Assembly: GCF_029633865.1 (NCBI RefSeq)
Contig: NC_079223.1
Span: 7,904,190 to 7,968,189 of the forward strand
Direction: 5' to 3'
Length of the DNA: 64,000 nucleotides
Source: Lampris incognitus
Lineage: Eukaryota; Chordata; Actinopteri; Lampriformes; Lampridae
Shown: positions 1-64,000 of the stretch, piece by piece
Numbering within the stretch: the first letter of the stretch is position 1
Layout of the letters: every line of letters starts with the position of its first letter
The notes under the pieces: model-generated
Told to the model about the DNA's origin: nothing
What the model saw: only the letters and a program-made list of their open reading frames with translations
Database searches by the model: none
Made by a program: the position numbers and the translations under genes

Positions 1-204
1 ATTCACATCTGTAAGCTATTACTGTCGGTTTTTCCACAACATTGTGTCGTCATACAACACTTGAAGTGCTCTTAAAGAAGTGCAGTAAATCGTCCCATAA
101 CTGCACTTTTCTTTTATTTCAGTTGCACTTTGTTGTGAGGCACGTCAGGCTTTTAAAAACTGCCGTGTAAATAAAGCTTATTATTCAGATGATGATGATG
201 ATGA
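1..204. other. Unassigned sequence with a short (GAT)n run
   Basis: No coding exon or recognisable element is seen. A short GAT trinucleotide run lies at about 188-206, directly before the LINE fragment that follows. Confidence 0.4.
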
Positions 205-480
205 TGTAGTCAAGTCAGTTTTACTATTTGTGTAGCCCAGTATCACAAATGTGCCTCAAGGGGCTTAACAGCAACACAACACCCTGTCCTCAGACCCTCG
301 CGTGGGATAAGGAACGACTCCCTAAAAAACCCCTTTAACAGGGGGAGAAACCTCAGGGGGAGCAGCAGAGGAGGGTGCTCTCCCCCAAGATGGACAACGT
401 GAAATGGATGCTGTGTGTACGCAACTTACACAACACAACATTACGAGAGGATAACGGAATTATAATGGAATTATAAGATA
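205..480 (-). mobile_element. 3' end of a CR1/Rex1-like LINE, 5'-truncated
   Basis: Read on the minus strand this ends in a sequence like ACACAAATAGTAAAACTGAC. It matches, over about 270 bp, the 3' untranslated regions at 2318-2600 (minus) and 19920-20190 (plus). The shared blocks include the stretch around 'aacaccctgtcctcagaccc' and the 'agaggataacggaatt' stretch. Only the non-coding tail is present. The upper part is involved in a 233-bp tandem duplication. Confidence 0.7.
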
Positions 481-836
481 TAGTATGACGATATAGATCT
501 GTCTGAAAGCCTTCAGACCCCTGACCTCATATATTGCATTTAAGGAATGGTCTATTGTGGGTAAATATTCTCCCATTGTTACAATGGCGTGGACACAGCA
601 GAGGAGGGTGCTCTCCCCCAAGATGGACAACGTGAAATGGATGCTGTGTGTACGCAACTTACACAACACAACATTACGAGAGGATAACGGAATTATAATG
701 GAATTATAAGATATAGTATGACGATATAGATCTGTCTGAAAGCCTTCAGACCCCTGACCTCATATATTGCATTTAAGGAATGGTCTATTGTGGGTAAATA
801 TTCTCCCATTGTTACAATGGCGTGGACACAGCAGAG
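371..836. repeat. Two-copy 233-bp tandem duplication
   Basis: The block starting gagggtgctctcccccaaga at 371 restarts at 604, and the two copies read the same down to gtggacacagcagagg. The unit covers part of the LINE tail plus about 120 bp of adjacent DNA, so it is a local segmental duplication rather than a second insertion. The near-identity suggests a recent event. Confidence 0.85.
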
Positions 837-2317
837 GCCTGTTGCGCCGGATAGAGACAAATGTCCTGGTGAGGAAAATTGCTTGAGTGAATTAGGAGCA
901 TCAGGCCCCGACTGTTTGCCTTCTTTCGTTTTGTGCTCAAAGGACACAGGAAAAGTTGAAACTCACTCCTAAAACCCGTTCTGTGGGAAAATGTAAATGT
1001 CCGAACGGTAGAGTTCATAATTCTCAGCCCGAACCCTGTCAGGCTCGACCCGATCGGGTTGGTTCAGGCTCAGATTATATTCACTTATTCCAGTGGGCTT
1101 GAGAGGGTCGGGCTCTGCGCTGCAGTGGATAAATGAACTTGAACCTGAAGTTGAACCTGAATGTGCAAGTGGGTGGGGGCTCTTCCACAGTGGGTCTGAT
1201 GTGTGTCAGAAATGACAGACGAGGTAATAAATAAATAAATAAATAAATAAAACCTAAGCCCGGGGGAAGCTTGGTAGGCGTTCCTTCAATGTGGCCTGGG
1301 ACACGTGTGTTCATGCTTCAAATGGGATGTGGACAAATGCGTCCCAGGCCTCCTCCAAATGTGGCCTGAGCGTTTGGATCTCAAGATGCACTGAGGACGC
1401 GCAGGATGCATTCACACCTGTGCTTAGAAGGGTCCGGGTGTGATCGGCTCACCCAAGGCGCATGTTAATGCCGGGTATAAACAGCCTCTCAGACACACAA
1501 AGAACAACGGCAGCGACGGGCGGGCAGAGGGCAAAAAAAGTTGACCGACAATTCACATCTAATACTATAAAGAGTGACGCTAGTACACGACCAATTTCTC
1601 CATTCACTTGTGATGTGCAGCACCTGAGATGCGTTTTCACGAATAACACAAGTCAAAATTGAGCAGAGCACCCAGTCAGCCGGCGCTGCAGCGGGGGAGT
1701 CTCCTGTCTCGCCCAGCAGTCAGACCGAGGCCAGCGAACTTGTCAGCGCTGCAAAGGCATAGCTACATGCTGGGACTAACAAGCCAGGGGAGATAGCGGA
1801 AAACGTCATAGGAAGACATGGGAGCAGAGCTAATAAGAGGATACAGAGGGGAGGTGGTGGAGATGGACACCTCAGGAGGTGAGATTAGGTGTGTTGGGGC
1901 AATAAGGGTGCTTGGTTTGATGAATACAGGAGACAGGTCGAGTCAGCGGGGACGGCCATACAAAAATGTACAACTTGCAGAGACCTCTGCAAATAAGCAA
2001 GAATCCTGCAATTAAGAGTTGGACGGCAGTTTCACTTTCTGTTTGAATGAAGAAATACTGCAGCTGTGACTGTAGCTGCAAGGGATGCCAGTAGCACCTG
2101 TGTTGCAGTGTGGCCTTCCAAACTGAGGGGTTGGTGATGTAATGGCCACTGTCTTGAGAGTGATCCCCTACCATTTGTTTACCTTTATCTGCTAGTGATG
2201 AACGTGTTACCCCTTAGCGCTGTTCCTTCACCCAAACCAGCTGGACCTTTAAGTAGGCCTTGTGTAAAAGAGGTACATTACTCTTTTTAAATTAAGCTAG
2301 CCGGTTATCAAAACTGT
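837..2317. other. Intergenic sequence with no recognised gene
   Basis: Only short unconvincing open frames occur here. An (AAAT)n microsatellite lies at about 1224-1250. I see no splice-flanked exon or element termini. Confidence 0.5.
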
Positions 2318-5250
2318 CATTTCAATTTTATTTGTGTAGCGCAATATCACAAATTACAAGTTTGCCTCAGGGGGCTTTACAGCAACACAACATCCTGTCC
2401 TTAGACCCTCGCGTCGGATAAGGAACAGCTCCCTAAAAAAAAAACTTTAACAGGGAGAAAAAATGGGAAGAAAGCTCAGGGAGAGCAACAGAGGAGGGGT
2501 CTCTCTCCCAAGACGGACAGCGTGCAATGGATGTTGTGTTTACACAATTTACACAATACAACATTGAAAGAGGAGAACAGAATTATCATGGAATTACAAA
2601 ATATATGAAGAATACGATAAAGAAGATGCCAAGCAGTGTCCAGATGCCACCGGAACAACCCAGGACCTGAGCCACGCCACCACCATCACCTGGTAGACAA
2701 AAAAAAACCCCACATTAATCACAAGTCTGGGTGAGGGGAGGATATAACATTGAAACAGGATAAAAAAATTATATGGATTTATCTTCTTCTTCCTTCGGCT
2801 TGTTCCCTGTTTCCCAAGGGTTGCCACGGTAGCACTGAGGGCACAGCACTGATAGCGGTCTTGTCAATCCGCATAACGATTTGGCAAAATTCTACATCGG
2901 ATGCCCTTCCTGACACAACCACTGACCCTATGGACGGGTTATATGGATTTATAAGATATATAAAAAGAAAATGTGGTGAGCGGGATGCCAAGCAGTGTCC
3001 AGGTAGCGACCACCATCACCATGGAGACCTGGGAGGAGGACAGACTGCACGTGCACACAAGGGAGACTCACATCACACCATTCACACACACACAGAAGAG
3101 AAGGAGACATTCAGGGAGAGAGCAAAGACAAGCAAGAGCAGAGAACATTTACCAATAGTCAGTTATCTTATATGCTAAAATGTCATCAGCAGAACAGTGG
3201 TTGGTAAATTCATTGAGACAGAAAGTGACCCGCCATGCAGTACAGGTTGCGAAGCACTCAACTTAAAGGCAGCTAATCGTAGGCTAAGGCAACATATGAG
3301 TTTTAAGTTTGGATTTAAAGCATTCAAGAGACTCTGATTGTCTGATGGCAGCAGGCAGGTTATTCCACAAGAATGAGGTCCGATAGGAAAAGGCCCTGTC
3401 AGCAGCTGACTTCTTTTTAACTTTGGGTACACACAGGAGCCCTGTATTTTGAGAGCAGAGAGCTCAAGTTGGAACGTACAGTTTAAGGAGATCAGACAGG
3501 TAAGATGGGGCAGCAGAAGCACCTTGAAGTTTGAACATGGATAGGAAGCCAATGAAGGTAGGCAAGAATTGGTGTAATATGGTCAACTTTTCTAGTTTTA
3601 GTTAGGATTCTAGCTGCAGCATTCTGACCCATCTGAAGACATTTAGTACTAGCATGTAGCAGACCTGAAAGCAGAACATTATAATAATCAAGTCTGGATG
3701 AAACAAATGCATGTATTAGAGTCTCTGTGTCAGCCATGGACAGGAAAGACTGAATTTTAGCTATGTTATATAAGTGGAAAAAGGCAGTCTTGGTGATTTC
3801 TTTAATGTGCTTATCAAAGGAAAGGCTCGGATCAAACATAACACCGAAATTATTGGCTGCCACACTTTGTGAAACCACAGAGTTGTCAATTGTTATTGTT
3901 ACTTGATCCAATTGTCTGTGTCTAGCAGGCCAATGACCAGCTTCTCAGTTTTATCCGAATTTAAAAGCAGGAAACTTAGTGACATCCGGTTTTTCACAGC
4001 AGTCAAACAGGCCTCTAAATTAGTCATTTGAGTATGATCATCAGCCCTTATAGGCACATACAGCAGAGTATCATCAGCATAGCAATGGAAATGTATTCCA
4101 TAACTGCGTATGATTTGGCCAAGAGGTGAAATATAAAGAGAGAAAAGTAGAAGGCCAAGAACTGAGCCCTGAGGTACATCATATTTAACGTCAAAAATTT
4201 TTGATGTAATATTACTAAAGCAGACACAACACGTTCTTCTAGATAAGTAAGACTTAAGCCAAGAGAGCGCTAGGGCAGAGACACAAAAATTACAATTTAT
4301 TCTGTCTAATAGTATGCAGTGATCAATGGTGTCAAAGGCTGCACTGAGGTCCAGTAGTAGAAGCACAGAAGTGGAATCAGAGTCCATAGCTAGTAGAAGA
4401 TTATTCACCACTCTGGTCAGAGCAGTTTCAGTGGAGTGACAGGCCCTGAAAGCCAATTGAAAAGGCTCATATAGTTAATTTTCATCTATATGGGTCGAAA
4501 GTTGTTGATACACAACTCTCTCTCTAGTACTTTAGAAAAGAATGGACTATTAGAAACTGGTCAATAGTTATTAAAAGATTCTGGATTGAGGTACGGTTTT
4601 TTAAGTAGAGGTTTAACCACAGCTGTCTTAAAACTGCTGGGAACAGTGCCAGTAGTAAGTGATGAATTAACAATGTCTAGCGTTGTAGGTCCCAGGAAAG
4701 GCCAGAGGTTTTTAAACGGTTTTGGTAGTAAAGGGCCAAGTAGGCAAGTAGTTGGTTTAGAAGCTGACAGGATCTTAGTCAAAGTATCAAGAGAGATGGC
4801 TGTAATAACAGGGCCTATCAGTGACTCATTATATAGACATGAATTTGGTAAGACAGGATCTGCATTAGTAGCTGGAGTTGAAGTACTAATTTTGTTTATA
4901 TCTCATCAACCTTATTGCAGAAAAAGTCTAGAAAGTCATGGGCTGTGAATGGTGAGCAGCTAACAGACGGCTGCTTTTTAGTAAGTTTAGATACAGCATC
5001 AAAGAGAAATCTGGGGTTATGTTTATTAATATTGATTTAGCGAGTGAGATATCTGCTTTTGCAGCAGATAAAGCACGCTTGTATTTTAATGAACACTCGT
5101 GCCACGATAGGTGAAAAACTTCCGATTTTGATTTCCGCCATTGACGTTCCAGTCTCCTGCAGGCCTGCTTAAGAGCACGTGTGTCATCATTAAACCAGGC
5201 TGTAGGCCTCTTCAGTCGCCTAGCTCTGGTAGTAAGTGGTGCAACAACAA
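2318..5250 (-). mobile_element. CR1/Rex1-like non-LTR retrotransposon, degenerate, 5'-truncated
   Basis: The minus strand carries the C-terminal half of a LINE ORF2, broken into several frames. Order 5' to 3': an endonuclease-RT linker (about 5240-4930, with PTAWFNDDTRALKQACRR); an RT N-terminal region (4782-4561, with VVKPLLKKPYLNPESFNNY); the catalytic RT core (4456-3900, with HSTETALTRVVNNLL, LLLLDLSAAFDTIDHCILL, VPQGSVLG and the FHCYADDT active-site motif); then thumb and C-terminal region to about 3290 (RLDYYNVLLSG, FLWNNLPAAIRQSES). A long 3'UTR runs to 2318 and ends in an AATAAAATTGA-type tail. Frameshifts and lost starts make it non-functional. The family name is inferred from remembered motifs; Rex1/Babar is the best guess. 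Confidence 0.8.
2769..2952. mobile_element. Short retroposon insertion with 14-bp target-site duplication
   Basis: The direct repeat ttatatggatttat occurs at 2769-2782 and 2939-2952, bracketing about 156 bp that interrupt the LINE 3'UTR. The insert contains the 'cttccttcggcttgttccct ... atgcccttcctgacacaacc' pattern that I recognise from teleost LINE/SINE 3' ends. Long flanking repeats of this size are typical of target-primed insertion. Confidence 0.75.
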
Positions 5251-6159
5251 AAAAATAGTGCCCTTTTAGCAAGTTCACAATCACATAAATGACAACAAAG
5301 CAAAATAACGAAAGATGCATTAATAACCCCGAATGCATCGATAGTAAACAACAGTAGAGTTTAGCGATCATATAGTGATGTTGCGGTGGAAAAAGTTGGG
5401 GCCTTCTTCCTCGTGTGATCGCATGATGAAACCGTAAAACAACAAAAGTTTTGTATCTGCCACAAAAATCCTTTCTTTAAAAAGATAAATTGCTGAATAT
5501 TTGATTAAAACTTTGATTTAAACTTTGATTACGTTTAGTTTAATTCAGGCCTGTACCGAGCAGAGGGTGTGCGCCCTGACAGAAAAGGAACAAAGCAGTT
5601 GACTGCTAATTTTATCCAGTTTATATCTTTTATCTTGTTCTGACGTGCACCGTGGCAAGACCCGATCCAGACTTCTGTCTCTCCTACTATTGCATCCATC
5701 CCTAATGATGTGGGTTCTGCCGCTGTGTGCTGTGACTCTCAAATAGTCTGAAAAACCCGAGCCATCCTAGGCCTGACTCTACCACAGGACAATTCTACTT
5801 TGTCAGCTCATGTCTTTAAAGGTAACAGAAGAAGAATGGCGAATCTGCTCAGCAACAGAAAGCACTCAACCGATCCTGCAAATTTATCATCCAGTCCTTG
5901 TCAGCCACAGCCTGTTGCAAAAAAAAAAAAATTGGGAAGATAATGTTTTTAGACACACTAAGTGTAGCGCTGTTAAACATCAGCTCTTTCACAGGAAAAA
6001 CATTTCTAATCAATGATTTTATCATCAAGCACAATCTTAGGAACTTGGGCAGACTAAGATAACAGTGCATCTCTTCTTATCGAGTCAACCCCCCCTCCCA
6101 ACTTCAGTTTTATGAGCGAAGCTAGAGTGCCTGAGAAAGGAGGTGGAGTCGCCATATGT
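5251..6159. other. Intergenic sequence, nothing recognised
   Basis: This lies between the two LINE fragments. It is AT-rich without open frames of note. I see no element termini or exon-like segments. Confidence 0.4.
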
Positions 6160-7365
6160 GTTTTATCTCCAAAAAATCGATAGAACAACTGCAAGTGATT
6201 CAGAACGCATCTGCTCGATTCCTCACTAAGAATAACAAAGTGGATCACATCACTCCACCTCTGAGGCCCTCTCCACCTCTGAGGCCTTCACACTGGGCTT
6301 GTGTCTGTCAAAGAATTGCTTTAAGACTCTGCTCGTGGTGTGTAACGCACTGAATGGTTTAGGGCCAAAGTACATTTCTGATCTTCTGCTACGCTACGAA
6401 CCTTCCAGATCGTCTGGGACAGGTCTGCTTTCTGTCCCCAGAGTCACAACTAAACACGGAGAAGCATCTTTCAGTTTTTATGCACCTCATAGGTGGAACA
6501 AACTCCCAGAAAACTGCGGCTCTGCAGCGACTCTCGGTTCTTTTAAATCAAGGCTGAAGACTTTCCTGCTTTCCTGCTCTCCTTTTATTAAGCTGGAACG
6601 ACCGGGCTTTCATTCCCACCGAAAACGACCACGGGCGGTCAAAATGACTGCCGGTTTTTAAACTCTATATTCTGTCAAGATAGATACCCAGCTGAGATAT
6701 TAATGCACTGCATATGTTAGCATGTCTGTTATGAAACTGACACCAAAATTAACATTTTAACAAATCTAATACTATTTTTCAAACAATTTAAAATGGCCGC
6801 TGTCCAGCGCCTGTAAATACTGCAGCGCCTCGGTGGTAGTCATGGTGCGTCTGTAACCAGACATGTAGGACATCATCACACATCAAGTTTAGACTATTTC
6901 TCTCCACTGGGGGGCGCTAGTGTGTTTCTAGGACAGAGCAACGAACTTCACGAAGGAAATGACGTCACCAACACGTCATAAATACGGACATGACGCGCAC
7001 AATCACGCGCAAACTACGTGCGGTCATTTTGACCGCCCTCGGTCGTTTTAGGTATATGTTATCGTAACTTTTTTTTCCCCAGAAACTTATTAAATTTTGA
7101 GAATCCAAAACGGTCAAACTGACCGGCTTGGTCGTTCTACTAAATCAAATTTTAAGATCATAGACTGCAGTGTAACTTTTACTGTGCCGTTTTAATCTGT
7201 GTTGTTTTATTTTAGCTTATTTTCATTTTCCATCGAGCTTTTTTTTAACTGTAATGACGTATCTTTTAATATTGCCTTATGTTACGTTCACATTTTGTGT
7301 TGATGCCTTTTGTGTTTTATGCAAAGCTCTTTGACTTGCCTTGTTGTACAAATCCACTTGCCTTA
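6160..7365 (+). mobile_element. CR1/Rex1-like LINE, 3' fragment, interrupted
   Basis: The plus strand encodes the RT C-terminal region in two frames: IEQLQVIQNASARFLTKNNK at about 6180, then ALNGLGPKYISDLLLRYEPS, SVPRVTTKHGEASFSFYAPH and RWNKLPENCG up to about 6590. The coding part lacks the RT core, so the copy is 5'-truncated. A piggyBac-like miniature element is inserted at 6588. LINE 3'UTR resumes at about 7145 and ends near 7365 with a tail of the 'atgcaaagctctttgacttg' type. Confidence 0.75.
6588..7144 (-). mobile_element. piggyBac-like non-autonomous element, copy 1
   Basis: Insertion is at TTAA (6588-6591), followed by an inverted end gctggaacgaccgggc. The other end, ggcttggtcgttctac at 7125-7140, is followed by TAAA, a decayed TTAA. 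Sub-terminal inverted blocks containing cggtcaaaatgac are also present. Read on the minus strand, the interior contains an ATG followed by SGY and a TTTEALQYLQALDS-like peptide, resembling the N-terminus of a piggyBac-type transposase. The rest of the transposase is absent. Copies 2 and 3 are at 41332 and 58019. Confidence 0.65.
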
Positions 7366-7507
7366 ATCAGTAACAACCTACGAATGCATGCGAAAAGCAA
7401 AATGATTGGATATAAATGGCTGTCTTAGAAGGAAAGTATGGCCGTATGAAAGAATCCTGCATGTGGGACACTGTGGCAACCAACTATGAGGGAAAGAGGG
7501 AGAATAA

Positions 7508-7945
7508 TCCATCCATCCATCCATCCATCCATCCATCCATCCATCCATTATCCGAACCGCTCACCCTGATCTCAGGGTCGCGGGGATGCTGGAGCCTATC
7601 CCAGCAGTCTTTGGGTAGCAGGTGGAGAGACACCCTGGACAGGCCGCCAGGCCATCACAGGGCCAGGCCCCCCCACCCCACCCCACCCCACACCACACCC
7701 ACATTCATTCATTCATACCTAGGAACAATTTAGTACAGCCGATTCACCTGACCTACATGTCTTTGGACTGTGGGAGGAAACCGGAGCCCCCGGAGGAAAC
7801 CCACACAGACACGGGGAGAACATGCAAACTCCACACAGAGGACGACCCGGGACGACCCCCTAGGTTGGACTACCCCGGGGGCTCGAACCCAGGACCTCCC
7901 TGCTGCGAGGCGACCGAGCTAACCGCTGCGCCACTGTGCCGCCAG
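7508..7945. mobile_element. L2/RTE-type LINE tail with a (CCAT)n microsatellite
   Basis: An (ATCC)n run at 7508-7550 abuts sequence with teleost LINE 3'-end hallmarks: 'tcgcggggatgctggagcct', 'acatgtctttggactgtggg', 'gacacggggagaacatgcaa', and a terminal 'gctgcgccactgtgccgcc'. A related fragment lies at 57070-57318, and a scrap at about 19503-19545. I do not see coding sequence. The exact clade is uncertain. Confidence 0.7.
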
Positions 7946-8158
7946 AGGGAGAATAATGAAAGCATTAAATAAAAAGAGGGAGGAAAAAAGGTGCCAGCCT
8001 ACAGACTATCGCCCCAGCATACCACCCCACCCCCCCCAGCCACGATGAGTCATGAGCGGGTCTATGGAAACACTCTCAGACCAGGCACAGTATCAAAGGT
8101 TGATAGAGACAGGATTTGGAAACGGACGACAGCTGGGAGGGTCGGCTCTGACTGGGCA

Positions 8159-8292
<134 letters not shown>

Positions 8293-8842
8293 TGAAGAGA
8301 GGGAGAGAAAGAAGGACTGCGTTGAATAATTACACTTAGGGAATAGGTGGTAGAAATAATCTGTACAACTCCAAATCACAGCTGCGGCCTCGAGAGGCCT
8401 CCAGTCAGGGGGAGAAATGGGTAGATGCTGTAAACCAGTAAAATATTGTAAATTAAAAATCCAAAACCGACTCCACAACACGATAAATATTCATCGCGCC
8501 GGTGAGAGGTGCGGCGGGTTTCACTGTACGTGAGTAAATGTAGGTAATACATCAAAAGCAGAGCAAGTAAACGGTGTTCAGCAGTAGGCCGCGCCATCCA
8601 CGGTGAAGCCCTGCAAAAGGCACAAGCTCATCTATCCGGGTGCTTTATCTTGTCCTCAGTCTCATAATGCTTATTTCGAGATGTTGCTCGTAAAACGTTT
8701 TTACCTCGCTGACAAAAGTTTGTTGCGTGTCTCAAGGAGGTTGACTGGTTTTGCGAAAATAGGATGTTTGAAGACGTTAGCCTTTTCTCTGAAAAGGTAC
8801 ATCTTGAATGGGGTCTGTTGTTTTAAGATCGCCCGGTTTATT

Positions 8843-9463
8843 GACAGTTCGGTGACACTTTAGTATGGGGAACATAAAAAAACTTAATTACTAGTGAATT
8901 AGTAATGATCAAGATGTCACTTTAGTATGGGGAACATATTCTAAGTAACAGAAACTTAATTACTAGTGAATTAGTAATGATCAAGATGACACTTTAGTAT
9001 GGGGAACATATTCTAAGTAAAAAAAACTTAATTACTAGTGAATTAGTAATGATCAAGATGACACTTTAGTATGGGGAACATATTCTAAGTAACAGAAACT
9101 TAATTTACAGTAATTTAACACTATGAACACTTGTAGTTTTGTGTTTTGTTATGTAAGAACAGAGCATATTCATTAAGTGTTAGTAAGGCAGAATAACTCT
9201 TCTTGTGGTACTACCACCTTATAAAGGCCATACTAAGCAAAGCATATTGAGATGGTACTACTAATAAGCAATACTTCTGAGGTTATAGAGGGAAAACTCA
9301 TAGTTAATGGCTTACTGGTTGTATAATAAGGCCATGCAGAATAAGGCATTAATGAGTATGTCATAATGACCAATTAAGAGCCAATATGTTGCTAATTTTT
9401 ATGCTAATAAGCACCTAATTAATGGTGACTACGTTCCCCATACTAAAGTGTTACCGACAATTC
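8843..9463. mobile_element. hAT-like miniature element with 26-bp inverted ends
   Basis: The left end at 8851-8876 begins ggtgacactttagtatgggg. The right end at 9430-9455 is its reverse complement with two mismatches. Flanking 8-bp repeats gacagttc (8843-8850) and gacaattc (9456-9463) differ at one base, and an 8-bp duplication is typical of hAT transposition. The left end has been amplified: the block starting cactttagtatgggg recurs at a 72-bp period (8918, 8990, 9062). No transposase is encoded. Confidence 0.8.
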
Positions 9464-11235
9464 CTTACGGCAAGTTTTATAATCACAAAACCAGTGCACT
9501 TTCTTGAAACAAGGCATCTTATCCGCCAGTGGGTAAAATAAAATACGCTCAACTTCTTGAAATAAGCATTATGAGACACCGCTTCCAGTGTGGGAAGATG
9601 GTGGGGCAAACAGCGGCCTCACCCAGTACCGTCCATCCAGCGTCTTTGTCCACGTCAGCGTCTAAGTCTGTGTCTTGGTTTGATGGCTGGGAGAGCTGGT
9701 GCTGGATCGGCTGGGGGAGCCTGGTCTGGTGCATCCCGTGGGCCCAGGGACCACGGCCTTGCCTGGAGCTGCGCCCGAAGAGGAAACACCGAGGGCGGTC
9801 TGACAGGACACAGAAGCGGGGCAGTCTACGGCTAACTGCTAGCCCATGCAAACCGGCGGTTCTGACAGTCATCCTGGCGTTCGCCGTCTTAGACAGTGAA
9901 AATTTTATTTTTTTGATATGTTGGATCTGTGTTTTGTAGTTTCTGTAGGTTTTTTTGTACTTTGGATGTGTGTTTTTGTCTATGTTGCACTGCTGTGGGC
10001 TGGGGGGAAAGGATATTTCGTTTCATGTCATGTGCACAGGTGCATGAAATGAAATGACAGATATTCCTGATTCCTGATTTAGAACAAGATTAAATGACTC
10101 AATAAGCTGTTTTGGTTTTTTTTTGTAGTGTACAGAACACCTTTATGTATCACAGCATATTGAATGAGCAAGTATCCAGTGCCTATTGTATAATGAGGAG
10201 TTATATTTAACATAATGTGATGCATTAAAGAAACCGTCATTGAATTGCAGGCACTCCTGGGGCTTGACAGTGTCACAGTGAGCAAATTAGGCAGTTATGC
10301 CGCATTGGGCAGACACTAAAAGGGAGTAAAAAAAAAAAATTGCGCCGGAAGAAACGAGGCCTCTGATTGAGGGCGACAGCATACAGCGGGTGTTCACAGT
10401 GTGTGGAGTCTCAGCCGAGGCGGTTAAACAGGGTGAAACGCTGTAGAAGAAGCTGTTGGGGCGACAGGTTTACTTTGTCTTACTGGACCGATGTCAGCTG
10501 TGGGAGTGCAGCGTTCGCAGCAGATGGCTGCCTCTGGATTGAGTCATCGGGATTTCACCCTGCCCTTTCTTTGCACACTTTGCCGTAGTCGACAGTTCCT
10601 GGAACAAGTGTATTTAAATCTTAAAATATATGGCCAGAGGTGGTGTAGATGGCAGCTTCTGCATCCAAATGTACCATTCCTTGGCTCTGAATAGACACCT
10701 GCACCAGAAAGAAGAAGAAATAACGGGATCAGTGCACCCTCGCTATCAAAACGGATCAGTAACATTATATGTGACACATTTAGGGATATTATCCATTTAC
10801 AGTGACAAGCCCTTTTGTAAAATCACATTTCCTTTCTCCCAAGCCTGCAATTACACCATAATAGAAAATCTTATCTCCCCTTCAGATTCCTCTCCTCTTG
10901 CTGAAAATAGCTTTGCTTATAGCGTAACCACGGTGGGATTTAGTTGATGATGATTGTAATGAAAATCTATGAGAAGCTTCTTCATTTGATTCAGAGATCA
11001 GTACCCCATTACAGACTTTGAAGTGTTTAAACTCACTTGGTTTGCTCCTCACCAGAGAGCGTTGGCCAATAGGACGCAATTTATGTTTGCAGGAGCGATG
11101 TAAGGAAGCCAGCAAGTCACTGAAAACAGATCTGGGGCGAGGTTAACAACTGCACCCCGCAACAAAGTTAACACACCAGCGGAGGGACACCCAAATGAGC
11201 GTGCTGTTGCACCGTGCATGAATTTATCCCAACAT
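9464..11235. other. Intergenic sequence; a possible unclassified repeat at 9580-10080
   Basis: A GC-rich block at 9580-9900 followed by a T-rich stretch and 'ggatatttcgtttcatgtca' to 10080 has the look of an interspersed repeat, but I cannot place it. The remaining 1.1 kb shows no supported exon or element. An open frame at 10630-10947 has no recognisable similarity. Confidence 0.35.
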
Positions 11236-12290
11236 TCAGCATACCCATAGTTTTATTTTCAGGGTATGACCACACCCTATGCTCTTTTTCGATCTTCGGC
11301 CTAAGGTGTTCTGGTACCAAGTACACGTATGAACTACCTTATGGTCAAACATGGTGTTTGTTTTGGCCAATCTATGACTCGCACAGAAGTCCCATAAGAA
11401 GGCACCGCTTTGGTTCCGATCGGGGAGGCCGCTCCTCCCAGTCACGCCCCTCCAGGTTTCTTCATCGTTGTCCACGTGAGCGTTGAAGTCCCCCAGCAGA
11501 ACTGTAGAGTCCCCAGGGGGAACCCTATCCAGGACACCGCCCAGAGACTCCAAGAAGGCCGGATGTTATTCAAACTGCTATTCGGTGCATAAGCGCACAC
11601 AACAGTCAGAGCCTTCCCCCCAGCAACTTGCAGTCATATGGAGGCGACCCTCTCATTCCCCGGTGAGAACTCCAACACGGCGACGCTCAACCGGGGACTT
11701 GTGAGTATCCCAACACCCGTCCGGTGCCCGTCACCTTGGCCAACTCCGGAAAAGTAGAGTCCAGCCCCTCTCCAGGAATTTGAGCCCATGCTGTGTGGAG
11801 GCGAGCCCAGCTATATCTAGTTGGTACCGCTCCACCTCCCGCACCAGCCCTGGCTCCCTCTTTGCCACAGAGGTGACATTCCACGTCCCAAGGACCAATC
11901 TGCGACGCTGAAAGTTGGCACGTCCCGGTCCCCGCCTTTGCCTGCCACCTGGCCTGCATTGAGCCCTAACCCAATGCTCATCCCCGCATGTGGTGGGTCC
12001 ACAGGGTGTTGTTATTTTTGGCTGGGCCTGACTGGGCCCCATGGGCCAAGGCCCGGCCACCAGATGCTCACCAGCGAGCTCCCTTCCCAGGTCTGGTCTG
12101 GCTCCAGAAGGGGCCCCAGTTTCCCTTTTCCAGGCGAGATGCTGTCGCTCTGCTGGTGTACTTTCATTGGGTTTCTTGGGAATTGCTCTTAGGACCAATT
12201 TGCCTGGGGAGACCCTACCTACGGGAAGTATTGCCCCCGACAACACAGCTCCCAGGATCACCAGGACACCCAAACCCCTCCACCGTGTTA
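11236..12290 (-). mobile_element. Non-LTR retrotransposon endonuclease fragment
   Basis: The minus strand encodes the N-terminal part of a LINE apurinic-type endonuclease. A start-proximal segment lies at about 11900-11740 (LGTWNVTSVAKREPGLVREV then QLDIAGL). After a gap and frame change, 11553-11236 carries [29 protein letters not shown] and [15 protein letters not shown]. The GDFN motif belongs to the endonuclease active site. No reverse transcriptase follows, so the copy is truncated as well as frameshifted. Upstream minus-strand sequence to about 12290 may be the leading part of the same ORF. Confidence 0.75.
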
Positions 12291-13008
12291 AGGCGGCGAT
12301 TCTCGGAGGTGGGGGGGGGGGGGACAGCGAGCAACTCTAAAATCTCTTGCAGTCCTCCAGAACAATGCAGGATGTGGTCAATCTATAGCTTCCTGCTGCT
12401 TGAAAAACACAGCCGTGTAAGGGCAGAGGAGTTTTGCCTTTGTTTTTTTGGTGCTGGTGTTGCTCGTTGGCAAGATGAGCCACTGACTGACTGGGTGCAC
12501 TTCTTTTAGGTAATCTGGTTCATAGCAGGCGAAGTGGCATGAATGAATGAAGAAACGGAATGAAAAAGAAGGGGGCCGGTGCCAAGCCTTGGCTCCCACA
12601 GCAATACCAACCTCAGCCAAATCCGTGAAGAAATATTGCTTGTTCAGAAGCACCTTTAACAGTTTAATGGAGATCACAAATGCTGAAGAATCGCCTCCCA
12701 GCAGTTAACGGCGTGATTATTGCAGCTGTAACACTGCTGCACGTGTCCTTTGTTGCCGTGTTTGCATCATGTAAGCTGCTCGTGCCGGCTTCTCGGACCG
12801 GCCCGCCCAGCCCAAGCATCTGGGTGCCCGCTTTTATTAAAACAAATCCATTTCACTTGTCATAGACGGGCGAAGTGTAGCCCAGATGAACATAGAGAAA
12901 GCTCACGTCCCACTTGGATCCTAACCACGCCCTGCCTTTCAGACACCAACGGCTTACTATCCCCCCAGCTGTAAATGACCCCCCCCGACATCCCTGCAAA
13001 CAGTGTCA
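12291..13008. other. Intergenic sequence, nothing recognised
   Basis: It contains a G-run at about 12310-12322. No exon or element termini are evident. Confidence 0.4.
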
Positions 13009-14136
<1,128 letters not shown>

Positions 14137-15292
14137 CTTCCGTCACTCGGTGGAGTCTTTTTAATAACTTGCATAGCTCCACTAAGTGTAACTGAACTGT
14201 CCTTTAACACTTAACATGAAACTCAGACTCTGCAGTGGCAAGATCAAACCTTTTTATGGAGAAAAACAGAACAGAAATGGCAAGAGAGCTACAACGGGAT
14301 ATCCTCCGTGGTGTCAAGTGACCCGTTTCCCACTGTGTCGGTAAAAAAACATAAACGAATGGAAGGTAATGGTCCTGAAATTCCAGATCAAGTCGATTTT
14401 AAACTGACACCCGCCTGTGGTGACATTGATCAAAAATAGAAAGAAAGCCAAGGACACACAAGTGTTAGCACATACAGTGTGGACAGTTACAAAACACACA
14501 TGTCATAACACACCATCCTCTCCGCCCCGGCCACGAGCACTGTGGCCGGGTCAATAAACGTTGGTTTCCTGCTTGGGCCACCGGACCAGGTGATTAATCA
14601 AAGCTTTCATAAATAACCCGGCCGCCACAAGTCAGTCGCTGCTTGGTTATCAATCTGGTCCCAGGACCTTGACAATCACATCACTGGGCCACAGATGTCT
14701 TTCAGTGACGCCAAGGTCCCTTAAACTGAAGAGGAGAGGGGTTACTAACAAGGTCGGCACCTTGGGAGGAGGCATCCCAGTCCCTTTGCTTGAGAGGAAA
14801 CGAACATCGCCTGGGCCTGACTCCTAATTGCCCCCTGAGGGACACGGCATCCATTTAGAAAACCCGTTAGGAGATTGAATTCCGGATGGGGGCAATGAAC
14901 GAGTCCGGGCTACAGGGCAGGTTCAAGGTCTGGATTAATTTCTTGGCATCCTCCCAAAGACCATACGACCCCCATTGGTCGTAAGAGCTCATCTGCTGCT
15001 GAGGGCCTTAAAATGAGATTAACCTCTGCCTCTCTGCTCTTGTCTCTCGGCCCTCCACAAAGTGGCAGTGAAACGGCGGCAACCTGTGACGTTTCTCTTC
15101 ATCTGTTGCCTTTACAAGAGAAAGGTGACGCCATTTGCATTGCGAGTACAGAAAACTGGTCGGTGGTCTTTGCAGGGCCCAGTCACCAAGACATCATAGG
15201 GGGGGGAAGAGAAAGTGTGTTCAAAAGGGAGGTAACACTAAAGCCTCTACGAGAAGCCGGTTCGCTCGGACGCCATCTTTGAAACGCTGCAG
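14137..15292. other. Intergenic sequence, nothing recognised
   Basis: No exon or mobile-element ends are seen. A 9-bp perfect hairpin (CCCGGCCAC with a 7-nt loop) lies at 14526-14550. Confidence 0.4.
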
Positions 15293-15667
15293 GGCAGTAA
15301 ATTCCCCCCCCCCTTTTTTTTTCCTGCCCAATCGTATCTGTCCAAATACCCCACTCTTCTGAGCCGGTCGCTGCTCCACCCCCTCTGCCAGTCCGGGGAG
15401 GGCTGCAGACTACCACGTCTCTTCCGACCTGACAGTGAGGAGTTTCACCAGGGGGACGTAGCGCGTGGGAGGATCACGCTATTCCCCCCCCAGTTCCCCC
15501 TCCCCCCCTGAACAGGCACCCTGACCGACCAGAGGAGGCGCTAGTGCAGCGACCAGGACACATACCCACATCCGGCTTCCCACCCGCAGACACGACCAGT
15601 TGTGTCTGTAGGGACGCCCGACCCAGCCGGAGGCAACACGGGGATTCGAACTGGGGCGGTAAATTCC
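15293..15667 (-). mobile_element. tRNA-derived SINE, copy A, head-truncated
   Basis: Matches on the minus strand to the SINE family at 16289, 49425, 62426 and 63928: ttcgaatccccgtgttgcct near the head, tggtcgctgcactagcgcct, and cctcactgtcaggtcggaag. The tRNA-like head is cut off just upstream of the B box. Flanking repeats ggcagtaaattcc (15293-15305) and ggcggtaaattcc (15655-15667) differ at one base and mark the insertion. Confidence 0.8.
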
Positions 15668-16288
15668 TGACCAACAAGACCAGACCCCTGTGTTTTACAA
15701 AAGAGGAGCTGTCTATATCTCAGGTCCTGAGACACATCATGTCTATTGCATTTGATATTTATGAAAATTCAACACAACGTGGAGCGTTGAAGTTTATTCC
15801 GGAGGACACTTCTCGCAGAAAAAGGTCTTTCTGCCACTTTGCCAGTGCTTGAATGCGTGCGCTGTTCACTGGCTTGAGACTTCTGTGCAGGAATCTGAAC
15901 GTGTAACTGGTGGACTTTCGTTGCGGACGAAGGAACTGCTCTCGGCCACTTTTGCTGACAGCATAACTTTGCGGGGTCTTACGTTGTCAGCGCCGCCATC
16001 TTAGCATTTCAGAGTGTCCTCTTCTGACCTGACGGAGAGGCCCGTCTCCGCGATCACCCGTCTGCAGGAGCACAGAGGCTGCAGGGCTACTGGAAAGCTG
16101 GGGTTGGAAGAGACTAATCGGTGGACTACATGTTGTGAATCAAGACAAGGCGATCAGCTCTTGGTGGAGGTGCGATGTTGAAAGGCAGGAAACATACAGC
16201 AACTCCTCGTAATAATCTGCCACGACTATCATCTACAGATGCTCCGTTTACCTACCCATCATCAGTCTTGCCCTAAAAGGTCAGTCTG
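15668..16288. other. Intergenic sequence, nothing recognised
   Basis: No supported exon, RNA gene or mobile-element terminus is visible between the two SINE copies. Confidence 0.4.
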
Positions 16289-16672
16289 GGGCGTCCGGGT
16301 AGCGTGGCGCCAGTTCGAATCCCCGTGTTACCTCCGGCTTTGTCGGGCATCCCTGCAGACACAATTGGCCGTGTCTGCTGGTGCGATGTGGGTATGTATC
16401 CTGGTCGCTGCACTAGCGCCTCCTCTGGTTGGTTGGGGGAAGAGCATGACCCCCCCCCCACACGCGCTACATCCCACTGGTGAAACTCCTCACTGTCAGG
16501 TGAAAACAATCGGCTGGCGACTCCACATGTATCGGGGGGGAGACATGCGGTAGTCTGCAGCCCTCCCCGGACCAGCAGAGATCGGGATGGCTCGGAAGAG
16601 TGGAGTAATAGGCCGGATACAAGTGGGGTGACAGGGGGTGGGTGGGGGTGGGGGATCCAAAAAGAAAAATTA
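16289..16672 (+). mobile_element. tRNA-derived SINE, copy B
   Basis: Starts ggggcgtccgggtagcgtgg, then jumps to the B-box region (cagttcgaatccccgtgtta), so about 40 nt of the tRNA-like head are deleted. The body continues through tggtcgctgcactagcgcct and ctcctcactgtcaggtgaaa. The 3' end is G-rich and A-rich near 16650-16672. Confidence 0.8.
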
Positions 16673-17316
16673 GTGTACCTCAGCTGGCAGCTAGACGGTT
16701 GAGCAGTTTTGCGCCAAAACTCAGTTTGAGAAGAACCAGCATGCAAAGGAGTCATGACGCGTGACCTTATTCAGTGAGTCATGATATTCCCTTTTTTTTC
16801 CGGTTCACTAGCCCACAAGGTTGACGCTCTTAGCAGTTCCAGCTGTGCAAGATCAGATCCATCACGCTTGTCACATCGCCATCTTGTCTGCGCGGCGCGG
16901 CGCAGCGTTGGCACCGGGCTATTCGGAGCCTCCGTGTTATCGAACGGCGCTACTTTAACAGCGTCTCAAAATAAACCACGGCGACGGACACGAGGGAGCT
17001 GCTCCTCCTGTCCTGGCCCATCCGCTCAGGCGTATGACTCAGGGTGAGGCAAACTGCCGCGGGGAGAGGGGAGCTCCATCACTCAGCCCGTTAACCACCC
17101 GTCGTTCACATCCACCCCCGTCTCAGGCACCCATTTAGGACAGAGAGCCGTGGGCATTACAGCTCGAGTGGTGGAAATATGGAAATTTGCGGTCTTCGCT
17201 TCGCCGCCCGTGTTTGGCTTGAAAGGCCGACGCACTCGGCTACGGCAGAGGGTGTAGGACGTCTACAGACGTCTCTTGAAACGTCTGCCTGCCACAAAGT
17301 GAACTCTGAGCCAGAG
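16673..17316. other. Intergenic GC-rich sequence, nothing recognised
   Basis: GC-rich with short open frames only. It ends where the partial LTR-like repeat begins abruptly at 17317. Confidence 0.4.
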
Positions 17317-17935
17317 ATGCCTCCTGCGGTGCGGGCGATGCGGGTTCGCGTCCCGGCCGCGGCAGTTCCTGTGGTTGCGTTGTCCCCCCGAATTCGCTAC
17401 ATTGGTGTCAGAAGTGGGATGGAACGACCGTAAGGCCATCGGAAGCGCATGCGCCCTGAGGCGTGAAGGAGCTGATATGCTTAAGCGCGGGGACGCGCTT
17501 CCCGAAGGGGGGGGTAGTGTGACGTGCATGGATAAGAAGGCACGCTGGCCGCTGGCTGACGGGTCTGACCCTTTAGTCGAGCGGTTAGCGATGTCTCCTG
17601 CGGTGCGGGCGATACGGGTTCGCGTCCCGGCCGCGGCAGTTCCTGTGGTTGCGTTGTCCCCCCGAATTCGCTACATTGGTGTCGGAAGTGGGATGGGGCG
17701 ACCGTAAGGCCATCGGAAGCGCATGCGCCCTGAGGCGTGAAGGAGCTGACATGCTTAAGCAGGAGGGGGGGTAGTGTAACGTGCATGGATAAGTAGACAC
17801 GCTGGCCGCCGGCTCGCGGGTCTGACCCTGTAGTCGAGCGGTTAGCGATGTTTCCTGCGGTGCGGGCGATGCGGGTTCGCGTCCCGGCCGCGGCAGTTCC
17901 TGTGGTTGCGTTGCTCCCTTAATTCGCTACAATAC
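17317..17935 (+). mobile_element. TRIM-like mini-retrotransposon, three-LTR tandem form
   Basis: Order: partial LTR 17317-17401, interior 17402-17517, full LTR 17518-17675 (158 bp), interior 17676-17774, full LTR 17775-17931. Full LTRs start TGTRACG and end CGCTACA. Each interior begins with T and then the primer-binding-site match TGGTGTCAGAAGTGGGAT (17403-17420; one mismatch at 17677-17694). Each ends in a purine run (17504-17514; 17761-17771) followed by TAG and the next LTR. No coding sequence fits in about 100-116 bp. Each full LTR contains a tRNA-like segment with A box TAGTCGAGCGG and a B-box-like GGTTCGCGTCC within a perfect T-arm. LTR-INT-LTR-INT-LTR is what unequal recombination between two copies would give. 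The 3' flank is ATAC (17932-17935). Confidence 0.75.
17403..17420 (+). promoter_or_regulatory. Primer-binding-site match to a leucine tRNA
   Basis: The 18 nt TGGTGTCAGAAGTGGGAT lie one base after the LTR end. From memory, their reverse complement equals the last 15 nt plus CCA of vertebrate leucine tRNA of the CAG/CAA type. The same 18 nt recur at 18432-18449. Confidence 0.7.
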
Positions 17936-18269
17936 TGATACCGTTGTCTTGACAACGTCTCCTGTGTGTTTTCGTTAAACTATACCGAAAAGACTGGGAT
18001 TCACAGAGCAAGAGCTCGCAGCTTCATCTTCTTTTTGTCCGATAAACACTGATCTAGCGCTTAATACGACTGGCGGGGCGGGAACCCGCTGCGGAGGATG
18101 CTCTCTGGTGCTTTAAAAGCCAGAGGAGGGAACGGCAATGCTTTGTTTTTGCAACATATGGGGCGTTCTTCATGATAACAGCTGCCTGCTGATTGTCAGA
18201 TTGATGTCAGCTCAGTATGGGGTCCCCCAACACAAACGGCTCATGCTGATGACACACACTGTCGCCACT
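17936..18269. other. Spacer between two TRIM-like elements
   Basis: About 330 bp without any recognised feature, separating the three-LTR array from the complete element downstream. Confidence 0.4.
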
Positions 18270-18685
18270 ATGTTGTAACGTGCGTGGATAAGAAGACACG
18301 CTGGCCGCTGGCTCACGGGTATGTCCCTTTAGTCGAGCGGTTAGCGATGCCTCCTGCGGTGCGGGCGGTGCGGGTTCGCGTCCCGGCCGCGGCAGTTCCT
18401 GTGGTTGCGTTGTTCCCCGAATTCGTTACATTGGTGTCAGAAGTGGGATGGGACGACCGTAAGGCCATCAGAGGCGTGAAGGAGCTGATATGCTTAAGCG
18501 CGGTGACGCGCTTCCCGAAGGAGGAGAGTAGTGTAACGTGCATGGATAAGAAGAAACGCTGGCTCGCGAGTCTGACCCTTTAGTCGAGCGGTTAGCGATT
18601 CCTCCTGCGGTGCGGGCGATGCGGGTTCGCGTCCCGGCCGCGGCACTTCCTGTGGTTGCGTCGTCCCCCGAATTCGCTATAATAT
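18270..18685 (+). mobile_element. TRIM-like mini-retrotransposon, complete two-LTR copy
   Basis: 5' LTR 18274-18430 (157 bp), interior 18431-18531 (101 bp), 3' LTR 18532-18681 (150 bp); 408 bp in all. The PBS match TGGTGTCAGAAGTGGGAT is at 18432-18449. The polypurine tract GAAGGAGGAGAG at 18517-18528 is followed by TAG and the 3' LTR. The interior also has a hairpin around aagcgcggtgacgcgctt. Flanks ATGT (18270-18273) and ATAT (18682-18685) look like a 4-bp target duplication with one change. Both LTRs carry the tRNA-like segment (A box, T-arm). There is no gag or pol, so any movement would need enzymes from another element. Confidence 0.8.
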
Positions 18686-19619
18686 GATGAATCTGACAGC
18701 GCCCGTGCAGGACAAATCCGAATAACGCCGAAGAACCGGACAGTCGACAGTGTTTACCTAATTTATTGTCTTTCCCATAAATAGTGTGAGAAACAAGACG
18801 GATGAAGTTACCAGAGCCTGTCAGTCGGAGGATGTTCCCTTCTCGGCGCTGTCAGCGCAGTAGTATATCTGGAGACGACCTTCGACGGTTCTGGGCTGGC
18901 CGTTAATGAATCAAGGCTGCACAGAAGAGATAACACGTGGCGTTGTACTTCCAGGAACGCGTTCCAGCGGCGGTGTGGAGAGACGTGATGCGCGGTGATA
19001 TGGAAGCGAAGTGGTTGCAGATGCGACCTCCACACCCTAAACCCATCCCGGCTGGCTGCTGTTGCAGGCCACGCAGTTCTCGTGTGACACGTTTGGAACA
19101 TCGGGACGTGTTTTTTCTTGGGTGATTTGAGCGCCGGCGGATTTTACCACGGATTTGGTTTACCGGTCAGAGGCATGTCTCTATGGCAGATATTCGTAAT
19201 CTTACCCATGTTTTGATGCAACCCACAAGAATTTCCATGGCGGTGTGCAGTGTTGAATCTTCAGCATGTATTGATCTTCAGCATGCGTTGATATACGTGC
19301 ACTGACATCCCCGAGCTGTGCTCTCAGGCCGTATCTGCAATGGTGGGATGTAGGGATCATAACTTGGTCGCTTTAACGAGATAAAAGTGCCTAAGGCCTG
19401 GAATAAAACTACAAATCGTAGGTCATATCAAACATTTAATGTTGCTCTAGTTGTGAATGGCATTCCTGGGCGTGAACAATGGCCACGTGTGTCAGAAGAA
19501 TGATTCAAACAGGGTCGCTGGGATGCTGGAGCCTATCCCAGCAGTTATCGAGTATAGATTACGGAGTATAGATTATGACTAGTTGATGACTTAATTGATT
19601 ATGGCTAATGACTATTGCA
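18686..19619. other. Intergenic sequence, nothing recognised
   Basis: No supported exon or element. A scrap of the L2/RTE-like tail (gggatgctggagcctatccc) appears near 19510. Confidence 0.4.
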
Positions 19620-20197
19620 ATCTGTTCTCTTCTCTAACATGTCTTTTATCTCTCTCTCTCTGAATGACGTCTTCTCCTTTCTCTTTGTCTGTGTGTGAAT
19701 GGTGCCATGTGGGTCTCTCTTGCGTGCACGTGCAGCCGATTCTCCTCCCAGGTCTCCATGGTGATGGTGGTCGCCATTTGGATGCTGCCTGCCCTTCTCT
19801 CCTCAGTGTTTCTTTTATTACATGATGCTGCTGGTCGCGTGGCTTGGGTCCTGGACTGCTCCGTTGGCACGTGGACACTGCTTGGCATCCTGTGCATCAT
19901 GTTCTTCATAAATGTTATGTCCATTATAATTCTGTTCTCCTCTTTCAATGCTGTATTGTGTAAATTGCGTGAACACAACATCCATGGCACACTGTCCGTC
20001 TTGGGAGAGAGATCCTCCTCTGTTGCTCTCCCTGAGCTTTCTTCCTATTGTTTCTCCCTGTTAAAGGGTTTTTATATAGGGAGTTGTTCCTTATCCGATG
20101 AGAGGGTCCAAGGACAGGATGTTGTGTTGCTGTTAAGCCCACTGAGGCACATTTGCAATTTGTGATACTGGGCCATACAAATAAAATTGATTTGATT
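19620..20197 (+). mobile_element. CR1/Rex1-like LINE 3'UTR copy
   Basis: Plus-strand copy of the same LINE tail as at 2318-3170 (minus): shared 'caggtctccatggtgatggt' and 'acactgcttggcatcc' blocks, then 'caggatgttgtgttgctgtt', ending in ACAAATAAAATTGATTTGAT. Non-coding and 5'-truncated. The apparent 156-residue frame here is a by-product. Confidence 0.75.
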
Positions 20198-21289
20198 TGA
20201 CCTTCTTACTGTGAGGCAACCACACTAACCACTGCGCCACCAGGCTGCGTTCACCTTGTCACTGTGCTGTGATTCAAATGATGATGATTGATAACGATGA
20301 AGTCGGTGGATAAATATGTACCACTTCGAACGAGGACGGTGAACCATAACGGTGTACCGTGGTATGGAGAAGACTCGAGGCCTGCAACGTGCCGTGCGGA
20401 GAGAATTCAGAGGAAGCGGCGTGTAACACATGTGGTTTATCAGACAGAGAGCATTATTGCACGTTCAAGAATAAGGCCCTCAAAACCACGCTGGGGAAAG
20501 CAGCGAGTGTAAAAACAACAGAGGTTGTCCGCAAGCATGTAGCGCTTGTTAAAGTACAAAAATCTGTGCCCCGTCCAATTAACAGAGGCAGCACCCCTCT
20601 AGTAAAACGGCCCTCTAATTGAGATTCGGTGAAGTCAAGTAGCACAGAGGCATAAATTACTACACAGTCAATATGGCAATTCCTGGGAGCCTAGCCAGCA
20701 GCATTACCGCCGTCCCTTCCCTGCGGCGACGTGACATTTGATTTTACGGGTCCCGCTGCAGAATTAAGGGCCTCATACTGTGGGAAGTGACAGCGATCAC
20801 GCTTAGGTGATGTGGTTTACTGAACTTGGGCGTGAAAGTGCTACACTAACAATTCACAGTCTGCGTTTTGTGTTACTGTATGTTTTTTTTTATTTTTGAT
20901 GGGGGAGGGGGGGGAGCATGAGTACAGCATTTGTCTCCCTGAAAATATCCTCGTGCTTTCATGGGGCAGACAATCCCGATCCTAGTCTACCGGTAACACC
21001 AGGGTTACCGTGGATTGTTACGACACATTTCTGTCATTATCGTTTTTTTTTTTCAACTTTTGGTTTTTACTTAACAGCAAAGAACCGGTGCAAATGTCAC
21101 GCGACAGTGGCCGAGCAGTGTCCTCTTCTGTTCAAGTGATCCTGTTGTAGGCCTGCTGTCGCTGCTGCAGCAGCAGGCTCGGCAAGGCTCTTGCCTTCAA
21201 AGCAAAGCCCCGGTCTGAAGACGTGTGGAGCACGTCGAGGAAGGTCGTCCACTAGTTGTGCAGATATCAAGTTCGACGTCATGGTCATG
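20198..21289. other. Intergenic sequence, one unexplained 87-codon frame
   Basis: No recognised element. An open frame at 20359-20622 (including CNTCGLSDREHYC) has neither a good start context nor splice sites I trust, and I know no homologue. Confidence 0.35.
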
Positions 21290-21503
21290 TGTAGAGGAAT
21301 GCAATGCAATTCTTGTGCTCTGGCTTTCTCTGCCTTCGCACAAGGACACACCGTCCTAAAAAAAACCCCAAAACTACAGACCTACATAGATATACACACG
21401 AATTCATACATTATATACACAATATAGAAGGTGCATATGGGCGTGCCAACTGTTCAGCAACCTAACTGCCCGTGGAAAGAAATTATTACTAAGACAGTAA
21501 TGT

Positions 21504-21725
21504 TTTTAGATCAGGGGTGTCCAACTCCAGGCCTCGAGGGCCGCAGTGTCTGCAGGTATTTGTTGCGACCGTGCACTACACCACCTGATTTAACTAATTA
21601 GCTCACCTCCTGGATCAAGGAGGGAAAGGAACTAGTTTAACCAGGTGGTGTAGTGCACGGTTGCAACAAATACCTGCAGACACTGCGGCCCTCGAGGCCT
21701 GGAGTTGGACACCCCTGTTTTAGAT
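21504..21725. mobile_element. hAT-like fold-back element 1
   Basis: 206 bp (21512-21717) flanked by exact 8-bp repeats TTTTAGAT (21504-21511, 21718-21725). The ends are long inverted repeats of about 80 bp, starting CAGGGGTGTCCAACTCCAGG, so the single strand would fold into one long hairpin. There is no coding capacity. The CAGGGGT end and the 8-bp duplication are hAT hallmarks. Confidence 0.9.
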
Positions 21726-22058
21726 GGAAGGAGCGAGAGCAGAACATGAGTAGGGTGCCTGGTGTCCCTAATGATGGTTTGGGCTTTCCTTTTGCAGTGA
21801 GTGGTGTAAATATTATGAAGCTGTTGTAGTTCCATGCCAGTGTCTTTACAGGCCTTTGCAGCAGCCTGCAGTCCTGAGCCAAACCACACTGCGATGCAGC
21901 CTGCCAACACGCTCTCCATGGCACCGTAGTAAAAGTTCACAAGAGTTTTATATTCATACCAAAACTCGTCAAGACACCTCAGAAAGTGCAGCCTCTGCCG
22001 TGCCTTCTTCGGGATGCAGTTGGTGCTGAGAGACCGTCTGAGGGTGTCTGTGACGTGC

Positions 22059-22275
22059 AAACTGGGCAGAGGTGGAAAACTCCCGCTTCAGAAAGTAGAA
22101 GTCCTAACCACGTATTTGCTCCACCCATGCACTAAACCAGCTGACTCTAATTGGCACAACACTTCAGCCAGGTAGAACTGATTCGTGGAATCAGCCGGTT
22201 TAGGCTACGGGTGGAGCAAATACATGGTCGGTACTTCTACTTTCTGAAGCGGAGTTTTCCATCCCTGAAACTGGG
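22059..22275. mobile_element. hAT-like fold-back element 2
   Basis: 201 bp (22067-22267) flanked by exact 8-bp repeats AAACTGGG (22059-22066, 22268-22275). The inverted ends start CAGAGGTGGAAAACTCC and CAGGGATGGAAAACTCC on opposite strands. A different family from element 1, but in the same host LINE remnant. Confidence 0.9.
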
Positions 22276-22740
22276 GCATCTAAAACGCCACAATTTCAAC
22301 AGACTGGCGGAAACAGGGATGCGGATTTTTCTCTGATCTCTCTGGAGTCAACAAGGATTTCTTTTGTCTCACTGACACTGTGAGAGGGGGGTTGTTGTTA
22401 TCCTGGCACCACGGTTAAATCTCCCACCTCCCTCCCGTAGGCCCGCTCATCCCCGTCGCTTATTAGCGCAATCGCCGTGTCGCCATCTGCAGAATGAATG
22501 ATGCTGCCGTTGTCATATTTTGGCAGCACGGTCGCGTGTAAACAGATTGCAATACAATGGGGGGACCGAGGCATAGTTTCCGTCTTACGTCACCGTTGAC
22601 GAATATGGTCATGCATGGAGGAAAAAAAACCGCAAAAGTGCAGACGCAAGCAAACTGCGGCCAGTAAACGATTACCAGGGTTGCGGCTCCCAAAAAAGGG
22701 GGGAGAGTGTATCTTATTTTGATACAGCGCGCTGGCCCTT

Positions 22741-22933
22741 TAATTCTCGGCGTTACACGCGTTCCTCCACGTTGGCTGCGCAGGCGCAGTGAGCCCAGCC
22801 ACCTGCTGGAAACGAGCGAACGCGGAAGTGCGCCGCGGGACTTCGGATGACGGGACGCCGCAGGAAAACGAGCCCGAACACCGCCGGAAAGTGGCCGCCC
22901 GCTTTTTAGTTCGCAGCGACTTTGGCGGGAGAC
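22741..22933 (+). promoter_or_regulatory. GOLGA4: GOLGA4 promoter and 5'UTR region, CpG-rich
   Basis: CpG-dense sequence with no TATA box upstream of the start codon. Recognisable sites: an NRF1-like TGCGCAGGCGCA at 22777-22788; ETS-type CGGAAGTG at 22823-22830 and CCGGAAA at 22884-22890; and an E2F-like TTTGGCGGGA at 22921-22930, three bases before the ATG. The set fits a housekeeping promoter. The transcription start itself cannot be read. Confidence 0.6.
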
Positions 22934-23020
22934 ATGTTCAAGAAGCTGAAGCAAAGAATCAACGACGAGCAGCCGCAGCCGCCGCCGCACAGGAATGCGC
23001 AGTCCCCACAGCAGGCCCAG
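22934..23020 (+). CDS. GOLGA4: GOLGA4 exon 1 (start)
   Basis: Residues 1-29. The start MFKKLKQRIND matches the conserved amphipathic golgin-245 N-terminus, and is followed by a Pro/Gln-rich stretch. The donor is CAG|GTGGGT, phase 0. Confidence 0.9.
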
Positions 23021-25937
23021 GTGGGTTGTGGCGCTTTTCGGTGGCGGCTCGCTTACCTTCTGGTCGCCGGGACAAGCTATAGCCGACCTCGGCGTTAACC
23101 CGGGGGGGTTTAGAGGAACAACGGGTCGGAGAGGATAACGGAACCGATGCGGTGGGACGTAAAAACCGGCCCGTTAAACCGGTTTGCTCGTAAATGCTAG
23201 CGGCGAGCTAACATCCGGCTAGCTGGCTTTGCTAACCGACGTTAGCCGCTCCGCTTGCTAAGCTGTCAGCTGTGGCGGTTGAACCGCAACGGCTTCCGTA
23301 GACCTCAAACCTGCTGCTGCCGTGGTGCGCACCGCCGCGATGTTTGTTTAGTCACGGTGCGAGAAGATTCCTCGTGTGCGTGGAGGCGGCGCATTGGTGC
23401 TACGTCAAACAGCGTTTTCTCGTTGCCTTTGTGTTGTTGCGACGGCGACGCCATCGCCGAACGTTATAGGGTTAGGGCTTTGACGTATGTGGGGTCAGTG
23501 TATTGGCCCCGGCATGGCTCTTCCCTCGCCCTGCTTAGGCCGGTATATCTAACCAACGGGTCATGCATGTTGGTTATTGCGCAAGGGGGCCTACATGGCG
23601 ATGGGAAAAGGAGAGCATTTGGGGTCACGGCTGCAGCAAGTCCTTTTAAACGACGCCCTTTGCTCATTGGCGTTTAAGTGAAGCAAATGTGATTATTGAT
23701 GAAGTTACACTATAGCCAATAGGTCAGGAAGTTGCTGAAAGCATAGATTTTTGCAGCATATTCCCTTTGCATTGCCTGTTCCACATTCGTGCTTTTCAGG
23801 AATTGATATTAGTTCATTACCGAGATGATAACCGAAATGCACAATTAAAGCCCATCAGCTGGTCAGTGGATCGTGCTTTCCTCAGGACTCGGGGAGTAAG
23901 CATCTTTTCATGTTACTTCTGCCAAGTGCCACTCTAGGCTGTTCCTGTGCACAATTTATGTCACTCAATATTTGTGGTGTTTATCTTGCACGAGATAGTG
24001 AAAACACTGGGAGCTTGCGAGGAGCAAAAACTCAATGTTAAATCGAGTCAAGTCAGTTATCTTTGTGTGTAGCCCAGATTGCACATTCTTTATCTCAAAT
24101 CAAAATTTTTACACGTGACAGTTTATGTTGTTAAAGTAGTTGCTTGGGTCCAAGTTCTGTGGTTAATGGAGGTTTCCTGAATTCTACGTGTTCATGCACT
24201 TTTATCATTACGGCAAGATTTGTTTGCATCGGCATAGCTTTCATCTCAAGACTATTCAGAATAAGTCTGGTTGTCGATCTTTTTCAGCTGAGCTGACAAC
24301 TAGATAGGTGTGCTTATAAAAAGGGGTAAATTGACATTGAGAAAACACAAAGCTTTTGATTTGTTTATTTTGATGACGTCATGTTGCGTTTGTTGATTTG
24401 AAGCTACCCAATGAAACAAAAACACTTTCATTATTAGGTGTGTGTGTGTGTGTGTTTGATTAGTGGTTTGGGTTATGTGGGTTTTTTTTGTTTTTTTCCA
24501 GTACGGTTATGGAAATTGGTTACAGTGGACTAGTGATTATTGCATTTTGTGTCTGTCTGTTCCCTACTGTATGTATTTTTGTTACAGGTTGGCGCTGGAG
24601 ACAGGCGGAGCAGCAACACCCCTGCCTTTCACCATGAGGCCACACCCTCTCCAAGTGACAGAGAGGTAGGAGTGTCAGACTATGAAAGATGCAAGTTTAA
24701 CATGCTTGTGCTTACTCTGCAGGCTGTCTGCACAGATGACGCATTCTTTCCTGAATCCCAACTCTGGCTTATTGTAGTCACAAGAGGTCTTGCAATTATC
24801 AGTAAACCTTAGTCTTCTGAATCTGTTAGAGCTTTTGTTCCTTCTAACATCCCTTTAATTATTGTTTTTTACCCCTTGCTCCTTAAGCATTGTTTTGCCT
24901 GCTAATAGTAAATCTGCAATACATTTTGGATCTTCAGTTTCTATAGATTGTGGTCAACACAAGCTGTTAAATATCTCTTCCTCCTGCACTCCTAATCTGG
25001 AGACAGGTTTACAAGCACAATGATGTTAGAGGTGGATTATGGAGGACATTACTACACTTGGTTGCCACATATTGCCATTTAGGATTTAGACGGCAAGTTT
25101 TGTTGCAGTAAACTGAAGATCTTTTATCCTTTGGCCCTATTTAGAATCAAAGAAGAAGCTTGTATTTTTACACCAACACAGCCCCCCTAGACCACACTTC
25201 AATCCCAGGCAACGGAAAGGATATTTTGATGGTGGAGAGCAGACCATATTTCAGCATGTGTATGAATTATAGATGTAGCCTCATTTTCAGTGTTTTTCTC
25301 CAGAGTTATTGCAGGGTCTCCCTCTTACTGATCTCTGTTAATGAATACAGGCAAGTTTCTAAAAAAAATTTTTTGGCTCATTAGAATGAGGTAGACTTAG
25401 CAGTCACCAACAAAACCAAGGGTGGTTGAACTGATTGTCAGCACATGCACTTGAGTGCTTAGATTGATCTATTTATTCATTTACTCATTTGTGACTTGTT
25501 AGCTTGCTTCACTTTGACATAGCAGGATCCAAACTGTGAAGTTGCGTCTGGGTAAAGTTCAACATTTACTCTCTTATATCCTTTTGGAAGTGCAGAGATT
25601 CTTTTAGAAGCCCACCCACCTTATGACCACAACCAGAGGCTCGCTCATCAACACAGCATCTTTGATTTTTCACCTCAGTCTTTAACCCTTTGACATCACT
25701 GACACTGTCTCTTTCAACGTCAATACAGCGAATGACAGGCTGCAGAAAGCAAATGTGGCCCATTTTTGCCAATGTTAGGACTTCATACCACAGGCAGAGA
25801 TGTCAAATGGCTATTCATTACATTGATGTTGATTGGGTTTCACTTTTCCCCTTTCCTTCTTTTTCTTTCTCTTTGACACTCACTTTCTCTTTGTGTTTCT
25901 CTCGCTTTCTCTTTGTGTTTCTCTCGCTTTCTCTCTC

Positions 25938-26005
<68 letters not shown>

Positions 26006-29000
26006 GCTTTCTCTCTTTCTCCCCCTCTCTGTATATATATATATATGTCTGTCTTTTCAACTCTTTCTGAATTCACTCTCCTATCTCTCTGACCAGTCTG
26101 TCTGGAGAAGCTGTTGGACAGTCTGGCCAGACAGTGCCCTTCAGCGCTATTTCACACTCATGGTGTTGTTTTTCTCATTGCTCTCTGTCTCCCTTCTCCT
26201 CTCCCTACCTCTCGTCCCGTTACTGCACTGACGGGGTCAGATGCTGGCCGGGATGATAGCAGAGCCCGCTTTTCTCTCTGAGTATACTATCTTTGCTCTG
26301 GACCATTCAAAACGACCAAAAACAGCCCAGGTAGCCAGTGTGGTGAGTTTGTCCTCACTCCCTGCCTCCTCCTACACTCCTCTCCCTCCTCCTTCTCCTC
26401 CTCTTGCCCTGTTCCTTCCTCGCATCACAGTGCTTTGGGAGACTAGGTAGAGGATTGTTACCCGTGTAGATCCAGTCAAGACTGCTTGCACCCTGCTCTC
26501 TTTTCCCATTTCCTTTGGACTTAGTAACACGAAGGCATCTCACTTGAATGCTAACATTGCACCTAATAGGAGTGCCGGTTTGTATTGCGGGATAGACGCT
26601 TGTGTGCCTTCCGCCATACGCCGATTTTATTACTCTGTCCTTAAATTCCTCTTATCTTTCACAGAAATGAATGATGTCCCCTTGTCTTTAGACACCCTTG
26701 AGCTTTTAGCTGCTTGCCTTACAAACCCCCAACCTCCTCTATATTATTGTGACTGGTGGCCTTTGTTCCCTTTCCTTAAAAGTCTTGTTTGTTTAGAGAC
26801 TTGACATTCTAGTTGACGAGTTGTGGTCGCTTGAGTCATAGACTTTTTAGTTTCTTTTAGCTGTTCCAGGTAAACAAATAGACCAAAACACTTTGGTTTA
26901 TGCACTTGCAGAGCTCTTATAGTGTTGCAGGATGTGGGTTCTTGTGTGGAGGCAGAAAGCATGGATCAGGCCCGATCAAAAATATTTCACTTGTCATGTT
27001 TGGAATGTAAACATTCAATTTCCAAGGTAACGTTTGAACGATGAACGTCTAGTAATTATAGCAATTAAAATGCCAAAAAGCCCCTTTGTCATAGTAGCCA
27101 GATATTCTGTTTGAATGAATATGTGCCTCAGGTACTTCGAGGGAAAATGAGACAGTATTCTGTTCATTACACAAATCCAGCCGCCATCATTTTATTCATT
27201 TTGTTGATTTGTCGTATAGATATTCGGTTTAATATGTATTAAACAAAGACTTATTTTCTCAGTTTTTTTTCCAAATAGCCAAATCTCTCATGCTGGCTAA
27301 GCATAACTGCTCCACATGGAGATTAGGGGTGCTAGTTTTATGTTGAATAATAATTTTGGTTGTTTAACCGAATCTTCTACATATATTTGGCACAAGTGCA
27401 GTTGTTAAACGGTGGCGATATTTCATGGTTTTGGTCATTTATTCAGATGAGTCAAACATTATTTGCAGATTATATTTGCTTATTGTGCCGAAGTTTAGTC
27501 TCCACGTCTTGATAATGTCATCACCGTTAACATTCACCCGTACCAATGTGCAGGTGATATGGCCAAACCAGCAGCCTTATCAAGGCCTTTTGCCTCTAGT
27601 TGCTGATAACATCTACTATAAATGTAATCTTTAAAAATGTAACAAATTGCTCTCCAATTAAGCTTAACATTTTATGTCCTTCAGTTAAAATGGTTCAGTC
27701 ATTCTCTTATAGGTCATGCACTGAAATGACCGTTTATTACTCCTTTGTCGGCAGAAATTCTGGGGATTTGTCAGGCAGCCAGAGATATAGCTGCTGATGT
27801 CATTATTATCTTCACTCTCTAGTAATTAGCCACTTACAGCGTTAAAATTAGTCGGTGTCTTTGTCATATTTCATCTAAATCGTATCATAATAACATCATT
27901 ATCATCACATTGTAGAATGGTTAGAGGTCTAACAAATTTGGGATCATTAAATGTCACTATCTGTGACCCTAATTAAGATAAGTGGCTTGGAAAATTAATG
28001 AATGAATAAATAAATGAATGAATGAATAAATCTAATACTGATGTGTAAAACATGGAAGTCCAGCTTTGTCAGCTTTGCGGATGGTTTTCAGACGGAAGAC
28101 ACTGAAACAATTTATGTTCAAATTGTTTGTCCGTGTGCAGTGTCACCATGTGTACATTGTATTTTGTAGGGTCACGCTTAGCATGTGAACATACAACCCT
28201 GTGAAGTATGGCCTACTGCCTTTGACTGACAGTTGAAAGTTAAAAGTAGCGGCTGTGTTTAAGAGATGAAATACAAATATTCAGCGCTGGATGCTTTTTA
28301 ATCTGTGTCTACTTATGCGCTGGTACAGAGTCGGTCAGTACTTACCACAGTGATCCATGCTGCAAGTAGAGAGAGAACAGCTATTTCAGTTCAAAGTCAT
28401 TTTCTAGACGTCAAGTGTGGTTGTACGTAAGAGGTGGAATGGGGAGGTTGTAGGCGTGCAGATATGTGCCACATCTCTAGGCTACTGAACCTGCTTCTTG
28501 GATTTAGGTCCCTTGTAGATGGATCTTTAATCAGTCATTTGCTCAACTTATGATTGCTCAGCCTATCAACAGAGCAACATATGAGAACTTTACTTTGGAC
28601 ATAACAAATGAAGTCATAGTGGAAAGAAATATTGTACTTGATGTAAGCAATGTCTATGCTCTGTGTTGGCTGTTTTAAAATTAGCCCTCTATTCCTAACC
28701 GTTAACATATTCTACTGAGAGCCCGCATAGGATATCAGGTGACCTTGATATGCTATTAGCCTTCTACTGTTGGCTCTCTGGCCTGTTGAAGGCTTTGTCA
28801 TCTTCCAGTAAGATATTCTTGACAGCTTTATAAAATAATCCGAAGGAAGAAGTAGTCTGGGAGAAGGAAGGTAAAAAAATCTGCTCACTCTGACCCTGCT
28901 TCTAACAAGTGAATTTAACCAACAAAGCCGCCTTGTGTTCACACACACTTCTACTGTGGTCTATAATACAGCTTCATACGGCATTGCCAAGCACCTTTTA

Positions 29001-32000
29001 GTTTAAATACTGGCTCCTCTAATTATGTTTGACTGTTTGTTTGTCCCGATCTCATGGCTGTTCAGTAGAGTATAGTTTTAACCCCCTTTTTTAATTTTAA
29101 GTGCCATAAAGATGCCTTTCTCTGTGTATTTAATCCCTCTGTTTTTTTCCAAGTTGCATGAGGGAACCCATTGTCCCTGCATTGCTCCCAGCAATACTAA
29201 TATTGCTCCCTCCAGAGTAATCAGGGAGTGGCACGCTGGGTGTGGATCACTAACTGGGCCAGAGCAAGACCCCGTAGAAAGATTTCTCATCTAGTGTTGT
29301 GTTATTGTGCAGAGTGCCTCTAAAGAAGTAACAAGGTCTCCCAGGGGTAGCATCAATGGAGATGGAAGTGCTTCTCCTCAGGCAAGTTTATCACCACTCC
29401 TCTAATCACTTCAACAAACTTATCCTTCCAATTAATGTTCTATCATTGTTGCTGTCATGCTTATATGTAGCATTATTGTGTTTTGTCATGAAGAGTTTAA
29501 TGTCAAATTGTGATTGAAATTCTCAGCAGAGGGATGAGACCTCAACATCATTTGCCCAGAAATTACAATTGAAGGTTCCATCCATGGAGTCTCTGCTCCG
29601 TGGTGGTGCCAGTCGGGCAGAAAATCTGTTCCGCTCCTCTTCCAAAGAGAGCTTGGTCCGCAGTCCATCCCGTGACTCCCTTACCCCATTGGGGGAGAGT
29701 GAGACCTCTGCCACCCCTGCATATGATCCTCCTTCAGATATTGAGAGTGAGGCCGAGGAGTCTCCAGGAAATGTGGACTCCCTTTCCAGAGAGCTGCTGC
29801 TGCATCGCCTCAACAGAGTGGAGAGGAGCCTGGCAAACTACAGAGGGAAGTACTCTGAGGTAAGGCTCACATGGAACAGTAGCACCCTGAAACCCCAATC
29901 TCTCTTCCCCGGGGGTTAAGAGATTGAATTTGCAAAGTTATCTTGCATCATCACTGATGAGTTCTCCTCTTTTTCTCTTGCAACAAACTTATTTCATTGT
30001 CTAATTTTCCTTTGCATCCAGCTGGTTACAGCGTACCGAACGGTACAACGAGATAAGGAAAAAACCCAGGTAAGATCCACAGGCTACACTTCTGCCTCAT
30101 GTAAAGTTTTTTATGATGCTGATAGTTCACAAGTTACCATCTCTTCAGGCATTTTATCCTCAGCCATTGTTAGAAGTTTATTCTTGTCTTAAACTGATCA
30201 GTTGTATTTCTCTGCTTTTCCTTCCAGGTTATACTTAGTCAGAGCCAAGATAAAGCCCTTCGTAGGATAGGGGAGCTGAGGGAGGTAAGTCAGCAGTTTG
30301 ACCATCCTTGTCTCTCTAGCTCAGTATCTCTAGCCTGCTCGGTTATGTAAACAGCATGTAATTATAGTAAAAGAATGAGTTCAAAAAAGCCCTTTCATAA
30401 AAACTGCCACAAGCACACAATTATTTTTGAGATTAATTGTAACCCAGATGGTATCAGCCACACTCAGTAAAACTTCCTCCTGAATGGAATAACATTACTT
30501 TTGCTGTATGAGATTAAGGATAAAATGTTAACAGCCAAACCCTTATCAAGAATATAGATAACCAAAAGTATGAGCTTTTAACATATTCAACGTTCCGTAG
30601 GAGTTGCAAATGGACCAGCAGGCCAAGAAGCATCTACAGGACGAATTTGATGCTGCCTTGGAAGAAAAAGACCAGATGATAACTGTCCTCCAGACCCAGG
30701 TGAGTGTGTAGGTGGGTATGTGAGTTTGTGAGCGGATGTGTGTTAGAGAGCGAAGAACAGGTTGTATCCCCATTCTTTAGAGCTCATAAGCTGAGAAAAT
30801 ATAAATTGATAATAGGATTACAATAATTACAGAAGTCTTTCACAAAATTCATTCAAATTTGAGCAAAGTCATTTCATGTACCTTGAAAGTGTTGGTAGTG
30901 CTCCAGTTAGACCTTCAATTGGCTGCACAAACCCTAGTAACAATTGTACTGTGATTAACACATGCTTAGGCCTGGTTATTGGAAAAAGTGCATGTTTTGT
31001 TTTATACAGCAGTTCTTATCAAGCAATGTGACTGGCCCAAGAGGTATTCCACTGGTGATGTCAATTTATCACAATATTAATGCATCACTTACAAACTCTC
31101 ATGGTAGGCTCTAAATTCACTGACATGGTAAATTTGTCAATGGCTTATAATATATCACACCAATATTGATGCCCGCCCCACATAACATACTCAGTGATAT
31201 ATTTTCCAAGCATTCAAGTACGTGCAGATATGTTTTTGTTTTTTTTTCTTAAATAATTGAACATCTGGAAATGCTGGTTAGGTGGTGGGATTCATGTATC
31301 CTCTGATCTGACAGTAAAAATGTGCCTCTCGGGTAACTTTTGAAGTGTTGCTTTCGACCAGGTTGCTCTGATGAAGAAACAATTCAAGAAGGTATCTGAT
31401 ACTGTGGCGCCACCTGATGGTGGAGTGTTACAGTCTGAAGATGCAAGGGACTCCACCTCCACCCCACAGAGCCCCTCTAAGGAGCTTGCAGCAGAGATGG
31501 GAGCAACAGAGGGTGAGCCTGTCCATTTATAATAATCACATGTACATGGTAAAAGTGTATGAGTTTAGTGGCCAAATATTACCTTTGGATAGCTTTTGTT
31601 TAATATCATATGTGCCCTGTCGTAAGGCTTGATGTTTATCAGATGGAGTGGTCCTCTTTACCTGCTGTATTTTGTTTTCTTAGCAGAAGAGGGCAGTAGC
31701 GACCCAGCCAAAGTGATGGAGGTGCTGCAGAAGAGAGTGAAGAGGCAGGAAAACCTGCTGCAGAAGTGCAAAGACCTGCTGCGAACGCACAAGGAGCGGA
31801 GTGCCCAGCTGGGCAGCGAGAATGAAACCCTGCAAGAACAGCTGCAGGAGAGACTGCAGGAGCTGGAGAGGATGAAGGTAGCTACGTTTACCCACCCCTA
31901 CGCTCAATGGAGTGCTTTCTTCAGTAGTTTGTTACCATATGGAAACCATTTCTTTATCTAACTAACTCAGTCTGAGATAATAACATCTTAGACCCCACAC

Positions 32001-35000
32001 CACATCACCCATAAGATAATTTCAAAAATCTAACAGTACCTTCGATGGAATTCTCTGGAGAAAACCAGTAAATCGAAATTGATGTGATGATGAACTATAA
32101 TTATGAGGAGGTTTGATTAAAATCGAGCTGTGATGAGATGCTCACTGAACAGTGTGTTTGGGCTAATGAATGCTATGCTTTAAATCATCTGCCAGAGCCT
32201 TCATGGTCCACTGATAATGTGACTCCATTATCTCATGGACACAGTGGAATGCTGTGGTTCTTAGAGTTGGAGCCTCCGAATATTCTGGCTAAGCTCCAGC
32301 AGCAGGGTTCATGTCATGTCAGTTTGACATGACTGGATCCATTATTTTCTTTGATTTCAAAACAGTTTGCTTTAGTGGTAAAAAAACAAACAAACGTAAT
32401 TTGGTTTGATAATAACTACAATCGATATGTTGCTGCATCTGAAATATTTTGTAATAGAAAGTCCTCATGATAATAAACAATTTCTCTGTGTGGGAGATTG
32501 GCATAGTTTTATGTACACTGGTTTTGAACCTGGGCACTGCTCTGGGAACATGGCCCTTCCTATGTCAAGGAAGAGTAAAGGTTAACAGGCATTTAGTCCT
32601 CCTAAGCAGCATGGAGGCATCCTGAAGCTGCGGGACTGGGCTCTGCTCATCCCCTGCCTCAGACAAATACCCCATAAAACAGGCCAGCTGTCTACAATTC
32701 CACCCTTTCACCCTAGAGATTTTGGAGTGTTTCATTTGAGTGGTCTGCTTCATAGGACCATACTTATGTTACATCGTGTATTGGCATTACTTGTATGTGA
32801 ATGCTGTAGATGTGTCCATTTGGATATTGATTGCGAATTTGTGAATGATAAGTTTTCCTTCTGTTAAACCCTCAACATTGTAGTCTCAGTTAACTAAAAG
32901 CGTACGTTTGAATAGACATTCTAGATTCATTACATACATGGATGCGACCACTGGGAGATGGCGCTGGCTCTACACTTCCTCTTTTGTAACCGCTGGGTAA
33001 ACAGCAGTGGCACAGAAGCAAAGCTGCTGCAGGCCACTGCTGCTAAACTGGGCTGTAATTTGGGTCAGCATGTTGGTTAAGCTGGGTTTGTGTAGACTTT
33101 GTAGATCACTGACTTATGGGTTACACCTCCTGAGTTTGTGTAGCATGCATCTTATTTTGATGTTGCCTGTCTAACTGTTTAACATGTACATGGCTCACTG
33201 AAAGCAGCCATTGGCAGTGCATAACGGTTTCCGCAGTTTTGATGAACACACAGTGGGAAAAGTTCATCCTCAAATCTGAGATGGTCTCCTGTGAAGTCAG
33301 CTATTTTACTGAATGGATTTTTTATTGTATTTCTTTTACTTAAGTTCTCTCCAATATATGTTTTTAGGAATTGCACACAACAGAGAAGACAAAGCTGATC
33401 ACCCAGCTGCGGGATGCTAAGAACCTGATTGAACAACTAGAGCAGGACAAGGTGAGTAAAGAAACTCGGTAAAGATTTGGTCACATCTTGATTCAATGCC
33501 CTGTTGAGCCTCTGGGCCATGAAATATAGATGTTTTTGCTCTGCCATTGAGTAGCAGGGTCAGAAGCCTTGAAATCCCAGGTTGTTGCTCTTACACTCTG
33601 ACCCCAGCTCTGTTGGATAGCAACAGCAGCTTGCCAGAGATCTTTTAGGAATGTTAAGAGAACCAAAACATGTCCCAAACAATTGGAACCAGAGCTTGAT
33701 TTAAAATGTAATATAAAGAGACAGTTTGAATGCTTCTGAATTCATTCAGTCCCAGCAACATAGGTGTTTTTTTCTGGCTCCTTGGCATTCAGGGCATGGT
33801 GATTGCAGAAACAAAGCGTCAGATGCATGAGACTCTGGAGATGAAGGAGGAGGAGATTGCCCAGTTACGCTCCAGGATCCAGCAGGCTACTGTCCAGAAG
33901 GAAGAACTTCAAGAGCAGAAGGAAAAGTCTGAGAAATCATGTGAGTGGACCCTGCTGTTTATTTGAGCTGTGAATTGAAATGGTGTTCAGTGATTTACTG
34001 ATGATGCGTTTCCTTTTGTAGCGTTTGAAGAACTAGAACGGGCTTTGGGCGTGGCCCAGAGAGCAGAGGAAGCCAGGAAGCAGCTGCAGGTTCAACTGGA
34101 GGAGCAGATGAAAGCGATGGAGAAGGCCAATGAGGATGAGAGGAAGAATTTGCAGAAGGAGCTTACACGAGTTAAACAGGAGGTTGTTGTTATAATGAAG
34201 GTCAAGATATGAATTTAATATTTAAATTATCCTCCCACATTTAGTTCAGTTTTAAATGGGGTCTGTTCACAGATATTTAAGTAACTGTACTATGTACCAG
34301 GTGCAGTTTCTGAAATTAGATGTACTACCCCTTAAACCCACATCAGTTTTTTTTGCCAGCTAACGTCTGCCATAACTGCAACTGCAGCTGACACCCCTTG
34401 TAAAGTACATGACCCAATTTAATTCGAGTAGCCATCGATGATCATTTACTCAGAAAAGAGTGATAATTTGACAGCTAAGATGCTCATAGATCACCAATAA
34501 CGTACTAATATAAAAGAGCAGTTCTGTCAGTTTGCTGCCATCTAAAGGTGGAAAAAAATCTGTTTAAGAAGTGGATTGAGAAGAAAGCTATTTTTCACAT
34601 TACGAATGTCCTATCAGCCCTTTTATATGTTCAAAGGGCAGAAGATTATGCTTTTTTGCTTGAATTTCAACACTGCATTTGTCTCTTGGTATTTGTATTT
34701 AAGTAGGAATAGAAACCAAGGTGTCAAGAAGTAACAAAGTGGATCCTTTCAAAGATGGGACCAGTAGAATGTTGATATAGGAGATGAGGATTGGGAATCA
34801 ATGCTAGTAGATGAAAATCAAGTTTCAAGGGGTAGTGGAAAAAATGGTAGAAAAGACTACATTTTTGTGAAGTAGCTAGCTAATATTACAGATTTTAGAA
34901 AAGCCGCTTAATTTTTCATGAGCATATAGACAATGTTATTTACACAAAAAGACACTTTGATTAACCGGTTAGTGAAACATCTTATATGATCAATCGCTGT

Positions 35001-38000
35001 TATTGCAAAAACAATGATCCAGTGAGATTAAGGATAATGCCTGCGACACAGTTGGGATACTAGTGGGAGTGTGGTTATGGCAGAAGTTGGTTGGAATAAA
35101 AATGACTCCATCATCCATGACTTGATGCTGAATTTACTTAAGTTGGCCATTTGGCATCAGCGTGTGGCTTTGTGAGCAAACTCTTGTTTTGTCTACAAAC
35201 TAGTTTTGCCTCCATTTGCACGTCCATTTACTTTACTCCATGATTTCATAGCACTCATGAGTAGGGTTTTACATTGAGATTTGGATTGAAACGAACGTAA
35301 ACTCTTCTCTGAGATTGTAATAATAATTATCTAAAATTCAACCTGGGCGAACCATCATCTCCTTTAGTTGCTCTAATTCCATTGGCTTTATAGCAAATCA
35401 AAATCCTTTTTGTTCCTTAATAGCCCCATGCTAAATATTATCATGCATGATGTAACAATGTTCACTCCCAGTAGGCAATGATATGATCCATATTAATAAT
35501 GCTACCAGTAAATAAAAAATTACTAGACAAAATATGTAAAGCATATTTTTGATTTTGAATGCTAGACAAGGTTAAATTCCTACTAAGATAAGCAATTCAA
35601 AGAAATTAATATTTAACTGTCCATGCTTCCATGATGCAAATGTCCTTAAAGTTTATTGTTTGTTTACCTCAGCATAGTTTAGCTTAATAATGTCAATGTT
35701 GCAGAAATCATCTGAGGAGACATTGGCTGATATGGAAAGATGCCACAATGAAGCATTGGCTGCCAAGGAACAGGAACTAGAAGCCAGAATCAGTCAAGCC
35801 GTGGTGGGTTTTAATGTTTGTTGTTTTATTTTAAAACATACCCACATATAAAAAGATGGATAACAGTTATTTTTAATCATTTCTTAATTTGTTATGACGC
35901 ATTGTTGAATTTGGGTTCAGGAGAAATGTAAAGAAGAGTTTCTGCAGGCGGCTAAGGAGCAAGAACAACAAGAAGCTCTGGCTCTGGAGGATGCAGAACT
36001 ACAGAAGACTGCTCTGAAAGCAGAGGCTGAGAACAGGGTCAAAGACATACAGTTAGAGCTAGAAGCTGCAAGAACTGTAAGTTTTTTAATAACTGAATGA
36101 TTTTTTTTTTGTCCTTGGTTAAATATGAATCTTTTTTAAAATCAGTAATCTATTATTGTCTTTATAGCTGCATTGGCATTGTGTAAAACCATTGTACTGT
36201 AAAATTGTGGCAGTCAATGTAAGAACTCAAATGTATCTGGTTGCAGAGAATACTGGAGCTTGAGAGCTCTCTGGAGAAGAGCACCCAAGATGCATCGGTT
36301 CCGTCCCATGACTACTCCAGCCAGTTGGAGGAACTGAAGGCTAAACACAAGGAGCAAATGTCGGCATTACGGGAGGAGCACCGGGAGCAGCTGGAGAGGC
36401 ATAAAGACATCCTTGCCCAGAAGCACACTTCTTTAGAGGAACTCAAGGAAAAACACAGAATGGAGATGGAGACCCTCTTGAAAGATAAAGAGCTCCAGTT
36501 CCAAGCTCACGTTGAAGACATGAACAAGAAAACTTTGGAGAAATTGGATATTAAGCAGACAGAGCTCGAGACGCTTTCTTCTGAACTTTCCATGGTCTTG
36601 AAGAGTAAACAGCTTCTGGAGGAGAAGCTGGCAGCAGCTGGAGATGCTGACAATTTAGGCAGACAGGCATTGGAGCAGAGGCTACAAGAAGAGGTGGAAA
36701 AGCACAATTTGAAAATATTGAACATCAAGCAACAGCACGAACAGTCACTTGGGGGTATAGAGAAAACTCTGAAAGATGAACTGAATGCATTGAGGATTGT
36801 TCTTAAAGAAAAGGAAAGGGAACTTGGAGAACATACCGTAAGAGAAAAAAAACTTGAAGAGGAATCTACAACTCATCTACAGGAGCTAAATATCAAGGTT
36901 AAGGAACTGGAGGAGCTACAGCAGAGTTTTTCACAAGCCCAGTCTGAAAAGGAAAGCTTGGTGGAGTCTAATGCGCAGTTAAATGAGATAACTAAGGATC
37001 TTGCTCAGAGCAAGAAGGACTTTAAAAATTTGGAGCATCAACTGGAACTTAAAGAAACTGATTGTAAAGAGAAAGAGGAGTCACTTCAGCAAAGGTTACT
37101 TGAGCTTCAAGAACTAGAACAGCAGCTACAGCAGACCAAGAGGCAACTTGCTGAGCAAGAGAAATCATATGGGGAAGAACTAAACGTTAAGAAGGAAGAA
37201 GTAGGACACCTGAAGAAATTATTGGATGATGAAAAGGCAGCCCACAAAAAGACTGAAAACACCAAAAAGGAAATGGAAGGGAAACTGAAAGCACTGGAAA
37301 CAAAGATGGGCAAGTTAAAACGGAAAGCCGAGGAAATGCAGGAGAAATTCAAGAAAAAGCTACAGGAAAATGAAGAGTCAATGAAAAAAGAACTTGCGAA
37401 GAAGGAGACAGAACTCCAGCAAAAAGAGCAACAAGTCCAAGAGAAAATTCTAGAGATGGCCCAAAAAAGTTCACAAGGTCTCAGCAGTGCAATGTCAGAA
37501 TTGCAGGTCAACCACAAAGAAGAACTGGAGAAACTGCACAAGACCCATAAGCATGTTCTTGAGGAAATGGAGCATCGTTGGCAGGAGAGGTTGAGACACC
37601 AGGAAGATGATTTAACAGAGAAAAATTCACACGTACTACAAGAGAAGTCCCAAGAAATGGAGGACATTTCTCATCAGCTCAGTAGTAGCAAAGAAGAAAG
37701 TGAGCGAGCACTACATGAGCTAAAGGACTTAAAGGAGGAGCTGGTAATTCGAGAGACCACTGTACAAAAGCTGCAAGCAGAGCTTAAAGAAGCTGCAGTT
37801 AAGCTTGAGAGTTTGTCTCAGGGTGAATTGTTGCTCAAAGAGCAAATGGAGTCAGTTGAAAGAAACCTTAACCAGGCATTGAGTGAGAGAAATTCACTCC
37901 AAGATCAGCTGAGCACATCAGAAGACAGCAGAGTGAAGCTGAAGGCGTTGTCAGAAAAGTTTGAGGAAACCGAGGGGCAGCTTAAAGCCCTCAATGCCTC

Positions 38001-41000
38001 AAAATTGAAGGAAGGTGAAGATTTGCAGAGGAAGCTTGAGGAGAGCGCTTTACAGCTGGAAGCAAAAGAAACAGAATTTCAGAAGCAGCTAATTGTAATT
38101 GGCAACCAGATGGAGCATTACTTTAAGGAGGTTCAGATTAAGTTGGAGTGTGGCGCCAATGAACTCTGTGAAAGAGTTGAATGTAGGGTGAGAGAGCTGA
38201 GTGAAAGACTTTTGTGTAATCAGAAAAGGATAGGACATCTTAAAAATGTTATCCTTAGTAAAGCAGACAGAATTTGCACTTTAGAGGAGCATCTTTTGCA
38301 GCGGCAGGAGGACAATAAGAATCTATGCAGTTCAATAGAGCAGATGACTGCTCAGCTTACAGCTCATATAGAGCATACTGAAGCCTTAACAAATGAAAGG
38401 GACAGTCTTCAAAGAGATACTGACACTAATTCTCAATCCATCTCTGAGAAAGTCCTAAGAATCAAACAGCTTAGTGAAGAAAACAAAACTATCTCAGAAA
38501 GCCTTCAGACGAATATGTTGCATATTAATGACCTGGAAAGCATCATCAATGACTTGAAAACCCAGTTAGCAGGAAAGGTAGAGGAGAAGGAAGAAGCCAT
38601 AACTTTGTTGAACCAGCAGTATAAGGAGGAGAAACAAAATGTTGTTGCTCAAATGGAGAAGACAATTGAGAGACTGGAGCAAGAGAGAAAATCTGCAGTG
38701 GAGCAGGCTGACATACTCAGGAAAAGTCTGTCTGAGTTTGAGAATAAGGCAGAGTCCAAGTTCACTCAGAACCAAAATACTGTCATCTCTCTGCAAACCA
38801 GGCTTGAAGACATGGAGCGAGAAATCTCAGAAAAGAACGAAACTTTGCAGAGGCTTACAGCCAGTATCGACAATCAGTCAATCAGCAAGTCTGAGATGGA
38901 CCAGGCGCTGAGTGAGAAAGAGCAGAAAGTCAGTGCTCTTACCTTAATGCTTGAGAGCTGCAATGATCGACTTGGTGAGCTTCAGGATCGGTTGGCTTTA
39001 AAGACAAAAGAGTGTGAACAACTCACAGCTGACCTAAAACAGCAGCACACCATCAGGGAGAATGAGAAGAGAGAGTTCACTGAGCAGCTGCAGCAAACGC
39101 AGAAGCAGTACACTCAGAATTATAATGTGGTTTGCGAGACCGAGGAAAAACTACACTCCCTGGAGAAAGAAAACCAAACTTGTAAATTAGAGCTTAAAAG
39201 TCAAAAGGAGGAATTTGAAAAGATGAAAAATGAAATTCTAAAGAGCAAGGAGGAGAGTCTGAAGGCAACAGAGGAGAGGCTGTCAACAGAAAGCGCCAGG
39301 AAAGTATCAGAATTTAAAAAGAAAGCAGAGCAGAAACTGGTTCAGATTAAAAAACAGCTTATGTCACAGATTGAGGAGAAAGATCAGATCATCAAAGATC
39401 GTCAGACTAGCTTGGAAGAACTCAAGGATAGCGAAGAATCCAATAAACATCACATGGAAACCCTCGAAGAGAAAGGACGAGCACTTGAGGATGCTGTTGC
39501 TAAACTCAAAGAGGAGCAGGAAAAACATCTCGAACAGATTCAGACCAGTGAGAAGCTTGAGAAAGAAAAGTGTTTGGATGAATTGAAAAACATGTATGAA
39601 GAAAAGCTATCTTCACTTCAGAGAGATATAGGCCAGGTGTCTAAAGCAGATGAAACTCTCGCAACATTAGAGGAAGTTAGAGCAAGGCTAAAAGAAGCAG
39701 AAGAGCAGAATGAAAACCTCTCCACCGAAATTAGTCGTTTGAAAGAACAACTACTTGAGAGGGATGCACAACTTGATCAGCAACAGGGAGTAAGTTCATG
39801 CTTGGAGAAACAGGGCCAGATTCCACTTGAACTGGAGAATGAGGTGAATGTGGGACAGAGCAATGTGGAGAAAACCAAGAGCACATTGGGAACGGAGCAG
39901 GGGAACCATTCTGTTTCTCAGGAAGAAGACGGTGCATCTCCAGAGTTCTTGAGGAAGAAATTGGTAGAGGTCGAGAATGAAAAGCAGAAAATCCAGAAAG
40001 ACTTAACCCGTTTGCAGAAGGACATCAGGTTGTTGAGAAAGGAGCATGAGCAGGACCTAGACTATACAAGGAAAGAGCTGGCAGAGGCAAATGAGTCAAA
40101 GCTCAAGTAAGTTGAAGATTACAAAGGATGAAAATAAACACAACAAACAAATTAAATGGAATACTTCTGATTTCATCAGTTATGGTTCTTTCTAGGTAAT
40201 TTGAGTTAATGCTTTTGTTATATTGATGTATTGTTCACTATCGTTGCCCACAGACTCGAGCTGGAAGATGTAGAAATGAAGCACAAGTCTGAACTGAAGC
40301 AGTTAATGAGGGAGTTCAACACACAAATGGCTTTGAAAGAAAACGAGATTGATACGTCAGTGAAAGAGACCATCGGTGAGGGAGGCAAAACAATTAGTAT
40401 TAAGTATTTACTGAGTCAAACTGAACATCATTATGCAATCCATTACACATAACAATGATCCATAAGATAAATGTTTTCCTTTTGTTGTAATAAAAGGTTA
40501 AAGCTGTGTTATGTGCACTTCACCACACCATTAGCTGGTTTGGAAAACAAAAAACCGGCAAATCATGGTAAATATAATTGACCTCTTATGTAGGGTAGAA
40601 CAAATAGATGGAGACTGAATGAAAGGAAACATGGTTGATATTTTGATCTTTAATAATGGGAGAACAAAGAAACGGGATTACTGAATTAGGAAACGATGCT
40701 GATTGGCCCTTTTTTCTCAGGACCATGTGAACAAGTAGTTTGGAACAGAAATTTGAAGTATCTGCTAATTCTGGCTTCTGTCTATTCCTTTGTCACAGCG
40801 AAGGCCCAGAGCGTGGAAGCGGAGCTCATCAGTGGCCATCGGGAGGAAGTCAGTCAGCTGCAGAAGGTGATTGTCCAGAAAGAGGATGACTTGCATAGAA
40901 CTGTCCAGACGTACGAGCAGGTTTTACAGGTACTGTACAACAAGATGTGGCGTAAATCCAAAAATGTGTAAACATTTTTCCTTTACCGGAACCTGTAATG

Positions 41001-44000
41001 TGTAGATGATGGGTTAGCAATGTCATTAGATCCCATTACCTTCACATGATATAGCTTTTTCATGATATTTGTCAGCTTAACGAATATGAAGTCCACACAA
41101 AATGTTCAGTGTATGCGTTATGAATGCCTGCTGTATGATTTACATTTTAACAGTAGAACAACCAAGGCCATCATTTTGATGGTTTTGGATTTTCAAAGTT
41201 TAATAACTTTGTGGGGGGGGGGAAATATACAGACCTGCCGCTCTGTGAATGCTCCTAAAATTGCATATATTTGCATTAAGATTAGGTTTAGATCAATTGC
41301 AAAAAAAAACAAAGTATGATAAGATCTACATAAAACGACCATGAGCCATCAGAAAGACCACTCGTAATTTGCACGTCATTGTGCACGTCATGTCAGTATT
41401 TATGACGTGTGTTGGTCGCGTCATTTTCTTCGCGAAGTTCATTGCTCTGTCCTAAAAACACACTAGCGTTTTCCAGTGCAGAGAAATAGTCTAAACTTGA
41501 TTTTTGATTTTTGCCAACATGTCTGGCTACAGACGCCATTACAGACGCACCATGACTACCACCGAGGCGTTGCAGTATTTACAGGCGTTGGGACAGCGGT
41601 CATTTTAAATTGTTTGAAAAATAGTATTAAAGTTGTTAAAATGTTAATTTCGGTGTCAGTCGTTTCATAACAGACATACTAACATATGTAATGCATTAAT
41701 ATCTCAATTGGGTATTTATCTTGACAGAATATAGAGTTTACAAACCGGCCCATGGTGGTTCTAGGTAGGAGTGAGATCCCGGTCGTTCTGGTGTTAAAGC
41801 TCGCCACACGAGTCGAGTCGGACAAGTCAGCTAGTGTAAACTGAAGCTGTCCTGCTTTATTAACTGACTCCTAACTTAAATTAAAGTTTTGAAGTCTAAA
41901 ATATGGCAAGGAGCAGTTCGACTGACATACTTAAGCCGTGATGCTGAGACGAGGCATGGGAAATGACTCAGCCATTGTTCTCCTCTTCAGAGCCGGGAGG
42001 AGGAGATGGGGGACAGAGTGTGGCAAGTCCAGAAAGAGCTAGAGGAGCTACAAACAAGATGCCATGATAATTCTACGGTAATTTCTTTTAAATCTGCAAA
42101 TTTGCAGGGGCCTTGTGTATAACCATGTATGCACAAACTTTTGTATATGCAATCATCCATGCATGTGATTTATAAGGAGTAAACGTGATGTGAGAATGTG
42201 CCTACTGTCACGCAAACTATAACCAATCCATATGTGGCTGCAGTTAAACTTTCATGACCAACCATTTCTTGAAGTCATTAACGGTGCGTGGCTCAGAACT
42301 GGCCGCATTTTCTGCTTTTGCAACATTTTCCCACTCTCCATCCCCTTTATGTTGAATATTCCAACTGACGTGCCGTCAAATAACAACTTTTTTTCTGGTC
42401 TTTACCTCATCGACCAGCACGTCTGTTCCCCAGTCCGTGAAATTGCATTTTTTACATTTACATTCAGATGTTGCCATTTTATTCGAGAGAGTTTGCCGAG
42501 AAACGGGGGCTATTAATCTGCATTTGAACATTCAGAAAGAGTGTTTCGACGTCCATTTAGTGATTTCTTGGGCGGTAGTGGCTAGGAAAAAGAGGCTTGT
42601 GCCCATGCACACAATTTCAAGTTGGTTTGGGATTTATAAAGGGAGGGAATGCTCAAAAATTTGGGATATGCAAGGTTTTATAAATCCGATTATTTTGGGG
42701 TGTACGCAGTGTTCTTGTATTGTGCATATACAAGTTTTTAGTATACACAGTTTTATACACTAGGCCTGTGATGCAGCAGGTCTCTGCTTTGCTCAGGGTG
42801 TTGATGATGTTTGCCATTCTGCAGGAATCATCTTTTGATTCTGAGCACGTATAGAAATGCTTACTTGTGGCTCTGGCAGTGTAAAGGTTATGTACCGCCC
42901 CCGAGGCTTGGATGACATTTAGACCGTGATTCGAGTCTTACGCTTTTCGACTTGGCTTGGCTACGTAAGAGTGAAACTGCAGTCCTGTCAATTCTCCTCA
43001 CAGAGTTATTTTTCCAATTGCAGAAGTCTGATGGAAGCATTACTAGCTTGGAAAGCCATCCAAGTCTGAGTTCTTCATGTTTTTTTTTTCTCGGTACCTT
43101 CATGTCCCTTCTGATACCTTATTATTTGAAGTTTTAAACTAGTTTAACCGGCTTAAAAGTTAATAACAGTTTTTCGCTGCTTTGTCATGTTTCATAAGTG
43201 AAGGATTCTGTCCAAGGGCTCAGGGACCACTTGCCTACATACTTTACTCTGATCAGGATCTCCATCCAGTGATGTGGCTGCTCTCCAAAGCACGCCGGAT
43301 GCTATGAAGTTCACTCGAATCAGTCAGGAATGTTCTTCCTGGAAAATAAAGATCGTGAGGCAGCAGTCAGCCTCGATCCCTGTTCTCAATTATCATCAGA
43401 CGAGGTGATCCTAGTCCTTAGATTTCACACTGTAAGAGAACATTTTAAGGCATGTGCTTCCTGGGAAAGAGCCAGATAGAGGAAACACACAGGGGAGAGG
43501 TTGCAGCAAAGTGTTGTGTTGCTGTGACACCCCCGCAAAGACTCTTCCACCTTTAAAATCTCGAGTCCACAGACACGTATGCAAAGAAATGCAACTATTC
43601 GTCTTCTTTTTTTTCCCCCCTTTGCTGCATTTTTTCTGAGTGATGTAATAACTTTATGGGGGATTCAGGGGTATATGGGTTTATGCTCACAAAAGCCTTT
43701 CCCCTCTCAGGGCCTCATGAACCATTCCTCATGTTGACACTGGGTCACACTGTCTCACCATTCAGTATCCGCTGTGAGAGGGGTGGCAGACTAACTCTGC
43801 CCTCCCCTTAAACGTTTGAAAACACAGGTTAGAGGTCTGACGTGACGAGGAACGTCAAATATTTACTAGTCTGTTATTTCGCCGATTTTTGGTTGTTTAC
43901 TGTAATCCAAGGTAAAACTAATGATTAGAAATCGGGAAAATTCACATGTTCTTGAATGATTTTTTTTTTTCATTATCCACAAATATTACAAATGTGGAGT

Positions 44001-47000
44001 TGTTGAAAAACGTATCCCTTGTGGTTGGGTTGGTATGGTTATTTAGCTGCTACATGGCTGATCAGAGCTTTTCTTAAGTCACTAATAGGTGGAAGTTTGT
44101 GCCAGTTATGGACAGTTAAAACATGTCAAATTGCCAAAATTACATAAATTCTATTATATAAAGGGCTTTGTAGGAAATTCCAGGGGTTGTAGGGTCTAAT
44201 GTCTCACTGTTTTTTTTTGTTTTGTTTTTTTCAGATGAGTGTTGAGGAAGTGCAGGTGAGTTGGTTGGCTGCAAAAATTATATTTGCACCGTTTGTTTCA
44301 TAGGAGTCATGCCATCACTTCGCTGTATCACCACTTCAGAAGAGTTTTTTGTGCAAAACAAACATGCATCATAAGTAGCCCCGCCATCTGCACTAACCCA
44401 CATTTGTTTCTCATGCGCCATTGATTTTAAGCCACTACTTTTGCCCTCCACATTTTCCAGTTCTCACTGTATATGTATGCGCTGTCCTGCCCGTCTCTTC
44501 TCACCGCAGGCTCAACTCGCCGAGAAGACGACTCTGCTGAGCGAGGCGAGGCTGAAGGAGCAGGAGTTTGTTGACCGAGTAAGTGTCGGGCCCTCTGTGT
44601 GCACTGCTCGAGAACGAGTGGGCAATGTCCCGTCTAGCAAATCCCTTCCTCTCCATTCCCAGGATTCTGATGCCCCTCAGCTATTCGAGCGACTGCTCGC
44701 CTACTGAATCGAGTTAATTAACACGGCACATCTGTTTACGTTTGCCTTAACCCAATAAACAATTACAGCGCCCCCTCTCCTACCATTTTTCTCATACACA
44801 CTGTCATTCTCACCAGCATTCCGTATGAATGACCAGCAAAACACAACACTCATATCTCACATGACGATTATGGTAATGCATAGAATAAAACCACTGGAGT
44901 GAAATTGTTTTTTCCCCCATATATATATTAATTTTACGTGTTTCTCCATGGTAGATCCACTCCCTTGAGGACAAGATTAGATTTTTCCAGAAGAACTCCG
45001 TTGTAACTCATCTTGGGAGCCCGTACAAAGGTAATGTAAACACTAAGAAAGATTTACGTTAGTCCCACATATTCTGCCAATTTCATTTCTGTTGGTGCAC
45101 AAAAAAAATGTACGTCACCTAATGCCTGATATGTGATGCTTTAAGTGAATTAGGCGCACGTAAACGTGCATACATGCAGTACTTGATACTGATCTTCATG
45201 CGTATGTGTGTGGGATAGGGTACATCGCCTATTTCTTGTCACTGGAGACAGGCGGTGCAGTTTGGGGCCAGTGGCTTCAGCTTCGATGCAGTATTGGTTG
45301 TTACTCGTCCCTGCGGTGTGAAATGTGTTAATACATGGGTGTCTGTGCAGCCCTGCTGCTTGGCGAGCTGTGGGAGACTGGTGCCCTAACACAATGCCGT
45401 CAGTCTCCCTGTTCTGCTGCACATGCGTCCCCAGTCATGGATCAAAAGTGGGTGGTGAGGGTTGGTGACGGGGGAGTTAGCTAAATTCTAGCCTCTTCAT
45501 AGACCCTCCCTGCTGGTGTAATAAAGAGAATCTGCTGTCGAGAGGAGGGGGGGGGGGGTTTGAAAATCTTCCATGGATTTAATGGGTTTTGCAGATTGTG
45601 GTCTTGCGTTTCCCAAAGAAAAAAGAAAAGCAACAGAGCACACGTCTGTGCTCTCTGAATCTTCACCGTTCTATTTCAAATGACTCAAATCTGAGACAAG
45701 TCTGCTTACTCCCCTCTGTCTTTCCTTAGTCTCACCCATTGCCGAGGTGAAAGTCGCTCCCCTCAAAAAAGAGTCCATTGTGCGTGCTTTTAACCAACCG
45801 ATCCTTGGCCGAATTCCCTACCTCCCGTCAGAGCTGAGAGCAGGCGATGAGAAAAAGCTGGGTTGCCGGCTCCCTCCTGGTCAGGGTTGTGGGCTCAGCT
45901 GGAGCAACCAGGGGTCAGGAGGGACAAAGGCTAGAGGATTTATTGGTGGCCCGTTTCTTCACGCCTGGTGATCAAAGCCTCACTTGAACTCCCCTTTACC
46001 TTCTGTGCCGTCTACCTATCCCCGTCCTCTAATCATGCCGTCTCTGTTGGCAAACCCTGGGACATTTTGGTGTCCTCTAAATGGCTATTCCAGAGAGGCA
46101 GGGGGCAAAGGGCAGTTTTCAGCAGTCCGACCTGCCTTTTAATATTACAGTAAACGGGGTTCACTGAGTGGTAGTATTGCTAGTTTCAGTATTGCTTCCG
46201 CTATGCAAGTTGTGCCATAATTTTCCATTTCTCGCTGTTGTTTGGGGATGAGGGTACAGTACAGCTGGGGGTGGTGTGTTTAAGTGCTTGTTAGGCAGTA
46301 TTACAGTGCTCATGTTGAGCCCTGGCATTCTTTCCTGTTTGTAACTGGCACTTATTTTGAACCCATGCCTGCACTGGAAGTTTTTCCGGCGTTGGTTGCT
46401 AATACAAACACCATGCTGTTTATCAAAACAAGCATCCGGCGAAATGGTGTCTGAAATGTTGAATGAATGAATAGAAAGAGCCCGTTATAAATCAAAATGA
46501 GAGTTTCCTAGACCTACGTTCTTGAGTAAATCCTTTTGTAAATGAGCAGCATTAGGAGGCCTTTTTTAAGCACATTATTGTGTGAAATAACTTCATGATG
46601 TTCTGTGTTGAGCAGCCGTTACGGCGTCATCTGATAAATAGTGTGAAATGACGGTTGCTTGTTGAACAACAGTCCGGGAATGTATAATCCCGTGATCGGT
46701 AGTGCTTCTTACGGTTGTTGTTGTTGTTGTTGTTTTGTTCTAAGATCCAGGATACAACAGTGCGGACGCTCTGTCAGAACCAACCGAGTTTGAATACCTG
46801 AGGAAGGTGTTGTTTGAGTACATGATGGGGCGGGAAACAAAGGTATGGTATGCTTGTTTTTGTTTTTGTGTTTTTCGTGCAGTCATTTTACTCAGTGTAA
46901 CTGTAACTGGTGGCATTGAAAAATGATGTGACACATATAAGCCACAGCAAATTCATGGTGACCTACACTAAGAAAGCACGCAGGATAAGCGAGGACATCG

Positions 47001-48166
47001 AACTGCATTTCTTTCACATGAACCCTTCGTCCATTTGGCTCTGTGGTCGTTTAGGAAGCAATATAAAATCCTACGTCCATCTTTGCAGATCCCGGTTAAC
47101 TATTCTGTCCCTAATTAACCATGCTGTGGACACGGTCCTAAAGTCAGCAGGATTTTCCTTGGTTCTCAGTAAACAGTTAGTCTTTATGACATCATGGCAG
47201 ACCTCCCTGTGTACAAGCAAGTCCTCGAGGCAGCCCCCAAGCATATACATCTCACATGACGCTGACTTGCCGTTTTAAGACTTGCTGGCCTTGTTTAGCG
47301 TTAGTTGGTTGGGGTCCCTAAACAGCAGCCCTGTTTCTGATTATCCCTGTATTTATGGGGGAGAGCATGCACCCTGGCAGATGGGCCTGGATTTGATTAT
47401 GGAGATAATAAGGGGTTTTTGTCTTGTTGGGTTTTAATTGTCGGGGAACAAGCTTGATTTGATTTAGTGATGGTGTCAAGGGCAGGGGTTCACACAGCAT
47501 CCGTCTTTTTCGGTGCCGAGTATTGAAAGCCTTTACAAGGCACGTTGTGAAAATGTACATGGAAATTAAAACTACAACGCCCCCCACCCCAAAACAAAGG
47601 TGAAAAAGATGACGTTCCACATTGAAGATGAAATAAAAGGCTTCTGATGTACCCTATTTTCAACATTAGTAACTTTTTCCCTCTCTTCCTCCATTCACAG
47701 ACGATGGCCAAAGTTATAACCTCCATGCTCAAGTTCCCACCAGACCAAACGCAGAAGGTTCTGGACAAAGAGGACTCGAAAGCAGTTGTAAGTATTTTTC
47801 TCCGCCAGAGAGGCTTGCATGAGCTCGCCTAATGAAGTCCTCCCCATCCTCCAGGTACTCCTCCTCTTGACGCTATGCATGAGGAGCATTTTCTACACAT
47901 ACCTGTATAGAGAAGAATGGAAAAAAACAGTGCTCATATAAAGCTCTCATGTAAGCGGTACCCACGGCAGCCATGCAGTGTCAAACCACTTCATATTTTA
48001 CTGCATCATTCGTAGAAAAATTACACGTTTAAATGCTCGACATGTCAGAGAGCATGAAAATCACAAATCTCACCTGCATCTTAAAATACCCTGCCAGAAT
48101 AGTTCCCTGAGACTTACTAAGTAGGTTTATTTCTCTCCTCTGTTTCCACAGCCATGGTTACGATGA
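22934..48166 (+). CDS. GOLGA4: Golgin subfamily A member 4 (golgin-245/p230), complete
   Basis: A peripheral trans-Golgi coiled-coil protein that tethers vesicles; its C-terminal GRIP domain binds the GTPase ARL1. Coding exons: 22934-23020, 24588-24665, 29313-29381, 29530-29859, 30022-30069, 30228-30284, 30601-30699, 31362-31512, 31684-31877, 33368-33451, 33793-33940, 34022-34200, 35705-35803, 35921-36076, 36247-40106, 40254-40375, 40799-40929, 41991-42077, 44235-44255, 44510-44578, 44955-45030, 46751-46842, 47701-47787, 48152-48166. All phases join, giving about 2,112 residues against about 2,230 in human. The N-terminus is MFKKLKQRIN as in mammals. Near-identical blocks include LITQLRDAKNLIEQLEQDK, MVIAETKRQMHETLEMKEEE, QLMREFNTQ and FEYLRKVLFEYMMGRETK. 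One intron uses a GC donor. The last exon is inferred. Next gene downstream is ITGA9, same strand. Confidence 0.93.
23021..24587 (+). other. GOLGA4 intron 1
   Basis: CpG-rich at its start, AT-rich later. A (GT)n run is at 24439-24455. No exon-like segment or mobile element was identified in it. Confidence 0.6.
24588..24665 (+). CDS. GOLGA4: GOLGA4 exon 2
   Basis: Residues 30-55 (VGAGDRRSSNTPAFHHEATP...). Acceptor TTACAG, donor GAG|GTAGGA, phase 0 at both ends. Ser/Thr/Pro-rich, low complexity. Confidence 0.75.
24666..29312 (+). other. GOLGA4 long intron, with microsatellites
   Basis: 4.6 kb, mostly AT-rich. A pyrimidine tract with (CTGT)n, (CT)n and (AT)n runs lies at 25860-26046, and a (GAAT)n run at about 27998-28031. 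One exon-like segment is at 26241-26342 and is listed separately. Nothing else is recognised. Confidence 0.6.
26241..26342 (+). CDS. GOLGA4: Candidate alternative GOLGA4 exon
   Basis: 102 nt open in phase 0 between ...GGGTCAG and GTG|GTGAGT, encoding 34 residues that begin MLAGMIAEPAFLSEYTIF. Both flanking GOLGA4 exons are phase 0, so inclusion would preserve the frame. A second donor at 26331 (CAG|GTAGCC) would give a 90-nt form, also in phase. The composition differs from the coiled coil, and the segment may be an optional N-terminal insert. The splice sites fit, but use is not shown. Confidence 0.5.
29313..29381 (+). CDS. GOLGA4: GOLGA4 exon 3 with GC donor
   Basis: Residues 56-78 (SASKEVTRSPRGSINGDGSA...). 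The acceptor is TGTGCAG. The donor reads CAG|GCAAGT, a GC-AG intron whose remaining positions match the consensus. 69 nt, phase 0. Confidence 0.85.
29530..29859 (+). CDS. GOLGA4: GOLGA4 exon 4
   Basis: Residues 79-188. Contains FAQKLQL, KVPSMESL, LFRSSSKESLVRSPSRDSL, the acidic DPPSDIESEAEE and RVERSLANYRGKYSE, all aligned with mammalian golgin-245. The acceptor is a tandem CAGCAG, so a one-codon longer form starting at 29527 is possible. Donor GAG|GTAAGG. Confidence 0.93.
30022..30284 (+). CDS. GOLGA4: GOLGA4 exons 5-6
   Basis: Exon 5 is 30022-30069 (LVTAYRTVQRDKEKTQ) and exon 6 is 30228-30284 (VILSQSQDKALRRIGELRE). Both are phase 0. This is the beginning of the long coiled coil. Confidence 0.92.
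30601..30699 (+). CDS. GOLGA4: GOLGA4 exon 7
   Basis: Residues 224-256, ELQMDQQAKKHLQDEFDAAL onward, very close to the human protein. Acceptor CCGTAG, donor CAG|GTGAGT. Confidence 0.93.
30700..31361 (+). other. GOLGA4 intron 7
   Basis: About 660 bp of AT-rich intron. No repeat or exon was recognised. Confidence 0.6.
31362..31877 (+). CDS. GOLGA4: GOLGA4 exons 8-9
   Basis: Exon 8 is 31362-31512, ending in phase 1. Exon 9 is 31684-31877 (KVMEVLQKRVKRQENLLQKC onward). The exon 9 acceptor reads TAGCAG, a second tandem acceptor allowing gain or loss of one codon. Exon 8 is the less conserved Ser/Pro-rich linker. Confidence 0.9.
31878..33367 (+). other. GOLGA4 intron 9
   Basis: 1.5 kb with no recognised exon, repeat or RNA gene. 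Confidence 0.55.
33368..34200 (+). CDS. GOLGA4: GOLGA4 exons 10-12
   Basis: Exons 33368-33451, 33793-33940 (ends phase 1) and 34022-34200. They include KLITQLRDAKNLIEQLEQDK and MVIAETKRQMHETLEMKEEE, the best-conserved N-terminal coiled-coil segment, and end ELTRVKQEVVVIMK. Confidence 0.95.
34201..35704 (+). other. GOLGA4 intron 12
   Basis: 1.5 kb, AT-rich, with no repeat or exon recognised. Confidence 0.55.
35705..36076 (+). CDS. GOLGA4: GOLGA4 exons 13-14
   Basis: Exons 35705-35803 (KSSEETLADMERCHNEALAA onward) and 35921-36076 (EKCKEEFLQAAKEQEQQEAL onward), both phase 0, heptad-rich. Confidence 0.92.
36247..40106 (+). CDS. GOLGA4: GOLGA4 exon 15, 3.86-kb coiled-coil exon
   Basis: Residues 594-1880 in a single exon, about 61 percent of the protein. 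It starts RILELESSLEKS as in mammals. It is highly charged and rich in Glu, Lys, Gln and Leu with heptad spacing. Recognisable blocks: EKTLEKLDIKQTELETLSSE-like, RKAEEMQEKFKKKLQENEES, RKVSEFKKKAEQKLVQIKKQ and RLQKDIRLLRKEHEQDLDYT. The donor is CTCAA|GTAAGT in phase 2. The in-frame TAA just after the donor is intronic. Large vesicle-tethering golgins carry such rods between membrane anchor and cargo-capturing tip. Confidence 0.95.
40254..40929 (+). CDS. GOLGA4: GOLGA4 exons 16-17
   Basis: Exon 16 is 40254-40375 (LELEDVEMKHKSELKQLMRE onward, QLMREFNTQ conserved). Exon 17 is 40799-40929 (KAQSVEAELISGHREEVSQL onward). The join gives ...VKETI-A-KAQ. Confidence 0.93.
40930..41990 (+). other. GOLGA4 intron 17, with an inserted element
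   Basis: About 1.06 kb; roughly 470 bp of it (41332-41797) is a piggyBac-like miniature element. Outside that insertion nothing is recognised. Confidence 0.6.
41332..41797 (+). mobile_element. piggyBac-like non-autonomous element, copy 2
   Basis: The right end cccggtcgttctggtg is followed by TTAA (41794-41797). The left end near aaaacgacc (41332) is degraded. The interior has an ATG at about 41519 with MSGYRRHYRRTMTTTEALQY then LQAL, resembling a transposase N-terminus, followed directly by the 3' non-coding end, so almost all coding sequence has been deleted. Confidence 0.65.
41991..42077 (+). CDS. GOLGA4: GOLGA4 exon 18
   Basis: Residues 1965-1993, SREEEMGDRVWQVQKELEEL onward, ending HDNST. 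Acceptor TCTTCAG, donor ACG|GTAATT, phase 0. Confidence 0.9.
42078..44234 (+). other. GOLGA4 intron 18
   Basis: 2.16 kb with no recognised element or exon. Several open frames of 60-110 codons have no similarity I know. Confidence 0.5.
44235..44255 (+). CDS. GOLGA4: GOLGA4 exon 19, 21-nt microexon
   Basis: Encodes MSVEEVQ between TTTTTTTCAG and GTGAGT. The position and length match the human VTIMELQ segment, so this is taken as a real seven-codon exon. Phase 0 both sides, so it can be skipped without a frameshift. Confidence 0.8.
44510..45030 (+). CDS. GOLGA4: GOLGA4 exons 20-21
   Basis: Exon 20 is 44510-44578 (AQLAEKTTLLSEARLKEQEF onward) and exon 21 is 44955-45030 (IHSLEDKIRFFQKNSVVTHL onward, GSPYK). 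Both match mammalian order; exon 21 ends in phase 1. Confidence 0.92.
45031..46750 (+). other. GOLGA4 intron 21
   Basis: 1.7 kb. A poly-G run lies at 45548-45558 and a (TTG)n run at 46714-46735. An in-frame-looking open stretch at 45747-45971 lacks a convincing donor and was not called. Confidence 0.5.
46751..46842 (+). CDS. GOLGA4: GOLGA4 exon 22, GRIP domain part 1
   Basis: Encodes YNSADALSEPTEFEYLRKVL then FEYMMGRETK. The FEYLRKVLFEYMMG segment is the core of the GRIP domain, including the conserved tyrosine needed for ARL1 binding and Golgi targeting. Acceptor ATCCAG, donor AAG|GTATGG. Confidence 0.95.
46843..47700 (+). other. GOLGA4 intron 22
   Basis: About 860 bp without any recognised element. 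Confidence 0.55.
47701..47787 (+). CDS. GOLGA4: GOLGA4 exon 23, GRIP domain part 2
   Basis: Encodes TMAKVITSMLKFPPDQTQKV then LDKEDSKAV, the second half of GRIP. Acceptor TTCACAG, donor GTT|GTAAGT, phase 0. Reading through the donor would add about 15 residues to a stop at 47832, a possible retained-intron form. Confidence 0.93.
48152..48166 (+). CDS. GOLGA4: GOLGA4 terminal coding exon (inferred)
   Basis: After TTTCCACAG at 48143-48151, phase 0 reading gives Pro-Trp-Leu-Arg and a TGA stop at 48164-48166. The acceptor is strong and the frame fits, but only four residues are involved. The mammalian tail I remember (LMFTSPRSGIF) is different, so this could be an alternative last exon. Confidence 0.6.
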   Translation, partial: PWLR

Positions 48167-48830
48167 GTGTTTTAATGGGTTGGGTACTCTGGGAGAGAAA
48201 TATTCTGCTGCTGAAGGGAAAGACTGCTATGGACTTGATGGAGCCCTTCTCCTGTCTGCATTTTCTTAGCATATAATTTGTGTGTGTGCACTTATTTGTG
48301 TGTCTGTGTGAGTGAGTTCATATGCTGTGTGTGTGTGTGTGTGTGTGTTATCTAAGTGTCACTTAAAAGTATGAGGGAATTAAAAAAGAAAAGAAAAAAG
48401 ATATCTTCTGCAAACTTAGTTTTACTTTATAATTATGATTGTTAATTTATATATTGTTTTTAGTTGAGGTTAAATTGGTTCCTTTTTATTTAGATTTTAT
48501 GAAGAATGGCTTGTGCAATAAATCATACTATATATTGATGCTGATGGTCAGTTGATTTATAGGTTAGTGTGTTGTGCTGTCTGCATCACTTCCTGTGTAA
48601 AACTGTAAATGACCCTTTAACTGTGGGCACCATCTTTAAGATAGTGGCTTCTAGGACCTTGTTTGTTTGTACCACAGCTTTTCTATACTTTATATTATGT
48701 GGGCACTGACAAATAGAAACCCCAAAACACTGTAAATTGTACTTTGTTAATTAAAACTGTACCATAGGGTGCAATATGACTGTTGCTATACATTTTAAAA
48801 CAAACTAATTAAATCTTATTTACACAACAC
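48167..48830 (+). other. GOLGA4: GOLGA4 3'UTR with poly(A) signals
   Basis: AT-rich sequence after the stop. AATAAA is at 48517-48522, ATTAAA at 48750-48755 and again at 48808-48813. A (GT)n run is at about 48328-48348. Which signal is used cannot be read from the sequence. Confidence 0.6.
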
Positions 48831-49253
48831 TTTTTTTTTGTCTTGATTGTGTTGTGCAGTGACATTAATGGCTTGTGGCCTTTTTGCTCACCTGTGTGTT
48901 GTAGCCGAGACGCCACAGTCACGTTGAAATCACTATGAAGACGTCCGCCATCAAATAGCCCTTGTCTCTTCGGGATGCAGATGTTGGATGGAGCCTTTTT
49001 CCACACTTTCCTGTTCGCTGCAACTGGCTGGGTCTGCATTTTCTGCACGGGGCCATGAGCTCGACCGAAGTAGAGTGAACCTCGTGTTTTACGCGAGGTT
49101 CAAGGGACCATACACGTGTTTTGTACGTTTAAGCCCAAACCGATTATACTTTCCATTATTATCGAGCCCCAATCGCTTCCCAAACGAAGACGTCACACCG
49201 GTAACGACCGGCAATTTTCATAAAACCCCCCATGCCCAGAGCAGTGTAGCCTC

Positions 49254-49320
49254 TGATTGGACGCCCATCCGCTGTCAAACAAGAAGGGCGGGGCCGGTTG
49301 TGCTGTCCGCCAATCAGGGG
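49254..49320. promoter_or_regulatory. CCAAT/GC-box cluster between GOLGA4 and ITGA9
   Basis: An inverted CCAAT box (CTGATTGG, 49253-49260), a GC box GGGCGGGGCC (49286-49295) and a direct CCAAT box (CCAATCAG, 49310-49317) sit within 65 bp. This layout resembles a compact TATA-less promoter. No gene is assigned to it. Confidence 0.4.
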
Positions 49321-49424
49321 GGTTCGATTCATGAATAATACTTACAAGTACGTTTCAACTTTTGGTGAAAAGAAATGTCGAATGTATTTCATTCATAACA
49401 CTGCCCTCTGAAATTCTCTGCTTC

Positions 49425-49803
49425 GGGCGTCCCGGTAGCGTAGCAATCTATTGCGTTGCCTGCCGACACGGGGATCGCCGGTTCGAATCCCCGCGTGACC
49501 TCCGGCTTCTTCGGGCGTCCCAACAGACACGGCCAACTGTGTCTGCGGGTGGGAAGCCGGATGTGGGTATGTGCCCTGGTCGCTGCACTAGCGCCTCCGC
49601 TGGTCGATCGGGGCGCGTGTTCAGGGGGGAGGGGGAATTGGCACGCGCTACACCCCCCCTGGTGAAACTCCTCACTGTCAGGTGAAAAGAAGCGGCTTGC
49701 GACTCCACATGTATGGGAGGAGGCATGCGGTAGTCTGCAGGCCTCCCCGGATCGGCGGAGGGGGCGGAGCAGAGACCGGGACGGCTCGGAAGAGTGGGGT
49801 AAC
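49425..49803 (+). mobile_element. tRNA-derived SINE, copy C, full-length
   Basis: The complete tRNA-like head starts gggcgtcccggtagcgtagc and has the B box GGTTCGAATCC at 49481-49491. The body carries tggtcgctgcactagcgcct and ctcctcactgtcaggtgaaa. The end is at about 49803 (gaagagtggggtaacaactg). Pol III transcription of the family is implied by the head. Confidence 0.85.
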
Positions 49804-49961
49804 AACTGCTGAGCACTTTATAGGCCTATTTATGAATGTTGGGGCAGCCTTCTAACGTCAGTATTAGTTCCTAATTGTTTGGCGATATTGTGTCCAGCAA
49901 AACTCGGACCACGACTCAAACTGTGTTTATTGCTCCACAGTAAACGTTATATACACGTACA

Positions 49962-50104
49962 GTATTGTCACCGGTTATTTTCTTGCCCGGTGCGGGACTC
50001 GATACGGGCTGTACTGCACCACAAGGCGACATCACTAACCGCTCGGCTAAAGGGTCAGGCCCGTTAGCTAGGGGCTAACGTGTCTTATTAGTAGTTTACA
50101 ATAT
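49962..50104 (-). mobile_element. Divergent solo LTR of the TRIM-like family
   Basis: The minus strand, 50100 to 49966, starts TGTAAACTACTAATAAGACA and continues CTGACCCTTTAGCCGAGCGG, collinear with the LTRs at 17.5-18.7 kb, and ends GGTGACA. Flanks on the plus strand are GTAT (49962-49965) and ATAT (50101-50104). No PBS or interior follows. Clearly older than the 17-18 kb copies. Confidence 0.6.
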
Positions 50105-50177
50105 CAACCACGTCTTGCGTTACTGCCGTAAACCGACTGCCGTAAACCGGCTGTGGTTAAAACTTAAAGCTGCAGTG

Positions 50178-50847
50178 TCCTAGACCAGTGTTTCTCAACC
50201 GGGGGTCCGCGGACCCCCTAGTGGTCCGTAGTGTAATTGCAAGGGGTCCGTGAAAATAAAATATCTTAAAAAAAAAAGATCCTATGGCATTTATAGAAAT
50301 AGGATTATTTTACTCAAATGTGACTGAGACCTTTATCTACCTAAACTATAAAGGGTAACAGGACTTTTTTTCTCTAATTACATCTGTTTCACAAGTGTAA
50401 TTTATTGTATATTTTAATAAGAGATCTCGCTCCCGTTTGCATTGTTAAAGTTACTGCATAAAAATTCTGTTTTGTTACATATATCTGAAAGTTACTGAAT
50501 ACATATTCTGTGTTGTTACATATATCTGAAAGTTACTACATAAGAATTCTGTTTTGTTACATATATCTGAAAGTTACTGAATACATATTCTGTTTTGTTA
50601 CATATATCTGAAAGTTACTGCATAAGTATTCTGTTTTGTTAACTATATCTTAAGTTACAACTGAAAGCTCTTATTTTTGCCCCAAAGAGTGAATAAACGC
50701 TATAATGCAATTTAAAATGCAGTTTCTACTGTTTCTATCAAATTGCAACCCCCCTCCCCCAAGATCAGGTGGAGGGGTCCTCAGGGTAGATCAAAAATAC
50801 GCAGGGGGTCCAGGACCCCAAAAAGGTTGAGAACCACTGGACTAGAC
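50178..50847. mobile_element. hAT-like non-autonomous element with internal 41-bp repeats
   Basis: Inverted ends CAGTGTTTCTCAACC (50186) and GGTTGAGAACCACTG (ending 50839). Flanks TCCTAGAC and GACTAGAC share six of eight bases. Five copies of a 41-bp unit at about 50452-50660 contain tgttacatatatctgaaagt, alternating two variants. There is no transposase ORF. Confidence 0.75.
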
Positions 50848-51380
50848 TACAGTCACACCGTTGTGACTAATACACAACAGATATATATGTGAGTACTGAT
50901 AGATACAGATTGTTATACTGCAACGGTCCCATTGGGGTGGGAAAAGGGGGTGGAGGATCTAAAACAAAAAAATTCTGCGCTTCTCCGGCTAATATTCCCT
51001 ACGCCACGAAGAAGTCGTGTACCTTTGAATTCCATTTGTTAAGCAGCCTCTCTGTCTCTCTCTCTCTCTCTTCCTTCCGGGGTCAACTCCATCACCTCGG
51101 TTAGCGCTTACGGCGCGGTTATCCTGCGACCATGACGCAACAAACCAACAAAGAAGAAAGTTGCCCAACCGTCCATCACCCATAATCTCAAGCCTCTTCG
51201 TGGTTTCCACTCCGCGCTGAAGTGGATGGAGACCAGTGGCTGGCTGGAAGGGAGTAATAAAAATAAAATAAAATAAAAATAAAAATTACGGCACGCTTTG
51301 GAAAATAAAGTCGCGCGCGCGAGAAGAAATAAGCGCGAGCTTTGTCATGAGCGAACCTGACGGTAGAGGGCAGCAGCTGC

Positions 51381-51772
51381 CCCCCTCTCCCCTCCCCGTC
51401 CCGTCCCGTCCCCGTCCCCTCCCCTCCCCTCCCCTCCCCTCCCCAGCCGCCGGGCTGAAACGTGACGCGCCTCAAACCCGTCCGCGTCTCACCGCCACCG
51501 CATTTATCGCCGGGGAAGAGGAGCCCTCCTTCCTCGCAGACTTGACAGAATGGAGAGGAGCTGACGCGACCTCCGCCTCGCCGCGCCGTTGACTTCCCGC
51601 CCCTCCCGCGCTTCCCGCCGCTCTCGTGCGCCTGACTCTTTAAAAAAGTAGTTTGTTCCTTCCCCGTCGCAGCGTAGGGAAACTTTGTTGTTAACTTTCC
51701 CCCACTTTCTGTTGTTGTTGTTTGTTGTTGTTGTTGTTGCGCGGACACCACCCCCCACCCCCCTTCCAAGTG
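51381..51772 (+). promoter_or_regulatory. ITGA9: ITGA9 promoter and 5'UTR region
   Basis: GC-rich sequence upstream of the ITGA9 start, with a long CCCCT repeat (51381-51444) offering many Sp1-type sites, CpG-rich stretches to 51640, and a (TTG)n run at 51712-51739. There is no clear TATA box. The start site is not determinable. Confidence 0.5.
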
Positions 51773-51963
51773 ATGCGCGGAGGGATGGGTCCTCTTCTGG
51801 GACGCAGAACGGGAGCGCCGCACGTCCTCTACTACGTGTGTCTGTCCATCTCGGCGGCTTACTCCTACAACGTCGACCTAGAACAGCCTCTGGTCTTCCG
51901 CGGACCGGACTCCAGTTTCTTCGGCTACTCTGTTCTGGAGCATTATCACGACAACACACGGTG
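51773..51963 (+). CDS. ITGA9: ITGA9 exon 1: signal peptide and first FG-GAP
   Basis: Residues 1-63 plus two bases. A hydrophobic stretch HVLYYVCLSISAAYS is followed by the mature start YNVDLEQPLVFRGPDSSFFG. Donor TG|GTGAGT. Confidence 0.93.
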
Positions 51964-54900
51964 GTGAGTTCCCCCGTTCATGTCGGGGAGGGGGGGGGTT
52001 TAACCGTTGTTTACGGTCGCCAGCCTGGCCCATGGCGGACCGTTACAGATGTGAGTGGCCGCCCGGGGGACGCTGAGCAGATGTGCAGACCTGAGCGATA
52101 AAGGGGGGGTCTCCTGTCCGTTTGGGTCTGTTGGGGGGTGGCAGCTGCCACCTCTGGGACACGGTCTTGCCACCCCTGTTGCCACCCCATTTATAAATCA
52201 GATAAGATGCTTTTAAAGTATATTTTATGTACATGCATGGTGAAGGTCAATGAGACCCGCAACGAACTCAACTCAAACAGAAGTCGCCGATTTAGAACCC
52301 CCCCTCCCCCTCACCAGGCGCGGATCTGCGGGGTGGCAACAGGGGTGGCAGCTGCCACCTCTGGCACACAGTCTTGCCACCCCTGTTGCCACCCCAGGAA
52401 AAAAATCTCTAGATCCACCACTGCTTGGGGGGTAGCCGGGAGGGGATATGCTGTGATGCAAACCAAACGATCTCGATCTAGACGTGTGACATCTGCACTG
52501 TGTGTGTCCCCCCCCCTCCCCTCCCTCTCTGTTTTTTTTGTTTTGTTGCACTATCTGCAGGATATTGGTGGGGGCACCGAGGGCCAACTCTACCTACAGC
52601 AGCTCTGCGCACTCCCCAGGGGCGCTGTTTAAATGCCGAGTCCACAGCAACCCGGAGCGCCGCTGCACCGAGATGGACCTGGGACGAGGTCAGCCCCGAA
52701 TAAAGACGCGCAGCCTCAGAACGCCTCGGGAAACGAACCTATTCGTCCCGTTGTAGCCTATGTCCGGTGACGAGCTAGCAGCCGGACAATGGCGCGACAC
52801 CCCTCCTGAGCATCCGCCAGCTCCTACCTGACACACACCTACACGCACACTTGCACACAGAGACCCTATGCAGGGACTTAACTGCTGACACATGTGCAGC
52901 CCTACGTGCAGAAATCCCGTGTGTGCCTTCGTTTACCCCGAGCATCTGTTTTGTTTTAGCAGAATAATACAGCCTTATACTAGTCTTAACAGTGTGACAG
53001 TTGTTCTTGTATTGTGGGACCTGTGCTACGGCATCGATGCAAACAGGAGAGCTTGTGTGCGCTGGTGCGTAGATATTTTGATATCTGTGATTAATGCTTC
53101 GGCTAATATTTTCCGAGAGCCTGGGCCAAAAAAAAAAACACAAAAAAAAAGTGGGGTTGAGTTGTAGAACCCCCCCGCCCCCCAGCTTTGTTCTTGAGGT
53201 CACCAAAGAGTGGAGGTATGCAGGGCTTTAATATTAACCCCCTAATCAGTCAATCTGTCGCCAGGAAAACGTACATTATCAAACCGTGCATCGGGGCAGA
53301 CGTGAAGCCCTGCTGCCTGAGCTGCACTCGGTGAACCATGCAGGGTCAGGGGAGCTGAAGCCCGGTGAGCCCATGAGAACCTCAGACACGTTGTCCACAC
53401 AAACAGCAGGGGTTAGGGCTATTACGCTGTCACGCCATAATGTTGAGCTCCTTGTCTTAATAAATGGTGACAGAGGTGGAATACTGACGGGCACGACGTG
53501 GTCAAGGAGTGAGGCCCGCACACTAAATTGCTCCCATAAGCTTTTCTATTCGGCTGCGTTTCGGTCAGTTAGATCTTCCTCACGCCTGATTGAAACATTG
53601 CTGAATAAAATAGCTTCTGGGAGCAATTCAGTGTGAAGACCTTACTTCTTCATTTTAGTTTTGCTGTTTTTGTCTTGCACCTTAATATTTTCTGGACGTG
53701 CGCGTCCTTGGTTCCTCTTCACAACTTGACCAGGAGCATTCTCTGGACTTTTCTGGGGGGGTCTGCCCTAGATACTTGACTGTCTTTTAGATCTTTACCA
53801 GGTTTTAAATGGTCTTGAAGGCACTGATCTTAACAGCTGTGAAAGGCAATGAAACTTCCAAACAGTATTAATTGTAAATATATCTTTTGCTGTAATAATT
53901 TTGCATTTTACATTACATTACAGTCATTTAGCCGACATATTTACCCAAAGCGACTTACAATAAGTGCATTTAATGTAGGAAATCAGGAGAACTACTAGTC
54001 ATCAGAGGTCATAAGTGCATCTTCTCTCTAAACAAGCATCTAAGAGCAAAACCAGTGTTAAAGTAAAAGCGCGAGAAAGATTTTTTTCTTTTTAAATGAG
54101 TGAATACAATAAGTGCTAAGAGCAAGTAACAGGGTAGTAGTTCTTGAAGAGGTGGCAATCTCACCCCTTCACATTTTATATGTGACGGGGTGAGATTGCC
54201 AACTGCCTCTCAGGACTCCCCATTAGTTGTTAGTTCAGGTCCTGACTGGGATGAAGGCAACAGTTTGTCTTAATGGCAAGCTGCTGTGTCAACACAGATT
54301 TGACTATGCCTCTGTGAGTGCAATAATAGTGGTATTGTGGGGTTGAATGTGTTATCTGACGTAAGGTGTCCCGCGGTGTTGAACATCATTGAGCTGAACA
54401 GTTTTCCTCAGATTCTGCAGCGGGGCCGTGAAATTCTGGAGATGGTCACGGCGATTGGACAGGCTTTTTCTTCAAAATGACCACGCTCTATGTCTGAAAC
54501 TGTCAATTAAGCAAACATCGCTCGCACATCCAGCCAAGATAAAGAATAAAACCTCAGATACGAAAAGCTGACAATGGCTGAAGTGACCCGCTCCAAGGCA
54601 TCCTCTGACCCGATGACTCGATGTCTGAAAACTACTCCCATTGTTCCCATGTGTTTGTGCCTCACAGGAAACAAGCCCAGAGAGTCGTGTGGGAAGACGT
54701 GCCAGGGAGACAGGAACGATGAGTGGATGGGGGTCAGCCTCGCGCGACAGGACAAAGCCAACGGCAAAATATTGGTGGGTTCGGCTACAAAGCGCCGCCG
54801 TTACTTCGGCAAATTGTTTAATGAAAACCATGAGCTCTCATAAAAAACAGACGGGATTGTACCGCCATCATTGTTACAAATGTCTTACCATGAACCGCAT

Positions 54901-57900
54901 TGTTAAACCACAGCTGTTCCCCGCATCAGAAACCTTCCTCTAGTACAGGCCTCTCTCTCTGCTCCTCTGCCATCAAGCAGAGTTGTGTTGCATGCTTGCT
55001 GTTTAAGGAAATACACTTTTGTCTATTACTTTCCTCTCCACTGCAACAGTTAACAAGGCTGAACTGAAAATAATGAGTGTGGCTCATCTTTGCATGGGGG
55101 GGCGGGGTGGGGGGGCAGTTTACTGTCACACACAAAGCAGAGAGATTGGGAAATTGTGTCATTGCATGATAAAGTAAAGTGATTCACCTTTTATATCGGA
55201 GGTGTCGGCGGAAAAGTGTTTGTCGAAAGTCGCGCTTCGTTTAAGAAAATATTGAGAACGGTTTTGAGAAGTCAGCAGGCTAACTGGTGGCACTAATCCT
55301 TGACATGCTCGGCCGGGTGTTTGCATAGATATCATAGGACGGCTGGCTGAGTTTGTTTAAGCTTCAGCCTCTCTGCGGTGGTCCCAGCCAAGGGCAGCCT
55401 TTCATTAAACATTAACCCCCCCCCTCCTCCGCCTCCTGTTGCGGGTATCAAAGGTCTTGCCTCTGGCCTGTGGGGCTGCATCCTCACAGGACAGTATGTG
55501 GAGGGGGTTGTGCTGCGAGTGGGCTGCTGTACTTTTGCTACAGGATTGTGCTTGAAAACACTCCTCCTGGGTATGAATGTGCCAAAGTACACATTATTGA
55601 TCATCCTCCTCTTGGTTTTGGAGAAATCGTGAGAAATTCCTCTGTCTAATGGGGTCCAGATAACTGTTTTCGGCAAGCCCTGACTATATTATTTTGACTA
55701 CTCTTATCTTTGGTTCTATTCTTTTTTTGTATCAGTGGAATTTAGTGGCATGACTTCCAAGCTAATACCCTTGGCTTTGCTGTTCAGTCAATTTTTTAAA
55801 GACATTTTGGTGCTGTCAGTCCTAGAATAGTACCAGTGTCAACCTTTGTGAGAGGAAACGCTGTAGCTCCCACAGTGTTCGGCTCTCCTGCGGGATGAGG
55901 TTAAATGAAAGTTGGTGGTTTTCTGAAGCCACGTGTTAGTGGGCCTCTCAAGAGACTGCTGATGCGGGTTTCTATCTCATCTGAGTAGACTCACGTTTCT
56001 GTGATCGGGCGAAGCGGCTGCTTGGCAGATGTGAGCCGCGGTGATGTCAGCCATGTTTTCAGCACAGAACCAATCGGCTCTCAGAGCTCTCAGACCAAAC
56101 AGAAACATGACAACAGCACAACTCCATACTTGGTCTGCCTCTGTCAGAGAGACAAAGCCATGGTTGCCTCACTTTACTGCCTCCACAGTGCTTATCTCCT
56201 AGAAGCTTTTGCACTATATTTGCAGGAGCTGGTGGATTTTTTTTCTGAGGTAACCAGCAGTAGTATTACCATAGCAGAAGGAAGTTGGAGTAATAAATAC
56301 TATCACAGGAGAATTTCAGGGTCTAGTTTTGCTAGTGTCTTCGGCCAAGCTGTCCTTTTAAAACATATAGCCTACGCATTTTCAAAGTTCGGCATCTCTC
56401 TTCCAGTCAGTCATCTGATGCTCTCTGCATGCCCACGATCTGCAGAACTTGTGTGTTCATTTGTGTTGGCCACGTGTGGGATGGAAGTGCTTGTACAGTG
56501 CGAGGGGAAATGAGTTGAACGTTGCCCGTGGAAAAGCGTCCAGAACTGTCCCCCTGAGGAACAGGAACCCGACCCACAACCCTAGGAGGCTAAATTATAA
56601 CCACATTTACACATTTCCACAGCGGGGTTTATGCAGAGTTTAAGATCTGCTCTTTTTGTTTCCCGTTTTCCTGCTAATTCACGGAATTGGTTGTTATGCA
56701 AAACACAGCGCTGATCGATTGTTTCGGGTTTTTTACTTGGTGAATTTTTGAAGCAAGAAAACCTCTTTTGGACTGACCAATATATTCCTGTAGGACTTTG
56801 GTTGGTCTCTATCTTTTGATCCACGTACTGATATTGCACTTACTTTATTTGATTTACTTGTGCACCCTAATGTTTCCCAAATAGCTTCTGAACGTGAGCC
56901 ACCTCAGTGAACTTCAGCCACCACTTGCTTGTCATGCCTAGAGAGCTGTTTGGAGGTGGCAGTGATTGGCAACTTGAACATAATCATGAAGAAGAACGCC
57001 ACTTTATTTTGTCATTGTGTACAGGTTACAATGAATGTGTTCTTTGCGTTTAACCCATCCTATTGTTTAGGAGCAGTGGGCAACTGCAGCACCTGGAGAC
57101 CAACTCCAGTTCTTCTTTCCGTTGCCTTGCTCAGGGGCACAGACAGGAGTGTTAACCCTAACATGCATGTCTTTCTGGTGGTGGGAGGAAACCCACGCAG
57201 ACACGGGGAGAACATGCGAACTCCACACAGAAAAGGCCTGGGACGGCCTGGGGTTTGAACCCAGGACCTTCTTGCTGTGACGCAACAGTGCTGACCACTG
57301 GGCCACCATGCCGCCCATGATTGAAGATGTTATTCTCTTCGTGTTTTGTATTGAAATGCTAGCTGGGAAGCGTTGATGTAAAGCTGGGGCTGAGATATTC
57401 ACACCACAGACCATAGCTGTTATGGTCAGAACTGGATGTGCTTTAATTCCCCTCTCATTGACACTCATTTGACAGCCACCAAGACACACTGACTCCAGCC
57501 TTGTTTTCTATGTGTTTGAGCTCCAACTGTCTGCATGTTAGAGTAAATGCTAAAGATGTTGAACGTGTGTCTATTAGGAACCTATTTTTTTTTACTTATC
57601 ACTCCTGCAGGCATGTGCTCACCGCTGGAAAAACGTCTACTATGATTCAGAGCATATCCTTCCCCACGGTTATTGCTCCATCATTCCTGCCACGCTTCAG
57701 GGGAGGACGCGGCCACTCATCCCTTGTTATGAAGGTATAGTATGGATGCCACAGTAGACGAGCACCGCTCAGGCAAACACGGGGCAGACACATCATTTGG
57801 TGACATCTGTGTTGAGTGTGAGGCCCGGTTTGCACAGCACGCACAACAGCCGTGAAGCGTAGTCCGCTCCCATTTCGAACCCATGTTACACCAGCAGCAA

Positions 57901-60900
57901 TTCTGTGAACAGGGTAAAGTACAGCTTCAGCGTCTAGTCTATTTTCTCTGCGTACATGTATGGCCTTCACAAAAATACACTGGGGAAATGCAGCAAGTGC
58001 ATTTCCCCAATGCATTTTTGTGTGAGCGGTCAAAATGACCACGCGTAACTTGCGTGTCATGGTTCGCGTCATGTCAGTATGACGTATGGCGTGTGTTGTT
58101 CGCGTCATTTCCTTCGCAGTTCCTTTTTTTTTACGTTTCACGTTTTACAGGCCTTGTTATGGTTGTTAGATTAGCAATATGTGTTTTCCGTTTTGTTTTT
58201 CAGGAATTTCCAACATGTCTGGGTACAGCCGCCATTACAGATGCACCATGACTGCCACCAAGGCGTTGCACTATTTACAGGCGTTGGACAGCGGCGATTT
58301 TAAATTGTAAATAGTATTGTAACGATCACGGACTCGCTAGCCCGTTGTCTAATGAGTCAGATCCTGTAGTCAACTGGTTAGCGCAGTTGCCCGTGGTGCG
58401 GGCAACCCGGGTTCGCATCCCGGCTGCGGCGAATTCACAGCAGCCCTCTGAATTCTCTACAGTATTGAAATTGTTAAAATGTTAATTTTGATGTCAGTCG
58501 TTTCTTAACAGACATACTAACATATGCAATGCATTAATATCTCAATCGGGTATTTATCTTGACAGAATATAGAGTTTAAAAACAGGCAGTCATTTTGACC
58601 GCCCATGGTCGTTTTAGGTTGGAGTGAAATTTCGGGCATTCTAGTGTTAATAACACACGATCTCGCGAAACAGGGAGCGTTTCGAACCATGAGGACCGTA
58701 TCGAACAATTTGGAATTCCATCCAGTATCGTCCCACCCCTAATAAGTATGTGTGCGTCATATCTTAGACCCATATAGACCCATACTGTTCCATCTAGCCA
58801 TCTATACTTGTGTCTTCTTGTGGCTATTGTCTGCATATTACCTTTATAATCATCAATGTAAAATTTAGTTAACACCAAAATGAGAATAAATGTCCGATGT
58901 CCTAAAAAGCATCACTTTCTCAAATGAAAAATTTTTTTTTCCACCAAATTGTCTAAATGAAATTAGATGTTTAGTCATTCGAGGTCATTACACAGAGAGA
59001 CCCAGATGCGCCGCATCTGGTATGAACAACAAGCTTCTCCGTTCCCCACATAAAATCCGTCCTGCGGCTGTTATACATGCTGTGTAAATCCGGCCTAAGA
59101 GCGCTTGTTGATCCAAGCCCTGTACCTCCCATCTGCAGCTAGGGTGTGGATTGAATTTGTCATGGCACATGATCTCTGCCATCTTACCATAAGTTATGGA
59201 GCTCTTCCCCTACTCCTGGCACTCTGGCATCAAAGACAAGTAGCAGGAGAGCATTGAAGTGTGTTCTCGTCCTCGCTTTCAAACATACACAAGTACCTTG
59301 GCAAGATCGAGCTGCTGGGAATTTGAAGGACACCCAGTTCGTTTCGCTGAGGATTAAGTATCCAACACGTTGTGGCATTCGCCAACTGGGAGAGAGAGCT
59401 TGTATTCCCTCTTCACCTCCTTGAAGAGAAAAACATTTACATCATCAGCGTATAATTGTGATGAAGGCTTAGGTGAAGACATGGGCTTTGTTTTTCATCA
59501 AAGGTAGGAGAAACTGCTGAATTTACTGCTATCATAAACCACCAAATTTCAAACATGAAGTCCATTTAGTTTATTTTGGTGAGCTTACAAGTTCCCTGTA
59601 GCTGCCGTGGCCAACTTCATCCCTGTACAGCAGTAAAAATCCAATTTTATCAACAAAAATATAAAAGAATATGTAGAATACTTAGCTGAATAATGCAGGT
59701 ATGTTCTTCTTGTTATGTATGTATTGATTTGTGAATTTATATTGTTTTTGAGAGTTTTGTCAGCCATTTTTTTCCCTGCTGGTGCTGCCAGGTCAGAACT
59801 TCACTTCCTTCCGTTCCTCGGTTTACCTGCAGTGTTTGGAGGAGCCAGGCTTGCCTTGCATGGGGCCGTGTGTACAGTGCATTTTAAACGGTTCCAAACT
59901 CAATATTTTTGGTAACATGAGCGCAGTGTGTGTCCCCCCCCCCCCTGAAAGAATGAGTTTTTGTTGAATGCGGCATTGCGACCCTTTTCTTAAAAGTCTG
60001 TTTCTGCCCCCAGAATCCTCTTGGATGGAGCCGTTACTTTGACTAGCTCCATATGGAATGCAGGAAGAACTCCAGTATACGCTGGCTCAGGCACACAGTG
60101 AAATAATTTGTGGTTTGTTTTTTCTTACAGACCATAAGCAGAAGTATGGGGAAGAGCACGGCTCATGCCAAGCGGGGATAGCGGGCGTTTTTACGGAGGT
60201 CAGTAGCAGTGCATGTACGTCTTATAAATCTATGCGATAACCCCCGTTTCTGTCTGTGCGGCGATACCGTTGGTCGCCCGCTGTTTTTGCAGAGTCTGTT
60301 TTGTTTTCTGGCTGCTATCAGAGCCCCTCGACATTAGCTTCAGCCAGGGATCAGCCGGTCCGCTGTTTGCCAAACCTAGCAGTTAAATCACTCCTTTAAA
60401 TACTTCGCTAACAGCTGATGGCTTGCTCTCAAAAAATCAAACTAACAGACAATGGCTTTGATGAGGGATTTTGCTATGATTTGCTCATTTACTCGGTTTA
60501 CAGATGGATTAGAAGAAACAGCCCAACCTCTCTTGAGTCCACAAGCACATTTTCCATCCTTTTTATTATGTTGGAGTATCACCATTTTGAGAAAATGTTT
60601 ACCTCTGATGAGACATGAGAGTTTAAGGGATTATGCGAACTTTTTATTTCACCTTTTAATATGTGAAACATCGCCCGACTTTTAAAGATGTTAGAAGTTC
60701 TGCGGGGTCAGAATCTAGGGCATGCATAGGGGTATTTATCAAAGCGTCAGTGATTCAGTTTTTCCACAGATGAATAGGAAGGGCTGCGGTTATCTAACGT
60801 GACCTCTCTGGACTGGTTCCACCAGAGATGTTAAAGGAAGTCTAAATTTCCTTCCCTCTATAGATATCAAGCACAAATCTGTCGTCTCGGATCAACACAG

Positions 60901-63863
60901 TACCTTTCTTTGCCCCTCGCACTTAGATATTGACCTACAAGTCAAAATGTTATTTTATTTAAATAACATTTAAATAGAATTATATATTTCTGTGCATCAC
61001 AATGAAGTATGGACTACCCACACCCATAACTGTATAAAGAGGTTCTAGTCAGAACGTCAGATTGACTGACATTTTTATATACCTGAGTGAAAGATGACAC
61101 GAAAAATGAACACGAGGAAACTGTTTGAAAAAAGTGTCCTTGACAGGTCTCGGGCATTTTGTTTTCTGAATAGCAGTCACACACTGTTATGTTGTGTAGT
61201 AAGGGGACCAGTTATGTGTAAAGTGGGACTGAAATTGCAACACAAGTATTTTGTGACACCGTGTATTACTTTAATTGTTATGCATTTTGTACCGCCTTTC
61301 TACTGAAGAAAAAAATACGAGCATACTAGGCAGAATTTAGTTTTTACTTTTTTTCTGTTTTTAAAAGAGCTCCCCCTAGTTCATTTTCTTTCAGCCGATA
61401 TTGTATCATTTTTTATTCTGATACTCATGATGTCATCAGACACACTCATTTACATACAGCCAATCAGATCAAATCATCAAACTATGAAACTCCACCCACC
61501 TTTACCCTCAACCCTTGCTTGTACTTGTCACTCAAAGGTCTGCTCATGAATATTAATGAGCAGTAGACCACTCACGGTTATTAAGACAACTGAGAAGCTA
61601 TGGATACAGGATTAGGAAAGACATACTATCATTTATGAATAAAAAGGTCTTGCTAAGTGTTTCATTATGCCGTTATTAAAGTTAAATCTGCTGAGTTGAT
61701 TTCAGTCCAACATTAAATAAGGAAATATGCTGTGATGAGGCAGCGCTGGAACTTTATCCTACCTTTCAGTAGAACCAGTGAGGATGGAGAGGTCCTCACA
61801 TTGCCATGCTTTCTCTCTGCCCTCGCAGACCTCTAAACGTAACGTCATCAGAAGGTTTCTTCCAGGACAGGCCTGAGGTGAAATATTTGTCACTAGAGAT
61901 ACACACAACACTCTGATTACATTAGCCGCACATGACTAAGCAGACCCACTAACACACTCAAATATAAGCAATACACATAGACAAAAGAGCAATGCCAGCG
62001 GAGGAGGTTTTTTTTCCCCCAGACAATTAGATCCTTAAATGTAGCCAGGTCACATGATCCACATCCAAATCAGGTTTTCTGACGTGTTCGAGGACAGTGT
62101 CAGCGAGCATTTTTGAAGGTTTTGCCTTGGGGTTATGTGAATGCTTAACGTAGCCTGCAGGCTTTGGGCAGTGTTTGGACTGAGGATTTGAACTGAACAC
62201 CTGATAACACTGCAGTGGTAGTATTCTCCATGTTATACGGTTATCTGTCTCTGCAGAGTATCCGCACTTGCACTAACAGCGGAAATAGATCACACATCCT
62301 GTTAGAATGGTTCGAGTTCAGCACATGAAAAAAGAAGATAAAAGAAAATCCCAGAGAACGGTTTGCAGGTGAGGTCAGAAGATCTATGGGATATGTGAGA
62401 GGGCATTTAAAGTAATGTGAAATGGGGCGTCCGGGTGGTGTAGTGGTCTATTCCATTGCCTACGAGCACGGGGATCGCCGGTTTGAATCCCCGTGTTACC
62501 TCCGGCTTGGTCGGGTGTCCCTGCAGACACAATTAGCCATGTCTGTGGGTGAGAAGCCGGATGTGGGTATGTGTCCTGGTCGCTGCACTAGCGTCAGTCG
62601 GGGCGCCTGTTCAGGGGGGAGGGGGAACTGGGGGGGAATAGCGTGATCCTCCCATGTGCTACGTCCCCCTGCCGAAACTCCTCACTGTCAAGTGAAAAGA
62701 AGCGGCTGGCAACTCCACATGTATCGGAGGAGATGTGGTAGTCTGCAGCCCTCCCCGGATCAGCAGAGGGGGTGGAACAGGAGAGTGGGGTAATTGGCCA
62801 AGTACAATTGGGGAGAACAAGAGGGGGGGGGGGGGCCAAAAAAAAGGAATATGAAATGGTCAACCCCCATGTCAGTAGTCATTGATAGTCACTGTTATGA
62901 AGAAGGCTTTTTTTGCTTGTTGAAGAAATGGGCTTTGGTTTGACTGAACACTACGTCCGGCCAGCTGGATTCCGAAACAACCCCAAAACCGATGAGAAAA
63001 GCCTCAGTGCATCTTCTCCTCACAAATTCTCTTAAGAGAAAGTAAGGCTTTCAAAAGGAAGCGGCCAAGAGATGGGAACATTGTTAAACCCGGTCCCAGT
63101 GTGAGGTGCTGTTAATGAGCCCGGTGCTTTGCAGATGTGTGTCCCACAACAGAGGGCCGCTCAGGAAGCCCCGCGTGGTCTTGCTGAGTTGGCTTGTTTG
63201 CTTCAAGGATGCTCAGAGAACACCCAGCAGTCAGTTACTGGGATAACGAGATTAACTGCACAGTACGGCCCATCATCTCCGCTGATTAAACTGGTTGTCG
63301 TATGTGATGGCTGTGATGAAAAGTGATAATACAGATTCGAGGATTTTTTTTTTTAATGTATAGTTGATCCGACACTTAATATGAAGCAGTCTGTAGTCTG
63401 CTTTTCCAGTTCCCTAGATATCATACGATGGACTTCCATGCGCTCCCAACAAAGAAGCTGTGAACAAAACAATTTACAGCCATGACTGTCGTTAGGTTTT
63501 CAAGTTCCCCCGAACATCAGAGGAGGCGTCTACATCTGGCATCTAGTCTGGTACTGTGGTTAAGGGCTGATAGCACATCGCAGTCTGCGGCCATTGGTTA
63601 ACCAGAACTTCACCCAGTTTCTTTTTTTCTTTCTCCTCTCTCCTCCTCCTCCTCCTCCTCAACAGGCTTCTGGGGGTGCAGAAAAATTTGCAAATCTGAA
63701 CGAAGGGTTCTTTTTTTTTTCTTTTTTTTTTAGGAGCTGGTGGTGATGGGAGCTCCAGGGTCATACTACTGGACGGGGACTATCAAAGTGTACAACCTGA
63801 CCTCCACGTCCTTCTACAGCCCAAACAAAGAGGAGGTAGACTCCCACAGATACAGCTACATTG
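51773..63863 (+). CDS. ITGA9: Integrin alpha-9, N-terminal exons (partial, continues beyond window)
   Basis: Alpha subunit of the alpha9-beta1 adhesion receptor, which binds tenascin-C, VCAM-1, osteopontin and others at the cell surface. Exons: 51773-51963, 52561-52688, 54668-54774, 57611-57734, 60131-60198, 63734-63863; all phases join, giving the first 249 residues of about 1,030. A signal peptide ends near AYS|YNVDLEQ. Then the beta-propeller: FRGPDSSFFGYSVLEHYHDN, ILVGAPRA, CRVHSNPERRCTEMDLGRG, SCGKTCQGDRNDEWMGVSLA, YGEEHGSCQAGIAGVFTE and ELVVMGAPGSYYWTGTIKVY, all close to human ITGA9. The second in-frame ATG (51785) has the stronger Kozak context, so the start may be four codons later. 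The remaining exons lie to the right. Confidence 0.95.
51964..52560 (+). other. ITGA9 intron 1, with repeated block
   Basis: The intron carries two direct copies of 'ggtggcagctgccacctctg ... cttgccacccctgttgccac' (52137 and 52346); the second is part of a palindromic element listed separately. Confidence 0.6.
52315..52423. mobile_element. Small palindromic MITE-like element
   Basis: Starts CAGGCGCGGATCTGC and ends GATCCACCACTG. Interior inverted repeats of 21 bp around GGGGTGGCAACAGGGGTGGC are perfect. No clear target duplication is seen, so the ends are approximate. Confidence 0.5.
52561..52688 (+). CDS. ITGA9: ITGA9 exon 2
   Basis: ILVGAPRANSTYSSSAHSPG then ALFKCRVHSNPERRCTEMDL and GRG across the splice. 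Acceptor TCTGCAG, donor CGAG|GTCAGC. Confidence 0.95.
53907..54150. repeat. Common teleost interspersed repeat fragment
   Basis: The phrases 'acattacagtcatttagccg' and 'aagcgacttacaataagtgc' are typical of a very abundant fish repeat. The class is not resolved here, and no ends or target duplications are visible. Confidence 0.55.
54148..54212. other. Near-perfect 65-nt hairpin
   Basis: GGCAATCTCACCCC at 54154-54167 pairs with GGGGTGAGATTGCC at 54187-54200. The stem continues inward with one mismatch to a 5-nt loop, and outward, after a bulge, through AGAGGT/GCCTCT. It could be a decayed MITE or a small-RNA precursor; no evidence of transcription. Confidence 0.6.
54668..54774 (+). CDS. ITGA9: ITGA9 exon 3
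   Basis: NKPRESCGKTCQGDRNDEWM then GVSLARQDKANGKIL. Acceptor CTCACAG, donor TTG|GTGGGT, phase 0. Confidence 0.95.
54775..57610 (+). other. ITGA9 intron 3
   Basis: 2.8 kb. An L2/RTE-like tail lies at 57070-57318. An open frame at 56001-56513 has no similarity I recognise. The rest is blank. Confidence 0.55.
57070..57318 (+). mobile_element. L2/RTE-type LINE tail fragment
   Basis: Shares 'gacacggggagaacatgcga', 'tttgaacccaggaccttctt' and the terminal 'ctgggccaccatgccgccc' with the copy at 7508-7945. Non-coding, 5'-truncated. Confidence 0.7.
57611..57734 (+). CDS. ITGA9: ITGA9 exon 4
   Basis: ACAHRWKNVYYDSEHILPHG then YCSIIPATLQGRTRPLIPCY and E. Acceptor CCTGCAG, donor GAAG|GTATAG, phase 1. 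Nearly collinear with the human segment. Confidence 0.95.
58019..58650 (+). mobile_element. piggyBac-like non-autonomous element, copy 3
   Basis: The right end is followed by TTAA (58647-58650). Blocks shared with copy 2 include 'cgcgtcatttccttcgcag' and 'gaatatagagtttaaaaaca'. Its transposase-like start reads MSGYSRHYRCTMTATKALHY then LQALDSGDFKL and a stop, preceded by a TTTTTCAG acceptor-like site. It is interrupted at 58319 by a solo LTR. The left end is not well defined. Confidence 0.65.
58315..58465 (+). mobile_element. Solo LTR of the TRIM-like family, intact tRNA-like arm
   Basis: 143 bp from TGTAACGATC (58319) to TCTCTACA (58461), flanked by exact GTAT repeats (58315-58318, 58462-58465). 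The interior includes CTGTAGTCAACTGGTTAGCG (D-arm/A-box region), a possible anticodon arm TTGCCC-GTGGTGC-GGGCAA with a 7-nt loop, and a perfect T-arm CCGGGTTCGCATCCCGG. No PBS follows, so it is a solo LTR or a SINE-like unit. Confidence 0.75.
60131..60198 (+). CDS. ITGA9: ITGA9 exon 5
   Basis: DHKQKYGEEHGSCQAGIAGV then FTE. Acceptor CTTACAG, donor GAG|GTCAGT. KYGEEHGSCQAGIAG is identical to human. Confidence 0.95.
60199..63733 (+). other. ITGA9 intron 5
   Basis: 3.5 kb. A SINE lies at 62426-62847 and a short palindrome at 61537-61569. A pyrimidine-rich (CTC)n tract at about 63627-63660 precedes the exon 6 acceptor. Nothing else is recognised. Confidence 0.55.
62414..62859 (+). mobile_element. 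tRNA-derived SINE, copy D, with target duplication
   Basis: Body 62426-62847, head ggcgtccgggtggtgtagtg with B box GGTTTGAATCC, and a tail of G and A runs. Flanks aatgtgaaatgg (62414-62425) and aatatgaaatgg (62848-62859) differ at one base. Confidence 0.88.
63734..63863 (+). CDS. ITGA9: ITGA9 exon 6
   Basis: ELVVMGAPGSYYWTGTIKVY then NLTSTSFYSPNKEEVDSHRY and SYI. It carries a GAP motif of the next propeller blade and a potential N-glycosylation site (NLT). Acceptor TTTTTTTAG, donor ATTG|GTAAGA, phase 1. Confidence 0.95.
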
Positions 63864-63927
63864 GTAAGAACCACTGGTCAACAGCGACTGCATTAGTGCT
63901 GCTTTTTGCTCAAATAAGAATGAATAA

Positions 63928-64000
63928 GGTGTCCGGGTGGCGTAGCAGTTTATTCCGTTGCCTACCAGCACGGGGATCGCCGGTTCGAATCCCCCCTGTT
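63928..64000 (+). mobile_element. tRNA-derived SINE, copy E, cut by window end
   Basis: The head ggtgtccgggtggcgtagca through B box GGTTCGAATCC is visible. The body lies beyond the window. It sits in ITGA9 intron 6. Confidence 0.8.

Follow-up and report, generated by a model that had tools for sequence, protein, structure and literature searches.

Helenus-type TRIMs with a tRNA-like LTR segment in the Lampris incognitus genome, and a candidate Ty3/gypsy helper

TRIMs are tiny non-coding LTR elements, and Helenus is the group of TRIMs whose LTRs contain tRNA-derived sequence. In the portions of Kojima 2024 (PMC10886601) drawn on here, these elements are also labelled TRIMp3, their transcription by pol III is expected, and the fish families are related to zebrafish LTR-11_DR, which forms tandem arrays. 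The same portions give 4-bp duplications for animal Helenus and tRNA-His, tRNA-Leu or tRNA-Lys as the vertebrate primers. Gypsy helpers for animal Helenus were inferred there from PBS similarity, with examples in bivalves and insects, and a long LTR stretch common to TRIM and helper was considered unlikely; the main results, discussion and tables of that paper contain neither a fish helper nor TRIM–helper hybrids. Ajax, as described in those portions, is likewise a TRIM with a small-RNA promoter in its LTR and a tRNA-Leu PBS, but its promoter is 5S-derived and its hosts are nemerteans.

Cassandra, a TRIM of plants, likewise has a pol III promoter in its LTR, but there it is a 5S rRNA promoter. 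The elements analysed here lie in a window of 64,000 nucleotides from Lampris incognitus, and Rfam scans of the window elements returned no 5S rRNA match, the feature that marks Cassandra and Ajax. Their likeness to Helenus, as its features are given in the portions of PMC10886601 cited above, extends to a TRIM length below 1000 bp, A and B boxes in the LTR, a PBS, a PPT, 4-bp duplications, a tRNA-Leu primer, tandem arrays, solo LTRs and several families per genome; the comparison with the LTR-11_DR group is by these described features, not by sequence identity. The initial annotation knew of no described fish family of this kind; since Helenus, fish families included, has been in print since 2024, this main surprise is not new. 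A literature search found no publication on Helenus after Kojima 2024 and no match to the PBS string, and exact-pattern matches in viral contigs numbered 0. What is new here is genomic evidence, from four shared signals and hybrid copies, for a candidate helper of a Helenus family. We consider it probable that the window elements are Helenus-type TRIMs copied by a Ty3/gypsy helper, with the pol III cycle proposed below.

The window elements, termed family A, occupy two places on the plus strand. The first, 17313–17931, is an array of the form LTR–interior–LTR–interior–LTR that has lost its left end: by LTR comparison, a 5′-truncated LTR (17313–17401; LTR positions 70–158) is followed by interior 1 of 116 bp (17402–17517; PBS 17403–17420, PPT about 17504–17517), a 158-bp LTR (17518–17675; A box 17574–17584, B-box-like sequence 17617–17627), interior 2 of 99 bp (17676–17774; PBS 17677–17694, PPT about 17761–17774) and the 157-bp LTR at the right end (17775–17931; A box 17831–17841, B-box-like sequence 17874–17884). 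The second, 18274–18681, is a complete LTR–interior–LTR element of 408 bp, composed of a 157-bp 5′ LTR (18274–18430; A box 18330–18340, B-box-like sequence 18373–18383), interior 3 of 101 bp (18431–18531; PBS 18432–18449, PPT about 18517–18531) and a 150-bp 3′ LTR (18532–18681; A box 18581–18591, B-box-like sequence 18624–18634). Full LTRs measure 150–158 bp and interiors 99–116 bp. The LTR termini read TGTRACG...CTACA, with the last two LTRs finishing in TTACA and CTATA; an 18-base PBS begins 1 base past the LTR, and each downstream LTR is preceded by a purine tract. The PBS of interior 1 matches tRNA-Leu-CAG at 18/18 bases and that of interior 2 differs by one base, where the assignment uses human tRNA sequences. 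The window's open reading frame list holds no frame of at least 120 aa overlapping 17313–18681. Family A is therefore, in size and in being non-coding, an LTR element of the Helenus kind (below 1000 bp), and the tiny non-coding LTR elements that the initial annotation saw at these two places are borne out in their LTRs, interiors, PBS and PPT. Its short flanking repeats fare less uniformly, because clean 4-bp duplications occur in other copies, whereas the complete window element is flanked by ATGT on the left and ATAT on the right (3/4 bases alike) and the array has no left end.

Elsewhere in the window, another repeat family with a tRNA-like head (GGTTCGAATCC), by eye probably a SINE, lies at 16308–16580, 49421–49760, 62421–62780 and 63923–63994, and inverted at 15371–15657. 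An open frame of 1289 aa at 36241–40110 (plus strand) has a coiled-coil, golgin-like look by eye, another of 185 aa at 3899–4456 (minus strand) resembles by eye part of a LINE-type reverse transcriptase, and a short-period tandem array at 12890–14214 is open in several frames.

Across the genome (1.48 Gb, 537 contigs), family A recurs as solo LTRs, LTR–interior–LTR elements and arrays. The LTR A search gave 43 scored matches, from the best 40 of 1517 first-look candidates, and the interior A search 41 matches, from the best 40 of 1393; these candidate numbers, like the 648 for LTR B, of which the best 40 were also scored, are not copy counts, and the sampled copies represent the top scores and not a random draw from the genome. 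Counted copies are chains with both LTR ends within 2–3 bases of the query ends; duplication and target counts additionally required the best piece to be at least 84% identical and cover loci L001–L071 (38 family A copies), while the TTTT and flank-G counts cover L001–L041 (37 copies). The exact tRNA-Leu-CAG 18-mer is present in 12/16 junction sets and a version one base off in the other 4/16, and a purine-rich tract stands ahead of the 3′ LTR in 16/16. Exact 4-bp target duplications flank 17/38 copies, whereas 5000 flank shuffles averaged 5.8 such copies and never exceeded 14; in the 21/38 copies with unequal flanks, mismatches number 10, 0, 5 and 11 at positions 1–4, and are mostly outer. 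The 5′ and 3′ LTRs of 12 elements are 90–97% identical. The genome search proposed in the initial annotation thus recovers copies with PBS, PPT, LTR ends and 4-bp duplications, and the loss of PBS and PPT conservation, which it had named as evidence against its reading, is not seen in any of the 16 junction sets.

Retained PPT bases were considered as the origin of the unequal flanks and rejected, since on inspection by eye the flanks did not match a shifted duplication. A G adjoins the LTR in 11/37 left and 4/37 right flanks (L001–L041).

The Helenus-type TRIMs described here are non-coding elements of about 410–440 bp, and their LTR contains a degenerate, putative promoter of tRNA origin. 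The A box, TAGTCGAGCGG, fits TRGYNNARNGG and begins at LTR position 57, or at 50 in the last LTR, which is shorter; GGTTCG is located 43 bp past it in 4/4 full window LTRs. An A box with GGTTCG 25–50 nt further on occurs on the plus strand of the window at exactly these 4 LTR places and on the minus strand once (7933), while 30 dinucleotide-shuffled windows (plus strand) contain 1 match in total. In this sense tRNA-derived sequence with A and B boxes is found in all four full LTRs; the family A sequence GGTTCGCGTCC, however, departs from the strict B box consensus GWTCRANNC, and what had been called a perfect T-arm is a 4-bp stem, judged by eye. The fold check suggested in the initial annotation went against a tRNA structure: minimum-energy folds of six tRNA-like segments contain no cloverleaf (z-scores −1.06 to 1.07, no better than shuffles), and neither ARAGORN nor Rfam calls a tRNA in the window and the fetched loci, one scan having covered 49/97 loci. 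Against 16 tRNAs, the family A LTR reaches a best score of 39 (shuffle 95% point 31, maximum 41) and the family C LTR 34 (95% point 30, maximum 36), whereas the family B LTR scores 47, closest to tRNA-His, and is the only one above every shuffle (maximum 31). Families A and B, described below, resemble each other (82–85% over 67–75 bp) in the A-box block and the roughly 40 bp that precede it, and in little else of the LTR.

Signals of other kinds were compared as well. TTTT is absent from 36/37 family A copies (L001–L041); because it is also missing from 44% of shuffled versions of the complete window element and the copies are related, this is a weak fit to pol III. None of TATA[AT]A, AATAAA and TTTT was found in the tested LTRs of families A, B and C. 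By contrast, the gypsy LTR of L062, introduced below, has AATAAA, and two gypsy LTRs hold 5 and 3 TTTT. Two gypsy LTRs also have an A-box-like match at position 3, so the A-box motif alone means little. Judged from sequence, pol III transcription from the Helenus LTR is putative but plausible.

Two related families are present in the window as solo LTRs, that of family B at 49966–50100 on the minus strand (135 bp; flanks ATAT/ATAC) and that of family C at 58318–58461 on the plus strand (144 bp; GTAT on both sides). For family C, two other copies of the host repeat (at about 41.5 kb and, inverted, at 6.7 kb) are without the LTR and represent empty sites. The reading of the 50-kb match as a 212-bp LTR with TATA and AATAAA was dropped, as complete family B elements, which are about 360 bp long and lie elsewhere in the genome, put the LTR end at 49966. 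The family B PBS matches tRNA-Leu-AAG at 17/18 bases in the copy tested; across 17 junction sets it reads TGGTGGCAGCGGTGGGAT in 8, is one base off in 4, and in 5 the full PBS is missing. Exact 4-bp duplications flank 18/27 family B copies (mean 1.65 and maximum 7 in 5000 flank shuffles), and the preferred target is CTA (10/27 copies), most often CTAG. This second leucine-type PBS and the CTA/CTAG preference point to a second helper.

The families also form mosaics, at 4 places among 71 loci. In L068/L069 (one place) an array joins LTR A to interior B and LTR B to interior A, the LTRs being full-length wherever the family changes; L062 has the order LTR B, interior A, LTR A; in L067 the front of the 3′ LTR is of family B and its back of family A, with the switch inside the shared block; and in L022/L023 (one place) family C-like LTRs flank a short interior A piece at 76–81% identity. 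Joins that lie at the PBS or within the LTR would correspond to sites of strand transfer in reverse transcription. In family B copies L061, L067 and L070 the same bases are missing from the stretch that separates the LTR end from the PBS (AACCGGTGGCAGCGG), which looks like a join between two GGT repeats. Interiors A and B, otherwise unlike, have in common a GC-rich hairpin-like GCGCG-NNNN-CGCGCTTCC just ahead of the PPT (window 17486–17503; L014), which could be a packaging signal.

The autonomous Ty3/gypsy element with the same PBS and LTR ends that the initial annotation had proposed to look for is represented by a candidate family, known here from pieces. Upstream of LTR B, locus L062 carries a Ty3/gypsy-type 5′ LTR, the PBS TGGTGTCGGAAGTGGGAT and a broken gag, and the search with this gypsy piece gave 68 matches, the best 40 of 256 candidates having been scored. 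On pieces of L075, a degraded copy, RVT_1, RT_RNaseH, Integrase_H2C2 and the zinc knuckle zf-CCHC are above the Pfam cut-off, and Ty3_capsid (E 0.097), RVP (E 0.013) and rve (24.6 bits; cut-off 32.6) are below it; in the PDB, the RT piece matches 4ol8 best (7.7e-72) and then Ty3 Gag-Pol 7q5b. The candidate thus has Ty3-type RT, RNase H and integrase matches, with rve, protease and capsid below cut-off. Among 24 gypsy 5′ sides (L062/L072, L073, L074, L075 and L076–L095, out of 40 scored), 14 have the gypsy LTR start, 1 (L082) has a 28-bp piece of it and 3 have family A LTR sequence; the remaining 6 show no LTR within the 451 bases fetched.

The Ty3/gypsy family differs from family A in coding for gag and pol and in its longer LTR, which is without the tRNA-like segment except in hybrids; in L062 it is 327 bp, reads TGTAGCGAA...TTCGCCACA and differs from the family A LTR. 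Yet PBS, PPT, TG...CA ends and short fixed duplications are features of Ty3/gypsy elements in general, and this family shares these with family A. Specifically, both have the tRNA-Leu PBS with a 1-nt spacer. The PPT GGAGGGGGTAA|TGTA is found in gypsy L075, the one copy from which the gypsy PPT is taken, and in the family A copy of L062, other family A copies having mostly ...GGTAG|TGTA. The 3′ termini of the LTRs, TTCGCCACA in gypsy and TTCGCTACA in family A, have TTCGCYACA as common end. Lastly, the left flank, the only side available for gypsy, starts with RTA in 13/14 gypsy and 28/38 family A copies, compared with 4/27 in family B and a background of 2.5% (Fisher tests: A vs B 3e-6, gypsy vs B 2e-6, gypsy vs A 0.25). 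Because family B prefers CTA in the same genome, target preference follows the element, not the genome. On these sequence signals, family A is likely to have as its helper the Ty3/gypsy family to which L062, L073 and L075 belong, or one closely related to it.

Four loci (L062, L074, L096 and L097) join Helenus LTR sequence to the gypsy gag region, and in two the junction coincides exactly with the PBS. In L062, gypsy LTR and gag are followed by LTR B, interior A and LTR A, and the join falls within 14 bases, GAGAGGGTGACGAC, that gag and the family B PPT have in common. L096 (with L087) has an LTR A piece, interior A and a full LTR A, then gypsy from the PBS onward. In L074, family A LTR sequence leads at the PBS into gag and the interior downstream of it, with another family A LTR behind; the hybrid is flanked by ATAT on both sides, which is weak evidence because ATAT is common. 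L097 (with L081) has a hybrid LTR, the tRNA-like front of LTR A and the back of the gypsy LTR, ahead of gag. Joins at the PBS are expected if both RNAs are co-packaged and recombine in reverse transcription, and strand transfer may have caused the hybrids. Foldback family A LTRs, with an inverted U5 part and then a direct one, were observed at L074:1284–1459, L081:353–442, L087:269–380 and L097:2462–2589; their left end, TGTAGCGAA, is complementary to the right end and is preceded by ATAT in L074, L081 and L087.

Several other readings of these data have to be weighed. tRNA-type SINEs also have pol III boxes of tRNA origin; they are without LTR, PBS and PPT and integrate in the LINE manner. 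The tRNA-like A and B boxes would fit ordinary tRNA-type SINE dimers, but LTR ends, PBS, PPT, 4-bp duplications, solo LTRs and empty sites make such an identity extremely improbable. A reading that deserves more weight, though we hold it doubtful, is that the tRNA-like segment is a fossil of a captured SINE or tRNA piece with no promoter role, transcription now coming from pol II or host promoters. The degenerate family A B box fits such a fossil, as do the missing cloverleaf and the silence of ARAGORN and Rfam; on the other hand, the A-box block with its upstream 40 bp or so is the part common to families A and B, whose LTRs are otherwise different, and the tested family A, B and C LTRs are free of TATA[AT]A, AATAAA and TTTT, while the gypsy LTR of L062 has AATAAA and the two gypsy LTRs contain TTTT.

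The link to the helper could also have another origin, with hybrids and shared ends arising by DNA recombination or adjacent insertion in place of co-packaging, and with another tRNA-Leu-PBS element as the real helper. The arrays, the solo LTRs and the unequal flanks all hint at frequent recombination in DNA, the L062 join lies within the 14-base identity, and L074, L081/L097 and L087 carry inverted family A LTR pieces and therefore have a complex history; moreover, the helper comparison covered one gypsy family with a tRNA-Leu PBS. Nevertheless, the L074 and L096 joins are at the LTR/PBS boundary, the site of plus-strand transfer, the agreement in PBS, PPT, LTR end and target preference is independent of the hybrids, and family B in the same genome has a different PBS and target preference, so that we regard this explanation as unlikely. 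A more far-reaching extension is that a coding Ty3/gypsy element picked up a pol III-type LTR which now drives it, or once did, and that this coding element spreads as a separate lineage, with TRIM–helper traffic going both ways. Its basis is the family A LTR on both sides of the gag-pro-like stretch of L074 and the hybrid LTR before gag in L097, and we offer it as a speculation that is quite unlikely to be correct.

For the preferred reading, that of Helenus-type TRIMs copied by a Ty3/gypsy helper, we propose the following cycle. Transcription by pol III would begin in the 5′ LTR, at a point ahead of the A box, and continue through the interior and 3′ LTR to give a short RNA with a repeated R region, which the Gag of the Ty3/gypsy element may package. 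In line with the sequence signals, tRNA-Leu would then prime at the PBS, the PPT would prime the second strand, and an integrase would join the LTR ends to RTA-type sites, duplicating 4 bp of target. Recombination between LTRs could finally leave solo LTRs and tandem arrays such as that at 17313–17931. The fish TRIM with a tRNA-type promoter and gypsy-derived copying envisaged in the initial annotation agrees with the PBS, PPT, LTR ends, duplications in other copies, empty sites of a sister family and candidate helper, and its promoter part is tempered by the degenerate B box.

With a concrete helper candidate, the dependence of a TRIM on an autonomous element becomes a testable question. The comparison of family A with this Ty3/gypsy family suggests that PBS, PPT and integrase-recognized ends may suffice for use of a helper without a shared LTR.
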